A stretch of DNA of 36,765 bases from a virus. The position numbers were made by a program, and so were the translations under genes. Every line of letters starts with the position of its first letter. Position 1 is the first letter of the stretch. Of this stretch, positions 1-36,765 are shown piece by piece. Location of the stretch: the IMG/VR virus record IMGVR_UViG_3300046004_000428, positions 1 through 36,765 of that record; one strand, written 5' to 3'. The notes beneath the pieces are model-generated. The model was not told the origin of the DNA. It searched no databases and was given only the letters and a program-made list of their open reading frames with translations.

Positions 1-144
1 AGAAGCCGCCGTCAGTCGAAATACGTTGCTGTAGTTCGACACAAAGGAGAACGCTATTTCCTTGGCTATTTTGAAACTGCCGAGGAAGCGCACGACGCCT
101 ACATTGCCAAGAAGCGCGAAGTTAGCCCCACCTTTATGCTCTAA
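1..144 (+). CDS. HNH/AP2 endonuclease, 3' end (continues from 36283-36765)
   Basis: This is the C-terminal part of the HNH gene that begins at 36283. Bases 4-129 repeat the last 126 bases of the window in the same frame. The reading frame then continues through ACC TTT ATG CTC to a TAA stop at 142-144, so the full protein would be 165 residues. The segment encodes most of an AP2-like DNA-binding domain (KYVAVVRHKGERYFLGYF followed by an acidic helix). The first codon here is AGA (Arg), whereas the copy at the right end has GTC (Val), so the outermost three bases disagree. The stop lies two bases from the stop of the convergent tail gene at 147. Confidence 0.85.
   Translation, partial: RSRRQSKYVAVVRHKGERYFLGYFETAEEAHDAYIAKKREVSPTFML
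4..129. repeat. Terminal direct repeat, left copy (126 bp)
   Basis: Identical to 36640-36765. A gene reads in frame through the join, so this is most simply the overlap of a circular or circularly permuted genome rather than a physical terminal repeat. Bases 1-3 do not match the other end. Confidence 0.9.
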
Positions 145-152
145 CATTACAC
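144..152. repeat. 9-bp direct repeat ACATTACAC, left flank of HNH insertion
   Basis: ACATTACAC occurs here and at 36187-36195, immediately outside the HNH gene once the circle is closed. On the minus strand it reads GTGTAATGT. This copy holds the TAA stop of the upstream tail gene, and the other copy holds the ATG start of the downstream tail gene. It looks like a target duplication or recombination footprint, although chance similarity of start/stop sequences cannot be excluded. Confidence 0.6.
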
Positions 153-1070
153 TCGCTCCAACTGGGCAAACGTGACGCTGCCGGAAACGGTTAGCGTCAA
201 CGTCCCAGCGGTCGGCGTAAATGCGAGAGATACACGGTTGCCCGCACCAGTGCCGACAAGCGGTCCAGCGGTTGACGTGCCGGAAAGCGTAATTGTCCCC
301 GTTCCAGTAAATGACAGGACGTGCTGCACGTTGGCGACAGTTACGTTCTGCGTTGAAAGCGTGTCGGTGTTCAGAAGAAGGTTTCTGCGGCCAGTGATTG
401 GCACAATGCCATATGTTGGTCTGCTGGCCGTCGTTGACTGCAACGCGTGGTTGCCGGGGAGTTCGCGGACGGAGATAGAGTTTAGTTTGAACTGCCCAGT
501 GCCGCCGGAACTGTGGCCCACATTCAGATAACCAGACGTAAACCCGGCTGGCACATGAACATAACCTCTTAGGGTTCCGCTGTTCAGTGTTCCAACAAGC
601 GTTCCAATAAGAGTGGTGCCACCAGAACCAGCAGATAAAAAGAAGCGAAATGCCCCTTCGGTACAGCTAATGTTCTGCACATCCGCCGTAATTAGATAGG
701 ATTGCCCTGCTGTGAGCGCCATCAATGTGCTGCGGGTGACGTATTGGTTACTTGCAGTTTTCGTCACAAGCAGTCCAGCGCCATCCGTGGCAGCAGTTGA
801 GCTTGTTAGCGTGTAGTTTGCCGGGTCAGAGGAGAACGTCACCAACTCCGCCCCCAGCACCAGCCCCTTCGACTTATCCAGCATCAGCGCTGCGGTCTGG
901 CCCGGCGTCGTCAATGGGGTGGTGCCGGCGGTGTCGGTGAAGAGGGTCGTGAGGTCGCTGGGGTCGTACCAGACGCCCGGTTCGGCAAGGGCGAAGAGCG
1001 TGGAGGGGCTGAAGGCAGTCGCACTGCCACCGCGCCGCCGACGATTCAGAATGGCAAGCGGCATATTCAT
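147..1070 (-). CDS. Tail/receptor-binding structural protein, N-terminal half of a split gene
   Basis: A 307-residue beta-rich protein with low charge and many Thr, Ser and Gly. It has a basic N-terminus (residues 10-14), then WYDPSDLTTLF (about 34-44) and MLDKSKGLVLG (about 63-73), which are typical of alphaproteobacterial phage tail proteins. Repeated carbohydrate-binding-module-like beta-sandwich segments follow. The protein ends abruptly at VTFAQLERV. In relatives as I recall them, this sequence runs on into TAYQKVTNQFDVTEAG, which here is the start of the next minus-strand gene (36190-35591) across an inserted HNH gene. It probably forms part of the tail tip or a fibre that contacts the cell surface. 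The start was chosen four bases after the stop of the gene at 1075; an in-frame ATG at 1064 is also possible. Enzymatic activity is not evident. Confidence 0.7.
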   Translation of the reverse strand: MNMPLAILNRRRRGGSATAFSPSTLFALAEPGVWYDPSDLTTLFTDTAGTTPLTTPGQTAALMLDKSKGLVLGAELVTFSSDPANYTLTSSTAATDGAGLLVTKTASNQYVTRSTLMALTAGQSYLITADVQNISCTEGAFRFFLSAGSGGTTLIGTLVGTLNSGTLRGYVHVPAGFTSGYLNVGHSSGGTGQFKLNSISVRELPGNHALQSTTASRPTYGIVPITGRRNLLLNTDTLSTQNVTVANVQHVLSFTGTGTITLSGTSTAGPLVGTGAGNRVSLAFTPTAGTLTLTVSGSVTFAQLERV

Positions 1071-1074
1071 AGGA

Positions 1075-1419
1075 TTAACCCCGCAGGACGACGGTCACGG
1101 TCACGTTATCAGCAGTGCCGCCCGAGGAGGTCGGCTTCAGATAAAGCGCGGCCGTCGAGAACTCGCGCATGCCCGCCGCTGTCAGGGAAATATCCGTGCC
1201 CGCGCTGTCTTTCAGCGTGACATAGTTCGTGCCGTCGTTCGACGCCTGCAACGTGATCGTTGCACTGCCGAACGTGCCTGTGACCTGCACGGAACCGGCC
1301 AGGCCCTGCATGTTCTGCACCTTGATCGGGGTGGACGTGTCGGCCGTGCTGTAATCAGTCCAGCGATACGCAGCAGCCCGGATCTGCTCTTCGACCGTGG
1401 TAGGGATAATCGTCGCCAT
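1075..1419 (-). CDS. Small virion protein, beta-sandwich (hypothetical)
   Basis: A 114-residue protein with an N-terminal segment (MATIIPTTVEEQIRAAAYRW) followed by alternating hydrophobic and Thr/Ser strands, including ITLQASNDGTNYVTLKD. The pattern suits a small jelly-roll or Ig-like tail or decoration protein. The C-terminus (VTVTVVLRG) is a beta strand. It lies in the late operon between a head-proximal gene and the tail protein at 147-1070, and its stop is four bases from the next start. I do not recognise a named family. Confidence 0.65.
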   Translation of the reverse strand: MATIIPTTVEEQIRAAAYRWTDYSTADTSTPIKVQNMQGLAGSVQVTGTFGSATITLQASNDGTNYVTLKDSAGTDISLTAAGMREFSTAALYLKPTSSGGTADNVTVTVVLRG

Positions 1420-1431
1420 TTGCCTTGATCC

Positions 1432-1734
1432 TTACTTGGCCTGGAAGCGGCCTAGGTTGCCATTCCACACCCGGAAGTGTGCGTTATCCGGGTCATTCAA
1501 TTCCTTATGCACGACTTCCTTCATCGCGCCGTGGTCGTCCACGCGGACGCCGTGCTTTTTCGCCCACTCCGCCCACATCTTCATCGGGATGTTCGCCACC
1601 AGCCGGCTCTCGCCCATGTTCCAAGCTTCCGCGGACTGCAACGCTTTCGACTTTTCCGCTATCGGCGTGTAGTCGTGCGTCTGCTGGATGTGCAGCGTCC
1701 CGTCCTCGACCGTCATTTGCTCCGATAACTTCAT
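1432..1734 (-). CDS. Hypothetical late-operon protein
   Basis: A 100-residue charged protein rich in Glu, Lys, Trp and Asn, with no signal peptide or membrane segment. The amino-acid composition is that of a genuine soluble protein. GAGGGG lies seven bases upstream of the ATG and serves as ribosome binding site. A second open frame (1505-1825) overlaps the first 230 bases in a different frame, and only its first 30 or so codons look protein-like. The two may therefore be one gene broken by a +1 frameshift, real or a sequencing error. Role unknown; the position suggests a virion or assembly protein. Confidence 0.65.
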   Translation of the reverse strand: MKLSEQMTVEDGTLHIQQTHDYTPIAEKSKALQSAEAWNMGESRLVANIPMKMWAEWAKKHGVRVDDHGAMKEVVHKELNDPDNAHFRVWNGNLGRFQAK

Positions 1735-1825
1735 ACGTCAGCCCCTCGTCAGCCTTGCACGCCTTCTGCGCGTCTCCGAGGCGGAGTGTATCACCTCGAT
1801 TGGTTTTTACCCAGACCTGCGTCAT
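1505..1825 (-). CDS. Possible short upstream gene or frameshifted N-terminus of the 1432-1734 gene
   Basis: An open frame of 106 codons with AAGGGA eight bases upstream of its ATG. Residues 1-35 (VWVKTNRGDTLRL and onward) look like a real protein. From about residue 38 it becomes Arg/Gly/Asp-rich in the manner of an out-of-frame translation, and it is fully overlapped there by the better gene starting at 1734. The shift between the two frames is +1 near the sequence GACGTATGAAG. It could be a short overlapping gene, a programmed frameshift, or the result of an indel. Confidence 0.35.
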   Translation of the reverse strand: MTQVWVKTNRGDTLRLGDAQKACKADEGLTYEVIGANDGRGRDAAHPADARLHADSGKVESVAVRGSLEHGREPAGGEHPDEDVGGVGEKARRPRGRPRRDEGSRA

Positions 1826-1844
1826 ATCATTTCCCTTGGGTGTA

Positions 1845-1870
1845 GGGGGCGATCCCGAAGAACCGCCCCC
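1845..1870 (-). terminator. Stable hairpin with UUCG loop downstream of the decoration gene
   Basis: On the minus strand the RNA folds as an 11-bp stem (GGGGGCGGTTC with GGATCGCCCCC, two G-U pairs) closed by a C(UUCG)G tetraloop. It begins eight bases after the stop of the head gene at 1878. No T-run follows, so it is better seen as an attenuator or a 3'-end stabiliser than as a classic terminator. It may set the ratio of capsid and decoration mRNA to downstream tail mRNA. Confidence 0.5.
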
Positions 1871-1877
1871 GCCATTA

Positions 1878-2318
1878 TCAGGACACCGCAGCCGAGAACG
1901 GCGTTGCTTCGGAGCCGGTCGAAACCAGCGATCCGCGAACCATCCAGATGCCGGAAGCCACGTCCTGCAGTTCCACCATCGAACCGCGAACGCCGCCAGT
2001 GGTGGAGCCGCTCATGGTGATGGTGTCGGTATCGGAGGCGGTCGGGCAAGTCACGCCTGCAACGTCAGTTGCAATCGAAAGAACGCCCTGCATCACGTCC
2101 GAAGCAGACGCCACACGGATGACGTGTGAGCCCGAGGACACGGTTGCACCCACGAAGATCGTGTAGGTGCCGCCCGAACCCGTGGCCGCAGGCAGGGTAA
2201 CGATCCGGCCGGTGGTGGAGTTCAGGTTGATGGTGCGCCCAGCGTAGGCGTCATCATCCAGCGTGGTGGCGGCAGTGATCGCAATCACGCCAAGGTTAGG
2301 TTTGTATTCGGAAGCCAT
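1878..2318 (-). CDS. Head decoration/fibre-like structural protein
   Basis: A 146-residue protein starting MASEYKPNLGV. An in-frame upstream ATG at 2348 has no ribosome binding site and overlaps the HNH gene, whereas the chosen ATG has AAGGA about nine bases upstream. The sequence is almost all beta strand with Thr, Ser, Val and Gly, including the segment GRIVTLPAATGSGGTYTIFV, a pattern common in small phage proteins encoded just after the major capsid gene. It probably decorates the capsid surface or forms short head fibres. It is separated from the capsid gene only by the HNH gene at 2333-2890, so the two were presumably adjacent before that insertion. No enzymatic motif is visible. Confidence 0.65.
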   Translation of the reverse strand: MASEYKPNLGVIAITAATTLDDDAYAGRTINLNSTTGRIVTLPAATGSGGTYTIFVGATVSSGSHVIRVASASDVMQGVLSIATDVAGVTCPTASDTDTITMSGSTTGGVRGSMVELQDVASGIWMVRGSLVSTGSEATPFSAAVS

Positions 2319-2332
2319 ATTTATGGTCCTTT

Positions 2333-2890
2333 TCAGATGGAGCGCCATGTTCGGCGCAATTGGATTGCTTTGATGTGCTCTCTAGTCACGCCATACCTTG
2401 CCGCCAGCATACCACGACTTTCCGACGATGCTCTGATTTCAAGAACATCTTTTTCGGTAAGGCGAGAATTGCCTTTTGGTGCCCCATCTTCTCGGCCCCA
2501 CATGTCCGCAACATTGTCAGCCCGCGTCCCCAGCAGAAGATGGTTTGGGTTGCAGCATGAACGGTTGTGGCAAGTGTGCCGAACGACCAAGCCCTCGGGG
2601 ATGGGTCCGCGCTTAGTAAGCCACGCGGCCCTATTTGACGTGGTTTTTGGCCCTTTTGCGCCACCCAGAGAAATACTGCCGTAGCCGTAAGTCCATGAGT
2701 TTCCGATCCAAGGCCAGCACTCATTTTCTGTGCGCACGTCAACATAGAACCAAAAGCGGTCTGCAAAAGGCTTTCTTGCTTTTGGTCCATCGTCCGTTGT
2801 CCCAGTCGTTCGAAGTCGGTTGTAGTGCCTAGAGCAAAGCGCGCCAGAATGTAGTTTCCCGCCGCACCCAGTTATCTCACAAGTTTCCAT
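2333..2890 (-). CDS. HNH homing endonuclease with zinc knuckle and C-terminal HTH
   Basis: A 185-residue protein. The N-terminus has C4, C9, C19 and H22, a likely zinc knuckle. The HNH core runs from about 85 to 130, with H105, C107, H108, C112, C113, N116 and H117 in HTCHNRSCCNPNHLLLGTR. The C-terminal 40 residues (LTEKDVLEIR, MLAARYGVTREHI) form a helix-turn-helix that would supply DNA-site recognition. The gene sits between the capsid and decoration genes in the same orientation. Its AGGAG is enclosed in an 11-bp inverted repeat (2894-2933), so read-through mRNA should be poorly translated. CCATGTTC occurs at both ends of the gene (2345-2352 and 2887-2894). The protein probably nicks or cuts genomes lacking the insertion. 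It is unlike the three AP2-type HNH genes elsewhere in the window. Confidence 0.85.
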   Translation of the reverse strand: METCEITGCGGKLHSGALCSRHYNRLRTTGTTDDGPKARKPFADRFWFYVDVRTENECWPWIGNSWTYGYGSISLGGAKGPKTTSNRAAWLTKRGPIPEGLVVRHTCHNRSCCNPNHLLLGTRADNVADMWGREDGAPKGNSRLTEKDVLEIRASSESRGMLAARYGVTREHIKAIQLRRTWRSI

Positions 2891-2893
2891 GTT

Positions 2894-2933
2894 CTAACTC
2901 CTGACGGCCTATTTAAAGACTATCAGGAGTTAG
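2894..2933 (-). promoter_or_regulatory. Hairpin sequestering the HNH ribosome binding site
   Basis: CTAACTCCTGA (2894-2904) and TCAGGAGTTAG (2923-2933) are perfect 11-bp inverted copies separated by 18 bases. On the minus strand the second arm contains the AGGAG eight bases before the HNH ATG, so the RNA stem hides the ribosome binding site. The loop contains TTTAAATA, which resembles a -10 or T4-late-type element. A transcript starting there would lack the 5' arm and leave the site free. The stem starts seven bases after the capsid stop and has no T-run, so it is not a terminator. Confidence 0.65.
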
Positions 2934-2940
2934 GATGTTG

Positions 2941-3897
2941 TCAAGAAACCGTGTTATCGTATACGGCCCCACTGGCCTTCTCATTCTTGCAAATGAGGGT
3001 CAGTTCGGTGATCACCTGGCGTTTTTCGCTGTCGCCAGTTTTGGCCAGTTCGGTATTGCGGGTCGCGCGCAGAACGCCGATTCCCCACATATCGTCCTGC
3101 ATGATGAACACGTCGCGGCTGCGGTTCTCACGCGAAGGCATGAACTCCACTGTGCCCCAGGGAGTTACATAGACACTCATGTGCTTGATGACCTTCTCGG
3201 ACTCAGCGGTCACGTTCGAACGCTGGTTGTTGTTGCCGGTGAAGGTCAGGGCCTTGTTCATCTGGAACGACGACAGATAAACAGTGTCAGGCTTGCCGCC
3301 GGCCAGCCAAATCGACTGCATCACACTGTCGAACTTAGTTTGGTCGAAGGCAGTCGGCGTGCCGTCGTCGGTGCGCGCGTTCGTGCCGTCGCCGGTCGGG
3401 TCAGCACCCGAAGAACCAGACTGGAAGTTGGTGTTCGTGGTCAGCCACGCGGGCACACCAGCCAGGCGGCGGGCAGCAACCGACGAACCAGCCGAACGGG
3501 CTTGGTTCGCAAACAGGGCTTTCTCGATGTCCAGCTTCTGCTCCTTGGCGATCTTCAGAACCTGGTAGGCCATTTCGCGTGCGCGACCGGCTTTGTTCAG
3601 GCCATCGTCGGTGCCGGGGATGGCAACGGCGTTCTTGAAGATCTGGCTGTAGTTGCCCAGGCGGGTCGTGACAGCACGCGCTTCGGGGGCAGTATCACCG
3701 CCTTCAATGTGCGCGTTGTCAGCGGACGAACGCAGAGCGTCGGTCTGCCATTCGTGCAGCGTGTTGGTGGCCTTGGCCTTCGCGCTCTTGGTGTAGAACG
3801 GAGTTTCTTCCGGCGAGATATCATAGATGATATCCTGAAGGTCTTCGCGGATGCCACGAACGTCGTAGCTGTCCAGGGTGTTGGTTGGCTGCGCCAT
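2941..3897 (-). CDS. Major capsid protein (DUF5309 / HK97-like)
   Basis: A 318-residue protein. The N-terminus has the DUF5309 signature: a YDVRGIREDLQDIIYDISP block (about 11-29), ETPFYTKS, HEWQTDALR and then LGNYSQIFKNAVAIPGT. A following ALFANQARS segment and the C-terminal VTPWGTVEF and VFIMQDDMWGIG blocks are also typical. The family contains capsid proteins of SU10-like podoviruses with the HK97 fold. The protein would form the icosahedral shell with the scaffold encoded just upstream (3918-4844). AAAGGAG about eight bases before the ATG is a strong ribosome binding site, in keeping with high expression. No N-terminal cleavage site is obvious. Confidence 0.9.
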   Translation of the reverse strand: MAQPTNTLDSYDVRGIREDLQDIIYDISPEETPFYTKSAKAKATNTLHEWQTDALRSSADNAHIEGGDTAPEARAVTTRLGNYSQIFKNAVAIPGTDDGLNKAGRAREMAYQVLKIAKEQKLDIEKALFANQARSAGSSVAARRLAGVPAWLTTNTNFQSGSSGADPTGDGTNARTDDGTPTAFDQTKFDSVMQSIWLAGGKPDTVYLSSFQMNKALTFTGNNNQRSNVTAESEKVIKHMSVYVTPWGTVEFMPSRENRSRDVFIMQDDMWGIGVLRATRNTELAKTGDSEKRQVITELTLICKNEKASGAVYDNTVS

Positions 3898-3917
3898 GAC
3901 CAGACTCCTTTAAGGGT

Positions 3918-4844
3918 TCATTGCTTGAACAGAAGATCGATGAAAGCCTCGGGCTTGCCACCGCTTTTCCGTGCTGCGTCGATCTGCTTTTTCCGAACAA
4001 TTTGTTGCGGCTCAGTACGGCGCATGACCGGCTTGATTGACTTGGGCGCTTCGGGTGCCTTTTTGGTCCGTGCGGCCTGCAATTCACGCCATTTCATTGC
4101 GTCGTGCAGCGCCAGTACCTGACGGGCATCAACGATGCCACTCAGTTCCTGGTCAGTAAAACCGTAAGCCTCGGACGCCGTGTTGCGGATCTTGCCCGTA
4201 ATTTCACGGGCCTTACTCGCGTCGGCAAACTCAGGAATGCGCGACTGCAAGACCTTGCCCTGCTCCGTCACAAACTCAGCCATCGCCCTGTCCTGCATTT
4301 GGCGGTGTGCTGCCGCCGTTTGCTGGATTTGCTGTTGCTGTGTTTGGTACTCGGCAGCGTCCTTGCGGTATCGCGCTTCCGCCTGCATGTAGCCAATCGG
4401 ATCTTTGTCCATCATGGCGATGTCAGGCGCTTGCGGTGGTGCCTTAAACCCATGCTCTTGGATCGTCTGAACCACTTGCATGAATTTAGATTGCTCGGCT
4501 TGAAGGGTTTGGAAGATTTCCGCCGCGGCCTTGCGAGCCTCGGCTGCTTCCTGCATGCCCTTCTGGATATAAGCCTGACCGGAGAATGAACGCTTCAGGT
4601 CGTCCAGCGTTACCTCGATTTCCTTGCCGTCAGACACGACGGTGTATTTCGAAGGCGCTTGTTCCCGTGATTCTTCTTCGTCATCGGCCTCGACGTCTTC
4701 GGAATACTCAGCCTCGGCGTCGTCTTCCTGCGCTTCAGTCTCTTGCGCTTCCAGTTCCGGGTCGGTCGCAGAGGATTCCTGCGGTGCCTCATCCGGCTGG
4801 GATGGTTCGTCCACAATCAGCAGCGAATTGACAGCCGCTTCCAT
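3918..4844 (-). CDS. Head scaffolding protein
   Basis: A 308-residue protein between portal and capsid genes. Residues 10-65 are very acidic (runs of E, D, S and Q), followed by a conserved-looking segment (YTVVSDGKEIEVTLDDLKRSFSG cut to its core at EVTLDDLKRSF). A long Gln/Ala/Glu-rich coiled coil follows, then a basic C-terminus (KKAPEAPKSIKPVMRR) ending EAFIDLLFKQ. This charge layout and location are typical of scaffold proteins that guide procapsid assembly, with a basic tail that binds the capsid subunits. The ATG at 4844 lies four bases after the stop of the preceding gene. The frame stays open upstream to 4964, but that part is Arg-rich antiframe of the 82-residue gene. A GTG at 4862 is an alternative start. 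Confidence 0.8.
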   Translation of the reverse strand: MEAAVNSLLIVDEPSQPDEAPQESSATDPELEAQETEAQEDDAEAEYSEDVEADDEEESREQAPSKYTVVSDGKEIEVTLDDLKRSFSGQAYIQKGMQEAAEARKAAAEIFQTLQAEQSKFMQVVQTIQEHGFKAPPQAPDIAMMDKDPIGYMQAEARYRKDAAEYQTQQQQIQQTAAAHRQMQDRAMAEFVTEQGKVLQSRIPEFADASKAREITGKIRNTASEAYGFTDQELSGIVDARQVLALHDAMKWRELQAARTKKAPEAPKSIKPVMRRTEPQQIVRKKQIDAARKSGGKPEAFIDLLFKQ

Positions 4845-4848
4845 TTGT

Positions 4849-5097
4849 TCAGTCGCTTCCACGGTGCTGAGCCTTTTTATCCGCGACCTTCTCGGCGTCG
4901 ATGCGCGTCTGAATGGTCGCCATGAACGTTTCCACTGCCCGGACCGCCTCATGCGCCCGAGCAATTGAAGTTATATCAGAAGCCGGGTTCAAAAACAATT
5001 GCACCGCTTCCTCGCGGATTTCGGCGCAGATTTCCTTGAACGGCTCGTAGCCCTCAAGCTGCCGCGCCTGGGTGGCCCGCTGGCGAACGTCAAGCAT
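4849..5097 (-). CDS. Small alpha-helical protein between portal and scaffold
   Basis: An 82-residue charged, mostly helical protein with no Cys and no membrane segment. Its ATG overlaps the portal stop by eight bases (ATGCTTGA), and its TGA is four bases before the scaffold start, so translation of the three genes is coupled. Proteins of this size at this position may help portal or procapsid assembly, but I cannot assign a family. The basic C-terminus (KVADKKAQHRGSD) is its only marked feature. Confidence 0.7.
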   Translation of the reverse strand: MLDVRQRATQARQLEGYEPFKEICAEIREEAVQLFLNPASDITSIARAHEAVRAVETFMATIQTRIDAEKVADKKAQHRGSD

Positions 5098-7195
5098 TCG
5101 GCATCATCCCCGGCTGCGGCATCATCGGTTGCCCCATAGGCATCGGCGTCATCGCCTGCTGGGCCCTGATTTGTTGCTCGTTTAGGCGCACGCCGGTGTT
5201 CGCAAATATCTTGGCGGCCTCGATGGCAAGGTCTTGCGTCATCTTATCCCGCTCGCGGTCGTCCTGCATAATCGCCTTCTGGTAATCCAGTTGCGTCTTT
5301 TGCTGATCAGCCATAACGCGCGCCGACATCTTCATCTGCTCGGCCTGCAAGAATGCGGCGTTCGGGTCGCTCGGTTGCGCCTGCTGCTGGCCTTGCGCCG
5401 CCTGGGCAGCCTGCATCATCAGCGCCTGCTCCATCTGCTGGTTCATGGGCTGATAATACCGCTCGGAGTTGTTCAGGCCGCCGTGACGCAGAATGTCGGC
5501 CAGCGTGTTGCGGATGTTGGTCATGCTGACAATGTTGTTCTGCGGCCCGTAAGCCTGCCAGATACCCATCTGCGTCTGCAGCGTTTCGCGCAGCACCATG
5601 GCCTTTTCTTCGTGCTTGTTCGTGCCGATGCCGACGTTCACCATCAGATCAGCGTCGGCAGACCACGACCGCGGATCGACGGGCACGAACTCGCCGTTCA
5701 CGCGCATCATTTCCTGACCGCCGATGTGCTGCTTTGCCAGCTTGACGATGATCTTGAACGCCTGCTTGAATCCGCCCTCGGCCAGGTGACGCGCAATGAG
5801 CTCTGAAACTTGATTGGCGGCCTGCACGGCGGCATTCACGCCCTGTGCGGTCTGAGACTGCAGGACGTTGGCATCAAGCCCCATGCCCGCCCCAGAGACG
5901 CCTGTCTTGGCCCGGATGGCCTCGTCGTAATAGGTGATGGCCGGAAGCAAGCCGGTCGCCATTCCGCCGATCGTGATTTCACGCAAGGCACTGACATCGC
6001 TCGTGCGGATGACCGCGCCGATCTCGTTGTTCAGCACGTCGTCCATGTTCACGAGTTTGGAATTGACCACCAGGCGCGGGTTGTTGATCAGGGACATGTT
6101 ATCCAGCAGACCACGCAGCAAGGCTGTGGCCGCGTCTTGGTCGTCCATGATGATTTCCACCAGCGAACGGCCGAAGAAGGCGTGCGCCTCGGGATCAACC
6201 TCAAACACGGCGAACGGCATTTCGTCGCAGAGTTCGTAGTCCAGCATTTCATAGCTGCCGCCGCCGCACAGGAACTTGTAAAGGCGCGGGATGCCCGTGC
6301 CCTCGATGTCCATCTTCATGTAAGCTTCGGTCAGTGTGATCTTGCGCATGGACGGGTCGTTGGCGTCCTCGTCCGTGTCGCTGGCATCCCAGCCCTTGCG
6401 CTGCAGTTCTTCTTCCTCGTCAACGCTGCCGTCGGTGGTGCCAGCCATGTCGTAGACTTCTTCGAAGTCGTAACCCATGGCCACCACATCGCCCACGCGC
6501 GCCTCAGCGCTGTGACCGCAGACGTAGGCGTCTTGGATGCCGGATGCGTTCCGATCCACGAAGAAGTCTTCCGGCGCCACCGCGTCGATTCGGATCTCTT
6601 TGCTACGGGTTTCCTTGGCAACCTTCAATTCATACATCGCGGGCATGATGGTCATGCCCATTTCGTCGATGATGGCTTCCTGCGTGACTTCTTCTTCCAA
6701 GATTTCAATCTCGGGGTCCATGCGAAGCAGTTGAACCTGATCTTCGGTCAGGTCGCTGTATTCATCGATTTCGATGGTGGCGGGCTCGTCAACGTAAACC
6801 TTCCAGATGCCGACCTTTTTCTTCAGCGCGTCGTCGATGGCGTCAGACAGGATCTGAAAGCCGTTGTTGCGCTCAAAAACATAAGCCGCGTAGTTTGTCT
6901 TCTGCTCGGCTTCCTGCACGGCCTGCGGCTTGCGCGGGATGAACTCAACCGGGCGACCGGACTGCAAGAAAACCCGCATCAGCGACGGCTTTACCGCGCG
7001 GATGGTATCCCGGCATTTCGTGGCAACAACAGCCGATCGACCGTCTTCCGATGGGAGATCAACCTGGCCGTCGAAATACTTCTGTGCCCGGATACGATCG
7101 GGCGCAATCTCGGCCTCAACGAAGCTGACCGCCTCCATGATGGCGTTCTTGACCGTGTTCTGGATCTGGTCGCGGGTTAGCTTTTTCGGTTTCAT
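5090..7195 (-). CDS. Portal protein (P22/SU10-like)
   Basis: A 701-residue portal. It forms the dodecameric ring at one capsid vertex through which DNA is packaged and ejected. The N-terminal half includes RDTIRAVKPSLMRVF (about 62-76), and the EIRIDAVAPEDFFVDRNA block is characteristic of podoviral portals. It is followed by KITLTEAYMKMD, MPFAVFEVDPEAHAFFGRS and a helical segment (LLRGLLDNMSLINNPRL) that would make the wing and stem. The last 130 residues are Gln/Met/Ala-rich with a coiled coil, ending in Met/Pro repeats, as in a barrel extension. GAGGT precedes the ATG by five bases and overlaps the stop of the upstream ejection gene. The length is in the usual 650-750 range for such portals. 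Confidence 0.9.
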   Translation of the reverse strand: MKPKKLTRDQIQNTVKNAIMEAVSFVEAEIAPDRIRAQKYFDGQVDLPSEDGRSAVVATKCRDTIRAVKPSLMRVFLQSGRPVEFIPRKPQAVQEAEQKTNYAAYVFERNNGFQILSDAIDDALKKKVGIWKVYVDEPATIEIDEYSDLTEDQVQLLRMDPEIEILEEEVTQEAIIDEMGMTIMPAMYELKVAKETRSKEIRIDAVAPEDFFVDRNASGIQDAYVCGHSAEARVGDVVAMGYDFEEVYDMAGTTDGSVDEEEELQRKGWDASDTDEDANDPSMRKITLTEAYMKMDIEGTGIPRLYKFLCGGGSYEMLDYELCDEMPFAVFEVDPEAHAFFGRSLVEIIMDDQDAATALLRGLLDNMSLINNPRLVVNSKLVNMDDVLNNEIGAVIRTSDVSALREITIGGMATGLLPAITYYDEAIRAKTGVSGAGMGLDANVLQSQTAQGVNAAVQAANQVSELIARHLAEGGFKQAFKIIVKLAKQHIGGQEMMRVNGEFVPVDPRSWSADADLMVNVGIGTNKHEEKAMVLRETLQTQMGIWQAYGPQNNIVSMTNIRNTLADILRHGGLNNSERYYQPMNQQMEQALMMQAAQAAQGQQQAQPSDPNAAFLQAEQMKMSARVMADQQKTQLDYQKAIMQDDRERDKMTQDLAIEAAKIFANTGVRLNEQQIRAQQAMTPMPMGQPMMPQPGMMPNA

Positions 7196-7202
7196 CTTTA
7201 CC

Positions 7203-8900
7203 TCATTGCGCCAGAAGGCCGGGGATGGTGCGTCCCACTTGTGTCATTGTGCCAAGCGGGTCACGCAGCATAGCCTGCACTGGCGCGCTGCGCATCGCCA
7301 TTTGCCCAACGGATGGAGAAAGCGCACCACCTGCAGCAAGGGCCGCCGCAACGGCGGGGCTAAGTCCAGCGGCAATGCCGCCCGCCCCAGCCATGGACGC
7401 CAAGGCCAGTGGCAGGGCCTCAGAGATAGACCGTTGTCCACCCGGCAAAACTGTTGGGGCTGGCCGCAGCGTTGCCGCGCCTGATCTGGTGAAATCAGCC
7501 ATCGGGGTCGTGCTGCCAACAGCGTAGTTCTCACGCCCCTGGGCGCGAATCATAGATTGGTTTAGAGCGGTTGGCGACAAGATGCCGCCCTCTGCGCCGG
7601 CCCTCGTCGCAGCGTCGCGCACGCCGATGAAGTTGCGATATGCCTCCCGCGCCTTTGCAAGCGCAGCAATGTCTGTATCGCGGCCAACGGCGATAAGCGC
7701 GTTGTCAGTCATGTCATCAATAAGTTTGCGCAGAGAGTGCGCAGCTTCACGAGTTGCGGCATCACTGGAAACAGTAAAAGTGCCAATATCAGAACGCCAT
7801 TCCTTGAGCCGCGACAGTGGGACATCTTTCCCAGCCGCTGCAAGCGCCTTGATTTCGTTGGCAATGCCTCTGATCCGTGGCGTCAATTGGACAGCAGGCA
7901 CGCGCGCGATGTAGTTTGTGGCTACATCAATTGCAGCCTGCGCCTGCGGGGTGTTTGGCACAATATCAACACCACGAACGGCGTTATCCATCTGATCAAC
8001 GATGGCTTTCTGCGTTGCAGCAAGATTTGTCGGGGTTGCGACCTTAGCGTCACTTCCCAGCATCTTCATGGTTGCTGCAGTAAAGTCGTCAAGCTGCTGA
8101 CCAGTTGGGGCCAAGCGGCCCTCCATGCGCATCAGAGCCTGAGAACCAGTGCCTTGCCCAGTCGAAACGTCAACTCCGCTTTCACGCAGCACGTTAGCCA
8201 TGCGAGAGGCTTCATCGCCGCTCACGAACGCGCCAGGGCGAGCCGCAAGGGCTCCAGCGCCCAATGCCGTTCCAATGCGGGCGATGGACTGTCCCGTTTC
8301 GCCAAGCCCGGCGGCCTCTGCCGTTTGACCTGCCGCCTCAGAAGCAAGCCCCGGAATAAGACCAAAACGTACTGCGTTTCCAAGCCCGCCACCAAGCCCG
8401 CCGCCCATAAATTCAAGGCCTGTGGATATGAACTGACCCGCGCGCCCAGGAGCGACATATTCCGTCTCGCCGCCGGTCAGCGCGCTGGCAGCCCTGCCTA
8501 GACCTTCGCCAGACAGCGCCGAAAACACCGGGCTCGGTGGGGCATCCTCCCGCAAAAGTCCGGCTTTCTTGGCTCCAACATCCAGCAGGCCGCTAAGCGT
8601 GCCGGGCAGGCCGACAAGTTCCATTGCGCCCCGCGTAAGGGCAGGCGCAGCGCCACGGATCAACTCACCGGCGCGCTCACCGGGCGTGTCAACAGCCCCG
8701 CTGCCGATCACGTTTTCGTAGATGGTTTGGCCGATAGTGCGTTCGGGCGGGTTGTAGCCTTCCGTTGGCGTGCCGGCCGCTTGGCGCAGTGTGCCCCGGC
8801 GCGCCATGGTTTCTTGCTTTGCAACCCGATCAATCACCGTTTGACTGGTGCCTTCGGGGAACTCTAAAGCCGTGCCGTCAAACAATTCAATTTTGATCAT
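7203..8900 (-). CDS. Internal virion / DNA-ejection protein
   Basis: A 565-residue, Ala/Gly-rich protein. It opens with a small beta domain ([19 protein letters not shown] then VIDRVAKQE), commonly found at the N-terminus of phage structural pilot proteins. Gly/Ala-rich helical and possibly membrane-active stretches follow (about 110-220), then a helical region with heptads (about 300-450). The C-terminal 90 residues contain a hydrophobic Ala/Gly stretch ([20 protein letters not shown]). Such proteins are carried inside the head and ejected to form a trans-envelope conduit. The ATGA overlap with the transglycosylase gene (8897-8900) and the short gap to portal place it in the ejection-protein cluster. 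The function is inferred from composition and position, not from a catalytic motif. Confidence 0.65.
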
Positions 8901-10411
8901 GGCATGCGGTTCCCGTTTTCATCGTAGCGGATGGTGGCACCAGCGGGGGCACCGCCAGCAGGAGCGCCTCCAACGGGTGCAGCAGGCTGCGGAACGCGAG
9001 CCGCTGCACGCTCTCGGCCCATGCGGACAACGTTTTCATAATCAGAAAGCGCGTCAAGGAACGCAGTCTTGCTGGTTGCCGTATCCATGCGGCTGATCGC
9101 GCGTGTTGCGGTTTGGCCTTCCGCGTTTGACAGTGCGCCCATGCCGCGAAGTTGGTCGATGGCAGTCAAGAACCCGCCGCTGAGAAGTTGATTGACACGG
9201 TTTTGGAAATCATAACCTGGAGTGCCCGGTACAATATTTGCAGCAGACGTTGCCCCAGTTCCGATATCTAGGCCCGGATCTTGCCGCACGCTTTCAATCA
9301 GTTGAAGAGTTGTGTCGGCCGTCGTCACATCCACGGGCGCGCCAGCGATTGCGGCCCCCTCTACTTGACCGATAGCTTTTCCGCGTTCAACGGCGGCGGC
9401 AGCCTCGCCTCCCATGCCAATATCTGCACCAAGGGTGCCCTCACGGCGTGCTCCGTAAATGCTGCGCTGGTATTCCGCTCCACGTTCCTGCGCTGCGCGA
9501 ACGAAGTCCATGGCTGCTGTGCCGGTCACAACTTCACCGCCGACGGTGCGTACTTGGACGCTGCCATCGCGTAGGGTTAAGACGACACCAGATTGATCTG
9601 GCAGCGGCGCAGAAGATTGGACGTTGGGGTCCATGTCGACGCCAGACTTAAGGCGTTCAAGTTCAACCTGCTTTATTTGCATATTGAGCGCATCCATCGG
9701 ATCCGCTGGCCTTTCACGCGACAAAGCCGCGTTCACTGTAGAACCCGCGTCGATGGAGCCGGCTTCCAAAGCAGACGCCAGATCATCATGCCCGCGCGAG
9801 CGCAGCCACTGCGCCGTGCGGTTCGCCGCTTGCTCTTGGCCGCGTTGATCTTGGCGGGCTTGGACCGTGGTTGCTAGGTTCTGATCCGGGTTCATGCGCA
9901 GGCTGTTAAAGGCCAGCGCGAGATTGTCCATCAGGCTACCGCTGCGCAGGCCCTCGCCGATCTTTTGCCCGAACGTCTGCGGCTGTTGCGCCTGCATATC
10001 CAGAAGGCCCATGCCCGTCCCCTTACTGCTTCTTGTGACGTTGCCGCCGCCCTGCCCGCCCATGATCGACGCCACATAGTTTTGCGTTTCCGCGTAGGGC
10101 GGAACGCCGCCATACTTTTGCACTGCGCCAGGCCCAGCATTGTAAGCCGCCAGCGCCAGTCTCGGGTCACCAAAGGTGTCCATCTGCTGGCGCAGGTAGC
10201 GCGCTCCGCCTTCAAGGTTTTGCATAGGGTCGCGCGGATCGACACCGAGGTCAGCCGCCGTGCCGGGCATCAGTTGTGCCGGTCCGTAAGCACCCGCAGA
10301 ACTGGTGACGTTCGGCTGGAACCCGCTTTCCTGTTGGATCAGACGCAGGAACAGGTCCGGATCCACACCGTTGCGGCGGGCTGCTTCGATGGCGGCGGCG
10401 CGGAGATCCAT
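8897..10411 (-). CDS. Virion-associated lytic transglycosylase / ejection protein
   Basis: A 504-residue protein with an N-terminal lysozyme-like SLT domain (about 5-120). The catalytic Glu is E28 in QQESGF, followed by AYGPAQLMP (41-49), GARYLR and ALAAYNAG (86-93). It cleaves the MurNAc-GlcNAc bond of peptidoglycan, here probably to open a local hole during DNA entry. The rest is helical and rich in Gln, Ala and Arg, with a Pro/Ala/Gly-rich tail ([13 protein letters not shown]). This fits an ejected internal protein rather than a free endolysin, and the window has a separate endolysin at 14875. The gene is three bases downstream of the upstream stop and overlaps the next gene by ATGA. Confidence 0.85.
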
Positions 10412-10414
10412 GCC

Positions 10415-11269
10415 CTACTCCACAAACCCAGCCGCACGACGGGCCCGGTCCATCATCGGGCGCAGGGCACGCTTAAGGATGGGGGCCTTGCGGACGATGC
10501 CGGCGAACCATTCCCCGTGCTTGGCGTACAGGTTCAGGAGCCACTTCGGGGCGTCATTCAGCAGCCAAGTTCTGAACTGAACCCAGCGGCCGTCTTCCTC
10601 GCCGTAGACTTCACGCGCAACCCAGCACAGACCGCCAAGTATCCCAGCACCCGCGCTCAAGAAATCAAACAGGCCCGGCTTGCTCGTCGATGTCTGCGTC
10701 TGCTGGCCGGTTTGCGACCCGCCCAATGCTGCCAAGTATGTGCTAAGAGCATCCTGCGGCGCTCCGGTGAACCCGCCGAACTGACCCTTGGCTGCGTCGA
10801 TCAGGGCTTGGTTCATGCCCTGCATGAGCTGGCCCTCTTGCGCCTGCGTTGCGCCGATAGACTGGCCGAAGCCAAAGCCTTGACCGGCCAGGCCAGACTG
10901 GATGCCTTGTTGCGCTTGCGCCGCGCTCAGAGCCGTATTGAACCCCTGTTGGCGCTGCTGTGCCGCCATGTCGCCGAACGCGCGCCCGTAGTCGCCAAGC
11001 ATCGTGCCCTGCGCCACGCCCTGCCGAGACCCGCCGAAAGCGCCGGCCCGCGTTGCCTCGGCACCCAGCGTATTCTGCGCCATCTGAGCCTGCCGGGCCA
11101 TATCCATGCCGGTCCGGTTAATCACTTCGGACGTGTAGGGGTTCATGAACTGGCCGATATTCGGGCCAGCGACGGCGGCATTGTATTGCCCGGATGCTTG
11201 CTGGTAGACGTTCTGATTTCCCGCGCCCATAGGCTGCTGGACTTGCTGTGGTTGTGCTGCGCCGCCCAT
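10415..11269 (-). CDS. Virion protein with CWVAREVYG C-terminal domain
   Basis: A 284-residue protein. Residues 1-190 are Gln/Gly/Ala/Met-rich with heptad-like repeats (QAQMAQNTLG, TALSAAQAQQGIQ), as in ejected pilot proteins. Residues 200-284 form a distinct Trp-rich domain beginning after a glycine stretch (FLSAGAGILGGL) with CWVAREVYGEEDGRW and WLLNDAPKWLLNLY. This module recurs at the C-termini of phage internal or tail proteins and probably anchors the protein in the virion. The ATG overlaps the previous stop as TAATG. The enzymatic role, if any, is not visible. Confidence 0.65.
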   Translation of the reverse strand: MGGAAQPQQVQQPMGAGNQNVYQQASGQYNAAVAGPNIGQFMNPYTSEVINRTGMDMARQAQMAQNTLGAEATRAGAFGGSRQGVAQGTMLGDYGRAFGDMAAQQRQQGFNTALSAAQAQQGIQSGLAGQGFGFGQSIGATQAQEGQLMQGMNQALIDAAKGQFGGFTGAPQDALSTYLAALGGSQTGQQTQTSTSKPGLFDFLSAGAGILGGLCWVAREVYGEEDGRWVQFRTWLLNDAPKWLLNLYAKHGEWFAGIVRKAPILKRALRPMMDRARRAAGFVE

Positions 11270-11817
11270 TATTTTTTCCCCTTGCCGGACTGATAGTCCC
11301 GAGAAATCTTGTCCGACGCAGTGCTGCCGTAGTCCTTGGACGCGCCAGATCCCTGAGGCGGGATGTAAGATTGCGGTTGACTGTAAGGCTGCGCCGGGGC
11401 CATCGGTTGACCCATCGGCATGCTGGTGATGCCAAACTGCCCGCCGCCGTTAAACGGTGCCATCAACTTGGCATATTGAGCCGGATCCCGCTTTTTCAAT
11501 TCCTTCAGCGCCTGATCGTAAAGCGGTGCCGAACTATAGCCACGAACCCCGCCCGCGAAGGTTTGAGCCGCGGGCATACCGGCGCCAGGCATGGGCGATG
11601 CCCCCAGCCCGAAGGCCGACGAGGCCGCGCTTGTGTTGGCCATGGCGGCTTCCTGCAGCGGCGTCAGGGCGGCAACGTCAGGCCCGCGATACGGGGCGTA
11701 GCCAATTCCTGCTGCCTGCTCACCGCGCGCTAGACCGCTTTGGGCTGCCTGCTGCAGCCATGCGGGGATCTCCACCGACGTGCTCTGGCTTCCGCCCTTA
11801 CCGCCACCACCACCCAT
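11269..11817 (-). CDS. Small Gly/Ala/Pro-rich virion protein
   Basis: A 182-residue protein with a Gly-rich start (MGGGGGKGG), then VEIPAWLQQAAQSGLARG, a segment common in proteins encoded just before podoviral ejection proteins. The middle and C-terminus are Ala/Gly/Pro-rich with low predicted structure, and the end is basic (GKGKK). It overlaps the next gene by TAATG. It is likely an internal or neck-associated virion protein, translated together with the 284-residue protein. No named family is assigned. Confidence 0.65.
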   Translation of the reverse strand: MGGGGGKGGSQSTSVEIPAWLQQAAQSGLARGEQAAGIGYAPYRGPDVAALTPLQEAAMANTSAASSAFGLGASPMPGAGMPAAQTFAGGVRGYSSAPLYDQALKELKKRDPAQYAKLMAPFNGGGQFGITSMPMGQPMAPAQPYSQPQSYIPPQGSGASKDYGSTASDKISRDYQSGKGKK

Positions 11818-11818
11818 A

Positions 11819-12181
11819 TCAGAAATCCTTTTCCATCGTGACCAGCGTCGGCACGAAGCCCAATGGCTTCATCGCGCGCTGCCAGCCGGGCCTACCGGAG
11901 AGCGTCATTGCCGTGCAGCCCTGTTCCTTGGCCCACTTCGTTGCGTCGTCAATCATGTCGAACAGTTGATCCATTTCGCCCGCCGCCAAGAAAACGTGGA
12001 GCACCTTCTTCCGAGGAAATACCACAATTTCAGTGACAGCGCACCCCCTTTCTCCGAGCCACAGTTGCATGCGACCTTCGGTGACGGCATCGACGATGTC
12101 TTGGTAGATGTGTGTCCCCCCGCTGTATTCCAGCGCGGATTCGATCCAATTCTTGATTTGCTCTTGGTCCGCTGGTGTCAC
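11819..12181 (-). CDS. GNAT-like acetyltransferase-fold protein
   Basis: A 120-residue protein. The GTG start at 12181 overlaps the stop of the upstream gene as GTGA. The frame is open upstream to 12283, but that part is an antiframe of the tail gene. The core (CAVTEIVVFPRKKVLHVFLA, then WAKEQGCTAMTLSGRPGW, then MKPLGFVPTLVTMEKDF) has the beta-alpha order of GNAT proteins, in which the last strand follows a GF turn. Short GNAT-like genes are common between tail and ejection genes of podoviruses, and their substrate is unknown. It lacks a clear Q/RxxGxG/A acetyl-CoA loop, so enzymatic activity is doubtful. Confidence 0.6.
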   Translation of the reverse strand: MTPADQEQIKNWIESALEYSGGTHIYQDIVDAVTEGRMQLWLGERGCAVTEIVVFPRKKVLHVFLAAGEMDQLFDMIDDATKWAKEQGCTAMTLSGRPGWQRAMKPLGFVPTLVTMEKDF

Positions 12182-12831
12182 GCCTGCACCCGCGTGATAT
12201 TGAGCGTGATCGACGGGGCTACGGGCGCGTAGGCTGTCGCTGGGGTTGCGTGAAGGTAACCCTGGGTCCGGTTCACTGCCCACATGACATTCAGCACGGT
12301 TCCCGCCGTTACGGTAAAGATCGACGTGCGGGATACAACGGTTGTGGCGTCGTTGTTGTGCAAGCTGGCGACGATCGTACTGCCCGGCACGTTCGACCCG
12401 TTGATGCGTGGCCAGAATCTGAACGTAGTGGTTGAACTTGACGTCGAACTGATCTGCGCAGCGAAGGCCAGTTCATACAGCCCGCCCTCGACAAACGTGA
12501 TGTCGGTCAGCGGCGATCCCGTTAGCGTGATGCCCTGAGACGCAATGTTGTCAAGCGCCACTTTGTAGGCCGTGTTGGCCGCCGCAGCCGTTATATCAAC
12601 GTCTTGGCTGAAAATGGCGTACCCGTCGGCCAGCACGATCTGCCGCCACACGCCGTCCTTGGAGACAACAGGGTAGCCGCCCGACGGATCCCACAGCAGC
12701 GTGCCGTCCTGCGTGGCCGAGGCGTCTGCGTCCTTGAACGTCAGGTTATCCCACGTCCGGGCCAGCCAGCGGCGCAGGTCATTCGCCCACGTGCTGTAGT
12801 CGGCACCTACTGGTGGGATGCCAAATCTCAC
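12178..12831 (-). CDS. Tail-associated protein with C-terminal jelly-roll
   Basis: A 217-residue protein. The N-terminal 45 residues (GADYSTWANDLRRWLART) form a helical anchor that may attach to the tail. Residues 55-75 are a short beta unit (LLWDPSGGYPVVSKDGVW), and residues 80-217 make a Thr/Ser-rich beta sandwich (YAIFSQDVDIT, YELAFAAQISS, SIFTVTAGTVLNVMWAV) resembling C1q/TNF-like or adhesin heads. It may be a small tail spike or a tip protein. It overlaps the nozzle gene by ATGA and the GNAT-like gene by GTGA. Confidence 0.65.
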   Translation of the reverse strand: MRFGIPPVGADYSTWANDLRRWLARTWDNLTFKDADASATQDGTLLWDPSGGYPVVSKDGVWRQIVLADGYAIFSQDVDITAAAANTAYKVALDNIASQGITLTGSPLTDITFVEGGLYELAFAAQISSTSSSTTTFRFWPRINGSNVPGSTIVASLHNNDATTVVSRTSIFTVTAGTVLNVMWAVNRTQGYLHATPATAYAPVAPSITLNITRVQA

Positions 12832-14375
12832 CGCAGGCCACCCTGGCGCACGTCAATGCGCGGCACGCCCCAACGCCAGTCCGTATTCTGTGCGCCAATG
12901 ACGCGCATCGATACTTGCCGGCCGGTGAACCGCAGATCGGTCGGGTTGGCCATCGAATAGGGACCGTAAGTCCGCTCGGTGTCGTTCGGATGATACCGCG
13001 CGCGGAAGGTGGTCGTGACTTCGCCCTGCGTTTTCTCGTCCGGGATCAGCATCAGCGCGCTCATGACCGCGTCGCCTGTTGCAATCTGCACGGGCCCGCT
13101 CTCCGCAAAAACTTCCGATCCGCCCGTCTGGTTGCCGATTTCGTGGTTCACGGCCAGCCCGGCGGGCGTCATCCAGATCGGCGTGGAAAAGATTCCAACG
13201 TCAACGCCGCTGGTGCGAGCCAGGCTGCCGGTGCTCCAATGGTTTTCCTTGTAGTTGTAGGTGACGTATCGATCGTTTTCCAAGCTGCCGCTGGACGGGT
13301 AGAACCACCAGATCTCGTTGAACCTGGCGTTGGCCACGGCCGCGACTTTTGACGACTGCGGAATGTTGATGTCACCGAAAACGTAATCTGCCACGTCGCA
13401 CGTGACGTCCTGAACCGCGCCCCCGGCGTAGGTGTGAAAGCCGCCCGGCCCCATCCAAAAGACGCCAGCATCAACCGAAGCCGCGCACAAGCGGGAAACA
13501 GCCCCGCAAGAGGATCCGACCCGCTCAAAGCCGTACACAAACGGCGGGCCTTGGTAGGTAGCCGTGTGCGCGTCCTGGTCAGTCAGGATCAAGGCTTGCC
13601 CGCGCGTGCGAAGGCCGAGCATGATTTGCCCCGACGTCTGCAATTCAATGTCACCGGCCTCGTTCGTGGCCAGCGGTGTCCATGTCGTGTTATCCTCTCG
13701 ATCGGACCACTGCACCCGGCAAAAGTTCCCGCCTGGGCCGAAAGCGAACAATACCCGCTCTTCCGTGACCATCAGACCATCACAGCCTGTGGGCGCATTG
13801 GTGATCGCCGCAGCATTGTCCGCTGTGTTCAATTGCCATTCCAGCAGTCGTCCGTCGTAGGGGTTACACGCGACGAGGTACTCGCCCCAATTGTCCAGCG
13901 ACCACGTCGAGACGGGGCTGTAATTGCCCGTATCAGGCCGCGCGACACCGTAGGCCGCCGTGCCGTATAGCCCACCGCCGTACCCGATGTTGACGGCTGC
14001 GTCCTTGGTTCCACCGATAAAAGAACCGGCCGCAATGCCATATTCGCCGCCTCCATAAACTCCTACGCCGTAGTTGATCGGCGTGCCGGAAGCGCTTCCG
14101 GGCGTTATGTTGATCACGGCATTGTTAGCCAATGTAACGAACAGGCCCAAATGGCTGCCCGTGGCAATCCACCGGTCGCCGTCAAGGTCACGCCAAGCAA
14201 GGGCGCCACGCAGCGGCTGGTCCGTCACCGTGACGCGCGTCAGCCACCCGCCGACGGGCTGCATGGTGCCGTCCGTCCAGCGCACCAAGGAAGCGTCACG
14301 CCAGCGTCCTGCGGCTTGCAGGTCGGTCCCGTTGCGGTAAACGCCGGGCGGGAGTTGCAACGGTACTAGGGGCAT
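12828..14375 (-). CDS. Tail nozzle / DNA-stabilisation-like tail protein
   Basis: A 515-residue protein starting MPLVPLQLPPGVYRNGTDLQ, a start motif seen in podoviral tail-tube and nozzle proteins of the P22 gp10 / SU10 nozzle type. The body is Gly/Trp/Tyr-rich with repeated four-strand blade-like segments (WSLDNWGEYLVACNPYDG, VFWMGPGGFHTYAGGA, NEIWWFYPSSGS), as in a beta-propeller. The C-terminus ends VSMRVIGAQNTDWRWG then VPRIDVRQGGLR. It would plug the portal channel after packaging and open on infection. Its ATG overlaps the stop of the small lipoprotein gene by ten bases (ATGCCCCTAG), and it overlaps the next gene by ATGA. Confidence 0.75.
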   Translation of the reverse strand: MPLVPLQLPPGVYRNGTDLQAAGRWRDASLVRWTDGTMQPVGGWLTRVTVTDQPLRGALAWRDLDGDRWIATGSHLGLFVTLANNAVINITPGSASGTPINYGVGVYGGGEYGIAAGSFIGGTKDAAVNIGYGGGLYGTAAYGVARPDTGNYSPVSTWSLDNWGEYLVACNPYDGRLLEWQLNTADNAAAITNAPTGCDGLMVTEERVLFAFGPGGNFCRVQWSDREDNTTWTPLATNEAGDIELQTSGQIMLGLRTRGQALILTDQDAHTATYQGPPFVYGFERVGSSCGAVSRLCAASVDAGVFWMGPGGFHTYAGGAVQDVTCDVADYVFGDINIPQSSKVAAVANARFNEIWWFYPSSGSLENDRYVTYNYKENHWSTGSLARTSGVDVGIFSTPIWMTPAGLAVNHEIGNQTGGSEVFAESGPVQIATGDAVMSALMLIPDEKTQGEVTTTFRARYHPNDTERTYGPYSMANPTDLRFTGRQVSMRVIGAQNTDWRWGVPRIDVRQGGLR

Positions 14376-14566
14376 GTTTCGACCAGACTGTTGTGGGTGA
14401 CGATGCTGCGCAAGAGCGGTTCATCATTTACTGAAAGCCAGTCTACCACATCATCACGCCCAAAGTATATTGGGTCGGCGATGTCGCAGAAATCACCCCT
14501 TGGGCTTGCGCACCCAGAGGCGAGCCCGATCACGCAAAGTATCAGAAGAAAGAGCCTCGACCTCAT
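14366..14566 (-). CDS. Rz1-like outer-membrane spanin lipoprotein
   Basis: A 66-residue protein with an N-terminal MRSRLFLLILCVIGL signal and lipobox LASGC (Cys at about 19), so it should be lipidated and sit in the outer membrane facing the periplasm. The rest is short and acidic (ADPIYFGRDDVVDW, IVTHN), like small podoviral lysis lipoproteins. AGGAGGT six bases before the ATG supports this start; an in-frame ATG at 14599 has no such site. It overlaps the membrane protein gene at 14493-14699 in another frame, the usual Rz/Rz1 nesting. It would pair with that protein to fuse inner and outer membranes in the last step of lysis. Confidence 0.7.
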   Translation of the reverse strand: MRSRLFLLILCVIGLASGCASPRGDFCDIADPIYFGRDDVVDWLSVNDEPLLRSIVTHNSLVETCP

Positions 14567-14699
14567 CTTTGACCTCCTCAGCGCTGTGCACAGCCTCAAG
14601 CGTTTTCTTGGCGTCGCCGCCGGATTTCCGGCTGGTGGCCACGGCGAACAAGACGACCACCACGATCAGAATAACCGTGATGGTCAGCAATTCGATCAT
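14493..14699 (-). CDS. Rz-like inner-membrane spanin
   Basis: A 68-residue protein with one N-terminal transmembrane helix (LLTITVILIVVVVLFAVA, about 4-21). A short basic turn (TSRKSGG) is followed by a charged helical segment with heptads, VHSAEEVKDEVEALSSDTLRD. The end RARLWVRKPKG resembles the C-termini of small Rz-type proteins. It is shorter than lambda Rz, so the periplasmic reach must come from interaction with its partner. The gene overlaps the lipoprotein gene (14366-14566) by 74 bases in a different frame and follows the holin gene by an ATGA overlap. Assignment rests on topology and on the overlapping lipoprotein. Confidence 0.65.
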   Translation of the reverse strand: MIELLTITVILIVVVVLFAVATSRKSGGDAKKTLEAVHSAEEVKDEVEALSSDTLRDRARLWVRKPKG

Positions 14700-14863
14700 G
14701 CCTTCTTTTTTGAGTAAATCGACCAGACGGCCACCACGATCGTCGTCACGGCACCGCCAAGGGTCAGCATGGTTTCGGAGTCCACAAGGCCCTGCCCGAC
14801 GAAGTACCCGCCCGCAGCGGCCACCAGTGCGCGGACAATGCCGCCTACTTGATCAGTTGTCAT
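14696..14863 (-). CDS. Holin, Pam3-gp28-like
   Basis: A 55-residue protein. Two hydrophobic helices, IVRALVAAAGGYFVGQGLVD (about 9-28) and LGGAVTTIVVAVWSIY (about 35-50), are joined by a short acidic turn and end in SKKKA. This is the layout of the Pam3-gp28 family of putative phage holins. It would form holes in the inner membrane at a set time and release the endolysin. AAGGA seven bases before the ATG overlaps the endolysin stop. The TGA is shared with the start of the Rz-like gene (ATGA). The gene is short but its context in the lysis cassette is strong. Confidence 0.8.
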   Translation of the reverse strand: MTTDQVGGIVRALVAAAGGYFVGQGLVDSETMLTLGGAVTTIVVAVWSIYSKKKA

Positions 14864-14874
14864 GTGTCGTTCCT

Positions 14875-15300
14875 TCAGTTGCCCGGGTAAACCGCCCGGT
14901 TCAGTTCGAAATGTGGGTAGTCCTTGAACTTTCGCCAGTCTCCGCCGTAGGTGATAGACACCTTTTCGTCGACGGCAGCTTTCTTGATGGCATCGGCTAT
15001 GCCTAGCATCAGCCGCACGTTTGACATTTCTTCAAACGCAATCTTGCCGTCGCTGTTGGTGTCGACGTAGGCGTAGAAGTCAAAGGCGTGGCCGCATCCG
15101 TCAGCTTGCTTTAGGTGCCTGCTTTTTAAAGTTTTGCTCGCACCGATGCGCTTGAGTTCTTTCTGCCGCTCCAGCGTGCGCAGGCCTTCAGTCACAACGA
15201 ACATGGTCGGGGTAATCTGCAGGGCGCGGTTCAGCACGCGGATCAGGTCCGGGTGCAGACCTTCCATATTCTTGAGGCTGCGGTTTAGGTGCTCGCGCAT
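14875..15300 (-). CDS. Endolysin: M15 L-Ala-D-Glu/DD-peptidase with EF-hand loop
   Basis: A 141-residue endolysin of the VanY/M15 peptidase group. It cuts the peptide cross-bridge or stem of peptidoglycan. Likely zinc ligands are H62 (SRHL), D74 (GHAFDFY) and H130 (DYPHFEL), by family comparison. There is a 12-residue loop DTNSDGKIAFEE at 80-91, with D80, N82, D84, G85, I87 and E91 in the canonical EF-hand positions. The Ca2+-regulated endolysin of phage T5 also carries such a loop, so activity here may depend on calcium. The ATG at 15300 has GGAG six bases upstream; the frame extends to a TTG at 15312, which is less likely. There is no signal peptide, so release depends on the holin encoded just downstream. 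Confidence 0.85.
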   Translation of the reverse strand: MREHLNRSLKNMEGLHPDLIRVLNRALQITPTMFVVTEGLRTLERQKELKRIGASKTLKSRHLKQADGCGHAFDFYAYVDTNSDGKIAFEEMSNVRLMLGIADAIKKAAVDEKVSITYGGDWRKFKDYPHFELNRAVYPGN

Positions 15301-15301
15301 A

Positions 15302-15595
15302 TCACTCTCCAAAGACCTTGATCAAGAACGCCAGACCACCGCCGAGAGCCAGCCAAAACACTTTGTCAAACAGGCCAAAAACCACGCCGTGCCTTGTGGA
15401 TCCGTTCTCGATGTCTGTCAGGCGGTTGTCCAGCGCACTGCTCCGCGTCTCGTACACGTCCATGCGCTTGAACAGAGTGACCATGCGCTCCTCGATCCGG
15501 GCCATCGTAGTGACGACCTTGGTCAATTCATCAATCTTGTCACCTAGCTTATCCAAGTGCTTCTCCACTCGGTCGAAACGCGGATCTTCGGCCAT
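15302..15595 (-). CDS. Coiled-coil, C-terminal membrane protein (XhlA/holin-like)
   Basis: A 97-residue protein. Residues 8-65 form a heptad coiled coil (VEKHLDKLGDKIDELTKVV, MDVYETRSSALDNRL). Residues 75-95 form a single C-terminal membrane helix (VFWLALGGGLAFLIKVFG). Its layout matches XhlA-like proteins, which attach to the membrane and help lysis, and small accessory proteins next to holin genes in marine podoviruses. It directly precedes the endolysin gene and overlaps its alternative start. It may act as a second holin, a pinholin regulator or an antiholin; the sequence does not decide which. Confidence 0.6.
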   Translation of the reverse strand: MAEDPRFDRVEKHLDKLGDKIDELTKVVTTMARIEERMVTLFKRMDVYETRSSALDNRLTDIENGSTRHGVVFGLFDKVFWLALGGGLAFLIKVFGE

Positions 15596-15598
15596 AAT

Positions 15599-16645
15599 TT
15601 AGGCTTCCAGCGCGGCGATGCGCACCTCCAAGGCGGTAATTTTGGCAAGGGCTTCTTGAAGTGCCGCAGTCAAAAGCGGAACAAGTTTGGAGTGGTCAAT
15701 GCTCTGGTAGACCGGCGCGCCGTCTGCATCGACCTCATCCTTCTGGCCGATAACTGCGTTTGGAGCGACGGCCTGAACCTCATGGGCAAGGAAGCCGTCC
15801 ACGGGGTTGGCGGGGTCGGAAAGGAAGTTGAAGTTGCGAGGCTTCAAGGCCAGCACGCGGTCGGCGGCGCTTGCTACAGGGGTTACGTTTTCCTTGAGCC
15901 GATAGTCTGAAGAGGTGTTGTAGGACGTGGCCGAGGCGCTAACGCCGATGCTGCCGACCGTGGTGTTTTGACGACGGAATTGAAAGATCGAGCCGTCAGC
16001 AGTTAGGCGGTTCATCACAGAGTTGGTGGTCGAACTTTGGAAGAACTGGCCTGTATCTGACAGTTGGAACCCGACCGTGTTGTCAGCCCCGGCGTAGGTC
16101 GTGCGCCCCACCAGAAGCTGACCGGCGGGTGTGATGCGAGCAGCTTCGGTGTTTGTGGGGCGGAAGGTGATTGCCCCAGCTTCGGTGGTTGTAAACGTCA
16201 GATTGCCAGTTCCGCGGGTGATTAGGGTTGTGTCGCCATCCGCCCCAGATCCGCGCAACAGGCGCGCCCCATAGGAAGTGTACGTCGTGTCCCCGACGAG
16301 GCTCAAGCTACTGTTCCCAGCAGCCGACCTTTCGGCACCAAATAATATCCCAAAATCTCCCGTATCGATGGGGAAAACAGGATCTGAGGAATTGCTCAGT
16401 TTGAGTCTATCCACGCCGCCCGTGCTGAAACTTATGGCGTCCGATCCAGTCCGATACATCCCCGTGTTCAAATCAGAGGAAAAGGTGTACGCGGGCGCGG
16501 CGACCGTGCCATCCAAGGCGCGCGGGCGCGCCAGAATGCCGTCGATCGTGTCCATATCCGTATTGATCTTGCCGCCCCAGGTGTCCGCAGACGCGCCGAC
16601 TTCCGGCTTCACCAAGGCATAGTTGGTTGTCGTTGAATCGGCCAT
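15599..16645 (-). CDS. Tail fibre with C-terminal S74 self-cleaving chaperone
   Basis: A 348-residue fibre. The N-terminus TTNYALVKPEVGASADTWGG then KINTDMDTID is the usual anchor of phage fibres. Residues 55-230 are a repetitive beta-rich shaft and head. The C-terminus begins SSDYRLKENV (245-254), the start of the Peptidase_S74 intramolecular chaperone. By family knowledge, the Ser before DYR and K251 carry out autocleavage after trimerisation. The last 30 residues form a coiled coil (LTAALQEALAKITALEVRIA). The mature trimer probably recognises the host surface. The gene sits between the adaptor gene and the lysis cassette and is separated from each by only a few bases. Confidence 0.85.
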   Translation of the reverse strand: MADSTTTNYALVKPEVGASADTWGGKINTDMDTIDGILARPRALDGTVAAPAYTFSSDLNTGMYRTGSDAISFSTGGVDRLKLSNSSDPVFPIDTGDFGILFGAERSAAGNSSLSLVGDTTYTSYGARLLRGSGADGDTTLITRGTGNLTFTTTEAGAITFRPTNTEAARITPAGQLLVGRTTYAGADNTVGFQLSDTGQFFQSSTTNSVMNRLTADGSIFQFRRQNTTVGSIGVSASATSYNTSSDYRLKENVTPVASAADRVLALKPRNFNFLSDPANPVDGFLAHEVQAVAPNAVIGQKDEVDADGAPVYQSIDHSKLVPLLTAALQEALAKITALEVRIAALEA

Positions 16646-16646
16646 C

Positions 16647-17258
16647 TTATCGCATCCTCATCCGTAGCGGCGATCCAAACCGGGCCGCAGTGCTTTCATC
16701 TTCAATCTCGCTCATCGCTTGGGCCAGCAATCCAGCCCACAAAGCAATGCGCGCATCATCCTTCAGGTACGGAGCAGTATGCACCAAAGACCCGTAAAGA
16801 TATACATCCGGGTGATTGGTTAGCAGCCAGTTGGTATCTGAATCCGCCGACAGCGCCGTTACCTTGCCGTAGTAGGTGATTTCGCCCGTGTAGGACGTGC
16901 TGGGCGTCGGGAACAACTCAATGTCGGTGCCGTTGTGGGCAAAGTAAACGGGGGCGTCCGTCGTGTTATCAATGGCTGTCCGATACCGCGTCAGGTCGTC
17001 CATGCTGATCTGCGTCAGCACCCGGATTGGGTTGGCGTCCATCGTGATGCGGATCGTTTCCAGCCAATCCGCCGGCAAAGCCTCGAACTGCGCGTCGATC
17101 GTCAGGCTGCCCCGCGTGATCTGGCGGTGCGAGCGGATCTTGCGGTTGAACTGTGCCTGAGCCAGAGAGACAAAAGACGGGATAACCGAGGTAAGATCGT
17201 CCCTGTTTAAAGTGTCTGCGATGGCCGTCTTCAGCGTGCCGTAGTTTGTGATGGTCAT
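16647..17258 (-). CDS. Head-tail adaptor protein (SU10 adaptor-like)
   Basis: A 203-residue protein. It has the conserved order of the SU10-type phage adaptor family: an N-terminal helix bundle (TLKTAIADTLNRDDL, VSLAQAQFNRKIR), then LPADWLETIRITMD, IELFPTPSTSYTGEITYYGK and TNWLLTNHPDVYLYGSLV with TAPYLKDDARIALW. Adaptors bind under the portal ring and connect it to the nozzle. The protein therefore belongs with the portal (5090) and nozzle (12828) genes, even though it is encoded near the start of the late operon. It overlaps the next gene upstream by ATGA (17255-17258). Length is normal for the family. Confidence 0.85.
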   Translation of the reverse strand: MTITNYGTLKTAIADTLNRDDLTSVIPSFVSLAQAQFNRKIRSHRQITRGSLTIDAQFEALPADWLETIRITMDANPIRVLTQISMDDLTRYRTAIDNTTDAPVYFAHNGTDIELFPTPSTSYTGEITYYGKVTALSADSDTNWLLTNHPDVYLYGSLVHTAPYLKDDARIALWAGLLAQAMSEIEDESTAARFGSPLRMRMR

Positions 17259-17554
17259 TTCTTCTTCGCCTCATTGCGGGCCGAAATGGCCTTGGCTTTG
17301 GCTTTCGCGTCGGCCTTGCTGGACGCGCCCCATGCGTTCAAGGATAGCAGAAGCCGCGTGGGTTCGCCATCCTTGCGCTCGGGGCCCGGCATATTGCCCA
17401 TGCGAGCCAAAAACGAGGCCCTGCGCGGGTTGTCGCCAGCTTTCACCGGCGGCTTCAGGTTCATGCCCTCGGCCTTGGCGGACGCGCGCCCCGTGGCGTT
17501 CAAACCGCCCTTGGGGCTTTTACCTTCTGCGCGCGTCCAGGCCGGGGTTTTCAT
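17255..17554 (-). CDS. Basic DUF6321-like protein
   Basis: A 99-residue basic protein rich in Lys, Arg, Ala and Gly. The N-terminus WTRAEGKSPKGGLNATGRAS and the RRASFLARMGNMPGP block resemble DUF6321 proteins, small proteins of unknown function found in phage structural regions. Its long basic C-terminus (ASSKADAKAKAKAISA) suggests DNA binding or packaging with the genome. It overlaps its neighbours by ATGA on both sides, in the run of tiny basic genes between terminase and adaptor. Confidence 0.7.
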   Translation of the reverse strand: MKTPAWTRAEGKSPKGGLNATGRASAKAEGMNLKPPVKAGDNPRRASFLARMGNMPGPERKDGEPTRLLLSLNAWGASSKADAKAKAKAISARNEAKKK

Positions 17555-17694
17555 TTCTTCTTCGCCGTCTTGGCGGACGCCTTAAACGCGGCTGCTGTGG
17601 GAGCACCCTTGGCGCCTGGCTTGCGCATCTTCTCGCCGGAGCCCGCCTTGATGCGCTCCTTTTTGGCGTTCAAATTTGCATAAAGGCCCTTCAC
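17551..17694 (-). CDS. Tiny basic protein (KGLYANLNAKKERIKAG type)
   Basis: A 47-residue protein from a GTG at 17694, which overlaps the stop of the Cys-rich peptide gene as GTGA and has AAGG seven bases upstream. The frame extends to 17751, but that part is an antiframe. The sequence MKGLYANLNAKKERIKAG then SGEKMRKPGAKGAPTAAAF is a recurrent small phage protein of unknown function, usually in this late position. It is Lys/Ala-rich and ends AKTAKKK, so it may bind DNA or acidic proteins in the head. Confidence 0.7.
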   Translation of the reverse strand: MKGLYANLNAKKERIKAGSGEKMRKPGAKGAPTAAAFKASAKTAKKK

Positions 17695-17786
17695 TTCGCG
17701 GCCTTCAGCATGCACTTTCCCATGGCCTTGCACTTCGCGGGATTCGGGCAACCCTTACAGGGCGTGAACTTCACTGGCTTCTTCAT
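17691..17786 (-). CDS. 31-residue Cys-rich peptide
   Basis: A short gene of 32 codons with an ATGA overlap at its start (17783-17786) and a GTGA overlap at its end (17691-17694). The peptide MKKPVKFTPCKGCPNP then AKCKAMGKCMLKAAK has four Cys (10, 13, 19, 24) spaced CxxC-x5-C-x4-C, which could bind one zinc ion. The rest is basic. Its place between two coupled genes, with AAAGG upstream, makes it a likely real gene despite its size. Function unknown. Confidence 0.65.
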   Translation of the reverse strand: MKKPVKFTPCKGCPNPAKCKAMGKCMLKAAK

Positions 17787-17956
17787 TTCTTGGCCTTTCC
17801 TGCTTTGCTGAGAGCGATGGCGATGGCTTGTTTGCGGTTGGTAACGACCGGCGCTTTCTTCGGACCCTTCGGGTCAACGCCTGCGTGGAGGGTGCCACTC
17901 TTGAACTCACCCATAACCTTGGCGACCTTGGCTCCGGCTTTGGTTGGCTTTTTCAT
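17783..17956 (-). CDS. DUF6496-like small basic protein
   Basis: A 57-residue protein with AKVAKVMGEFKSGTLHAG (about 9-26) and VVTNRKQAIAIALSKAG (about 37-53), the two signature blocks of DUF6496 proteins in phages and their hosts. It is basic and alpha-helical, with no membrane segment. The ATG overlaps the previous stop as TGATG (17954-17958), and the gene ends in an ATGA overlap. Function unknown; association with DNA or the packaging complex is plausible. Confidence 0.75.
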   Translation of the reverse strand: MKKPTKAGAKVAKVMGEFKSGTLHAGVDPKGPKKAPVVTNRKQAIAIALSKAGKAKK

Positions 17957-18396
17957 CAGCGCGGCCCGTAGCCTTGGGCGCTCGGCGGAACCATCGCACC
18001 GCGGTACATCGGATCATAGTTGCCGCCCATTGATCCCATCGGCGGCGTGGACATTGCGTAGGGCTGCTGGCCGATACCTAGCAACCGCAAAAGTTCAGCG
18101 ATCTGGTCAGGCACGGCAGCGTTTGGCATTCCAGCCTGCGGTACGTCAGGCCGACCCGCCACGTAGGCATAATTGCCCGTTGCAGGCGGTGCGCCCATCG
18201 TTGACACCGTAGGCTCCATCATCATCGGGTTGGGTGCTGGGCGGGCCTCTGCGAGCCTGTCACGATACCCCATCGGCCTGATGCCAAGGCTGTTGAGCAA
18301 TCCAGACAGCGCGCCGCCCTCGAATGTCTGGCCGGCTTGGCCTGCGCCCCCGCCGTTGATGAGATCCAAAAGCCCCTGATAGCGCTGGTTATCCAT
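17956..18396 (-). CDS. Hypothetical Gly/Pro/Met-rich late protein
   Basis: A 146-residue protein starting MDNQRYQGLLDLINGGG, with AAGGG nine bases upstream. The frame is open to 18735, but that part is an antiframe of the HNH gene. It is Gly/Ala/Pro/Met-rich with a leucine patch (QIAELLRLLGIG, about 104-115) and a disordered C-terminus (MSTPPMGSMGGNYDPMYR). It is the first gene of the tiny-gene run and lies downstream of a candidate promoter and dyad (18433-18475). No named family; it may be a virion or assembly protein. Confidence 0.65.
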   Translation of the reverse strand: MDNQRYQGLLDLINGGGAGQAGQTFEGGALSGLLNSLGIRPMGYRDRLAEARPAPNPMMMEPTVSTMGAPPATGNYAYVAGRPDVPQAGMPNAAVPDQIAELLRLLGIGQQPYAMSTPPMGSMGGNYDPMYRGAMVPPSAQGYGPR

Positions 18397-18432
18397 GAAG
18401 TGACGCCCTTGCATCTGCTGCTTCGTGGAGGC

Positions 18433-18475
18433 ACTATAACAGAACAACGAGGTGCTGCAAACACCCCGCTGTTCT
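18433..18475 (-). promoter_or_regulatory. Dyad and candidate promoter upstream of the late small-gene run
   Basis: A 14-base dyad, 18441-18454 against 18462-18475, surrounds a 7-base loop. On the plus strand it has two A-C mismatches. On the minus strand both become G-U pairs, giving an unbroken 14-bp RNA stem, so selection appears to act on minus-strand RNA. Just downstream on the minus strand is TATAGT (18433-18438) with TTGCAG 16 bases upstream, a moderate -10/-35 pair. The element may be a 5' leader stem, an operator or a weak terminator; no T-run follows. Confidence 0.45.
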
Positions 18476-18505
18476 TGATCAACGCGACCTATGTGGAGGC
18501 CTCGC

Positions 18506-19072
18506 ATGACTAAAGACAACTTACCGCCTGTAGATTTTTTGCGCAAGATTCTGCGGTATGACGCGGAAACAGGAATACTATATTGGCGCGAAAGGCCGCA
18601 AGACACGTTCCGATCCGGAACCCAAAGCGCAGAACACATTTCCAAAAGATGGAATAAAAAGTGCGCCGGAACGCCAGCCGGTACAATATACAAAACAGGA
18701 TATGTTAGGATACAGTGGAGAGCGACGGGCGTCAAAAGCCACTTAGCGTCGCACCGCGTAGCATGGGCGATCTACCATGGCAGGATACCCGCATGCGAAA
18801 TAGACCACATAAACGGAAATCGCGCGGATAACCGTATTGCAAATCTGCGTGAAGTCACAAGAGCCCAAAACAACAAGAACAAAAAGAAAAGCAAAGACAA
18901 TACCTCCGGCGCGACTGGAATTTATTTGACCCTCAAAGGTAAATTTAGGGCAATTATCAAATCTGGAGGGGTAAACATTAACCTTGGCACATTTTCCAAC
19001 AGATTTGACGCCATTCTCGCCCGGCTGTTAGCGGAAAAAAAATACGGATACACCATGCGTCATGGGCTGTAG
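18506..19072 (+). CDS. HNH/AP2 homing endonuclease
   Basis: A 188-residue protein. Helices at 10-20 (FLRKILRYDAETGILYW) lead into the HNH core, with H83 (SHRVAWAIY) and H101 (EIDHINGNRADNRIANLR). The AP2-like DNA-binding domain is at about 134-178 (TSGATGIYLTLKGKFRAI, ending with ILARLLAEKKYG). The ATG at 18506 has GGAGG seven bases upstream; the frame opens at 18491. It lies on the opposite strand to the late operon between terminase and the 146-residue gene, and its stop directly abuts the terminase stop (19072/19073). Base use is more AT-rich than the flanking genes, which suggests recent arrival. It closely resembles the HNH protein at 29562 (shared EH..WN.K.AGT segment), so the two may be paralogues. 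Confidence 0.9.
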   Translation: MTKDNLPPVDFLRKILRYDAETGILYWRERPQDTFRSGTQSAEHISKRWNKKCAGTPAGTIYKTGYVRIQWRATGVKSHLASHRVAWAIYHGRIPACEIDHINGNRADNRIANLREVTRAQNNKNKKKSKDNTSGATGIYLTLKGKFRAIIKSGGVNINLGTFSNRFDAILARLLAEKKYGYTMRHGL

Positions 19073-20332
19073 TTATAGGATTCCTTTAAGTCCCCGCCGA
19101 AGGGGCGCTTTCCAGTCATCTTCAACGGGACGATACCCGACAAACAGATATCGTGCGCTGTCGGCCGAGTGCGAGTTGTGGTCATGCCTGGGTCGGGATC
19201 GCCACGTTTTAGAACGCTCGTCCCAATCGCGTTGATACTGTCTCAGCGCCTCGGCGAACCGGTTCAGTTTGCTGTCGATGAACGTACGTGCCAGCCCGTT
19301 GCGCACAGCCTGGATGCCATCCTCGATCGGGATGTTCGGGGCGATTGTGATGTTCCGCAAGCCGAGGCCCTCAAGCGTCTCAACGCGCGACAAACCGCTG
19401 CCCAGTTCGCGCACACGGGCATCATGCGGCAGGACGTGCGCCATGTAGGTGTACGGCTTTTCAGACAGCAGGCGCGCGTAGTGGGCCAGCCCGTGGCCGC
19501 TGTCCTCGATATGGTCGATGATGCGGACTTCGTTGTTGACGAATTGGGCGAAGATGATCGAGGTGGAGTCGTCCATGCCCAAATCCCACGCCGTCACAAC
19601 GCCAACCTGCGGCTCCGGGATGATGTTCCTGATCCTGCCGGCGGCGGTCATCTCTTTCATCTCCTTGCCGTAGTAGGCCCCGATGATGGCCGCCTCAAAG
19701 CTGCACTCGAACTCCTGGTCGTACCGATCCGGGCCGATAGTCTTCAGAGCGTCGTTGAGTTCGATCTGCGGGATGACAAGCGTCTCGGACGCCGGCAAGA
19801 CAAGCGTGAACCAGTTGTCGTCGCGCGTGGCCTTGTCATAGATTTCCCAGAACTCGTTCTTGCCCTTCGGCGTTCCGATGAACGTCGCCCGACCCTGCCG
19901 ATCGGCCAGCGCGGGGCGGATGACGGTCGGCCAGGCGTTTGCAGGGAAGTCTGCAGGCTCGTCCAGCACGACATCATCGAAATACAGGCCGCGCATGGAA
20001 TCGTAGTTGTCAGCGCCAAACAGCCGCAATCGCGCCCCGTTCGGGAAGTCTGCCCGCAGTTCGCTTTCGTTGTAGGACATGCCGGGGATCGGCGCGGTGA
20101 ACTGTTTGATGTAATCCCAGCTAATCGCCTTGGCCTGGTTGTAGTAGGGCGCGATGTAGCCGCAGCGCACGTTCTCGCGTGGCGTCGTGATGGCGGCACG
20201 GATCAGGTCGTTGATCGCGCCTACAGTCTTCCCGAACCGGCGATGGGCCACGATGCAAGCAAACCGCTCCTTCCGATCGTGGAACGGCTGAAGCTGCTTG
20301 CGCGGCGCGTAGGGGATTTCAATTGTCGGCAT
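19073..20332 (-). CDS. terL: Large terminase subunit
   Basis: A 419-residue DNA-packaging motor. The ATPase domain has Walker A RRFGKT (31-36), Walker B VVLDE (121-125) and coupling motif GTPKG (153-157). The C-terminal RNase-H-like nuclease has D250 in TAWDLGMDDS, HDARVRELG, and the last acidic cluster HNSHSADSARYLFV. It docks on the portal, pumps DNA and cuts the concatemer. The ATG lies inside the end of the small terminase gene (14-base overlap). The stop abuts the stop of the convergent HNH gene. The C-terminus (GLKGIL) looks complete rather than truncated by that insertion. Circular permutation of the window favours headful packaging. Confidence 0.95.
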   Translation of the reverse strand: MPTIEIPYAPRKQLQPFHDRKERFACIVAHRRFGKTVGAINDLIRAAITTPRENVRCGYIAPYYNQAKAISWDYIKQFTAPIPGMSYNESELRADFPNGARLRLFGADNYDSMRGLYFDDVVLDEPADFPANAWPTVIRPALADRQGRATFIGTPKGKNEFWEIYDKATRDDNWFTLVLPASETLVIPQIELNDALKTIGPDRYDQEFECSFEAAIIGAYYGKEMKEMTAAGRIRNIIPEPQVGVVTAWDLGMDDSTSIIFAQFVNNEVRIIDHIEDSGHGLAHYARLLSEKPYTYMAHVLPHDARVRELGSGLSRVETLEGLGLRNITIAPNIPIEDGIQAVRNGLARTFIDSKLNRFAEALRQYQRDWDERSKTWRSRPRHDHNSHSADSARYLFVGYRPVEDDWKAPLRRGLKGIL

Positions 20333-20678
20333 TTTTCCAGTGGATGGTCAGCGGGCCATCGTTGCTGGTCAGGTTGACGTCCTGCTTTTCACGCCAGCCC
20401 GCGCGGGTTTTCATCCAGAACATGGCTGCGGCCTTGCAGTCGCCGTGCGTTGCACCCGTGGCGATCGCCTGCCCGCTGGCAAGGCTGAACAAGTATTTCC
20501 CGACTGTGGCGTTGGCTTTTATAGCGGAAACGCTGAGTTCCTCGGCGTAGTATTTGGCCAGCGTGGGCTTGCTGATCCCGATGTATGCGCCGATGTCCTC
20601 TTGCGTCACGCCGAAGGATGCAAGTGCCGCTACCTCGGCGCGCGTTTCGTCGGTTGGTTTGTGAAGTGGCGTGCTCAC
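20319..20678 (-). CDS. terS: Small terminase subunit
   Basis: A 119-residue protein. The N-terminal helix-turn-helix (DETRAEVAALASFGVTQEDI, then GAYIGISKPTLAKYY) would recognise the packaging site. The middle helices (AIKANATVGKYLFSLASG) would form the oligomeric ring, and the C-terminus (REKQDVNLTSNDGPLTIHW) contacts the large subunit. The start is GTG at 20678 with GAGAGG six bases upstream. It is the first gene of the late operon and lies downstream of a rho-independent terminator, so its promoter should be between 20679 and 20767; no strong match is visible there. Confidence 0.9.
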   Translation of the reverse strand: MSTPLHKPTDETRAEVAALASFGVTQEDIGAYIGISKPTLAKYYAEELSVSAIKANATVGKYLFSLASGQAIATGATHGDCKAAAMFWMKTRAGWREKQDVNLTSNDGPLTIHWKNADN

Positions 20679-20766
20679 GTCAGCCTCTCATCTCGACCAT
20701 CCGGCCGGTGGATTGAGTTTGCACCTTACAGGAAATCTATGAGGTCGTCCACGCCTAGCTGCGCCG

Positions 20767-20803
20767 AAAAAAATGACCCAGCCGGGGAGGAACGGCTGGG
20801 TCA
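20767..20803 (-). terminator. Rho-independent terminator (minus strand)
   Basis: GACCCAGCCG (20775-20784) pairs with CGGCTGGGTC (20793-20802) across an 8-base loop, with one further A-T pair. On the minus strand the stem is followed by ATTTTTTT. It ends transcription coming from the primase side before the terminase operon. Confidence 0.85.
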
Positions 20804-21277
20804 AGTTCGAGCATGACCGTCCAGAGAGAGTATCGCAGTGTTAGCACGGGGCTGGGCGAAAAGCAACCTCTCAGGCCCCGAAGCCCCGAAAGCCCCGAAG
20901 TTTTGAAGTTCCTAGGGTTCCCAGAAACTGTAGACTTTGGAACTGTGAACTCCAGTCTTTCTACTGCTTATTTCTACAGTTTATTTATTTTCTGTATCTA
21001 CTTACTTTTTACAGGGCTTTCAGGGCCTAAAGAAATAAGCTATTGAAACCAAAGGGAAAAAGTAGGCCCCGAAGTTTGATTTTTCGGGGCCTACTTCGGG
21101 GCCTAAACCCCTATTTCGGGGCCTGTTTCGGGGCCTTAGAACGGGACATCCGAAAATTCATCTCTCCCGCCGTAGAACCCCTGCACCCGACGCTTGGCCT
21201 CGTCCTCGTCAATTAGGCCCGGTTTTGTCCAGACATAGTGCTTCAGGCCCCGAACTCTGTACCATTTAGGCCCCGTT
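20804..21277. repeat. Non-coding region with AGGCCCCGAA/TTCGGGGCCT boxes: candidate replication origin
   Basis: Between terS and the primase-helicase gene there is no convincing gene over 457 bases. TTCGGGGCCT occurs in four direct copies starting at 21083, 21095, 21115 and 21127 (spacing 12, 20, 12). Inverted copies AGGCCCCGAA lie at 21064-21073, 20873-20882 and 21245-21254. Partial copies lie at 20883, 20892 and 21268, the last inside the 3' end of the primase gene. Between the two clusters, 20941-21060 is AT-rich, unlike the rest of the genome. Flanking it are perfect inverted copies AAACTGTAGA (20925-20934) and TCTACAGTTT (20973-20982). Iteron-like boxes next to an AT-rich stretch and a primase-helicase gene fit a replication origin. 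A packaging or regulatory site is an alternative. Confidence 0.5.
21056..21096 (-). terminator. Rho-independent terminator after the primase-helicase gene
   Basis: A 14-bp perfect stem (21060-21073 with 21083-21096, 9-base loop) formed from two inverted AGGCCCCGAA boxes. On the minus strand it runs straight into TTTTT. It lies 40 bases past the primase-helicase stop and overlaps the repeat cluster. Confidence 0.8.
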
Positions 21278-23589
21278 GGCTGATACCCGATCTCCCGAAG
21301 TATCTGCCCCAGTGCACGCCCTGTCGGCAGTTCCCCATCGCTTTTCAGCATCGCCTGCGCCTTCAATTCGGTGACGCAAATGATCTGGTCGCTCAAAATA
21401 TCAGACCCATGATCTTCGATGATGTCTCTGATCAGCGCCTGATCGTCTGACACGTTCGCCTCGACCATGCGGCTGAACGCCTTGGTCCTGGGTGCCCGGC
21501 CCTTGTGGTCGAAGCTGGGCGAGATGGCATAGTGGGACAGGAACCGGGCCATCGCATCGGGCCGACGATACACGCAACCATCAAAGAGCGTCCTGAAATA
21601 CTCTGCCAGCCCCTTGGCGCCACCGTGATCAACCTCCATCGCCTGAGTGTCGTTGTGCGCGGAAAACAGGACGCAGAACCTGCGATCCGCGTCGTTCACT
21701 GGGATCGCGTCCTGGTGGTTGGTGAGCATCATGTAAGAGCAGAAGTTTGGCGCACCCGAGTACGAAGTCTTACCCTTTGGGTTGATCGCCAAGAAGTCGT
21801 TGGTGATCGCCGGCTTCATGATGTCCATCACGGCCCACTTGTTATGACCGCTGACCCTGATTTCCTCGACACACCCAACGATGCCGCCGACGGCCCAGTC
21901 GTTGTAGTCGGTCTTCAGACTGCTGGGGGACACGTCCTTGGTGTTTTCGGAACCGATGATGCGTTGCAGGATGTTGAAGAGCAGCGTCTTGCCAGAACCC
22001 TGCACGCCCCAGATCAAGAGCGCCCAGTTCACGCGCTGCCCCGGGCGCTGGTAGACATGCGCCATCCAGTCCAACACCAAAACCTGCTCGGCCTTGTCGG
22101 GGAACGTCCACGCGATGTGACGCAAGAACAGATTCACAACCGCCTGCCCGTCCTCGTCAAGCGTCTCACAAGGCGTCACGCCGCCACGCCGGTAGGTATT
22201 GAGAGCCTGGAACCCGTTACGCTCACAAAACAGTTCATCCGTGTCAGGCATGAAGAACAAACGATCGACGGTCTGCAGGTGAACGTGGTTGATCGCGTAA
22301 TCTGCGGCGCGGATCTCCGTGGCTATGATTTCGGCCTCGCGGGAAAACTTGGCGCTGAAACCCTTGTCGTTGATCGCCAGGGCAGGGTTTTCGACGTTAA
22401 CAAAGAGGTTGTCCGCCGTGTGATAACACCACCCGGAAAGCCACGCAGGAACCTCGTCACCAGCATCATCTGCCCCACGCCCGCGCTTGATCGGCTTGAA
22501 GGACGACTTGACTTCGCGAAGGCCCATCCCGGCGTCTTTGGCGTAGACCTCATGAACTGTCTTGGCTAGAAGGGAGCGGATATCTGGTGAAAGCTGCACC
22601 TCGTTAAGCGCCTGCACGCGCTTTTTGAATACCGAGTAGGTTTGCCTGTCGCAGACTTGCTCGGCTTCTTTTTCAAGCGACAACGCAACCGGGCCCGCTG
22701 CGTCAACGGTAACGGCGCGAGATCCGCCCACTGCCGCGATGATCGACGCCATTGTCACTGGGTTGTTGCGGCCCCCGAAGCTGCGCCACTTGACGCGCAT
22801 GTGCTTGACATCGTGCTTAGGGCTTTTCGCCGACCAGTTGACCCACGTCTTGAAACCCTGGCCCTCCGTCTGGTGGTAGATCGCCATGCCGACACGCAGC
22901 CAGGCGTCGTAGTCAAGGTTTTCGGCTGGGTAGCTGTCAAGCAAGGCCGCAACGGCATCGGCCGGTATGTCGAGGGGCTGCGATGCAACGGCAATTTCAA
23001 GGTCGTCAGCGGCCTCGCTGACCGTGCCGAAGCCTTGGGAGATGCGCCCCTCTACCGCGTCAGGCACGGCCCATGGCGCACCACCCTGCGACAGCTTCCA
23101 CGGGTCAACGCCGTGGCGGTGCGAGGCAAGGAACATGATCTGATTGACGGTGTAGGAACAATCGTCCAACCCATCCAGCCCGATCGCCTCACGGATCTTG
23201 TCTACAACGCCGGGATATTCCGCAGGGCTTACTGGCCGAGATAGCGGAACGAACACCCGAAAACGCGGCCCCTCCGGCGTATGACGAAACGTGGTGTAGG
23301 CTGCAAAGGCGCAGTTGAGGCCAAGGGACAGCGCCAGTTCCACGTCGTCCATCGTAGTGCCGGCCGGCAAGTCGTCATAGTCAAGCGAGGCCATTGTTCG
23401 GCAAGCGATGTTTTCCGCCCTGCCAACGGTTTCGTCTTCGCGCAAGCCACCTACGATAGCCGCCCGGCGAATGCTTTCCTCTTTCGTGGCGTAGCCGACG
23501 GACTTTGACACGCCTTCGGCAAAGTCGTCCCATTCGATTTCACGCGTTTCGGCATGCGCGAAGTTTTTGCAGTAGGTGAACTTAAGCAT
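21136..23589 (-). CDS. Primase-helicase (AEP, PriCT-2 and SF3 domains)
   Basis: A protein of about 817 residues combining priming and unwinding for phage replication. The N-terminal archaeo-eukaryotic primase-like part has MASLDYDD (acidic pair about 70-73), TTFRHTPEGPRFRVFVPLSR (about 99-118) and SHRHGVDPW. A PriCT-2-like segment follows (YDAWLRVGMAIYHQTEG to MASIIAAVGG, about 227-289). The helicase part has Walker A GVQGSGKT (528-535), an acidic Walker B region (CVEEIR, about 573-578) and the sensor segment MMLTNHQDAIPV with DADRRF. It is related to DUF5906/VapE-type proteins. The start is one of two adjacent ATGs at 23592 and 23589, inside the end of the HTH gene. It ends at a repeat cluster and terminator, and it is transcribed away from the rest of the replication genes. 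Confidence 0.85.
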   Translation of the reverse strand: MLKFTYCKNFAHAETREIEWDDFAEGVSKSVGYATKEESIRRAAIVGGLREDETVGRAENIACRTMASLDYDDLPAGTTMDDVELALSLGLNCAFAAYTTFRHTPEGPRFRVFVPLSRPVSPAEYPGVVDKIREAIGLDGLDDCSYTVNQIMFLASHRHGVDPWKLSQGGAPWAVPDAVEGRISQGFGTVSEAADDLEIAVASQPLDIPADAVAALLDSYPAENLDYDAWLRVGMAIYHQTEGQGFKTWVNWSAKSPKHDVKHMRVKWRSFGGRNNPVTMASIIAAVGGSRAVTVDAAGPVALSLEKEAEQVCDRQTYSVFKKRVQALNEVQLSPDIRSLLAKTVHEVYAKDAGMGLREVKSSFKPIKRGRGADDAGDEVPAWLSGWCYHTADNLFVNVENPALAINDKGFSAKFSREAEIIATEIRAADYAINHVHLQTVDRLFFMPDTDELFCERNGFQALNTYRRGGVTPCETLDEDGQAVVNLFLRHIAWTFPDKAEQVLVLDWMAHVYQRPGQRVNWALLIWGVQGSGKTLLFNILQRIIGSENTKDVSPSSLKTDYNDWAVGGIVGCVEEIRVSGHNKWAVMDIMKPAITNDFLAINPKGKTSYSGAPNFCSYMMLTNHQDAIPVNDADRRFCVLFSAHNDTQAMEVDHGGAKGLAEYFRTLFDGCVYRRPDAMARFLSHYAISPSFDHKGRAPRTKAFSRMVEANVSDDQALIRDIIEDHGSDILSDQIICVTELKAQAMLKSDGELPTGRALGQILREIGYQPTGPKWYRVRGLKHYVWTKPGLIDEDEAKRRVQGFYGGRDEFSDVPF

Positions 23590-23761
23590 CATCTCCGCCC
23601 CCGTCCGCGTTGTGGCGCAGCGCGGCAATGACCTCATCGCGGTCAAAGCGGTAGTGCCCGCTCGGCAGCTTGATCGAAGGGACCGCGCCGGCGTTTGCCA
23701 GGTCGATCATCTTCTTTTTGTTGACGCCGATGACTTCGGCCATCTCCGCAGATCGTAACAT
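23582..23761 (-). CDS. Excisionase-like small HTH protein
   Basis: A 59-residue protein with the winged-helix layout of HTH_17/excisionase proteins: SAEMAEVIGVNKKKMIDLAN (helix-turn-helix, about 4-23), then AVPSIKLPSGHYRFDRDEV (wing), ending in an acidic Gly/Asp tail. It could bind the nearby dyad at 23775-23793 and regulate its own operon and the divergent replication promoter, or load the primase at an origin. Its stop overlaps the start of the primase-helicase gene by a few codons, so the two are co-translated. Start: ATG at 23761 preceded by GGGGTAAAA. Confidence 0.75.
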   Translation of the reverse strand: MLRSAEMAEVIGVNKKKMIDLANAGAVPSIKLPSGHYRFDRDEVIAALRHNADGGGDDA

Positions 23762-23774
23762 TTTTTACCCCATC

Positions 23775-23807
23775 TCTGTTGACAGATCACAGAACACCAC
23801 ATATCGT
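23775..23807 (+). promoter_or_regulatory. Sigma70-like promoter of the replication operon with overlapping dyad
   Basis: TTGACA (23779-23784), a 17-base spacer and TATCGT (23802-23807), followed 30 bases later by the first gene of the operon. A small dyad, TCTGT-N9-ACAGA (23775-23793), overlaps the -35 box and could be an operator for the HTH protein encoded just to the left. The -35 is a perfect consensus and the -10 matches at four of six. Confidence 0.65.
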
Positions 23808-23836
23808 CACGAAAAGCAACAGAAGGAAACACCGAA

Positions 23837-24169
23837 ATGCTAGAACAGAAAATCGAAGCCCTGACAGCAGCCGTCGAAGCGCTTACCGCAGCGCTTTTGG
23901 CAGTGCCCGTTAACGCAAGCGCCCCGGCACCCGCGCAGCATGAAGATGTCAAGGTTCAGATAACCGAGATTTCTGAACCAGCGCCCGCCATTGCCTCAGG
24001 GCCGTCCGACCAAGACCTTAAGGATTTGACCTTGGCGCGTTCGCGCGAAGGCCATAAGGACGCGATCAGGGATGAACTTTCCGCGCTTGGCGCAAAGAAA
24101 ATCGGCGACTTGAAGGGCGCGCAGATCGCCACGTTTTACAACTGGCTGAAAACGCTGGGGAGCAACTGA
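23837..24169 (+). CDS. Hypothetical replication-operon protein with coiled coil
   Basis: A 110-residue protein. The N-terminal coiled coil (KIEALTAAVEALTAALLA) is followed by a Pro/Ala linker (NASAPAPAQHED). The C-terminal helical domain (SREGHKDAIRDELSALGA then KKIGDLKGAQIATFYNWL) resembles the small C-terminal helical unit found in other phage early proteins. It is first in the replication operon, one base before the DUF2800 gene start. It may be a small accessory or protein-binding factor. AAGGA lies nine bases before the ATG. Confidence 0.7.
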   Translation: MLEQKIEALTAAVEALTAALLAVPVNASAPAPAQHEDVKVQITEISEPAPAIASGPSDQDLKDLTLARSREGHKDAIRDELSALGAKKIGDLKGAQIATFYNWLKTLGSN

Positions 24170-24170
24170 G

Positions 24171-25289
24171 ATGACCGCGCACGCAAAACTTGGCGCGTCC
24201 AACGCGCACCGCTGGCTGGCATGCCCCGGAAGCGTTGCCGCAGAGGATGGCCTTCCCAACACAAGCAGCCCGTTTGCCGAAGAAGGCACGGTTGCGCATG
24301 AGTTGGCCGAACTTGCCTTGCGGGTCGGCTCCGGCGCGCTGGACAACTTTGCTGATCAGGGGATGGCCGATTTCGTTCGGGTCTATGTGGAATACGTCAA
24401 CAACCTCGCCGCAGGCGCCGAGAGCGTAGATATCGAAGCGCGCGTCACCTACGATGACTGGGTCCCGGGCGGCTTTGGTACGGCTGACGCAATCGTGGTT
24501 CGCGGAAACACATTGCATATCTGCGACCTGAAGTACGGCATGGGCGTCCGTGTTGACGCGGAAGAAAACCCGCAGGGGATGCTCTACGCCCTCGGCGCTT
24601 GGCTCATGACCGAGTTGGTTTACGACATTGAACGCGTGCAAATCCACATCATCCAGCCGCGCCTTGATCACATCAGCCAGTGGGAAATCAGCGTACCTGA
24701 CCTGCTGCGCTGGGCGGAGTGGGTTAAGCAACGGGCCGAAGAAACTCTTGACGCCGACGCGCGCCGCGTGCCGGGCGAAAAGCAGTGCCGTTTCTGCCGA
24801 GCCAAGGCGTCTTGCGGGGCACTGCAAAAGATGACGCAGGACATCATCTTTGCGGACTTTGACGACCTCGACCACATGCCGAAGGCAAACACGTTGACGG
24901 ACGACCAGATGCGCCGTGCGCTTGAGGGTAAGTCTCTGATTGAGGCATGGCTTGGCGCGATAGAAAGCCTTGTGCGGGAGCGCCTAGGCAATGGCGTAGA
25001 CTTCCCCGGCTACAAACTGGTTGAGGGTAAGAGCAACCGCCAGTGGTCTGACGACTGGGCCGCTGCGGTAAGGCTGGCGGACTTGATCGGGAACGACAAG
25101 GCATACGTTCCGCCTAAGCTGATCAGCCCAACACAAGCTGAAAAGGTTCTGGGCAAGAAACGCACTGCCGAGATTGCCGACCTTATCACCAAGCCTTCGG
25201 GCGCCCCGACGCTGGCCCACGAAACTGATAAGCGGCCAGCAATTAGCATCAGTGCGGATGACTTTTCCCTTTGCACTGACGAAGAGTAA
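24171..25289 (+). CDS. DUF2800 PD-(D/E)XK nuclease with Fe-S cluster (Cas4/RecB-like)
   Basis: A 372-residue nuclease. The motifs are SNAHRWLACPGS (C18), AEEGTVAHELAE (H43), GFGTADAIVV (D106) and ICDLKYG (D119, K121), the catalytic set of Cas4/AddB-type PD-(D/E)XK nucleases. C206, C209 and C215 in QCRFCRAKASCG complete a four-Cys set with C18, expected to hold a 4Fe-4S cluster. It probably resects or processes DNA ends in recombination-dependent replication, with the DUF2815 protein encoded next as the single-strand binder. Residues 230-372 are a less conserved helical region. DUF2800 and DUF2815 genes are often neighbours in phages and prophages. Confidence 0.85.
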   Translation: MTAHAKLGASNAHRWLACPGSVAAEDGLPNTSSPFAEEGTVAHELAELALRVGSGALDNFADQGMADFVRVYVEYVNNLAAGAESVDIEARVTYDDWVPGGFGTADAIVVRGNTLHICDLKYGMGVRVDAEENPQGMLYALGAWLMTELVYDIERVQIHIIQPRLDHISQWEISVPDLLRWAEWVKQRAEETLDADARRVPGEKQCRFCRAKASCGALQKMTQDIIFADFDDLDHMPKANTLTDDQMRRALEGKSLIEAWLGAIESLVRERLGNGVDFPGYKLVEGKSNRQWSDDWAAAVRLADLIGNDKAYVPPKLISPTQAEKVLGKKRTAEIADLITKPSGAPTLAHETDKRPAISISADDFSLCTDEE

Positions 25290-25345
25290 GAGTAAGATTG
25301 ACCTCGCTGCGTTGCCAGCAATAAACGCCAAAAGGAGAAACCAAA

Positions 25346-25870
25346 ATGGCAAAGATCAAACTTTCGAACGTGCGCCTGTCCTTCCCGTCCCTGTTTCGCA
25401 AGGCAGTGTTTTCCGGAGAAGAGACAAAATTCGAAGCGACGTTCCTGATCGACAAATCCTCGCAAGCCGACAAAATCGCCGAGATTGACGCCGCCATCAA
25501 GGCACTGGTCAAGGACGCTTTGAAAGGCGCAAAACTGCCCGCAGACAAGGTCTGCCTGCGGGATGGGGACGACGTAGACTATGCAGGCTACGCCAACCAC
25601 ATGAGCATCAAGGCCAGCACGTCTAAGCGGCCGATGGTTCTTGATCGTGACCGGAGCCCGCTGGCGGAGGACGATAACCGCATCTACGCCGGCTGCCATG
25701 TGAACGCGATCCTCGAACTGTGGGCGCAAAACAACCAGTGGGGAAAGCGCATCAACGCCAACCTCTTGGGCGTCCAGTTCTTCAAGGACGGCGAACCCTT
25801 CTCGGACGGCGTCACTGCCACCGCAGACGACTTCGACGCGTTTGACGCAGGCGACGAAGACTTCATGTAA
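25346..25870 (+). CDS. DUF2815 probable single-stranded DNA-binding protein
   Basis: A 174-residue protein. It starts MAKIKLSNVRLSFPSLF and has ETKFEATFLIDKSS, HMSIKASTSKRPMV and NRIYAGCHVNAILELWAQ, the conserved blocks of DUF2815. The middle is an OB-like beta barrel pattern. The end is an acidic tail with an aromatic finish (DDFDAFDAGDEDFM), like the protein-interaction tail of SSB. It would coat single strands at the replication fork and recruit the nuclease, polymerase or helicase encoded beside it. AGGAG eight bases before the ATG is a strong ribosome binding site. The 56-base gap after the DUF2800 gene holds only this leader. Confidence 0.85.
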   Translation: MAKIKLSNVRLSFPSLFRKAVFSGEETKFEATFLIDKSSQADKIAEIDAAIKALVKDALKGAKLPADKVCLRDGDDVDYAGYANHMSIKASTSKRPMVLDRDRSPLAEDDNRIYAGCHVNAILELWAQNNQWGKRINANLLGVQFFKDGEPFSDGVTATADDFDAFDAGDEDFM

Positions 25871-25877
25871 ATTCGAC

Positions 25878-25898
25878 GGGGCGGCGCGATGCCGCCCC
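25878..25898 (+). terminator. GC-rich hairpin between DUF2815 and polymerase genes
   Basis: GGGGCGGC and GCCGCCCC pair across a 5-base loop, followed by TTCTC rather than a T-run. It is likely a partial terminator or RNA stabiliser that lets the ssDNA-binding protein be made in excess over polymerase. Confidence 0.5.
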
Positions 25899-25931
25899 TT
25901 CTCACATAGCCAGATATGAAGGACACCCCTC

Positions 25932-27716
25932 ATGGCACTGATTTTGGACGTGGAATGTTTCCGCGATTACTTCCTCATCTGCTTTCTTGACCGCGAAACA
26001 GGTAAGACAGCATCCTTTGAAATGTGGCCCGGAGAGCCGCTCCCAGTGGCTCGCGTAGCCCACTACATGCGCAGCGAAACTACGATCAGTTTCAACGGCA
26101 ATAGCTACGACCTGCCGATGATTGCGGCAGCGCTGGAAAACCGCGACTGCGCGGCGTTGAAAAAACTGTCCGACGAAATCATCACGTCCAACCTGCCATC
26201 CTGGCGCGTCTGCAAGGAAATGAACGTCCGCGTGCCAGACGGTTGGGACCATATCGACATCATTGACGTGGTGCCTGGGCAGGCAAGTCTCAAAGTCTAC
26301 GCCGGGCGGATCGGTTACAAAAAGCTGCAGGATCTGCCGATCGCGCCAGGCGCAAACATTTCGCCAGAGCAGCGCGAAGACCTGCGCCAGTATTGCATCA
26401 ACGACCTTCGGGTAACGGATGCGCTGTATCGGACTGTTGAAAAGCAAGTCGCCCTCCGGGTGGAAATGGGCGCCGAGTATGGCGTTGACCTTAGATCGAA
26501 GTCCGATGCGCAAATTGCCGAAACTGTGTTGAAGAGCGAAATCGAACGGGCGTCAAACAAGACGTTGCGCGCCCCGAGAATTTCAGACAGCGCCACGTTT
26601 CAATACCTTGACCCCAAAATCATTACGTTCAAGGGCGCGGAGTTAAACGATATTTTTTCGCGCATCCTCGACCACAAGTTCGGTCTTTCCGTCAACGGGT
26701 CCATCGCCCTGCCAGATTGGATGAAAGACACGCGGATCGCAGTTGGCGGCAACGAGTACCAGATGGGGATCGGGGGCCTACACTCCTGCGAGAAAAGCCA
26801 AAGCGTCTACGCTGGCGACACGCATATCCTGGCAGACTTTGACGTGGCGTCATACTACCCGTCGATCATCTTGCAGCAAGACATCGCCCCGGACAGCATG
26901 GGCGACGACTTTACGGCGGTTTACAAGAGCATTGTCGAGCGCCGGATTGCGGCAAAACGGTCTGGCGACAAGGTGACGGCCGACACGCTCAAGATCGTGG
27001 TTAACGGTAGCTTCGGAAAATTGGGCAGCAAATACTCCGCCCTCTACGCCCCGAACCTCCTGATCCAGACGACTATCACTGGGCAGCTTGCGCTGCTGAT
27101 GCTGATTGAACGTGTCGAGGCTATCGGTGCCAAAGTGGTTAGCGCCAACACAGACGGCATTGTCATCTTTGCCCCCAAAACAATGGAAAACGCGCTGGCT
27201 GACGTCACTTTCAACTGGGAACTTGACACCTCATACGAGTTGGAGCGCAGCGACTATGCGGCTTTGCACAGCCGGGACGTAAACAACTATTTCGCCGTGA
27301 AGAAAGACGGGTCGGTCAAACGCAAGGGCGCGTTTGCGCAGGCTGGCCTAATGAAAAACCCGGTGTTTGAAATTGTCTCGGATGCAGTGGCAGAGCACCT
27401 CGCCGGCAAGGCCGACTACCGCGCCGTCATCCGCTCCTGCCGTGATCTGAACAAGTTCGTGATGCTGCGCAAGGTGACAGGCGGCGCGGTTTGGCGCGGG
27501 GCGGAAATCGGCAAGGCCGTTCGGTTTTACTATTCGACCGACGTAGGTGTCGATGAGACAATCAACTACGCCAAGAACACGAACAAAGTCCCTCAGTCTG
27601 ACGGGGCCAAGCCATGCCTTGACCTGCCGGAAATGTTCCCGAGCGACGTTGACTTCGAACGGTACGTCGGCATGGCGAAAATGGTTTTTGAACAGATCGG
27701 GGTCAGCAATGCTTGA
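25932..27716 (+). CDS. Family B DNA polymerase with 3'-5' exonuclease
   Basis: A 594-residue replicative polymerase. The exonuclease motifs are LDVECF (D6, E8), SFNGNSYDLPMI (N56, D60) and YCINDLRVTD (Y154, D158). The polymerase motifs are A, ADFDVASYYPSI (D302/D304); B, KIVVNGSFGKLGS (K354 to G362); and C, SANTDGIVI (D408). Motif C has N before TD where most family B enzymes have D. Only about 45 residues separate motifs A and B, so the long TPR1 insertion of phi29-type protein-primed enzymes is not seen, and the linear protein-primed lifestyle is not supported. The gene is translationally coupled to the VRR-NUC gene by an eight-base overlap. AAGGA about nine bases upstream supports this start. 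Confidence 0.85.
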   Translation: MALILDVECFRDYFLICFLDRETGKTASFEMWPGEPLPVARVAHYMRSETTISFNGNSYDLPMIAAALENRDCAALKKLSDEIITSNLPSWRVCKEMNVRVPDGWDHIDIIDVVPGQASLKVYAGRIGYKKLQDLPIAPGANISPEQREDLRQYCINDLRVTDALYRTVEKQVALRVEMGAEYGVDLRSKSDAQIAETVLKSEIERASNKTLRAPRISDSATFQYLDPKIITFKGAELNDIFSRILDHKFGLSVNGSIALPDWMKDTRIAVGGNEYQMGIGGLHSCEKSQSVYAGDTHILADFDVASYYPSIILQQDIAPDSMGDDFTAVYKSIVERRIAAKRSGDKVTADTLKIVVNGSFGKLGSKYSALYAPNLLIQTTITGQLALLMLIERVEAIGAKVVSANTDGIVIFAPKTMENALADVTFNWELDTSYELERSDYAALHSRDVNNYFAVKKDGSVKRKGAFAQAGLMKNPVFEIVSDAVAEHLAGKADYRAVIRSCRDLNKFVMLRKVTGGAVWRGAEIGKAVRFYYSTDVGVDETINYAKNTNKVPQSDGAKPCLDLPEMFPSDVDFERYVGMAKMVFEQIGVSNA

Positions 27717-27975
27717 AAAAGATATTGAGAGTGCACTTTGTAGGCGGGTCAAGTTTCTGGGCGGGCTCTGCGAGAAATTCGTTTCCCCAGGGCGGCGGTC
27801 AGTGCCAGACCGCATCGTCACACTGCCGGGCGGAGCGATTGTCTTTGTCGAAGTCAAAGCCCCTGGCAAAAAGCCAACCCCCCTGCAGGCGCGCGACCAC
27901 GACGCCCGCAATGGCTTGGGTTGCCGGGTTGTGGTGATCGACAGCTTGGAGGTGGCCAATGCTTTCTCGGGATAA
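27709..27975 (+). CDS. VRR-NUC domain nuclease
   Basis: An 88-residue stand-alone VRR-NUC domain. Motifs include MLEKDIESAL (E3), VPDRIVTLPGGAIVFVEVK (D34, E48, K50) and PLQARDHDARN (Q60). This is the PD-(D/E)XK fold of Holliday-junction-type and replication-repair nucleases. In phages it commonly sits beside an SNF2-like helicase, as here. It may cut branched intermediates that the helicase exposes. The ATG lies inside the polymerase gene's last codons (AATGCTTGA). A longer upstream start at 27547 is an antiframe extension and is rejected. The next gene starts 17 bases before its stop. Confidence 0.85.
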   Translation: MLEKDIESALCRRVKFLGGLCEKFVSPGRRSVPDRIVTLPGGAIVFVEVKAPGKKPTPLQARDHDARNGLGCRVVVIDSLEVANAFSG

Positions 27976-29293
27976 TCTGCACGCGTATCAGCGCAAGGCG
28001 ATCGAGTTTGTCTTGCGGGAGCGCCGGTGCATGCTTGCGCTTGATATGGGATTGGGCAAAACGGCTTCGACCCTGACAGTGATCAGTGACATGTTGGACG
28101 GCTTTACGGCAAACAAGGTTTTGGTTGTCGCACCGCTGCGCGTTGCTAACAGCGTGTGGGCGCAGGAGGGGGCGCTGTGGGGGCATCTTAAGCATTTGCG
28201 GGTATCGGTCTGCACCGGATCGGACAAAGCCCGTAGGGGCGCCCTGGCGCTTGATGCTGACGTGTATGTCATCAACCGCGAAAACATGCCTTGGCTGGTC
28301 GAAAACTATGGCGCGAAATGGTCGTTTGACGTGGTGGTTATAGACGAAAGTAGTAGCTTCAAAAACGCGTCAAGCAAACGGTTCAAGGCACTGCGGAAAG
28401 TGCTTCCGCACATCGACGCGATGATCCTGCTTACCGGAACGCCTTCGCCAAACGGTCTTCTGGACCTTTGGGCGCAGATGTATTTGATTGACTACGGGGA
28501 ACGGCTTGGGCGCACCCTGACAGGGTACAAACAAAGGTTTTTCGAAGCCGACTACTTCGGGCGCAAGTTTGACCTTAGACCCGGGTCGGCTGACAAGATA
28601 CACGGGCTTCTGTCGGACAAGATCGTGCATATGAATGCAGACGATTACCTCGACATGCCTGCGCGCATCGACTTGACGATCGGTGTTGACTTGCCGCCGG
28701 AAGTGATGAGCAACTACTTGGATTTCGAGCGAACAATGTTGGCCGAAATTGACGGGGAAGAGGTTGAGGCAGCGACGGCCGCTGTGCTGGCAAACAAACT
28801 TTTGCAATACGCAAACGGCGCACTTTATACAAATGCCGCAGGATCTTGGGCAGAGGCGCACGGGGTCAAGCTGGACGCGTTGGCCGACATCGTTGAAGAC
28901 AACCCCGGGGAAACCATGTTGGTAGCCTACAACTACAAAAGCGATCTTGAGCGTTTGGTAAAACGGTTTCCGCAGGCGCGGGTCTTAGACAAAAAACAGG
29001 AAACCATTGACGCCTGGAACCGCAGAGAAATTCCAATGCTGTTGGCCCACCCAGCGTCTGCTGGGCATGGGCTAAACCTGCAGAATGGTGGAGCGTTGTG
29101 CGTTTGGTTTGGGCTGAACTGGTCGCTTGAGTACTACCAGCAGTTCAACGCGCGCCTTCATCGGCAGGGCCAAACGCGCCCGGTCCGCATTGCGCATATT
29201 GTATCAAACAATACGATTGATCAGCGCGTCCTAGGTGTTTTGCAAAACAAGAACGCAACGCAAAAGAGCCTGTTGGACGCGCTGAAAAGATAG
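27959..29293 (+). CDS. SNF2/DEAD-type helicase
   Basis: A 444-residue superfamily 2 ATPase. The motifs are Q-like HAYQRKAIEFV (8-18), Walker A DMGLGKT (29-35), DESS (129-132), LTGTPS (158-163), the C-terminal HPASAGHGLNLQ, and QQFNARLHRQGQ as motif VI. This is the compact phage SNF2-like type without a chromatin-remodelling accessory domain. It probably remodels fork or recombination intermediates together with the VRR-NUC nuclease. The start overlaps the VRR-NUC gene by 17 bases. The stop is two bases from the stop of the convergent DUF6378 gene, with no clear terminator between them. Confidence 0.9.
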   Translation: MLSRDNLHAYQRKAIEFVLRERRCMLALDMGLGKTASTLTVISDMLDGFTANKVLVVAPLRVANSVWAQEGALWGHLKHLRVSVCTGSDKARRGALALDADVYVINRENMPWLVENYGAKWSFDVVVIDESSSFKNASSKRFKALRKVLPHIDAMILLTGTPSPNGLLDLWAQMYLIDYGERLGRTLTGYKQRFFEADYFGRKFDLRPGSADKIHGLLSDKIVHMNADDYLDMPARIDLTIGVDLPPEVMSNYLDFERTMLAEIDGEEVEAATAAVLANKLLQYANGALYTNAAGSWAEAHGVKLDALADIVEDNPGETMLVAYNYKSDLERLVKRFPQARVLDKKQETIDAWNRREIPMLLAHPASAGHGLNLQNGGALCVWFGLNWSLEYYQQFNARLHRQGQTRPVRIAHIVSNNTIDQRVLGVLQNKNATQKSLLDALKR

Positions 29294-29295
29294 GT

Positions 29296-29565
29296 TTAGG
29301 ACTGTTCCGTCGCAATCTCGCCGCCGCAGGCCAGATATCCGCAGCCGTCCACCCACGAGTCGAGGTGTGCCGGGTTGGCCTTGATGCGGGCCAGCTTGAA
29401 CAGCGTCATCATGATGGACACGTCAACGGCGGTGACGGGATGGTCGAGGTGGGCGCTCCAATACAGCGACACCATGGAAAAATTCCGTTCGGCATCTCCG
29501 TGAGTGGCAGCCCTGTCCACCGTGACGTACTGCTTAGCCGTGTCAAGAATATCTCCGCGCTTCAT
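29296..29565 (-). CDS. DUF6378-like phage protein
   Basis: An 89-residue protein with KRGDILDTAKQYVTVDR, THGDAERNFSMVSLYWSAHL and SWVDGCGYLACGGE, the conserved layout of DUF6378. The family is common in phages of many hosts, and its D/H/E-rich helical core resembles MazG-like nucleotide pyrophosphohydrolases, but activity is not established here. The start overlaps the HNH gene stop as ATGA. The first eight bases of the gene (ATGAAGCG) are the same as the first eight of the HNH gene. It may form one operon with the HTH gene at 30119. Confidence 0.75.
   Translation of the reverse strand: MKRGDILDTAKQYVTVDRAATHGDAERNFSMVSLYWSAHLDHPVTAVDVSIMMTLFKLARIKANPAHLDSWVDGCGYLACGGEIATEQS
29558..29565. 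repeat. 8-bp direct repeat CGCTTCAT flanking HNH gene (other copy 30115-30122)
   Basis: CGCTTCAT (minus strand ATGAAGCG) occurs at the start codon of the DUF6378 gene and at that of the HNH gene. Removing the segment between the copies would join the HTH gene stop to the DUF6378 start by an ATGA overlap. Short enough to be chance, but similar in kind to the 9-bp repeat around the other HNH gene. Confidence 0.45.
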
Positions 29566-30122
29566 TGCACTCTCCCATGGTTGATATGAAAGTTGTTAGA
29601 TACTGATGCCGAAAGACGAGCGGCTATTGCATCATCTTTATTGGAAAACACTCCAAAATATTTAGTTTTGCCGTTTACTTGTATTTTTGCTTCCCATTTT
29701 TCTAAAGCCTTGTTCCAAGTTACGCCAACAGTCCCACTGGTGTTGTTTTTTGCCAACTTCATGTTCCGTTGGTTTAATGCCCTTGGAACATCTCTCAAAT
29801 TGTTAATGCGGTTATCTGATCTAACACCATTTATGTGATCAATGAAATTGCTTGGCCAATCTCCATAATAAATTGCCCAAGCCGCTCTGTGCGCCCGTAT
29901 TTTTATTTCAAAGATGGACAAACGGACATACCCTTGCCCATCTTGCGTATCAGCAAGCGTTCCAGCGTATTTTGCATTCCAAATGGCGCATAGATGCTCT
30001 GGCGACTTGCTGCCACCATCAAAAACTTCCGGCCTTCTTGCGCTCCACGTCAAAACTCCTGTTTCCGGGGCGTATGACAGAAGATCGCGCAAAACCTTTG
30101 GTGTTATCTGATCCCGCTTCAT
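29562..30122 (-). CDS. HNH/AP2 homing endonuclease
   Basis: A 186-residue protein. The N-terminal helix (KVLRDLLSYAPETGVLTW) precedes the HNH core, with H78 (AHRAAWAIY) and H96 (FIDHINGVRSDNRINNLR). The C-terminal AP2-like domain spans about 129-172 (SGTVGVTWNKALEKWEAK, then KTKYFGVFSNKDDA). The ATG at 30122 overlaps the HTH gene stop as ATGA, and the gene ends with ATGA into DUF6378, so it is inserted with both couplings intact. The base composition is markedly more AT-rich than its neighbours, which suggests recent transfer. It is most similar within the window to the HNH protein at 18506. It would cut genomes lacking the insertion near its site. Confidence 0.9.
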   Translation of the reverse strand: MKRDQITPKVLRDLLSYAPETGVLTWSARRPEVFDGGSKSPEHLCAIWNAKYAGTLADTQDGQGYVRLSIFEIKIRAHRAAWAIYYGDWPSNFIDHINGVRSDNRINNLRDVPRALNQRNMKLAKNNTSGTVGVTWNKALEKWEAKIQVNGKTKYFGVFSNKDDAIAARLSASVSNNFHINHGRVQ

Positions 30123-30325
30123 AATTTTCCCCACGCGCTGGCTTCGCGGATGTTAATGTTGTCGACGATGTCGGCCAGGCGGTTGCGGCAAACGGCGTTA
30201 GGAATGGCGTGACCGTTCATCCAAGCCGACATGGTGTTTGGCGTCACGGGGACCTGGGCGGCGATCCAGGAGAATTTCCGGCCACCCTCCTTCGCCCATG
30301 ATTTGATCAGGTCTTGCGCCTGCAT
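30119..30325 (-). CDS. Cro/CI-like HTH regulator
   Basis: A 68-residue protein with an XRE-type helix-turn-helix: DLIKSWAKEGGRKFSWIAAQ, VPVTPNTMSAWMNGHAIPN (the recognition helix follows the turn), then RNRLADIVDNINI. The size and fold fit a Cro-like repressor. It faces the divergent early operon at 30457, and the region between holds two dyads that could be its operators. AAAGGAG precedes the ATG. Without an integrase in the window, its job may be early-to-late switching rather than lysogeny. Confidence 0.75.
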   Translation of the reverse strand: MQAQDLIKSWAKEGGRKFSWIAAQVPVTPNTMSAWMNGHAIPNAVCRNRLADIVDNINIREASAWGKL

Positions 30326-30378
30326 CAGGTTCTCCTTTGTATTTCTAACTATTCACACCTATCGGATAACTTTTCCGC

Positions 30379-30426
30379 AGTCAAGCGCAACTTTCCTGTT
30401 GCACATTGTGCGATTGGGTGTATGTT
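30379..30426. promoter_or_regulatory. Divergent promoter region with tandem dyads
   Basis: Plus strand: TTGCAC (30399-30404), 16 bases, TATGTT (30421-30426), driving the operon at 30457. Minus strand: TTGACT (30384-30379) facing the HTH gene, with a weak -10. Dyads GCAAC-N6-GTTGC (about 30387-30402) and GCACATTGTGC (30401-30411) overlap the plus-strand -35 and look like operators for the HTH protein. Confidence 0.6.
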
Positions 30427-30456
30427 GAGGATAAGGAAAACGAGAGGAACCAGACC

Positions 30457-30792
30457 ATGACCCCTTACACCACCACCAAGAACGGCGACCTGACCCCCAA
30501 CCGGGCTTGGGTCATGAGGACAGCTTGGGCGCACGTTGCCCGCGTCAACCAAGGCTCCAAGGTCATCCGCCGCGCGCTCAAGTGGGCTTGGGAAGAGGCC
30601 CGCAACAAGGTCAACGTCGAGCGCTCCATGATCGCGTGGAGAGCATCCGTGGCCAAGCTGGCAGCCATGGGGCCGGACGCCTTGCGCATGATGAACAACG
30701 AGATCGAGAACCGCTCGCGCATTTCGGCCGACGACGTGCAGACGCAGGGCCAGATCCGGCAGGCCATTTACATCGCGGAGAAAGCACAATGA
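30457..30792 (+). CDS. Early protein, helical, related to small phage AWxxAR proteins
   Basis: A 111-residue helical, basic protein with RAWVMRTAWAHVARVNQG and VIRRALKWAWEEARN, a segment that recurs in short early proteins of many phages. The second half is a helical extension (MIAWRASVAKLAAMG and onward). It is the first gene of the early operon, with GAGAGGAA about nine bases before the ATG; an open frame to 30406 is an antiframe. It overlaps the next gene by ATGA. Function unknown. Confidence 0.7.
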   Translation: MTPYTTTKNGDLTPNRAWVMRTAWAHVARVNQGSKVIRRALKWAWEEARNKVNVERSMIAWRASVAKLAAMGPDALRMMNNEIENRSRISADDVQTQGQIRQAIYIAEKAQ

Positions 30793-30872
30793 TCAGGGAC
30801 ATGATCGGCGTGGCCTGCCTGTTCGGCGGCCTGTACCTGATGCTGATGATTGGCATGGGGGCGGGGCTGTGA
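30789..30872 (+). CDS. 27-residue membrane peptide
   Basis: MIRDMIGVACLFGGLYLMLM then IGMGAGL is almost wholly one membrane helix. Both ends overlap their neighbours (ATGA at 30789-30792, GTGA at 30869-30872), which supports a real gene. It may alter the host membrane early in infection. Confidence 0.6.
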   Translation: MIRDMIGVACLFGGLYLMLMIGMGAGL

Positions 30873-31198
30873 CACAACACCTCCCCAACAAGTTCCACGA
30901 ATGGGACCAAGACCGCCTGCGCATCCTGTGGATGGCCGGCATCCCGAATTTCCTGCGCAAGACCCCGTCCGACGGGGAAAGCTACCCGCGCCAGGCATCC
31001 ACCGAAGTGGTCTTCGCGGTCGTGAATCATTTAGCCAACGGGCGCGACACACGCGGCGGCATCGCACGGTCCTTGAAGATAGGCGAGAAAACCGTCGACC
31101 GCGCGTTCACCGACCTGCGCGCCGAGGGTCGGCTGGTTAAGGAATACAACAATTCGCTGAAGATTTGGTTTTATAGCATCGTGGAGGTGCCAGAATGA
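30869..31198 (+). CDS. Winged-helix-like early protein
   Basis: A 109-residue protein from a GTG start at 30869. The segment VVNHLANGRDTRGGIARSL then KIGEKTVDRAFTDLRAEGRL (about 47-85) has the layout of a winged-helix domain, in which the recognition helix (EKTVDRAFTDLRAEG) is followed by a wing (VKEYNNSLKIWFYSI). The N-terminus HEWDQDRLRILWMAGIP is a separate helix. It may be an early transcription factor. It overlaps both neighbours (GTGA and ATGA). Confidence 0.65.
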   Translation: MTQHLPNKFHEWDQDRLRILWMAGIPNFLRKTPSDGESYPRQASTEVVFAVVNHLANGRDTRGGIARSLKIGEKTVDRAFTDLRAEGRLVKEYNNSLKIWFYSIVEVPE

Positions 31199-31476
31199 CC
31201 GCGCAGATCAAACAAATGCCGCCCGCTCACATCGGCTACGCCCAGGCGCGCTACATCCTGCGCAACCACCGGCTGCACGACCTGGACGCCATTGATGCCG
31301 CATTTGAGGTGTTGGCGTATAGCACAGACGAAGCCGACCGGGCTTTGTGCCGGGTGGTGGCAGACGAAATGTGGTTGGTGCCGACGCCTGGCGCTGGCGT
31401 CATCGTCATTACCATGATTGCCGTCGCGCTGACCTGTGTCGGGGTGGCGACATTAGTAGGGAGGCTCGTGCTGTAA
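31195..31476 (+). CDS. Small membrane protein with C-terminal helix
   Basis: A 93-residue protein. Residues 1-64 are a soluble helical part (YAQARYILRNHRLHDLDAID). Residues 68-92 form one membrane helix (VIVITMIAVALTCVGVATLV). The ATG overlaps the previous stop as ATGA and its TAA overlaps the next ATG as TAATG. Function unknown. Confidence 0.65.
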   Translation: MTAQIKQMPPAHIGYAQARYILRNHRLHDLDAIDAAFEVLAYSTDEADRALCRVVADEMWLVPTPGAGVIVITMIAVALTCVGVATLVGRLVL

Positions 31477-31646
31477 TGGCAATCAAACTGGACGCTGCGG
31501 ACACGCACACCGTTATTGTTGCGTTGGAAATTTACCGCGAGGAAGAACTTGCGGCGGGAAATCAGTGGAAGGTTGATCAGATCGACCCACTGCTGAAATC
31601 ATATCGCCGGTCGTTCAAGGCGCTTTGTCGATTGGGGCCGCTGTGA
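31476..31646 (+). CDS. Hypothetical 56-residue early protein
   Basis: A short soluble protein (MAIKLDAADTHTVIVALEIY, then REEELAAGNQW). The ATG at 31476 overlaps the previous TAA, with GGAGG upstream; the frame extends to 31347 but that part is an antiframe. It ends TGATG into the lipoprotein gene. Function unknown. Confidence 0.6.
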   Translation: MAIKLDAADTHTVIVALEIYREEELAAGNQWKVDQIDPLLKSYRRSFKALCRLGPL

Positions 31647-32002
31647 TGAAACACCTTCTCCTTATTCTCCCCCTCGCCGCCTGCACGCCGCACGTCGAGC
31701 GGTGCGTTGTCCTGCCGTTGCCGCTGGAATGCTCTCAGGGCGGCGGTGGCGGGCTTTCCTTGCTCGTCAGTGACAATGTGCAGCCGAGGCCAGACCCGGC
31801 CCCAGCGCCCGCTCCTGAGCCGCCTGCTCCTAAGCCGCCAGAACCGGAGCCGCCAGAACCGGAGCCGCCCGCACCAGATCCCAAGCCAGACCCGAAGCCA
31901 GACCACGACCGCGATGACCAGCATAACGGCGAGCATAACGATGACCACGATGACGACGATGACGACAAGCACGACAGAAAGCGGGGGCATGACGATGACT
32001 GA
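31646..32002 (+). CDS. Pro-rich lipoprotein with Asp/His-rich C-terminus
   Basis: A 118-residue protein. MKHLLLILPLAAC is a lipoprotein signal (lipobox LAAC, Cys 13). Residues 45-85 are a Pro/Glu/Lys repeat (PEPPAPKPPEPEPPEPEPPA), a stiff rod. The last 35 residues (PDHDRDDQHNGEHNDDHDDD and onward) are almost only Asp, His, Asn and Lys. The tail could bind divalent metal ions or cover a surface electrostatically, and the rod could hold it away from the membrane. Such a lipoprotein made early might block superinfecting phage or change envelope properties, but that is inference. The ATG overlaps the previous stop as TGATG. Confidence 0.65.
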   Translation: MKHLLLILPLAACTPHVERCVVLPLPLECSQGGGGGLSLLVSDNVQPRPDPAPAPAPEPPAPKPPEPEPPEPEPPAPDPKPDPKPDHDRDDQHNGEHNDDHDDDDDDKHDRKRGHDDD

Positions 32003-32249
32003 TGATCTTAAGTCCCGTCTTCTAAATGAAGACCACAACTACCATGAGGCAGCTTGCCACGAGGCTTGGGCGAAGATTGAAGCCCTGACGGCAGACAACG
32101 CGCGGCTGACATCGGTTGTGGCGCGGTTCGGGCTGATGTTCGCGGGCAGCGTCAGCGTAAAGCAGGAAGATGGTCGGATCGTCGCTGTCATTGTCCCGCC
32201 CAAAGGCGCGGTGAGCCACGCCGCCCTCACCGGAAAGGGCCAGCCGTGA
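31995..32249 (+). CDS. Early protein, paralogue 1 of the NARL/AALTGK family
   Basis: An 84-residue protein with a helical motif IEALTADNARL (about 28-38) and a C-terminal AALTGK. The two following genes share both motifs and the DNA around them. The start at 31995 lies inside the end of the lipoprotein gene; an ATG at 31989 is an alternative. The much longer frame to 31707 is an antiframe. Function unknown. The C-terminal motif overlaps the ribosome binding site for the next gene. Confidence 0.65.
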   Translation: MTDDLKSRLLNEDHNYHEAACHEAWAKIEALTADNARLTSVVARFGLMFAGSVSVKQEDGRIVAVIVPPKGAVSHAALTGKGQP

Positions 32250-32860
32250 GTGTTTATCTGGAAAAGTGTCTGCACTTCTTGGTGCATGAATATGACGCCG
32301 CGCCCGACTGCGGCATGACGCTTGATGATGATGAAGTCCGGTATATTGGCGCGCACATCACCGCCCTGACGGCAGACAACGCGCGGCTGCGTGCGGACAT
32401 GCGTCACATCATGACACATGTGGCCGAGCCATCTGACCTCGACGGCGACACGATCAATGCGCTGCGGGCCGATCTGCGCTTTGTCGGACGAGTTGCCCGC
32501 GCCGCCCTCAACGGAAAGGATAGCGAATGACTGATGATCTGGTGAAGCGGCTGCGTGGTCCGCAATCTGCCGAAGTGGACTATGCCACACGGCAAGAAGC
32601 CGCCGACCGCATCGAAGCGCTGACTGCCCAGCTTCAAGTCAGCAATGAACTTGGCAGGGCATTGGAAGAAGACGCAGGCCAGCTACGGGCAGACAACGCG
32701 CGGCTGCGGAAAGCGCTGACGTTCTACGCAGACGAAGAAAACTACAAAAGCCGTCTCTCCACCGATCCCTGTGGCTGCTGCACGACATGGGACGAGCCAA
32801 TAATCCACATTTACGGGGACGATAGCGGACATATTGCCCGCGCCGCCCTCACCGGAAAGG
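32082..32860. repeat. Repeated DNA modules in the three paralogous early genes
   Basis: Module A, 27 bases ending GCAGACAACGCGCGGCTG, is identical at 32082-32108 and 32363-32389, with a 19-base match at 32688-32706. Module B, GCCGCCCTCACCGGAAAGG, is identical at 32220-32238 and 32842-32860, with one mismatch at 32501-32519. Module B encodes the C-terminus and also carries the ribosome binding site of the next gene. Confidence 0.85.
32246..32530 (+). CDS. Early protein, paralogue 2 of the NARL/AALTGK family
   Basis: A 94-residue protein from a GTG at 32246, with GGAAAGG seven bases upstream. It has ITALTADNARLRADMRHI (about 38-55) and ends VARAALNGKDSE. The first half (YLEKCLHFLVHEYDAAPDCG) is unlike paralogue 1, so the repeated parts are modules joined to different N-termini. 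Function unknown. Confidence 0.65.
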   Translation: MSVYLEKCLHFLVHEYDAAPDCGMTLDDDEVRYIGAHITALTADNARLRADMRHIMTHVAEPSDLDGDTINALRADLRFVGRVARAALNGKDSE

Positions 32861-32877
32861 AGCCAAGCCATGAGTGA
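32527..32877 (+). CDS. Early protein, paralogue 3 of the NARL/AALTGK family
   Basis: A 116-residue protein. It starts MTDDLVKRLRG, like MTDDLKSRLLN in paralogue 1. It has RIEALTAQLQVSN, then LRADNARLRKALTFYAD (coiled coil, about 54-70), a Cys cluster (DPCGCCTTWDEP) and the end IARAALTGKE. The Cys cluster may bind metal. The stop overlaps the next start (ATGAGTGA). Function unknown. Confidence 0.65.
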   Translation: MTDDLVKRLRGPQSAEVDYATRQEAADRIEALTAQLQVSNELGRALEEDAGQLRADNARLRKALTFYADEENYKSRLSTDPCGCCTTWDEPIIHIYGDDSGHIARAALTGKEPSHE

Positions 32878-33058
32878 CTTCCGCTTTGAGCGAATTGCTA
32901 AAATCGACGAAATGTTTGCCGAAGCAACGCGGTGGTGCAGTTGGATGGTCATGGCAGCAAACGAGCGTGAGGGGCTTGTTAACGCGCTTAACAAAGAAGG
33001 CCACCAGATTGAACACAAGTACCAAGCCCGTGGAAGCAATGGAGATCAAGTTGACTGA
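32870..33058 (+). CDS. Hypothetical early protein
   Basis: A 62-residue soluble protein (MSDFRFERIAKIDEMFAEAT, then RWCSWMVMAANERE). The ATG overlaps the previous stop by eight bases and follows module B's GGAAAGG. It ends after the next gene's ATG. No motif is recognised. Confidence 0.6.
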   Translation: MSDFRFERIAKIDEMFAEATRWCSWMVMAANEREGLVNALNKEGHQIEHKYQARGSNGDQVD

Positions 33059-33332
33059 CACACACGCCGCGCCGGAGCAGATATTGGCGTCAAATTCCCG
33101 ACTGCGTGGATACAGCTTCACGGCCCTTGGTCCGCAACCCCATTTTGAAGGGGTTGAATACGTCCGCCGCGATCCAGCCGTTCTAGCCGCGCTGCCGGAG
33201 GTGCAAGCGCAGATCGACGAGGCTGTGCTGGCCGAGCGGGAATGGTGGATTACGTCCTTGGCCCCAATTAAGCATCAAGTAGAGTTCTACACCCGGAGAA
33301 CAGACTTATTCCGCAAGGGAGACCAGCCATGA
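33039..33332 (+). CDS. Hypothetical early protein (GVEYVRRDPAVLAALPEV type)
   Basis: A 97-residue protein. The segment HFEGVEYVRRDPAVLAALPE is common in small early proteins of alphaproteobacterial and other phages. The following helix (QIDEAVLAEREWW) and the end (RRTDLFRKGDQP) are unremarkable. The frame opens at 32874, but the upstream part is an antiframe of the previous gene. The ATG at 33039 is inside that gene's end. Function unknown. Confidence 0.6.
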   Translation: MEIKLTDTHAAPEQILASNSRLRGYSFTALGPQPHFEGVEYVRRDPAVLAALPEVQAQIDEAVLAEREWWITSLAPIKHQVEFYTRRTDLFRKGDQP

Positions 33333-33496
33333 GTGACACCCCAAACCCCGGCTCACCCGAGGCCGTCAAGCAGGGCTGCAAATGCCCGGTGATCGACAAC
33401 AGATATGGCCGGGGCATTCGTGACGACCGAGACGAGTTCTGGATCAACGGCGGCTGTCCGCTGCACGGGTTCGACGCAGAGGACGACAATGACTGA
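33329..33496 (+). CDS. Small Cys-containing early protein (GCxCPVIDN type)
   Basis: A 55-residue protein with GCKCPVIDNRYGRG and then GGCPLHGF. C17, C19, C43 and H46 form a likely zinc site. The sequence type is widespread in phages of several host groups. The ATG overlaps the previous stop as ATGA, and the stop overlaps the next gene's start by eight bases. Function unknown; zinc binding is inference. Confidence 0.75.
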   Translation: MSDTPNPGSPEAVKQGCKCPVIDNRYGRGIRDDRDEFWINGGCPLHGFDAEDDND

Positions 33497-33686
33497 CATC
33501 AAGGACCGCCTCGGACACCTTGCAGACCTTGCCAACGGACCCACTTTGCACTGGCCCTACATGGCCGTCGTGCTGACCGATGCGGCAAGTAGGATCGAAT
33601 CCCTGGAGGCGCGCGTCAGGTTCTACGAACGCCAGGCAAACAATAAACAAAGACCTATGGAGAACAAACATGACACGCAAAACTGA
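33489..33686 (+). CDS. Hypothetical early protein with coiled coil
   Basis: A 65-residue protein (MTDIKDRLGHLADLANGPTL, then DAASRIESLEARVRFYERQA). The second half is a short coiled coil of the type found in the paralogues above. The ATG lies inside the end of the previous gene; the longer frame to 33405 is an antiframe. Function unknown. Confidence 0.6.
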   Translation: MTDIKDRLGHLADLANGPTLHWPYMAVVLTDAASRIESLEARVRFYERQANNKQRPMENKHDTQN

Positions 33687-33993
33687 AACAGTCGTCCAGC
33701 ACGCCGCACGCCTGCACAATGCCAAGCTGGACACCGAGGTGATCGCCGAGCGCATGGGCGTGGCGCGGGTCACGGTCAACGGCTACATCAGCAAGGCCCG
33801 AGCCGCCGGCCTGATTGACGGCCCGATCGGCGGCAACATGGGCCACCTGCTGCGGTCCTTGCCGCCGGAAGTGCGGCATTGGCTGGAAAAGCAAGTCCCG
33901 GCCGGCGGGACGGTGACGGAAATGATCGGCGCCATTATCGCGGACGCTTACTATGAAGAAAACTATATTGCATACCCCGACACGGGCATGTAA
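33670..33993 (+). CDS. HTH regulator at the end of the early operon
   Basis: A 107-residue protein with a helix-turn-helix (DTEVIAERMGVARVTVNGYI, about 21-40), then SKARAAGLIDG. The C-terminal helical domain (LRSLPPEVRHWLEKQVPAGG) may mediate dimerisation. GGAG about nine bases before the ATG supports this start. It is the last gene of the early operon. The following 115 bases (33994-34108) up to the convergent gene hold only one weak inverted repeat (GCAGGGGC/GCCCCTGC, 68 bases apart). It may switch early to late transcription. Confidence 0.7.
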   Translation: MTRKTETVVQHAARLHNAKLDTEVIAERMGVARVTVNGYISKARAAGLIDGPIGGNMGHLLRSLPPEVRHWLEKQVPAGGTVTEMIGAIIADAYYEENYIAYPDTGM

Positions 33994-34108
33994 TCAGGTC
34001 AACGCAGGGGCGCCGGAACTCATGGTTTCGTTTTGGTCGAGTGCTAACCGAATGCGCCACATTCTTTGGAAATCAACCAGCCCCTGCAAACGATTCCTCA
34101 CACGCGCC

Positions 34109-35224
34109 TCACATCCCAACCTTGACCCGCTGAACCTCGCCCTTGGTTCTGTGGTAGGTGATGGCCTGAAGCTGCGCCCGCGCCGAGTAAGCGTGGCTCA
34201 CCGCGTAGGCGTCCCGCTCCGTCACCGCGCGCAGTTGCTCCCATTGCACCCCGCCGATGTCGGCCGACTTGTGGTGGTGAAGGTGGCCGGTGAACAGAAA
34301 CCGATACTTGGTGCTGCCCCACATTGGCGCGTATTCGTCGGCCAGGAAGAACACCAGCCGCTCGGCTTTAGCTTTGTCGCCGTGGTGCGCCGCAATCATA
34401 ACCTCGCCGAACTGGTGCGCGAAGAACTCGCCGGGGACTTCCTGAACCGTAATGCGCGGGTTTGACCGGAACCGCTGGCTCAACGCAAACAGGATTGCCA
34501 GATAGGCGTCTGGATTATGGTTTCCTGGCAAAATCCTGACGATGACGTCCCGGTGCCTGCCCGCGATAGTTTCCGCCGCAATGGCAAGCGTGAGGATGGC
34601 GGTCTGCGTCGTCAGGAAGTAACGGGAACTTGTGTCAAGCTGGTGCTTGCTTTTCTGCGTCTGGTTGGTCTGGTCGTTCGCGTGCGTGAGGTCTCCTACG
34701 TCCAGCAAGATAGCCGTTGCCGATGACGGGGAAGCCGCCACGCAGCGGCCTACCCAAGACACGACACGAGCCGCCGCTATTGACAGGTCATAATCCGCAC
34801 CGGTTTCCTTGCCCCAAGACATGGCGCCCAGGTGGACGTCAGCGAGAGGATAGACAGTCAGCAGGTCGTCATCTGCATATTCCGGGGGAGGTATTGTTGC
34901 AATGACGGGAACGGCTTCAAGCGCCGCCCTGATGCGCTCTGCGATGTCTTCCGGTGGCTGCTCAATCTTGTGGTAGACGGAGAACCCAGGCTCACCGTCC
35001 TTCGGTGGAACCTTCGTCCACATGCTATGCGGCACCAGCCCCGTGCCGACCGCGTCCATCGCTGTCTGCACGGCCTTGTCCCGGTCGTTATCCCGCCACC
35101 ACATGACAAGCGTATTTGGCGCAATGCCTAGTTCTTTGGCGGCGGCCCGGAAGGTACTGCCAGCGGCGAGGTGTCGGTTGACCACCTCGCGCCGACGGTC
35201 AGCCTCTCCGTCACGGAGTTTCAT
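34109..35224 (-). CDS. HTH-metallophosphoesterase fusion
   Basis: A 371-residue protein. Residues 18-45 are a helix-turn-helix (TFRAAAKELGIAPNTLVMWW). Residues 120-350 are a calcineurin-like metallophosphoesterase with PLADVHLG (DxH), LLDVGDLTHAND (GD), LPGNHNPDA (GNH), AAHHGDK and TGHLHHH (GHxH), all metal-site motifs. The domain belongs to the same fold as SbcD/Mre11 nucleases and various phosphodiesterases; its substrate here is unknown. The HTH suggests it acts on DNA. It is the last gene of the late operon, overlapping the tail gene before it by 14 bases and converging on the early operon. Confidence 0.8.
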   Translation of the reverse strand: MKLRDGEADRRREVVNRHLAAGSTFRAAAKELGIAPNTLVMWWRDNDRDKAVQTAMDAVGTGLVPHSMWTKVPPKDGEPGFSVYHKIEQPPEDIAERIRAALEAVPVIATIPPPEYADDDLLTVYPLADVHLGAMSWGKETGADYDLSIAAARVVSWVGRCVAASPSSATAILLDVGDLTHANDQTNQTQKSKHQLDTSSRYFLTTQTAILTLAIAAETIAGRHRDVIVRILPGNHNPDAYLAILFALSQRFRSNPRITVQEVPGEFFAHQFGEVMIAAHHGDKAKAERLVFFLADEYAPMWGSTKYRFLFTGHLHHHKSADIGGVQWEQLRAVTERDAYAVSHAYSARAQLQAITYHRTKGEVQRVKVGM

Positions 35225-35594
35225 CGGGCTGCACCGCCGTCAGCCCCATCGCCTGCAACGCCGCCACCCCATCCATCCCGCCAATCGCCGTCAGCACCCC
35301 CGGCACCGCCAGCACCGGCTCCGTGCTGAACACCAGCGCCGCCTGCGCGCGTCCAGCCGCCACCATGTCGATGATGCTGTCCACGTCCCATGCGGGCCTG
35401 ACGAGGGGCTGTGACGCGGCTGCGACCCACTCCTCGCGGGCTTCCCATGACGCGGCGGCGTACAGATTGCCGTCAGCATCGGTCCAGTTCAGGCCGGTGT
35501 AGGTTTCGCCGTCTGCGGGGGAGAAGGCCAAGCACATAGCCAACTGATTGGCATCGCTTACGAGGGCTTCGGGTGAGGCTGCGGTGATCCTCAT
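35211..35594 (-). CDS. Conserved tail-region protein
   Basis: A 127-residue protein starting MRITAASPEALVSDANQLAM, which overlaps the preceding gene as ATGA; the longer frame to 35624 is an antiframe. It contains TYTGLNWTDADGNLYAAASW and a Trp/Pro-containing helix (LVRPAWDVDSIIDMVAAGRA). The sequence type occurs next to tail fibre genes in Rhodobacterales-type phages and prophages, and I know no function. It may be a tail assembly factor or a minor tip protein. Confidence 0.65.
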   Translation of the reverse strand: MRITAASPEALVSDANQLAMCLAFSPADGETYTGLNWTDADGNLYAAASWEAREEWVAAASQPLVRPAWDVDSIIDMVAAGRAQAALVFSTEPVLAVPGVLTAIGGMDGVAALQAMGLTAVQPDETP

Positions 35595-36190
35595 GTGTAG
35601 GCTCCGGTTCTGGCGTTGACCCAAGTCTCGGTGTTCGTGATTGCGGTGGTGTCGAGGTTGGCCCCGAAGCGGGTGATGAGGCTGTAGATTTGGCCATTTA
35701 GGGGCAGTGTCGTGCCGCCACGGCGTCCGAGATAGAGCGGATAGGCTAGGAAGTTGCCGGTGCCTTGGTCTGTTGTGGATGTAGCAACCTGTGCGCCATT
35801 GATGCGGAGCGTTGTAGTGTCTCCTGCGATGTCGCCAATGCCTGTGAGAACATTGGTGACTGGCGATGAATAACCAGAAGCAATAACCGATACGCTTGTT
35901 GTACCACCAGAGCCAAACGCATAATTGTTTAGCGCGACTGATGGCGCAAAAACGACAAATGTGCCGGGGTTTGACGAAATGGCACTAAGCTCCAAAAGAA
36001 CGGTTCTTGCCGTATCACTCAGCTTCCTCACCCCCGCAAACACCTGCGCCTTATCCACCCCCGGCGTGATCGTGCCGGTGACCATGAAGTCATCAACCCC
36101 ATCAAACGCGAGATACGACAGCGACTGCACCCCGGCTTCGGTCACGTCGAATTGGTTCGTAACCTTTTGATATGCTGTTGGTTGCGACAT
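35591..36190 (-). CDS. Tail/receptor-binding structural protein, C-terminal half of a split gene
   Basis: A 199-residue protein. From residue 5 it has TAYQKVTNQFDVTEAGVQSL, SYLAFDGVDDFMVTGTITPG, KAQVFAGVRKL and ending FGANLDTTAITNTETWVNAR. This is the concanavalin/LamG-like C-terminal part of a tail protein whose N-terminal part is typified by WYDPSDLTTLF and MLDKSKGLVLG. Here that N-terminal part is a separate gene (147-1070), and an HNH gene lies between. GGAGGT six bases before this ATG lies in the sequence next to the HNH insertion, so the half-gene has its own ribosome binding site. The two parts may assemble after translation. Confidence 0.75.
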   Translation of the reverse strand: MSQPTAYQKVTNQFDVTEAGVQSLSYLAFDGVDDFMVTGTITPGVDKAQVFAGVRKLSDTARTVLLELSAISSNPGTFVVFAPSVALNNYAFGSGGTTSVSVIASGYSSPVTNVLTGIGDIAGDTTTLRINGAQVATSTTDQGTGNFLAYPLYLGRRGGTTLPLNGQIYSLITRFGANLDTTAITNTETWVNARTGAYT

Positions 36191-36195
36191 TACAC
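36187..36195. repeat. 9-bp direct repeat ACATTACAC, right flank of HNH insertion
   Basis: The second copy of ACATTACAC (see 144-152). It includes the ATG of the C-terminal tail half-gene. With the circle closed, the two copies enclose 584 bases holding only the HNH gene and its leader. Confidence 0.6.
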
Positions 36196-36282
36196 GACCT
36201 CCATTATATTAAGGCGGGGAAAGGTGCATTTGTCCGATGCTCCAATCCCCTTACCAATCCACCGCTGAACAGGAGCGATGAT

Positions 36283-36765
36283 ATGGCTGCATTGAAGAAT
36301 ACACTTTCGCAGGAGCGCTTGAAAGAACTCCTGCACTATGACGCCGAAACCGGGGTTTTTACTTGGCTCCAGCGCAGAGGCGGGTCGCTTAAGGGCGATA
36401 AAGCCGGGAACCTTAACGTAACCGGCTACATCCACATTTACGTTGACGGGAGCCCATACAAGGCCCATCGCCTTGCTTGGCTGTATGAGGCAGGCGAGTT
36501 TCCTCCGGGCTTTATTGACCACATCAACGGCGTGAGGGACGACAACAGGCTGTGCAATCTGCGCCCCGTCACAAACCAAGAAAACGTCTGCAACATCAGA
36601 GGCGTTCGGTCTGACAGCAAAACGGGGATTTTGGGCGTCAGCCGCCGTCAGTCGAAATACGTTGCTGTAGTTCGACACAAAGGAGAACGCTATTTCCTTG
36701 GCTATTTTGAAACTGCCGAGGAAGCGCACGACGCCTACATTGCCAAGAAGCGCGAAGTTAGCCCC
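36283..36765 (+). CDS. HNH/AP2 homing endonuclease (5' part; continues at 130-144)
   Basis: The full protein of 165 residues is read across the contig join. The start helix LKELLHYDAETGVFTWL (about 14-30) leads to the HNH core, with H62 (AHRLAWLYEAG) and H80 (FIDHINGVRDDNRLCNLRPV). The AP2-like domain spans about 114-156 (TGILGVSRRQSKYVAVVRHK). AGGAG lies seven bases before the ATG at 36283. The gene runs opposite to the late operon between the two halves of a tail protein. The 87-base leader (36196-36282) supplies the GGAGGT of the downstream tail half on the other strand. The similar HNH/AP2 genes at 18506 and 29562 carry an extra segment before the HNH core that this one lacks. Confidence 0.9.
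   Translation, partial: MAALKNTLSQERLKELLHYDAETGVFTWLQRRGGSLKGDKAGNLNVTGYIHIYVDGSPYKAHRLAWLYEAGEFPPGFIDHINGVRDDNRLCNLRPVTNQENVCNIRGVRSDSKTGILGVSRRQSKYVAVVRHKGERYFLGYFETAEEAHDAYIAKKREVSP
36640..36765. repeat. Terminal direct repeat, right copy (126 bp)
   Basis: Identical to 4-129. Closing the repeats gives a circle of 36,636 bp in which the HNH gene is intact. Confidence 0.9.

Follow-up and report, generated by a model that had tools for sequence, protein, structure and literature searches.

In order to establish whether two ORFs at opposite ends of a viral contig are parts of one gene, divided by an HNH endonuclease gene on the other strand, we examined the window, i.e. the whole 36,765 bp of IMG/VR virus record IMGVR_UViG_3300046004_000428, from an uncultured bacterial virus. 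The initial annotation had proposed that, once the contig ends are joined, a tail gene is seen to be split in this manner, with a 9-bp repeat flanking the insert and a new ribosome-binding site at its edge. Both ORFs (hereafter the N-part and the C-part) were recovered with the coordinates, lengths, QLERV end and MSQPTAYQKVTNQFDV start ascribed to them, as were the two repeat copies, the 584 bases that separate them, the stop codon in the left copy and the start codon in the right copy (Table 1).

Table 1. Features of the split locus, and HNH genes elsewhere in the window
Feature	Position	Strand	Description
C-terminal end of split-gene HNH gene, past the join	4-144	+	126-bp exact overlap; continues at 130-144; stop TAA 142-144
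Left copy of 9-bp direct repeat ACATTACAC	144-152	+	Holds N-part stop (TAA, 147-149); HNH frame ends on its first base
N-part of split fibre/spike gene	147-1070	-	307 aa, ends QLERV; ORF, homologues in one ORF with C-part
Second HNH gene	2333-2890	-	Between major head protein and g1878
HNH paralogue	18491-19072	+	39% identical to split-gene HNH; antisense, abuts terminase gene end
HNH paralogue	29562-30134	-	33% identical to split-gene HNH
C-part of split gene	35591-36190	-	199 aa, starts MSQPTAYQKVTNQFDV (MSQPTAYQKV); most of LamG/ConA-like lectin domain
Right copy of 9-bp direct repeat ACATTACAC	36187-36195	+	Holds C-part start codon (CAT, 36188-36190)
Ribosome-binding site GGAGGT	36197-36202	-	6 nt before C-part ATG, insert side of repeat
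HNH gene leader	36215-36282	+	Hairpin GGGG...CCCC, then AGGAG (36271-36275), then ATG
HNH/AP2-like endonuclease gene, first 161 codons	36283-36765	+	PF13392 E 2.5e-15; phrog_99 E 1.9e-62

Self-comparison of the contig revealed that its two ends share 126 identical bases (4-129 = 36640-36765) and that this overlap falls inside the HNH gene, which is complete when the ends are joined, running from the ATG at 36283 to its TAA and specifying 165 aa antisense to the split gene. Each contig end bears HNH sequence beside a complementary piece of one fibre gene. Furthermore, the left-end and right-end genes of the window are contiguous through the fibre gene in linear contigs of relatives (L041, L125, L010 and L005); in L041 and L125, which are 100% identical to the window for the scaffold, 98% for the major head protein and 97% for g1075, the order g1075 - fibre - g2 - exonuclease is unbroken. 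The join is supported, at the level of sequence, both by this gene order and by the content of the two ends. It is very improbable that the ends were wrongly joined, with two different HNH copies sharing 126 bp and the fibre gene intact or located elsewhere. Such an error would fit an overlap that is just 126 bp long, lies within an HNH gene and has three discordant end bases, as well as a 39-base stretch spanning the left HNH/fibre edge that is matched in no other record (0 exact matches in viral contigs). Against it stand the complementary fibre pieces and HNH sequence at both ends, the fibre gene contiguous between the same flanking genes in linear contigs of relatives, the full-length HNH gene obtained upon joining, and a genome size in line with that of relatives (36-38 kb). 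The discordant bases are AGA at window positions 1-3, where GTC is found at 36637-36639 before the next 126 bases agree; they represent either an assembly tip or variation within the HNH gene. A megablast search of GenBank with window positions 1-25000 returned no near-identical phages. As a separate observation, contig IMGVR_UViG_3300012667_000578 (L009 and L011), from a phage of the same group, also starts and ends within the same fibre gene; assemblies therefore tend to break there.

The gene lying between the two parts was described initially as an HNH/AP2 gene, alone in the insert and on the opposite strand. Its antisense orientation, its place as the only gene there and its HNH domain were borne out (HNH_3, PF13392, 56.3 bits versus a cut-off of 24.8, E 2.5e-15); the AP2 assignment was sub-threshold, scoring 17.7 bits under a Pfam cut-off of 33.3. 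A DNA search of phages and plasmids with the insert returned nothing beyond short matches to HNH-coding sequence, and the HNH leader had no meaningful match there. A fibre gene of this family was found beside none of the 83 closest HNH loci, and any target preference is thus putative. Over the leader hairpin, ribosome-binding site and start (36215-36290, +) we noted a match to RF00043, the R1162 plasmid antisense RNA family, at 35.3 bits; as this is below the gathering score of 55, it was taken as a hairpin-plus-RBS look-alike. With a second HNH gene and two further paralogues (Table 1), there are thus four HNH genes in a genome of 36.6 kb. The second of these carries a strong hairpin at 2850-2950 (CTAACTCCTGA...TCAGGAGTTAG; z -5.1, 0/200 shuffles as stable) that covers its own ribosome-binding site, an arrangement like that of the regulated endonuclease genes of T4-type phages.

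The two parts were next compared with their homologues, which were gathered from viral and bacterial contigs with tblastn and profile scans; 80 distinct relatives cover the start of the C-part, and a gene was called intact when its reading frame stayed open through the junction for 30 residues or more. By this measure 79 of the 80 have one ORF over the junction, the other one runs off its contig, and none is split, which agrees with the earlier claim that the two parts are usually one protein. L039 and L036, the closest for the middle region and C-part, are 65% identical across residues 206-504, in a single alignment that is ungapped at the junction; the C-part of the nearest relative is 69% identical. 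Where relatives read QLELGSTATAYQRV, the window reads QLERV, a stop and then M-SQPTAYQKV, and the spacing is equal between QLELGSTATAYQ of the nearest relatives and QLERV-stop/M-SQPTAYQ of the window. Exactly five residues separate QLE from [T]xYQ in 51 relatives, matching QLE-RVSQP-TAYQ. The 'QLER' start is likewise present in intact L095 and L096, and one intact relative has QLERQPAVTAYQ. The C-part retains all 35 columns of 90% conservation, which places it top of 81 sequences; it appears to show no decay, weak evidence given that a young insertion would look alike. Neither the same insertion nor a near-identical empty fibre allele was found among the relatives.

At the edges of the insert, the signals are consistent with a new start of translation: GGAGGT is a strong Shine-Dalgarno sequence 6 nt from the C-part ATG and would restart translation there, as initially suggested. 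The repeat ACATTACAC is absent elsewhere in the genome on both strands. Direct repeats of 9 bp at a spacing of 560-630 bp are not rare (50 pairs genome-wide); repeats at both edges of a given segment, allowing 12 bp of slack, are expected by chance at ~0.002. Excision of the segment with one repeat copy gives GTGTAATGTCG; this contains the predicted TAATG, but with an in-frame stop and a shifted frame, and a single reading frame is not restored. For an intact ancestor reading GAG CGA GTG TCG CAA, the 598 bases that now separate GTG from TCG must all be insert, carrying TAATG at each end; therefore either part of the repeat came in with the insert, or the ancestor was already in two pieces. If the repeat is read as a target duplication, the empty site was already TAATG, which counts against insertion into an intact gene. 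The junction is not among the best-conserved DNA of the gene, its windows ranking 48 to 126 of 199. At the right edge, GGTCGTG/TCGCAA resembles AAGGTCGTGTCGCAA in L095, a likeness upon which we do not build.

An ancestor in which two separate genes already overlapped as TAATG, and into whose junction the HNH gene came later with a 9-bp target duplication, would explain the precise repeat at both edges and the TAATG left by its removal. HNH genes do occupy intergenic junctions: genes of other types lie directly downstream of the fibre gene, after the C-part, in at least six relatives (L002, L004, L082, L097, L108 and L124), and the region is therefore a repeated landing zone. Nevertheless, we consider a pre-split ancestor improbable. 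Homologues that lack an HNH gene and encode the parts separately were looked for among the 80 relatives, and the two-gene alternative raised in the initial annotation found no example there. In addition, five relatives have an empty site, of ~15 bases, at the position of the second HNH gene; compared with these, that insertion put a stop and an RBS of its own in place of GTAAGGAGG... and left no target duplication, and such signals at the fibre gene need not be ancestral. Given the lack of any split relative and the similar behaviour of the genome's second HNH insertion, we prefer a repeat that is partly insert-borne. It is more improbable still that the insert forms a self-splicing intron bearing the endonuclease gene in antisense, whose splicing restores one protein. 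HNH genes are known to interrupt phage structural genes within introns, as in the tape measure gene of ICP1 (PMC10448857). Here, however, HNH coding sequence leaves few bases on one side and ~90 on the other, so that there is no room for a core; the leader is too short for that of a group I or II intron. A new RBS and ATG at the edge would, moreover, serve no purpose. Rfam found no family at gathering score over the window, and a permissive scan of 36100-36765 found no intron at gathering score or E<=10; with no group I or II catalytic core found, an intron appears unlikely.

In order to place the junction within the protein, the parts were considered in terms of domains and fold. The N-part begins with a hydrophobic peptide (MNMPLAILNRRRRGG), followed by a WYDPSD segment, which is the first part of a lectin fold, a long middle region, and at its end an RNLL...FAQLE module that is carbohydrate-binding-like. 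Laminin_G_3 was sub-threshold in the C-part (23 versus 27.6 bits, E 9.6e-5), and this family is matched by 14 of 25 intact relatives. In an AlphaFold model of intact L039, confident blocks at residues 21-90 and about 190-371 flank the weaker module, and the junction (residues 169-174) lies at the start of a low-confidence linker (171-180). Structure comparison aligned 196 residues of 5hon_A, a single lectin domain of 206 residues, over 23-362 of the model (Z 17.5), and 222 of 269 residues of the cyanopodophage Pan3 tailspike (Z 17.1); the comparison prints first and last aligned residues only, and the share of the N-terminal block is read from ranges and aligned lengths. The nested module is absent in seven relatives, where WYDPSD runs straight into the C-part. 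Because 5hon_A spans both blocks and these relatives do without the module, the N-terminal segment and the C-part most likely form one sandwich with the RNLL...QLE module nested in it. As the cut falls in the linker after the nested module, the strands of one predicted lectin sandwich are therefore divided between two chains. A model of the single-domain relative L007 was poor (pLDDT 44) and was not used.

The initial annotation spoke of a tail protein. A virion fibre or spike is upheld, whilst 'tail' is uncertain: the gene sits just downstream of the head genes, and the only PDB sequence hit by the family profile is that of the RcGTA head-spike fibre Rcc01080 (residues 83-277, E 2.4e-17), over the nested module alone. 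The RcGTA fibre is held by a short N-terminal alternating-leucine peptide in a base pentamer and mediates capsule binding (PMC7296036); N-terminal peptides of several relatives (MFIGIGLNL, MPSIALPVSL) resemble it. The profile of g1075, a small beta-rich protein in the right place beside the fibre, gave no PDB match to the RcGTA spike base protein. As such, we regard the product as a carbohydrate-binding protein that may be either a head spike or a tail fibre. The gene is, by its sequence, a modular receptor-binding gene, as seen from module copy number: RNLL...QLELGS copies vary between 0, 1 and 2 among relatives, with tandem duplicates in some (fibre genes of L002, L005, L041 and L046 were looked at).

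These data point to the probable insertion of an antisense, free-standing HNH gene into an intact spike or fibre gene, which is now read as two polypeptides of 307 and 199 aa. A homing-type HNH gene with its own leader would have entered the linker after the RNLL...QLE module, following the codons for 'RV' and preceding those for 'SQP', and would have provided the upstream part with a stop, and the downstream part with a Shine-Dalgarno sequence and ATG. We infer both the insertion event itself and the expression of the two halves, with both chains presumably made from the same operon. The HNH gene is presumed selfish, and its insertion may have been tolerated because the break fell in a linker and because it carried a stop, RBS and start for its neighbours. 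The anchor at the N-terminus would stay with the N-chain, together with the opening lectin segment and the nested module, and the remainder of the lectin would fall to the C-chain. The lectin could work only if these chains pair, a step to which we give slightly less than an even chance; since both the N-terminal part and the C-part contribute to the beta-sandwich, the halves would reassemble through fragment complementation, the N-part alone being anchored to the particle. We therefore put forward only tentatively the full reading of a virion receptor-binding lectin that works split, its beta-sandwich completed on the particle between two chains, one of them anchored, after an antisense homing-endonuclease insertion. 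The 'two co-assembling halves' of the initial annotation are in this sense a specific hypothesis. It is unlikely, although less so than a pre-split ancestor, that the insertion simply broke the gene, leaving an N-part that anchors and binds via its module and a C-part that is unused or translated only to keep the coupled g2 expressed. In favour of this, the nested module could plausibly bind by itself, the C-part is without the first strands and without an anchor, and its stop codon overlaps the start of g2, the gene that follows (ATGA); conversely, the strongly conserved positions of the C-part are kept in an open frame behind a strong RBS, with the same weakness that a recent insertion looks alike.

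Splitting of a gene by an endonuclease is a rare but recognised event, which here probably hit a surface-binding protein and not an enzyme. To our knowledge, the endonuclease-split phage genes already described encode replication and nucleotide enzymes that reassemble. In full-text searches of the literature, no tail or spike gene was reported as split by endonuclease insertion, which is weak evidence of absence. Judged from sequence, the locus has the features of genes in pieces: homologues are continuous (79/80), a homing-family endonuclease lies between the halves, and no intron or intein restores the chain. If one lectin fold is indeed split, one of the fastest-evolving parts of the virion can also withstand this kind of accident, and the locus would provide a natural split lectin for studying fragment complementation. 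Gene 60 of T4 is linked with translational bypass, of which, unlike in T4, nothing was seen at the split fibre gene. The original account of Aeromonas phage Aeh1 nrdA/mobE is reportedly that of Friedrich et al. in 2007.

RcGTA Rcc01080 (PDB 6tb9; PMC7296036) shares with our fibre an RNLL...GAQLE module, a short hydrophobic N-terminal peptide and an adjoining gene for a small beta-rich protein; it is, however, one chain where the fibre here is predicted to be two, and g1075 is without a detectable sequence match to the spike base. The tape measure and terminase genes of ICP1 (PMC10448857) resemble the present case in having an HNH gene within a phage structural gene, but their transcripts are spliced from HEG-bearing introns, whereas no intron is detectable in the split fibre gene. 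At Aeh1 nrdA/mobE and T4 gene 60/mobA, one coding region is described as divided by an insertion so that it yields two polypeptides; for Aeh1, these have been shown to be fully active (PMC2988022; see also PMC3653736 for Aeh1). In T4 this made two subunits of the topoisomerase large subunit (gene 60/39) from one gene, again by endonuclease insertion (PMC2988022), although the product is an enzyme and the gene split here specifies a surface-binding protein. The closest parallel in arrangement is with Aeh1: both have a free-standing HNH gene, no intron, two translated regions and related phages with one gene, here judged from sequence alone. They differ in that the Aeh1 protein is an enzyme whose reassembled halves are demonstrably active, whilst the product here is a predicted virion lectin, and in that the HNH gene of our virus lies antisense to the gene that it splits.
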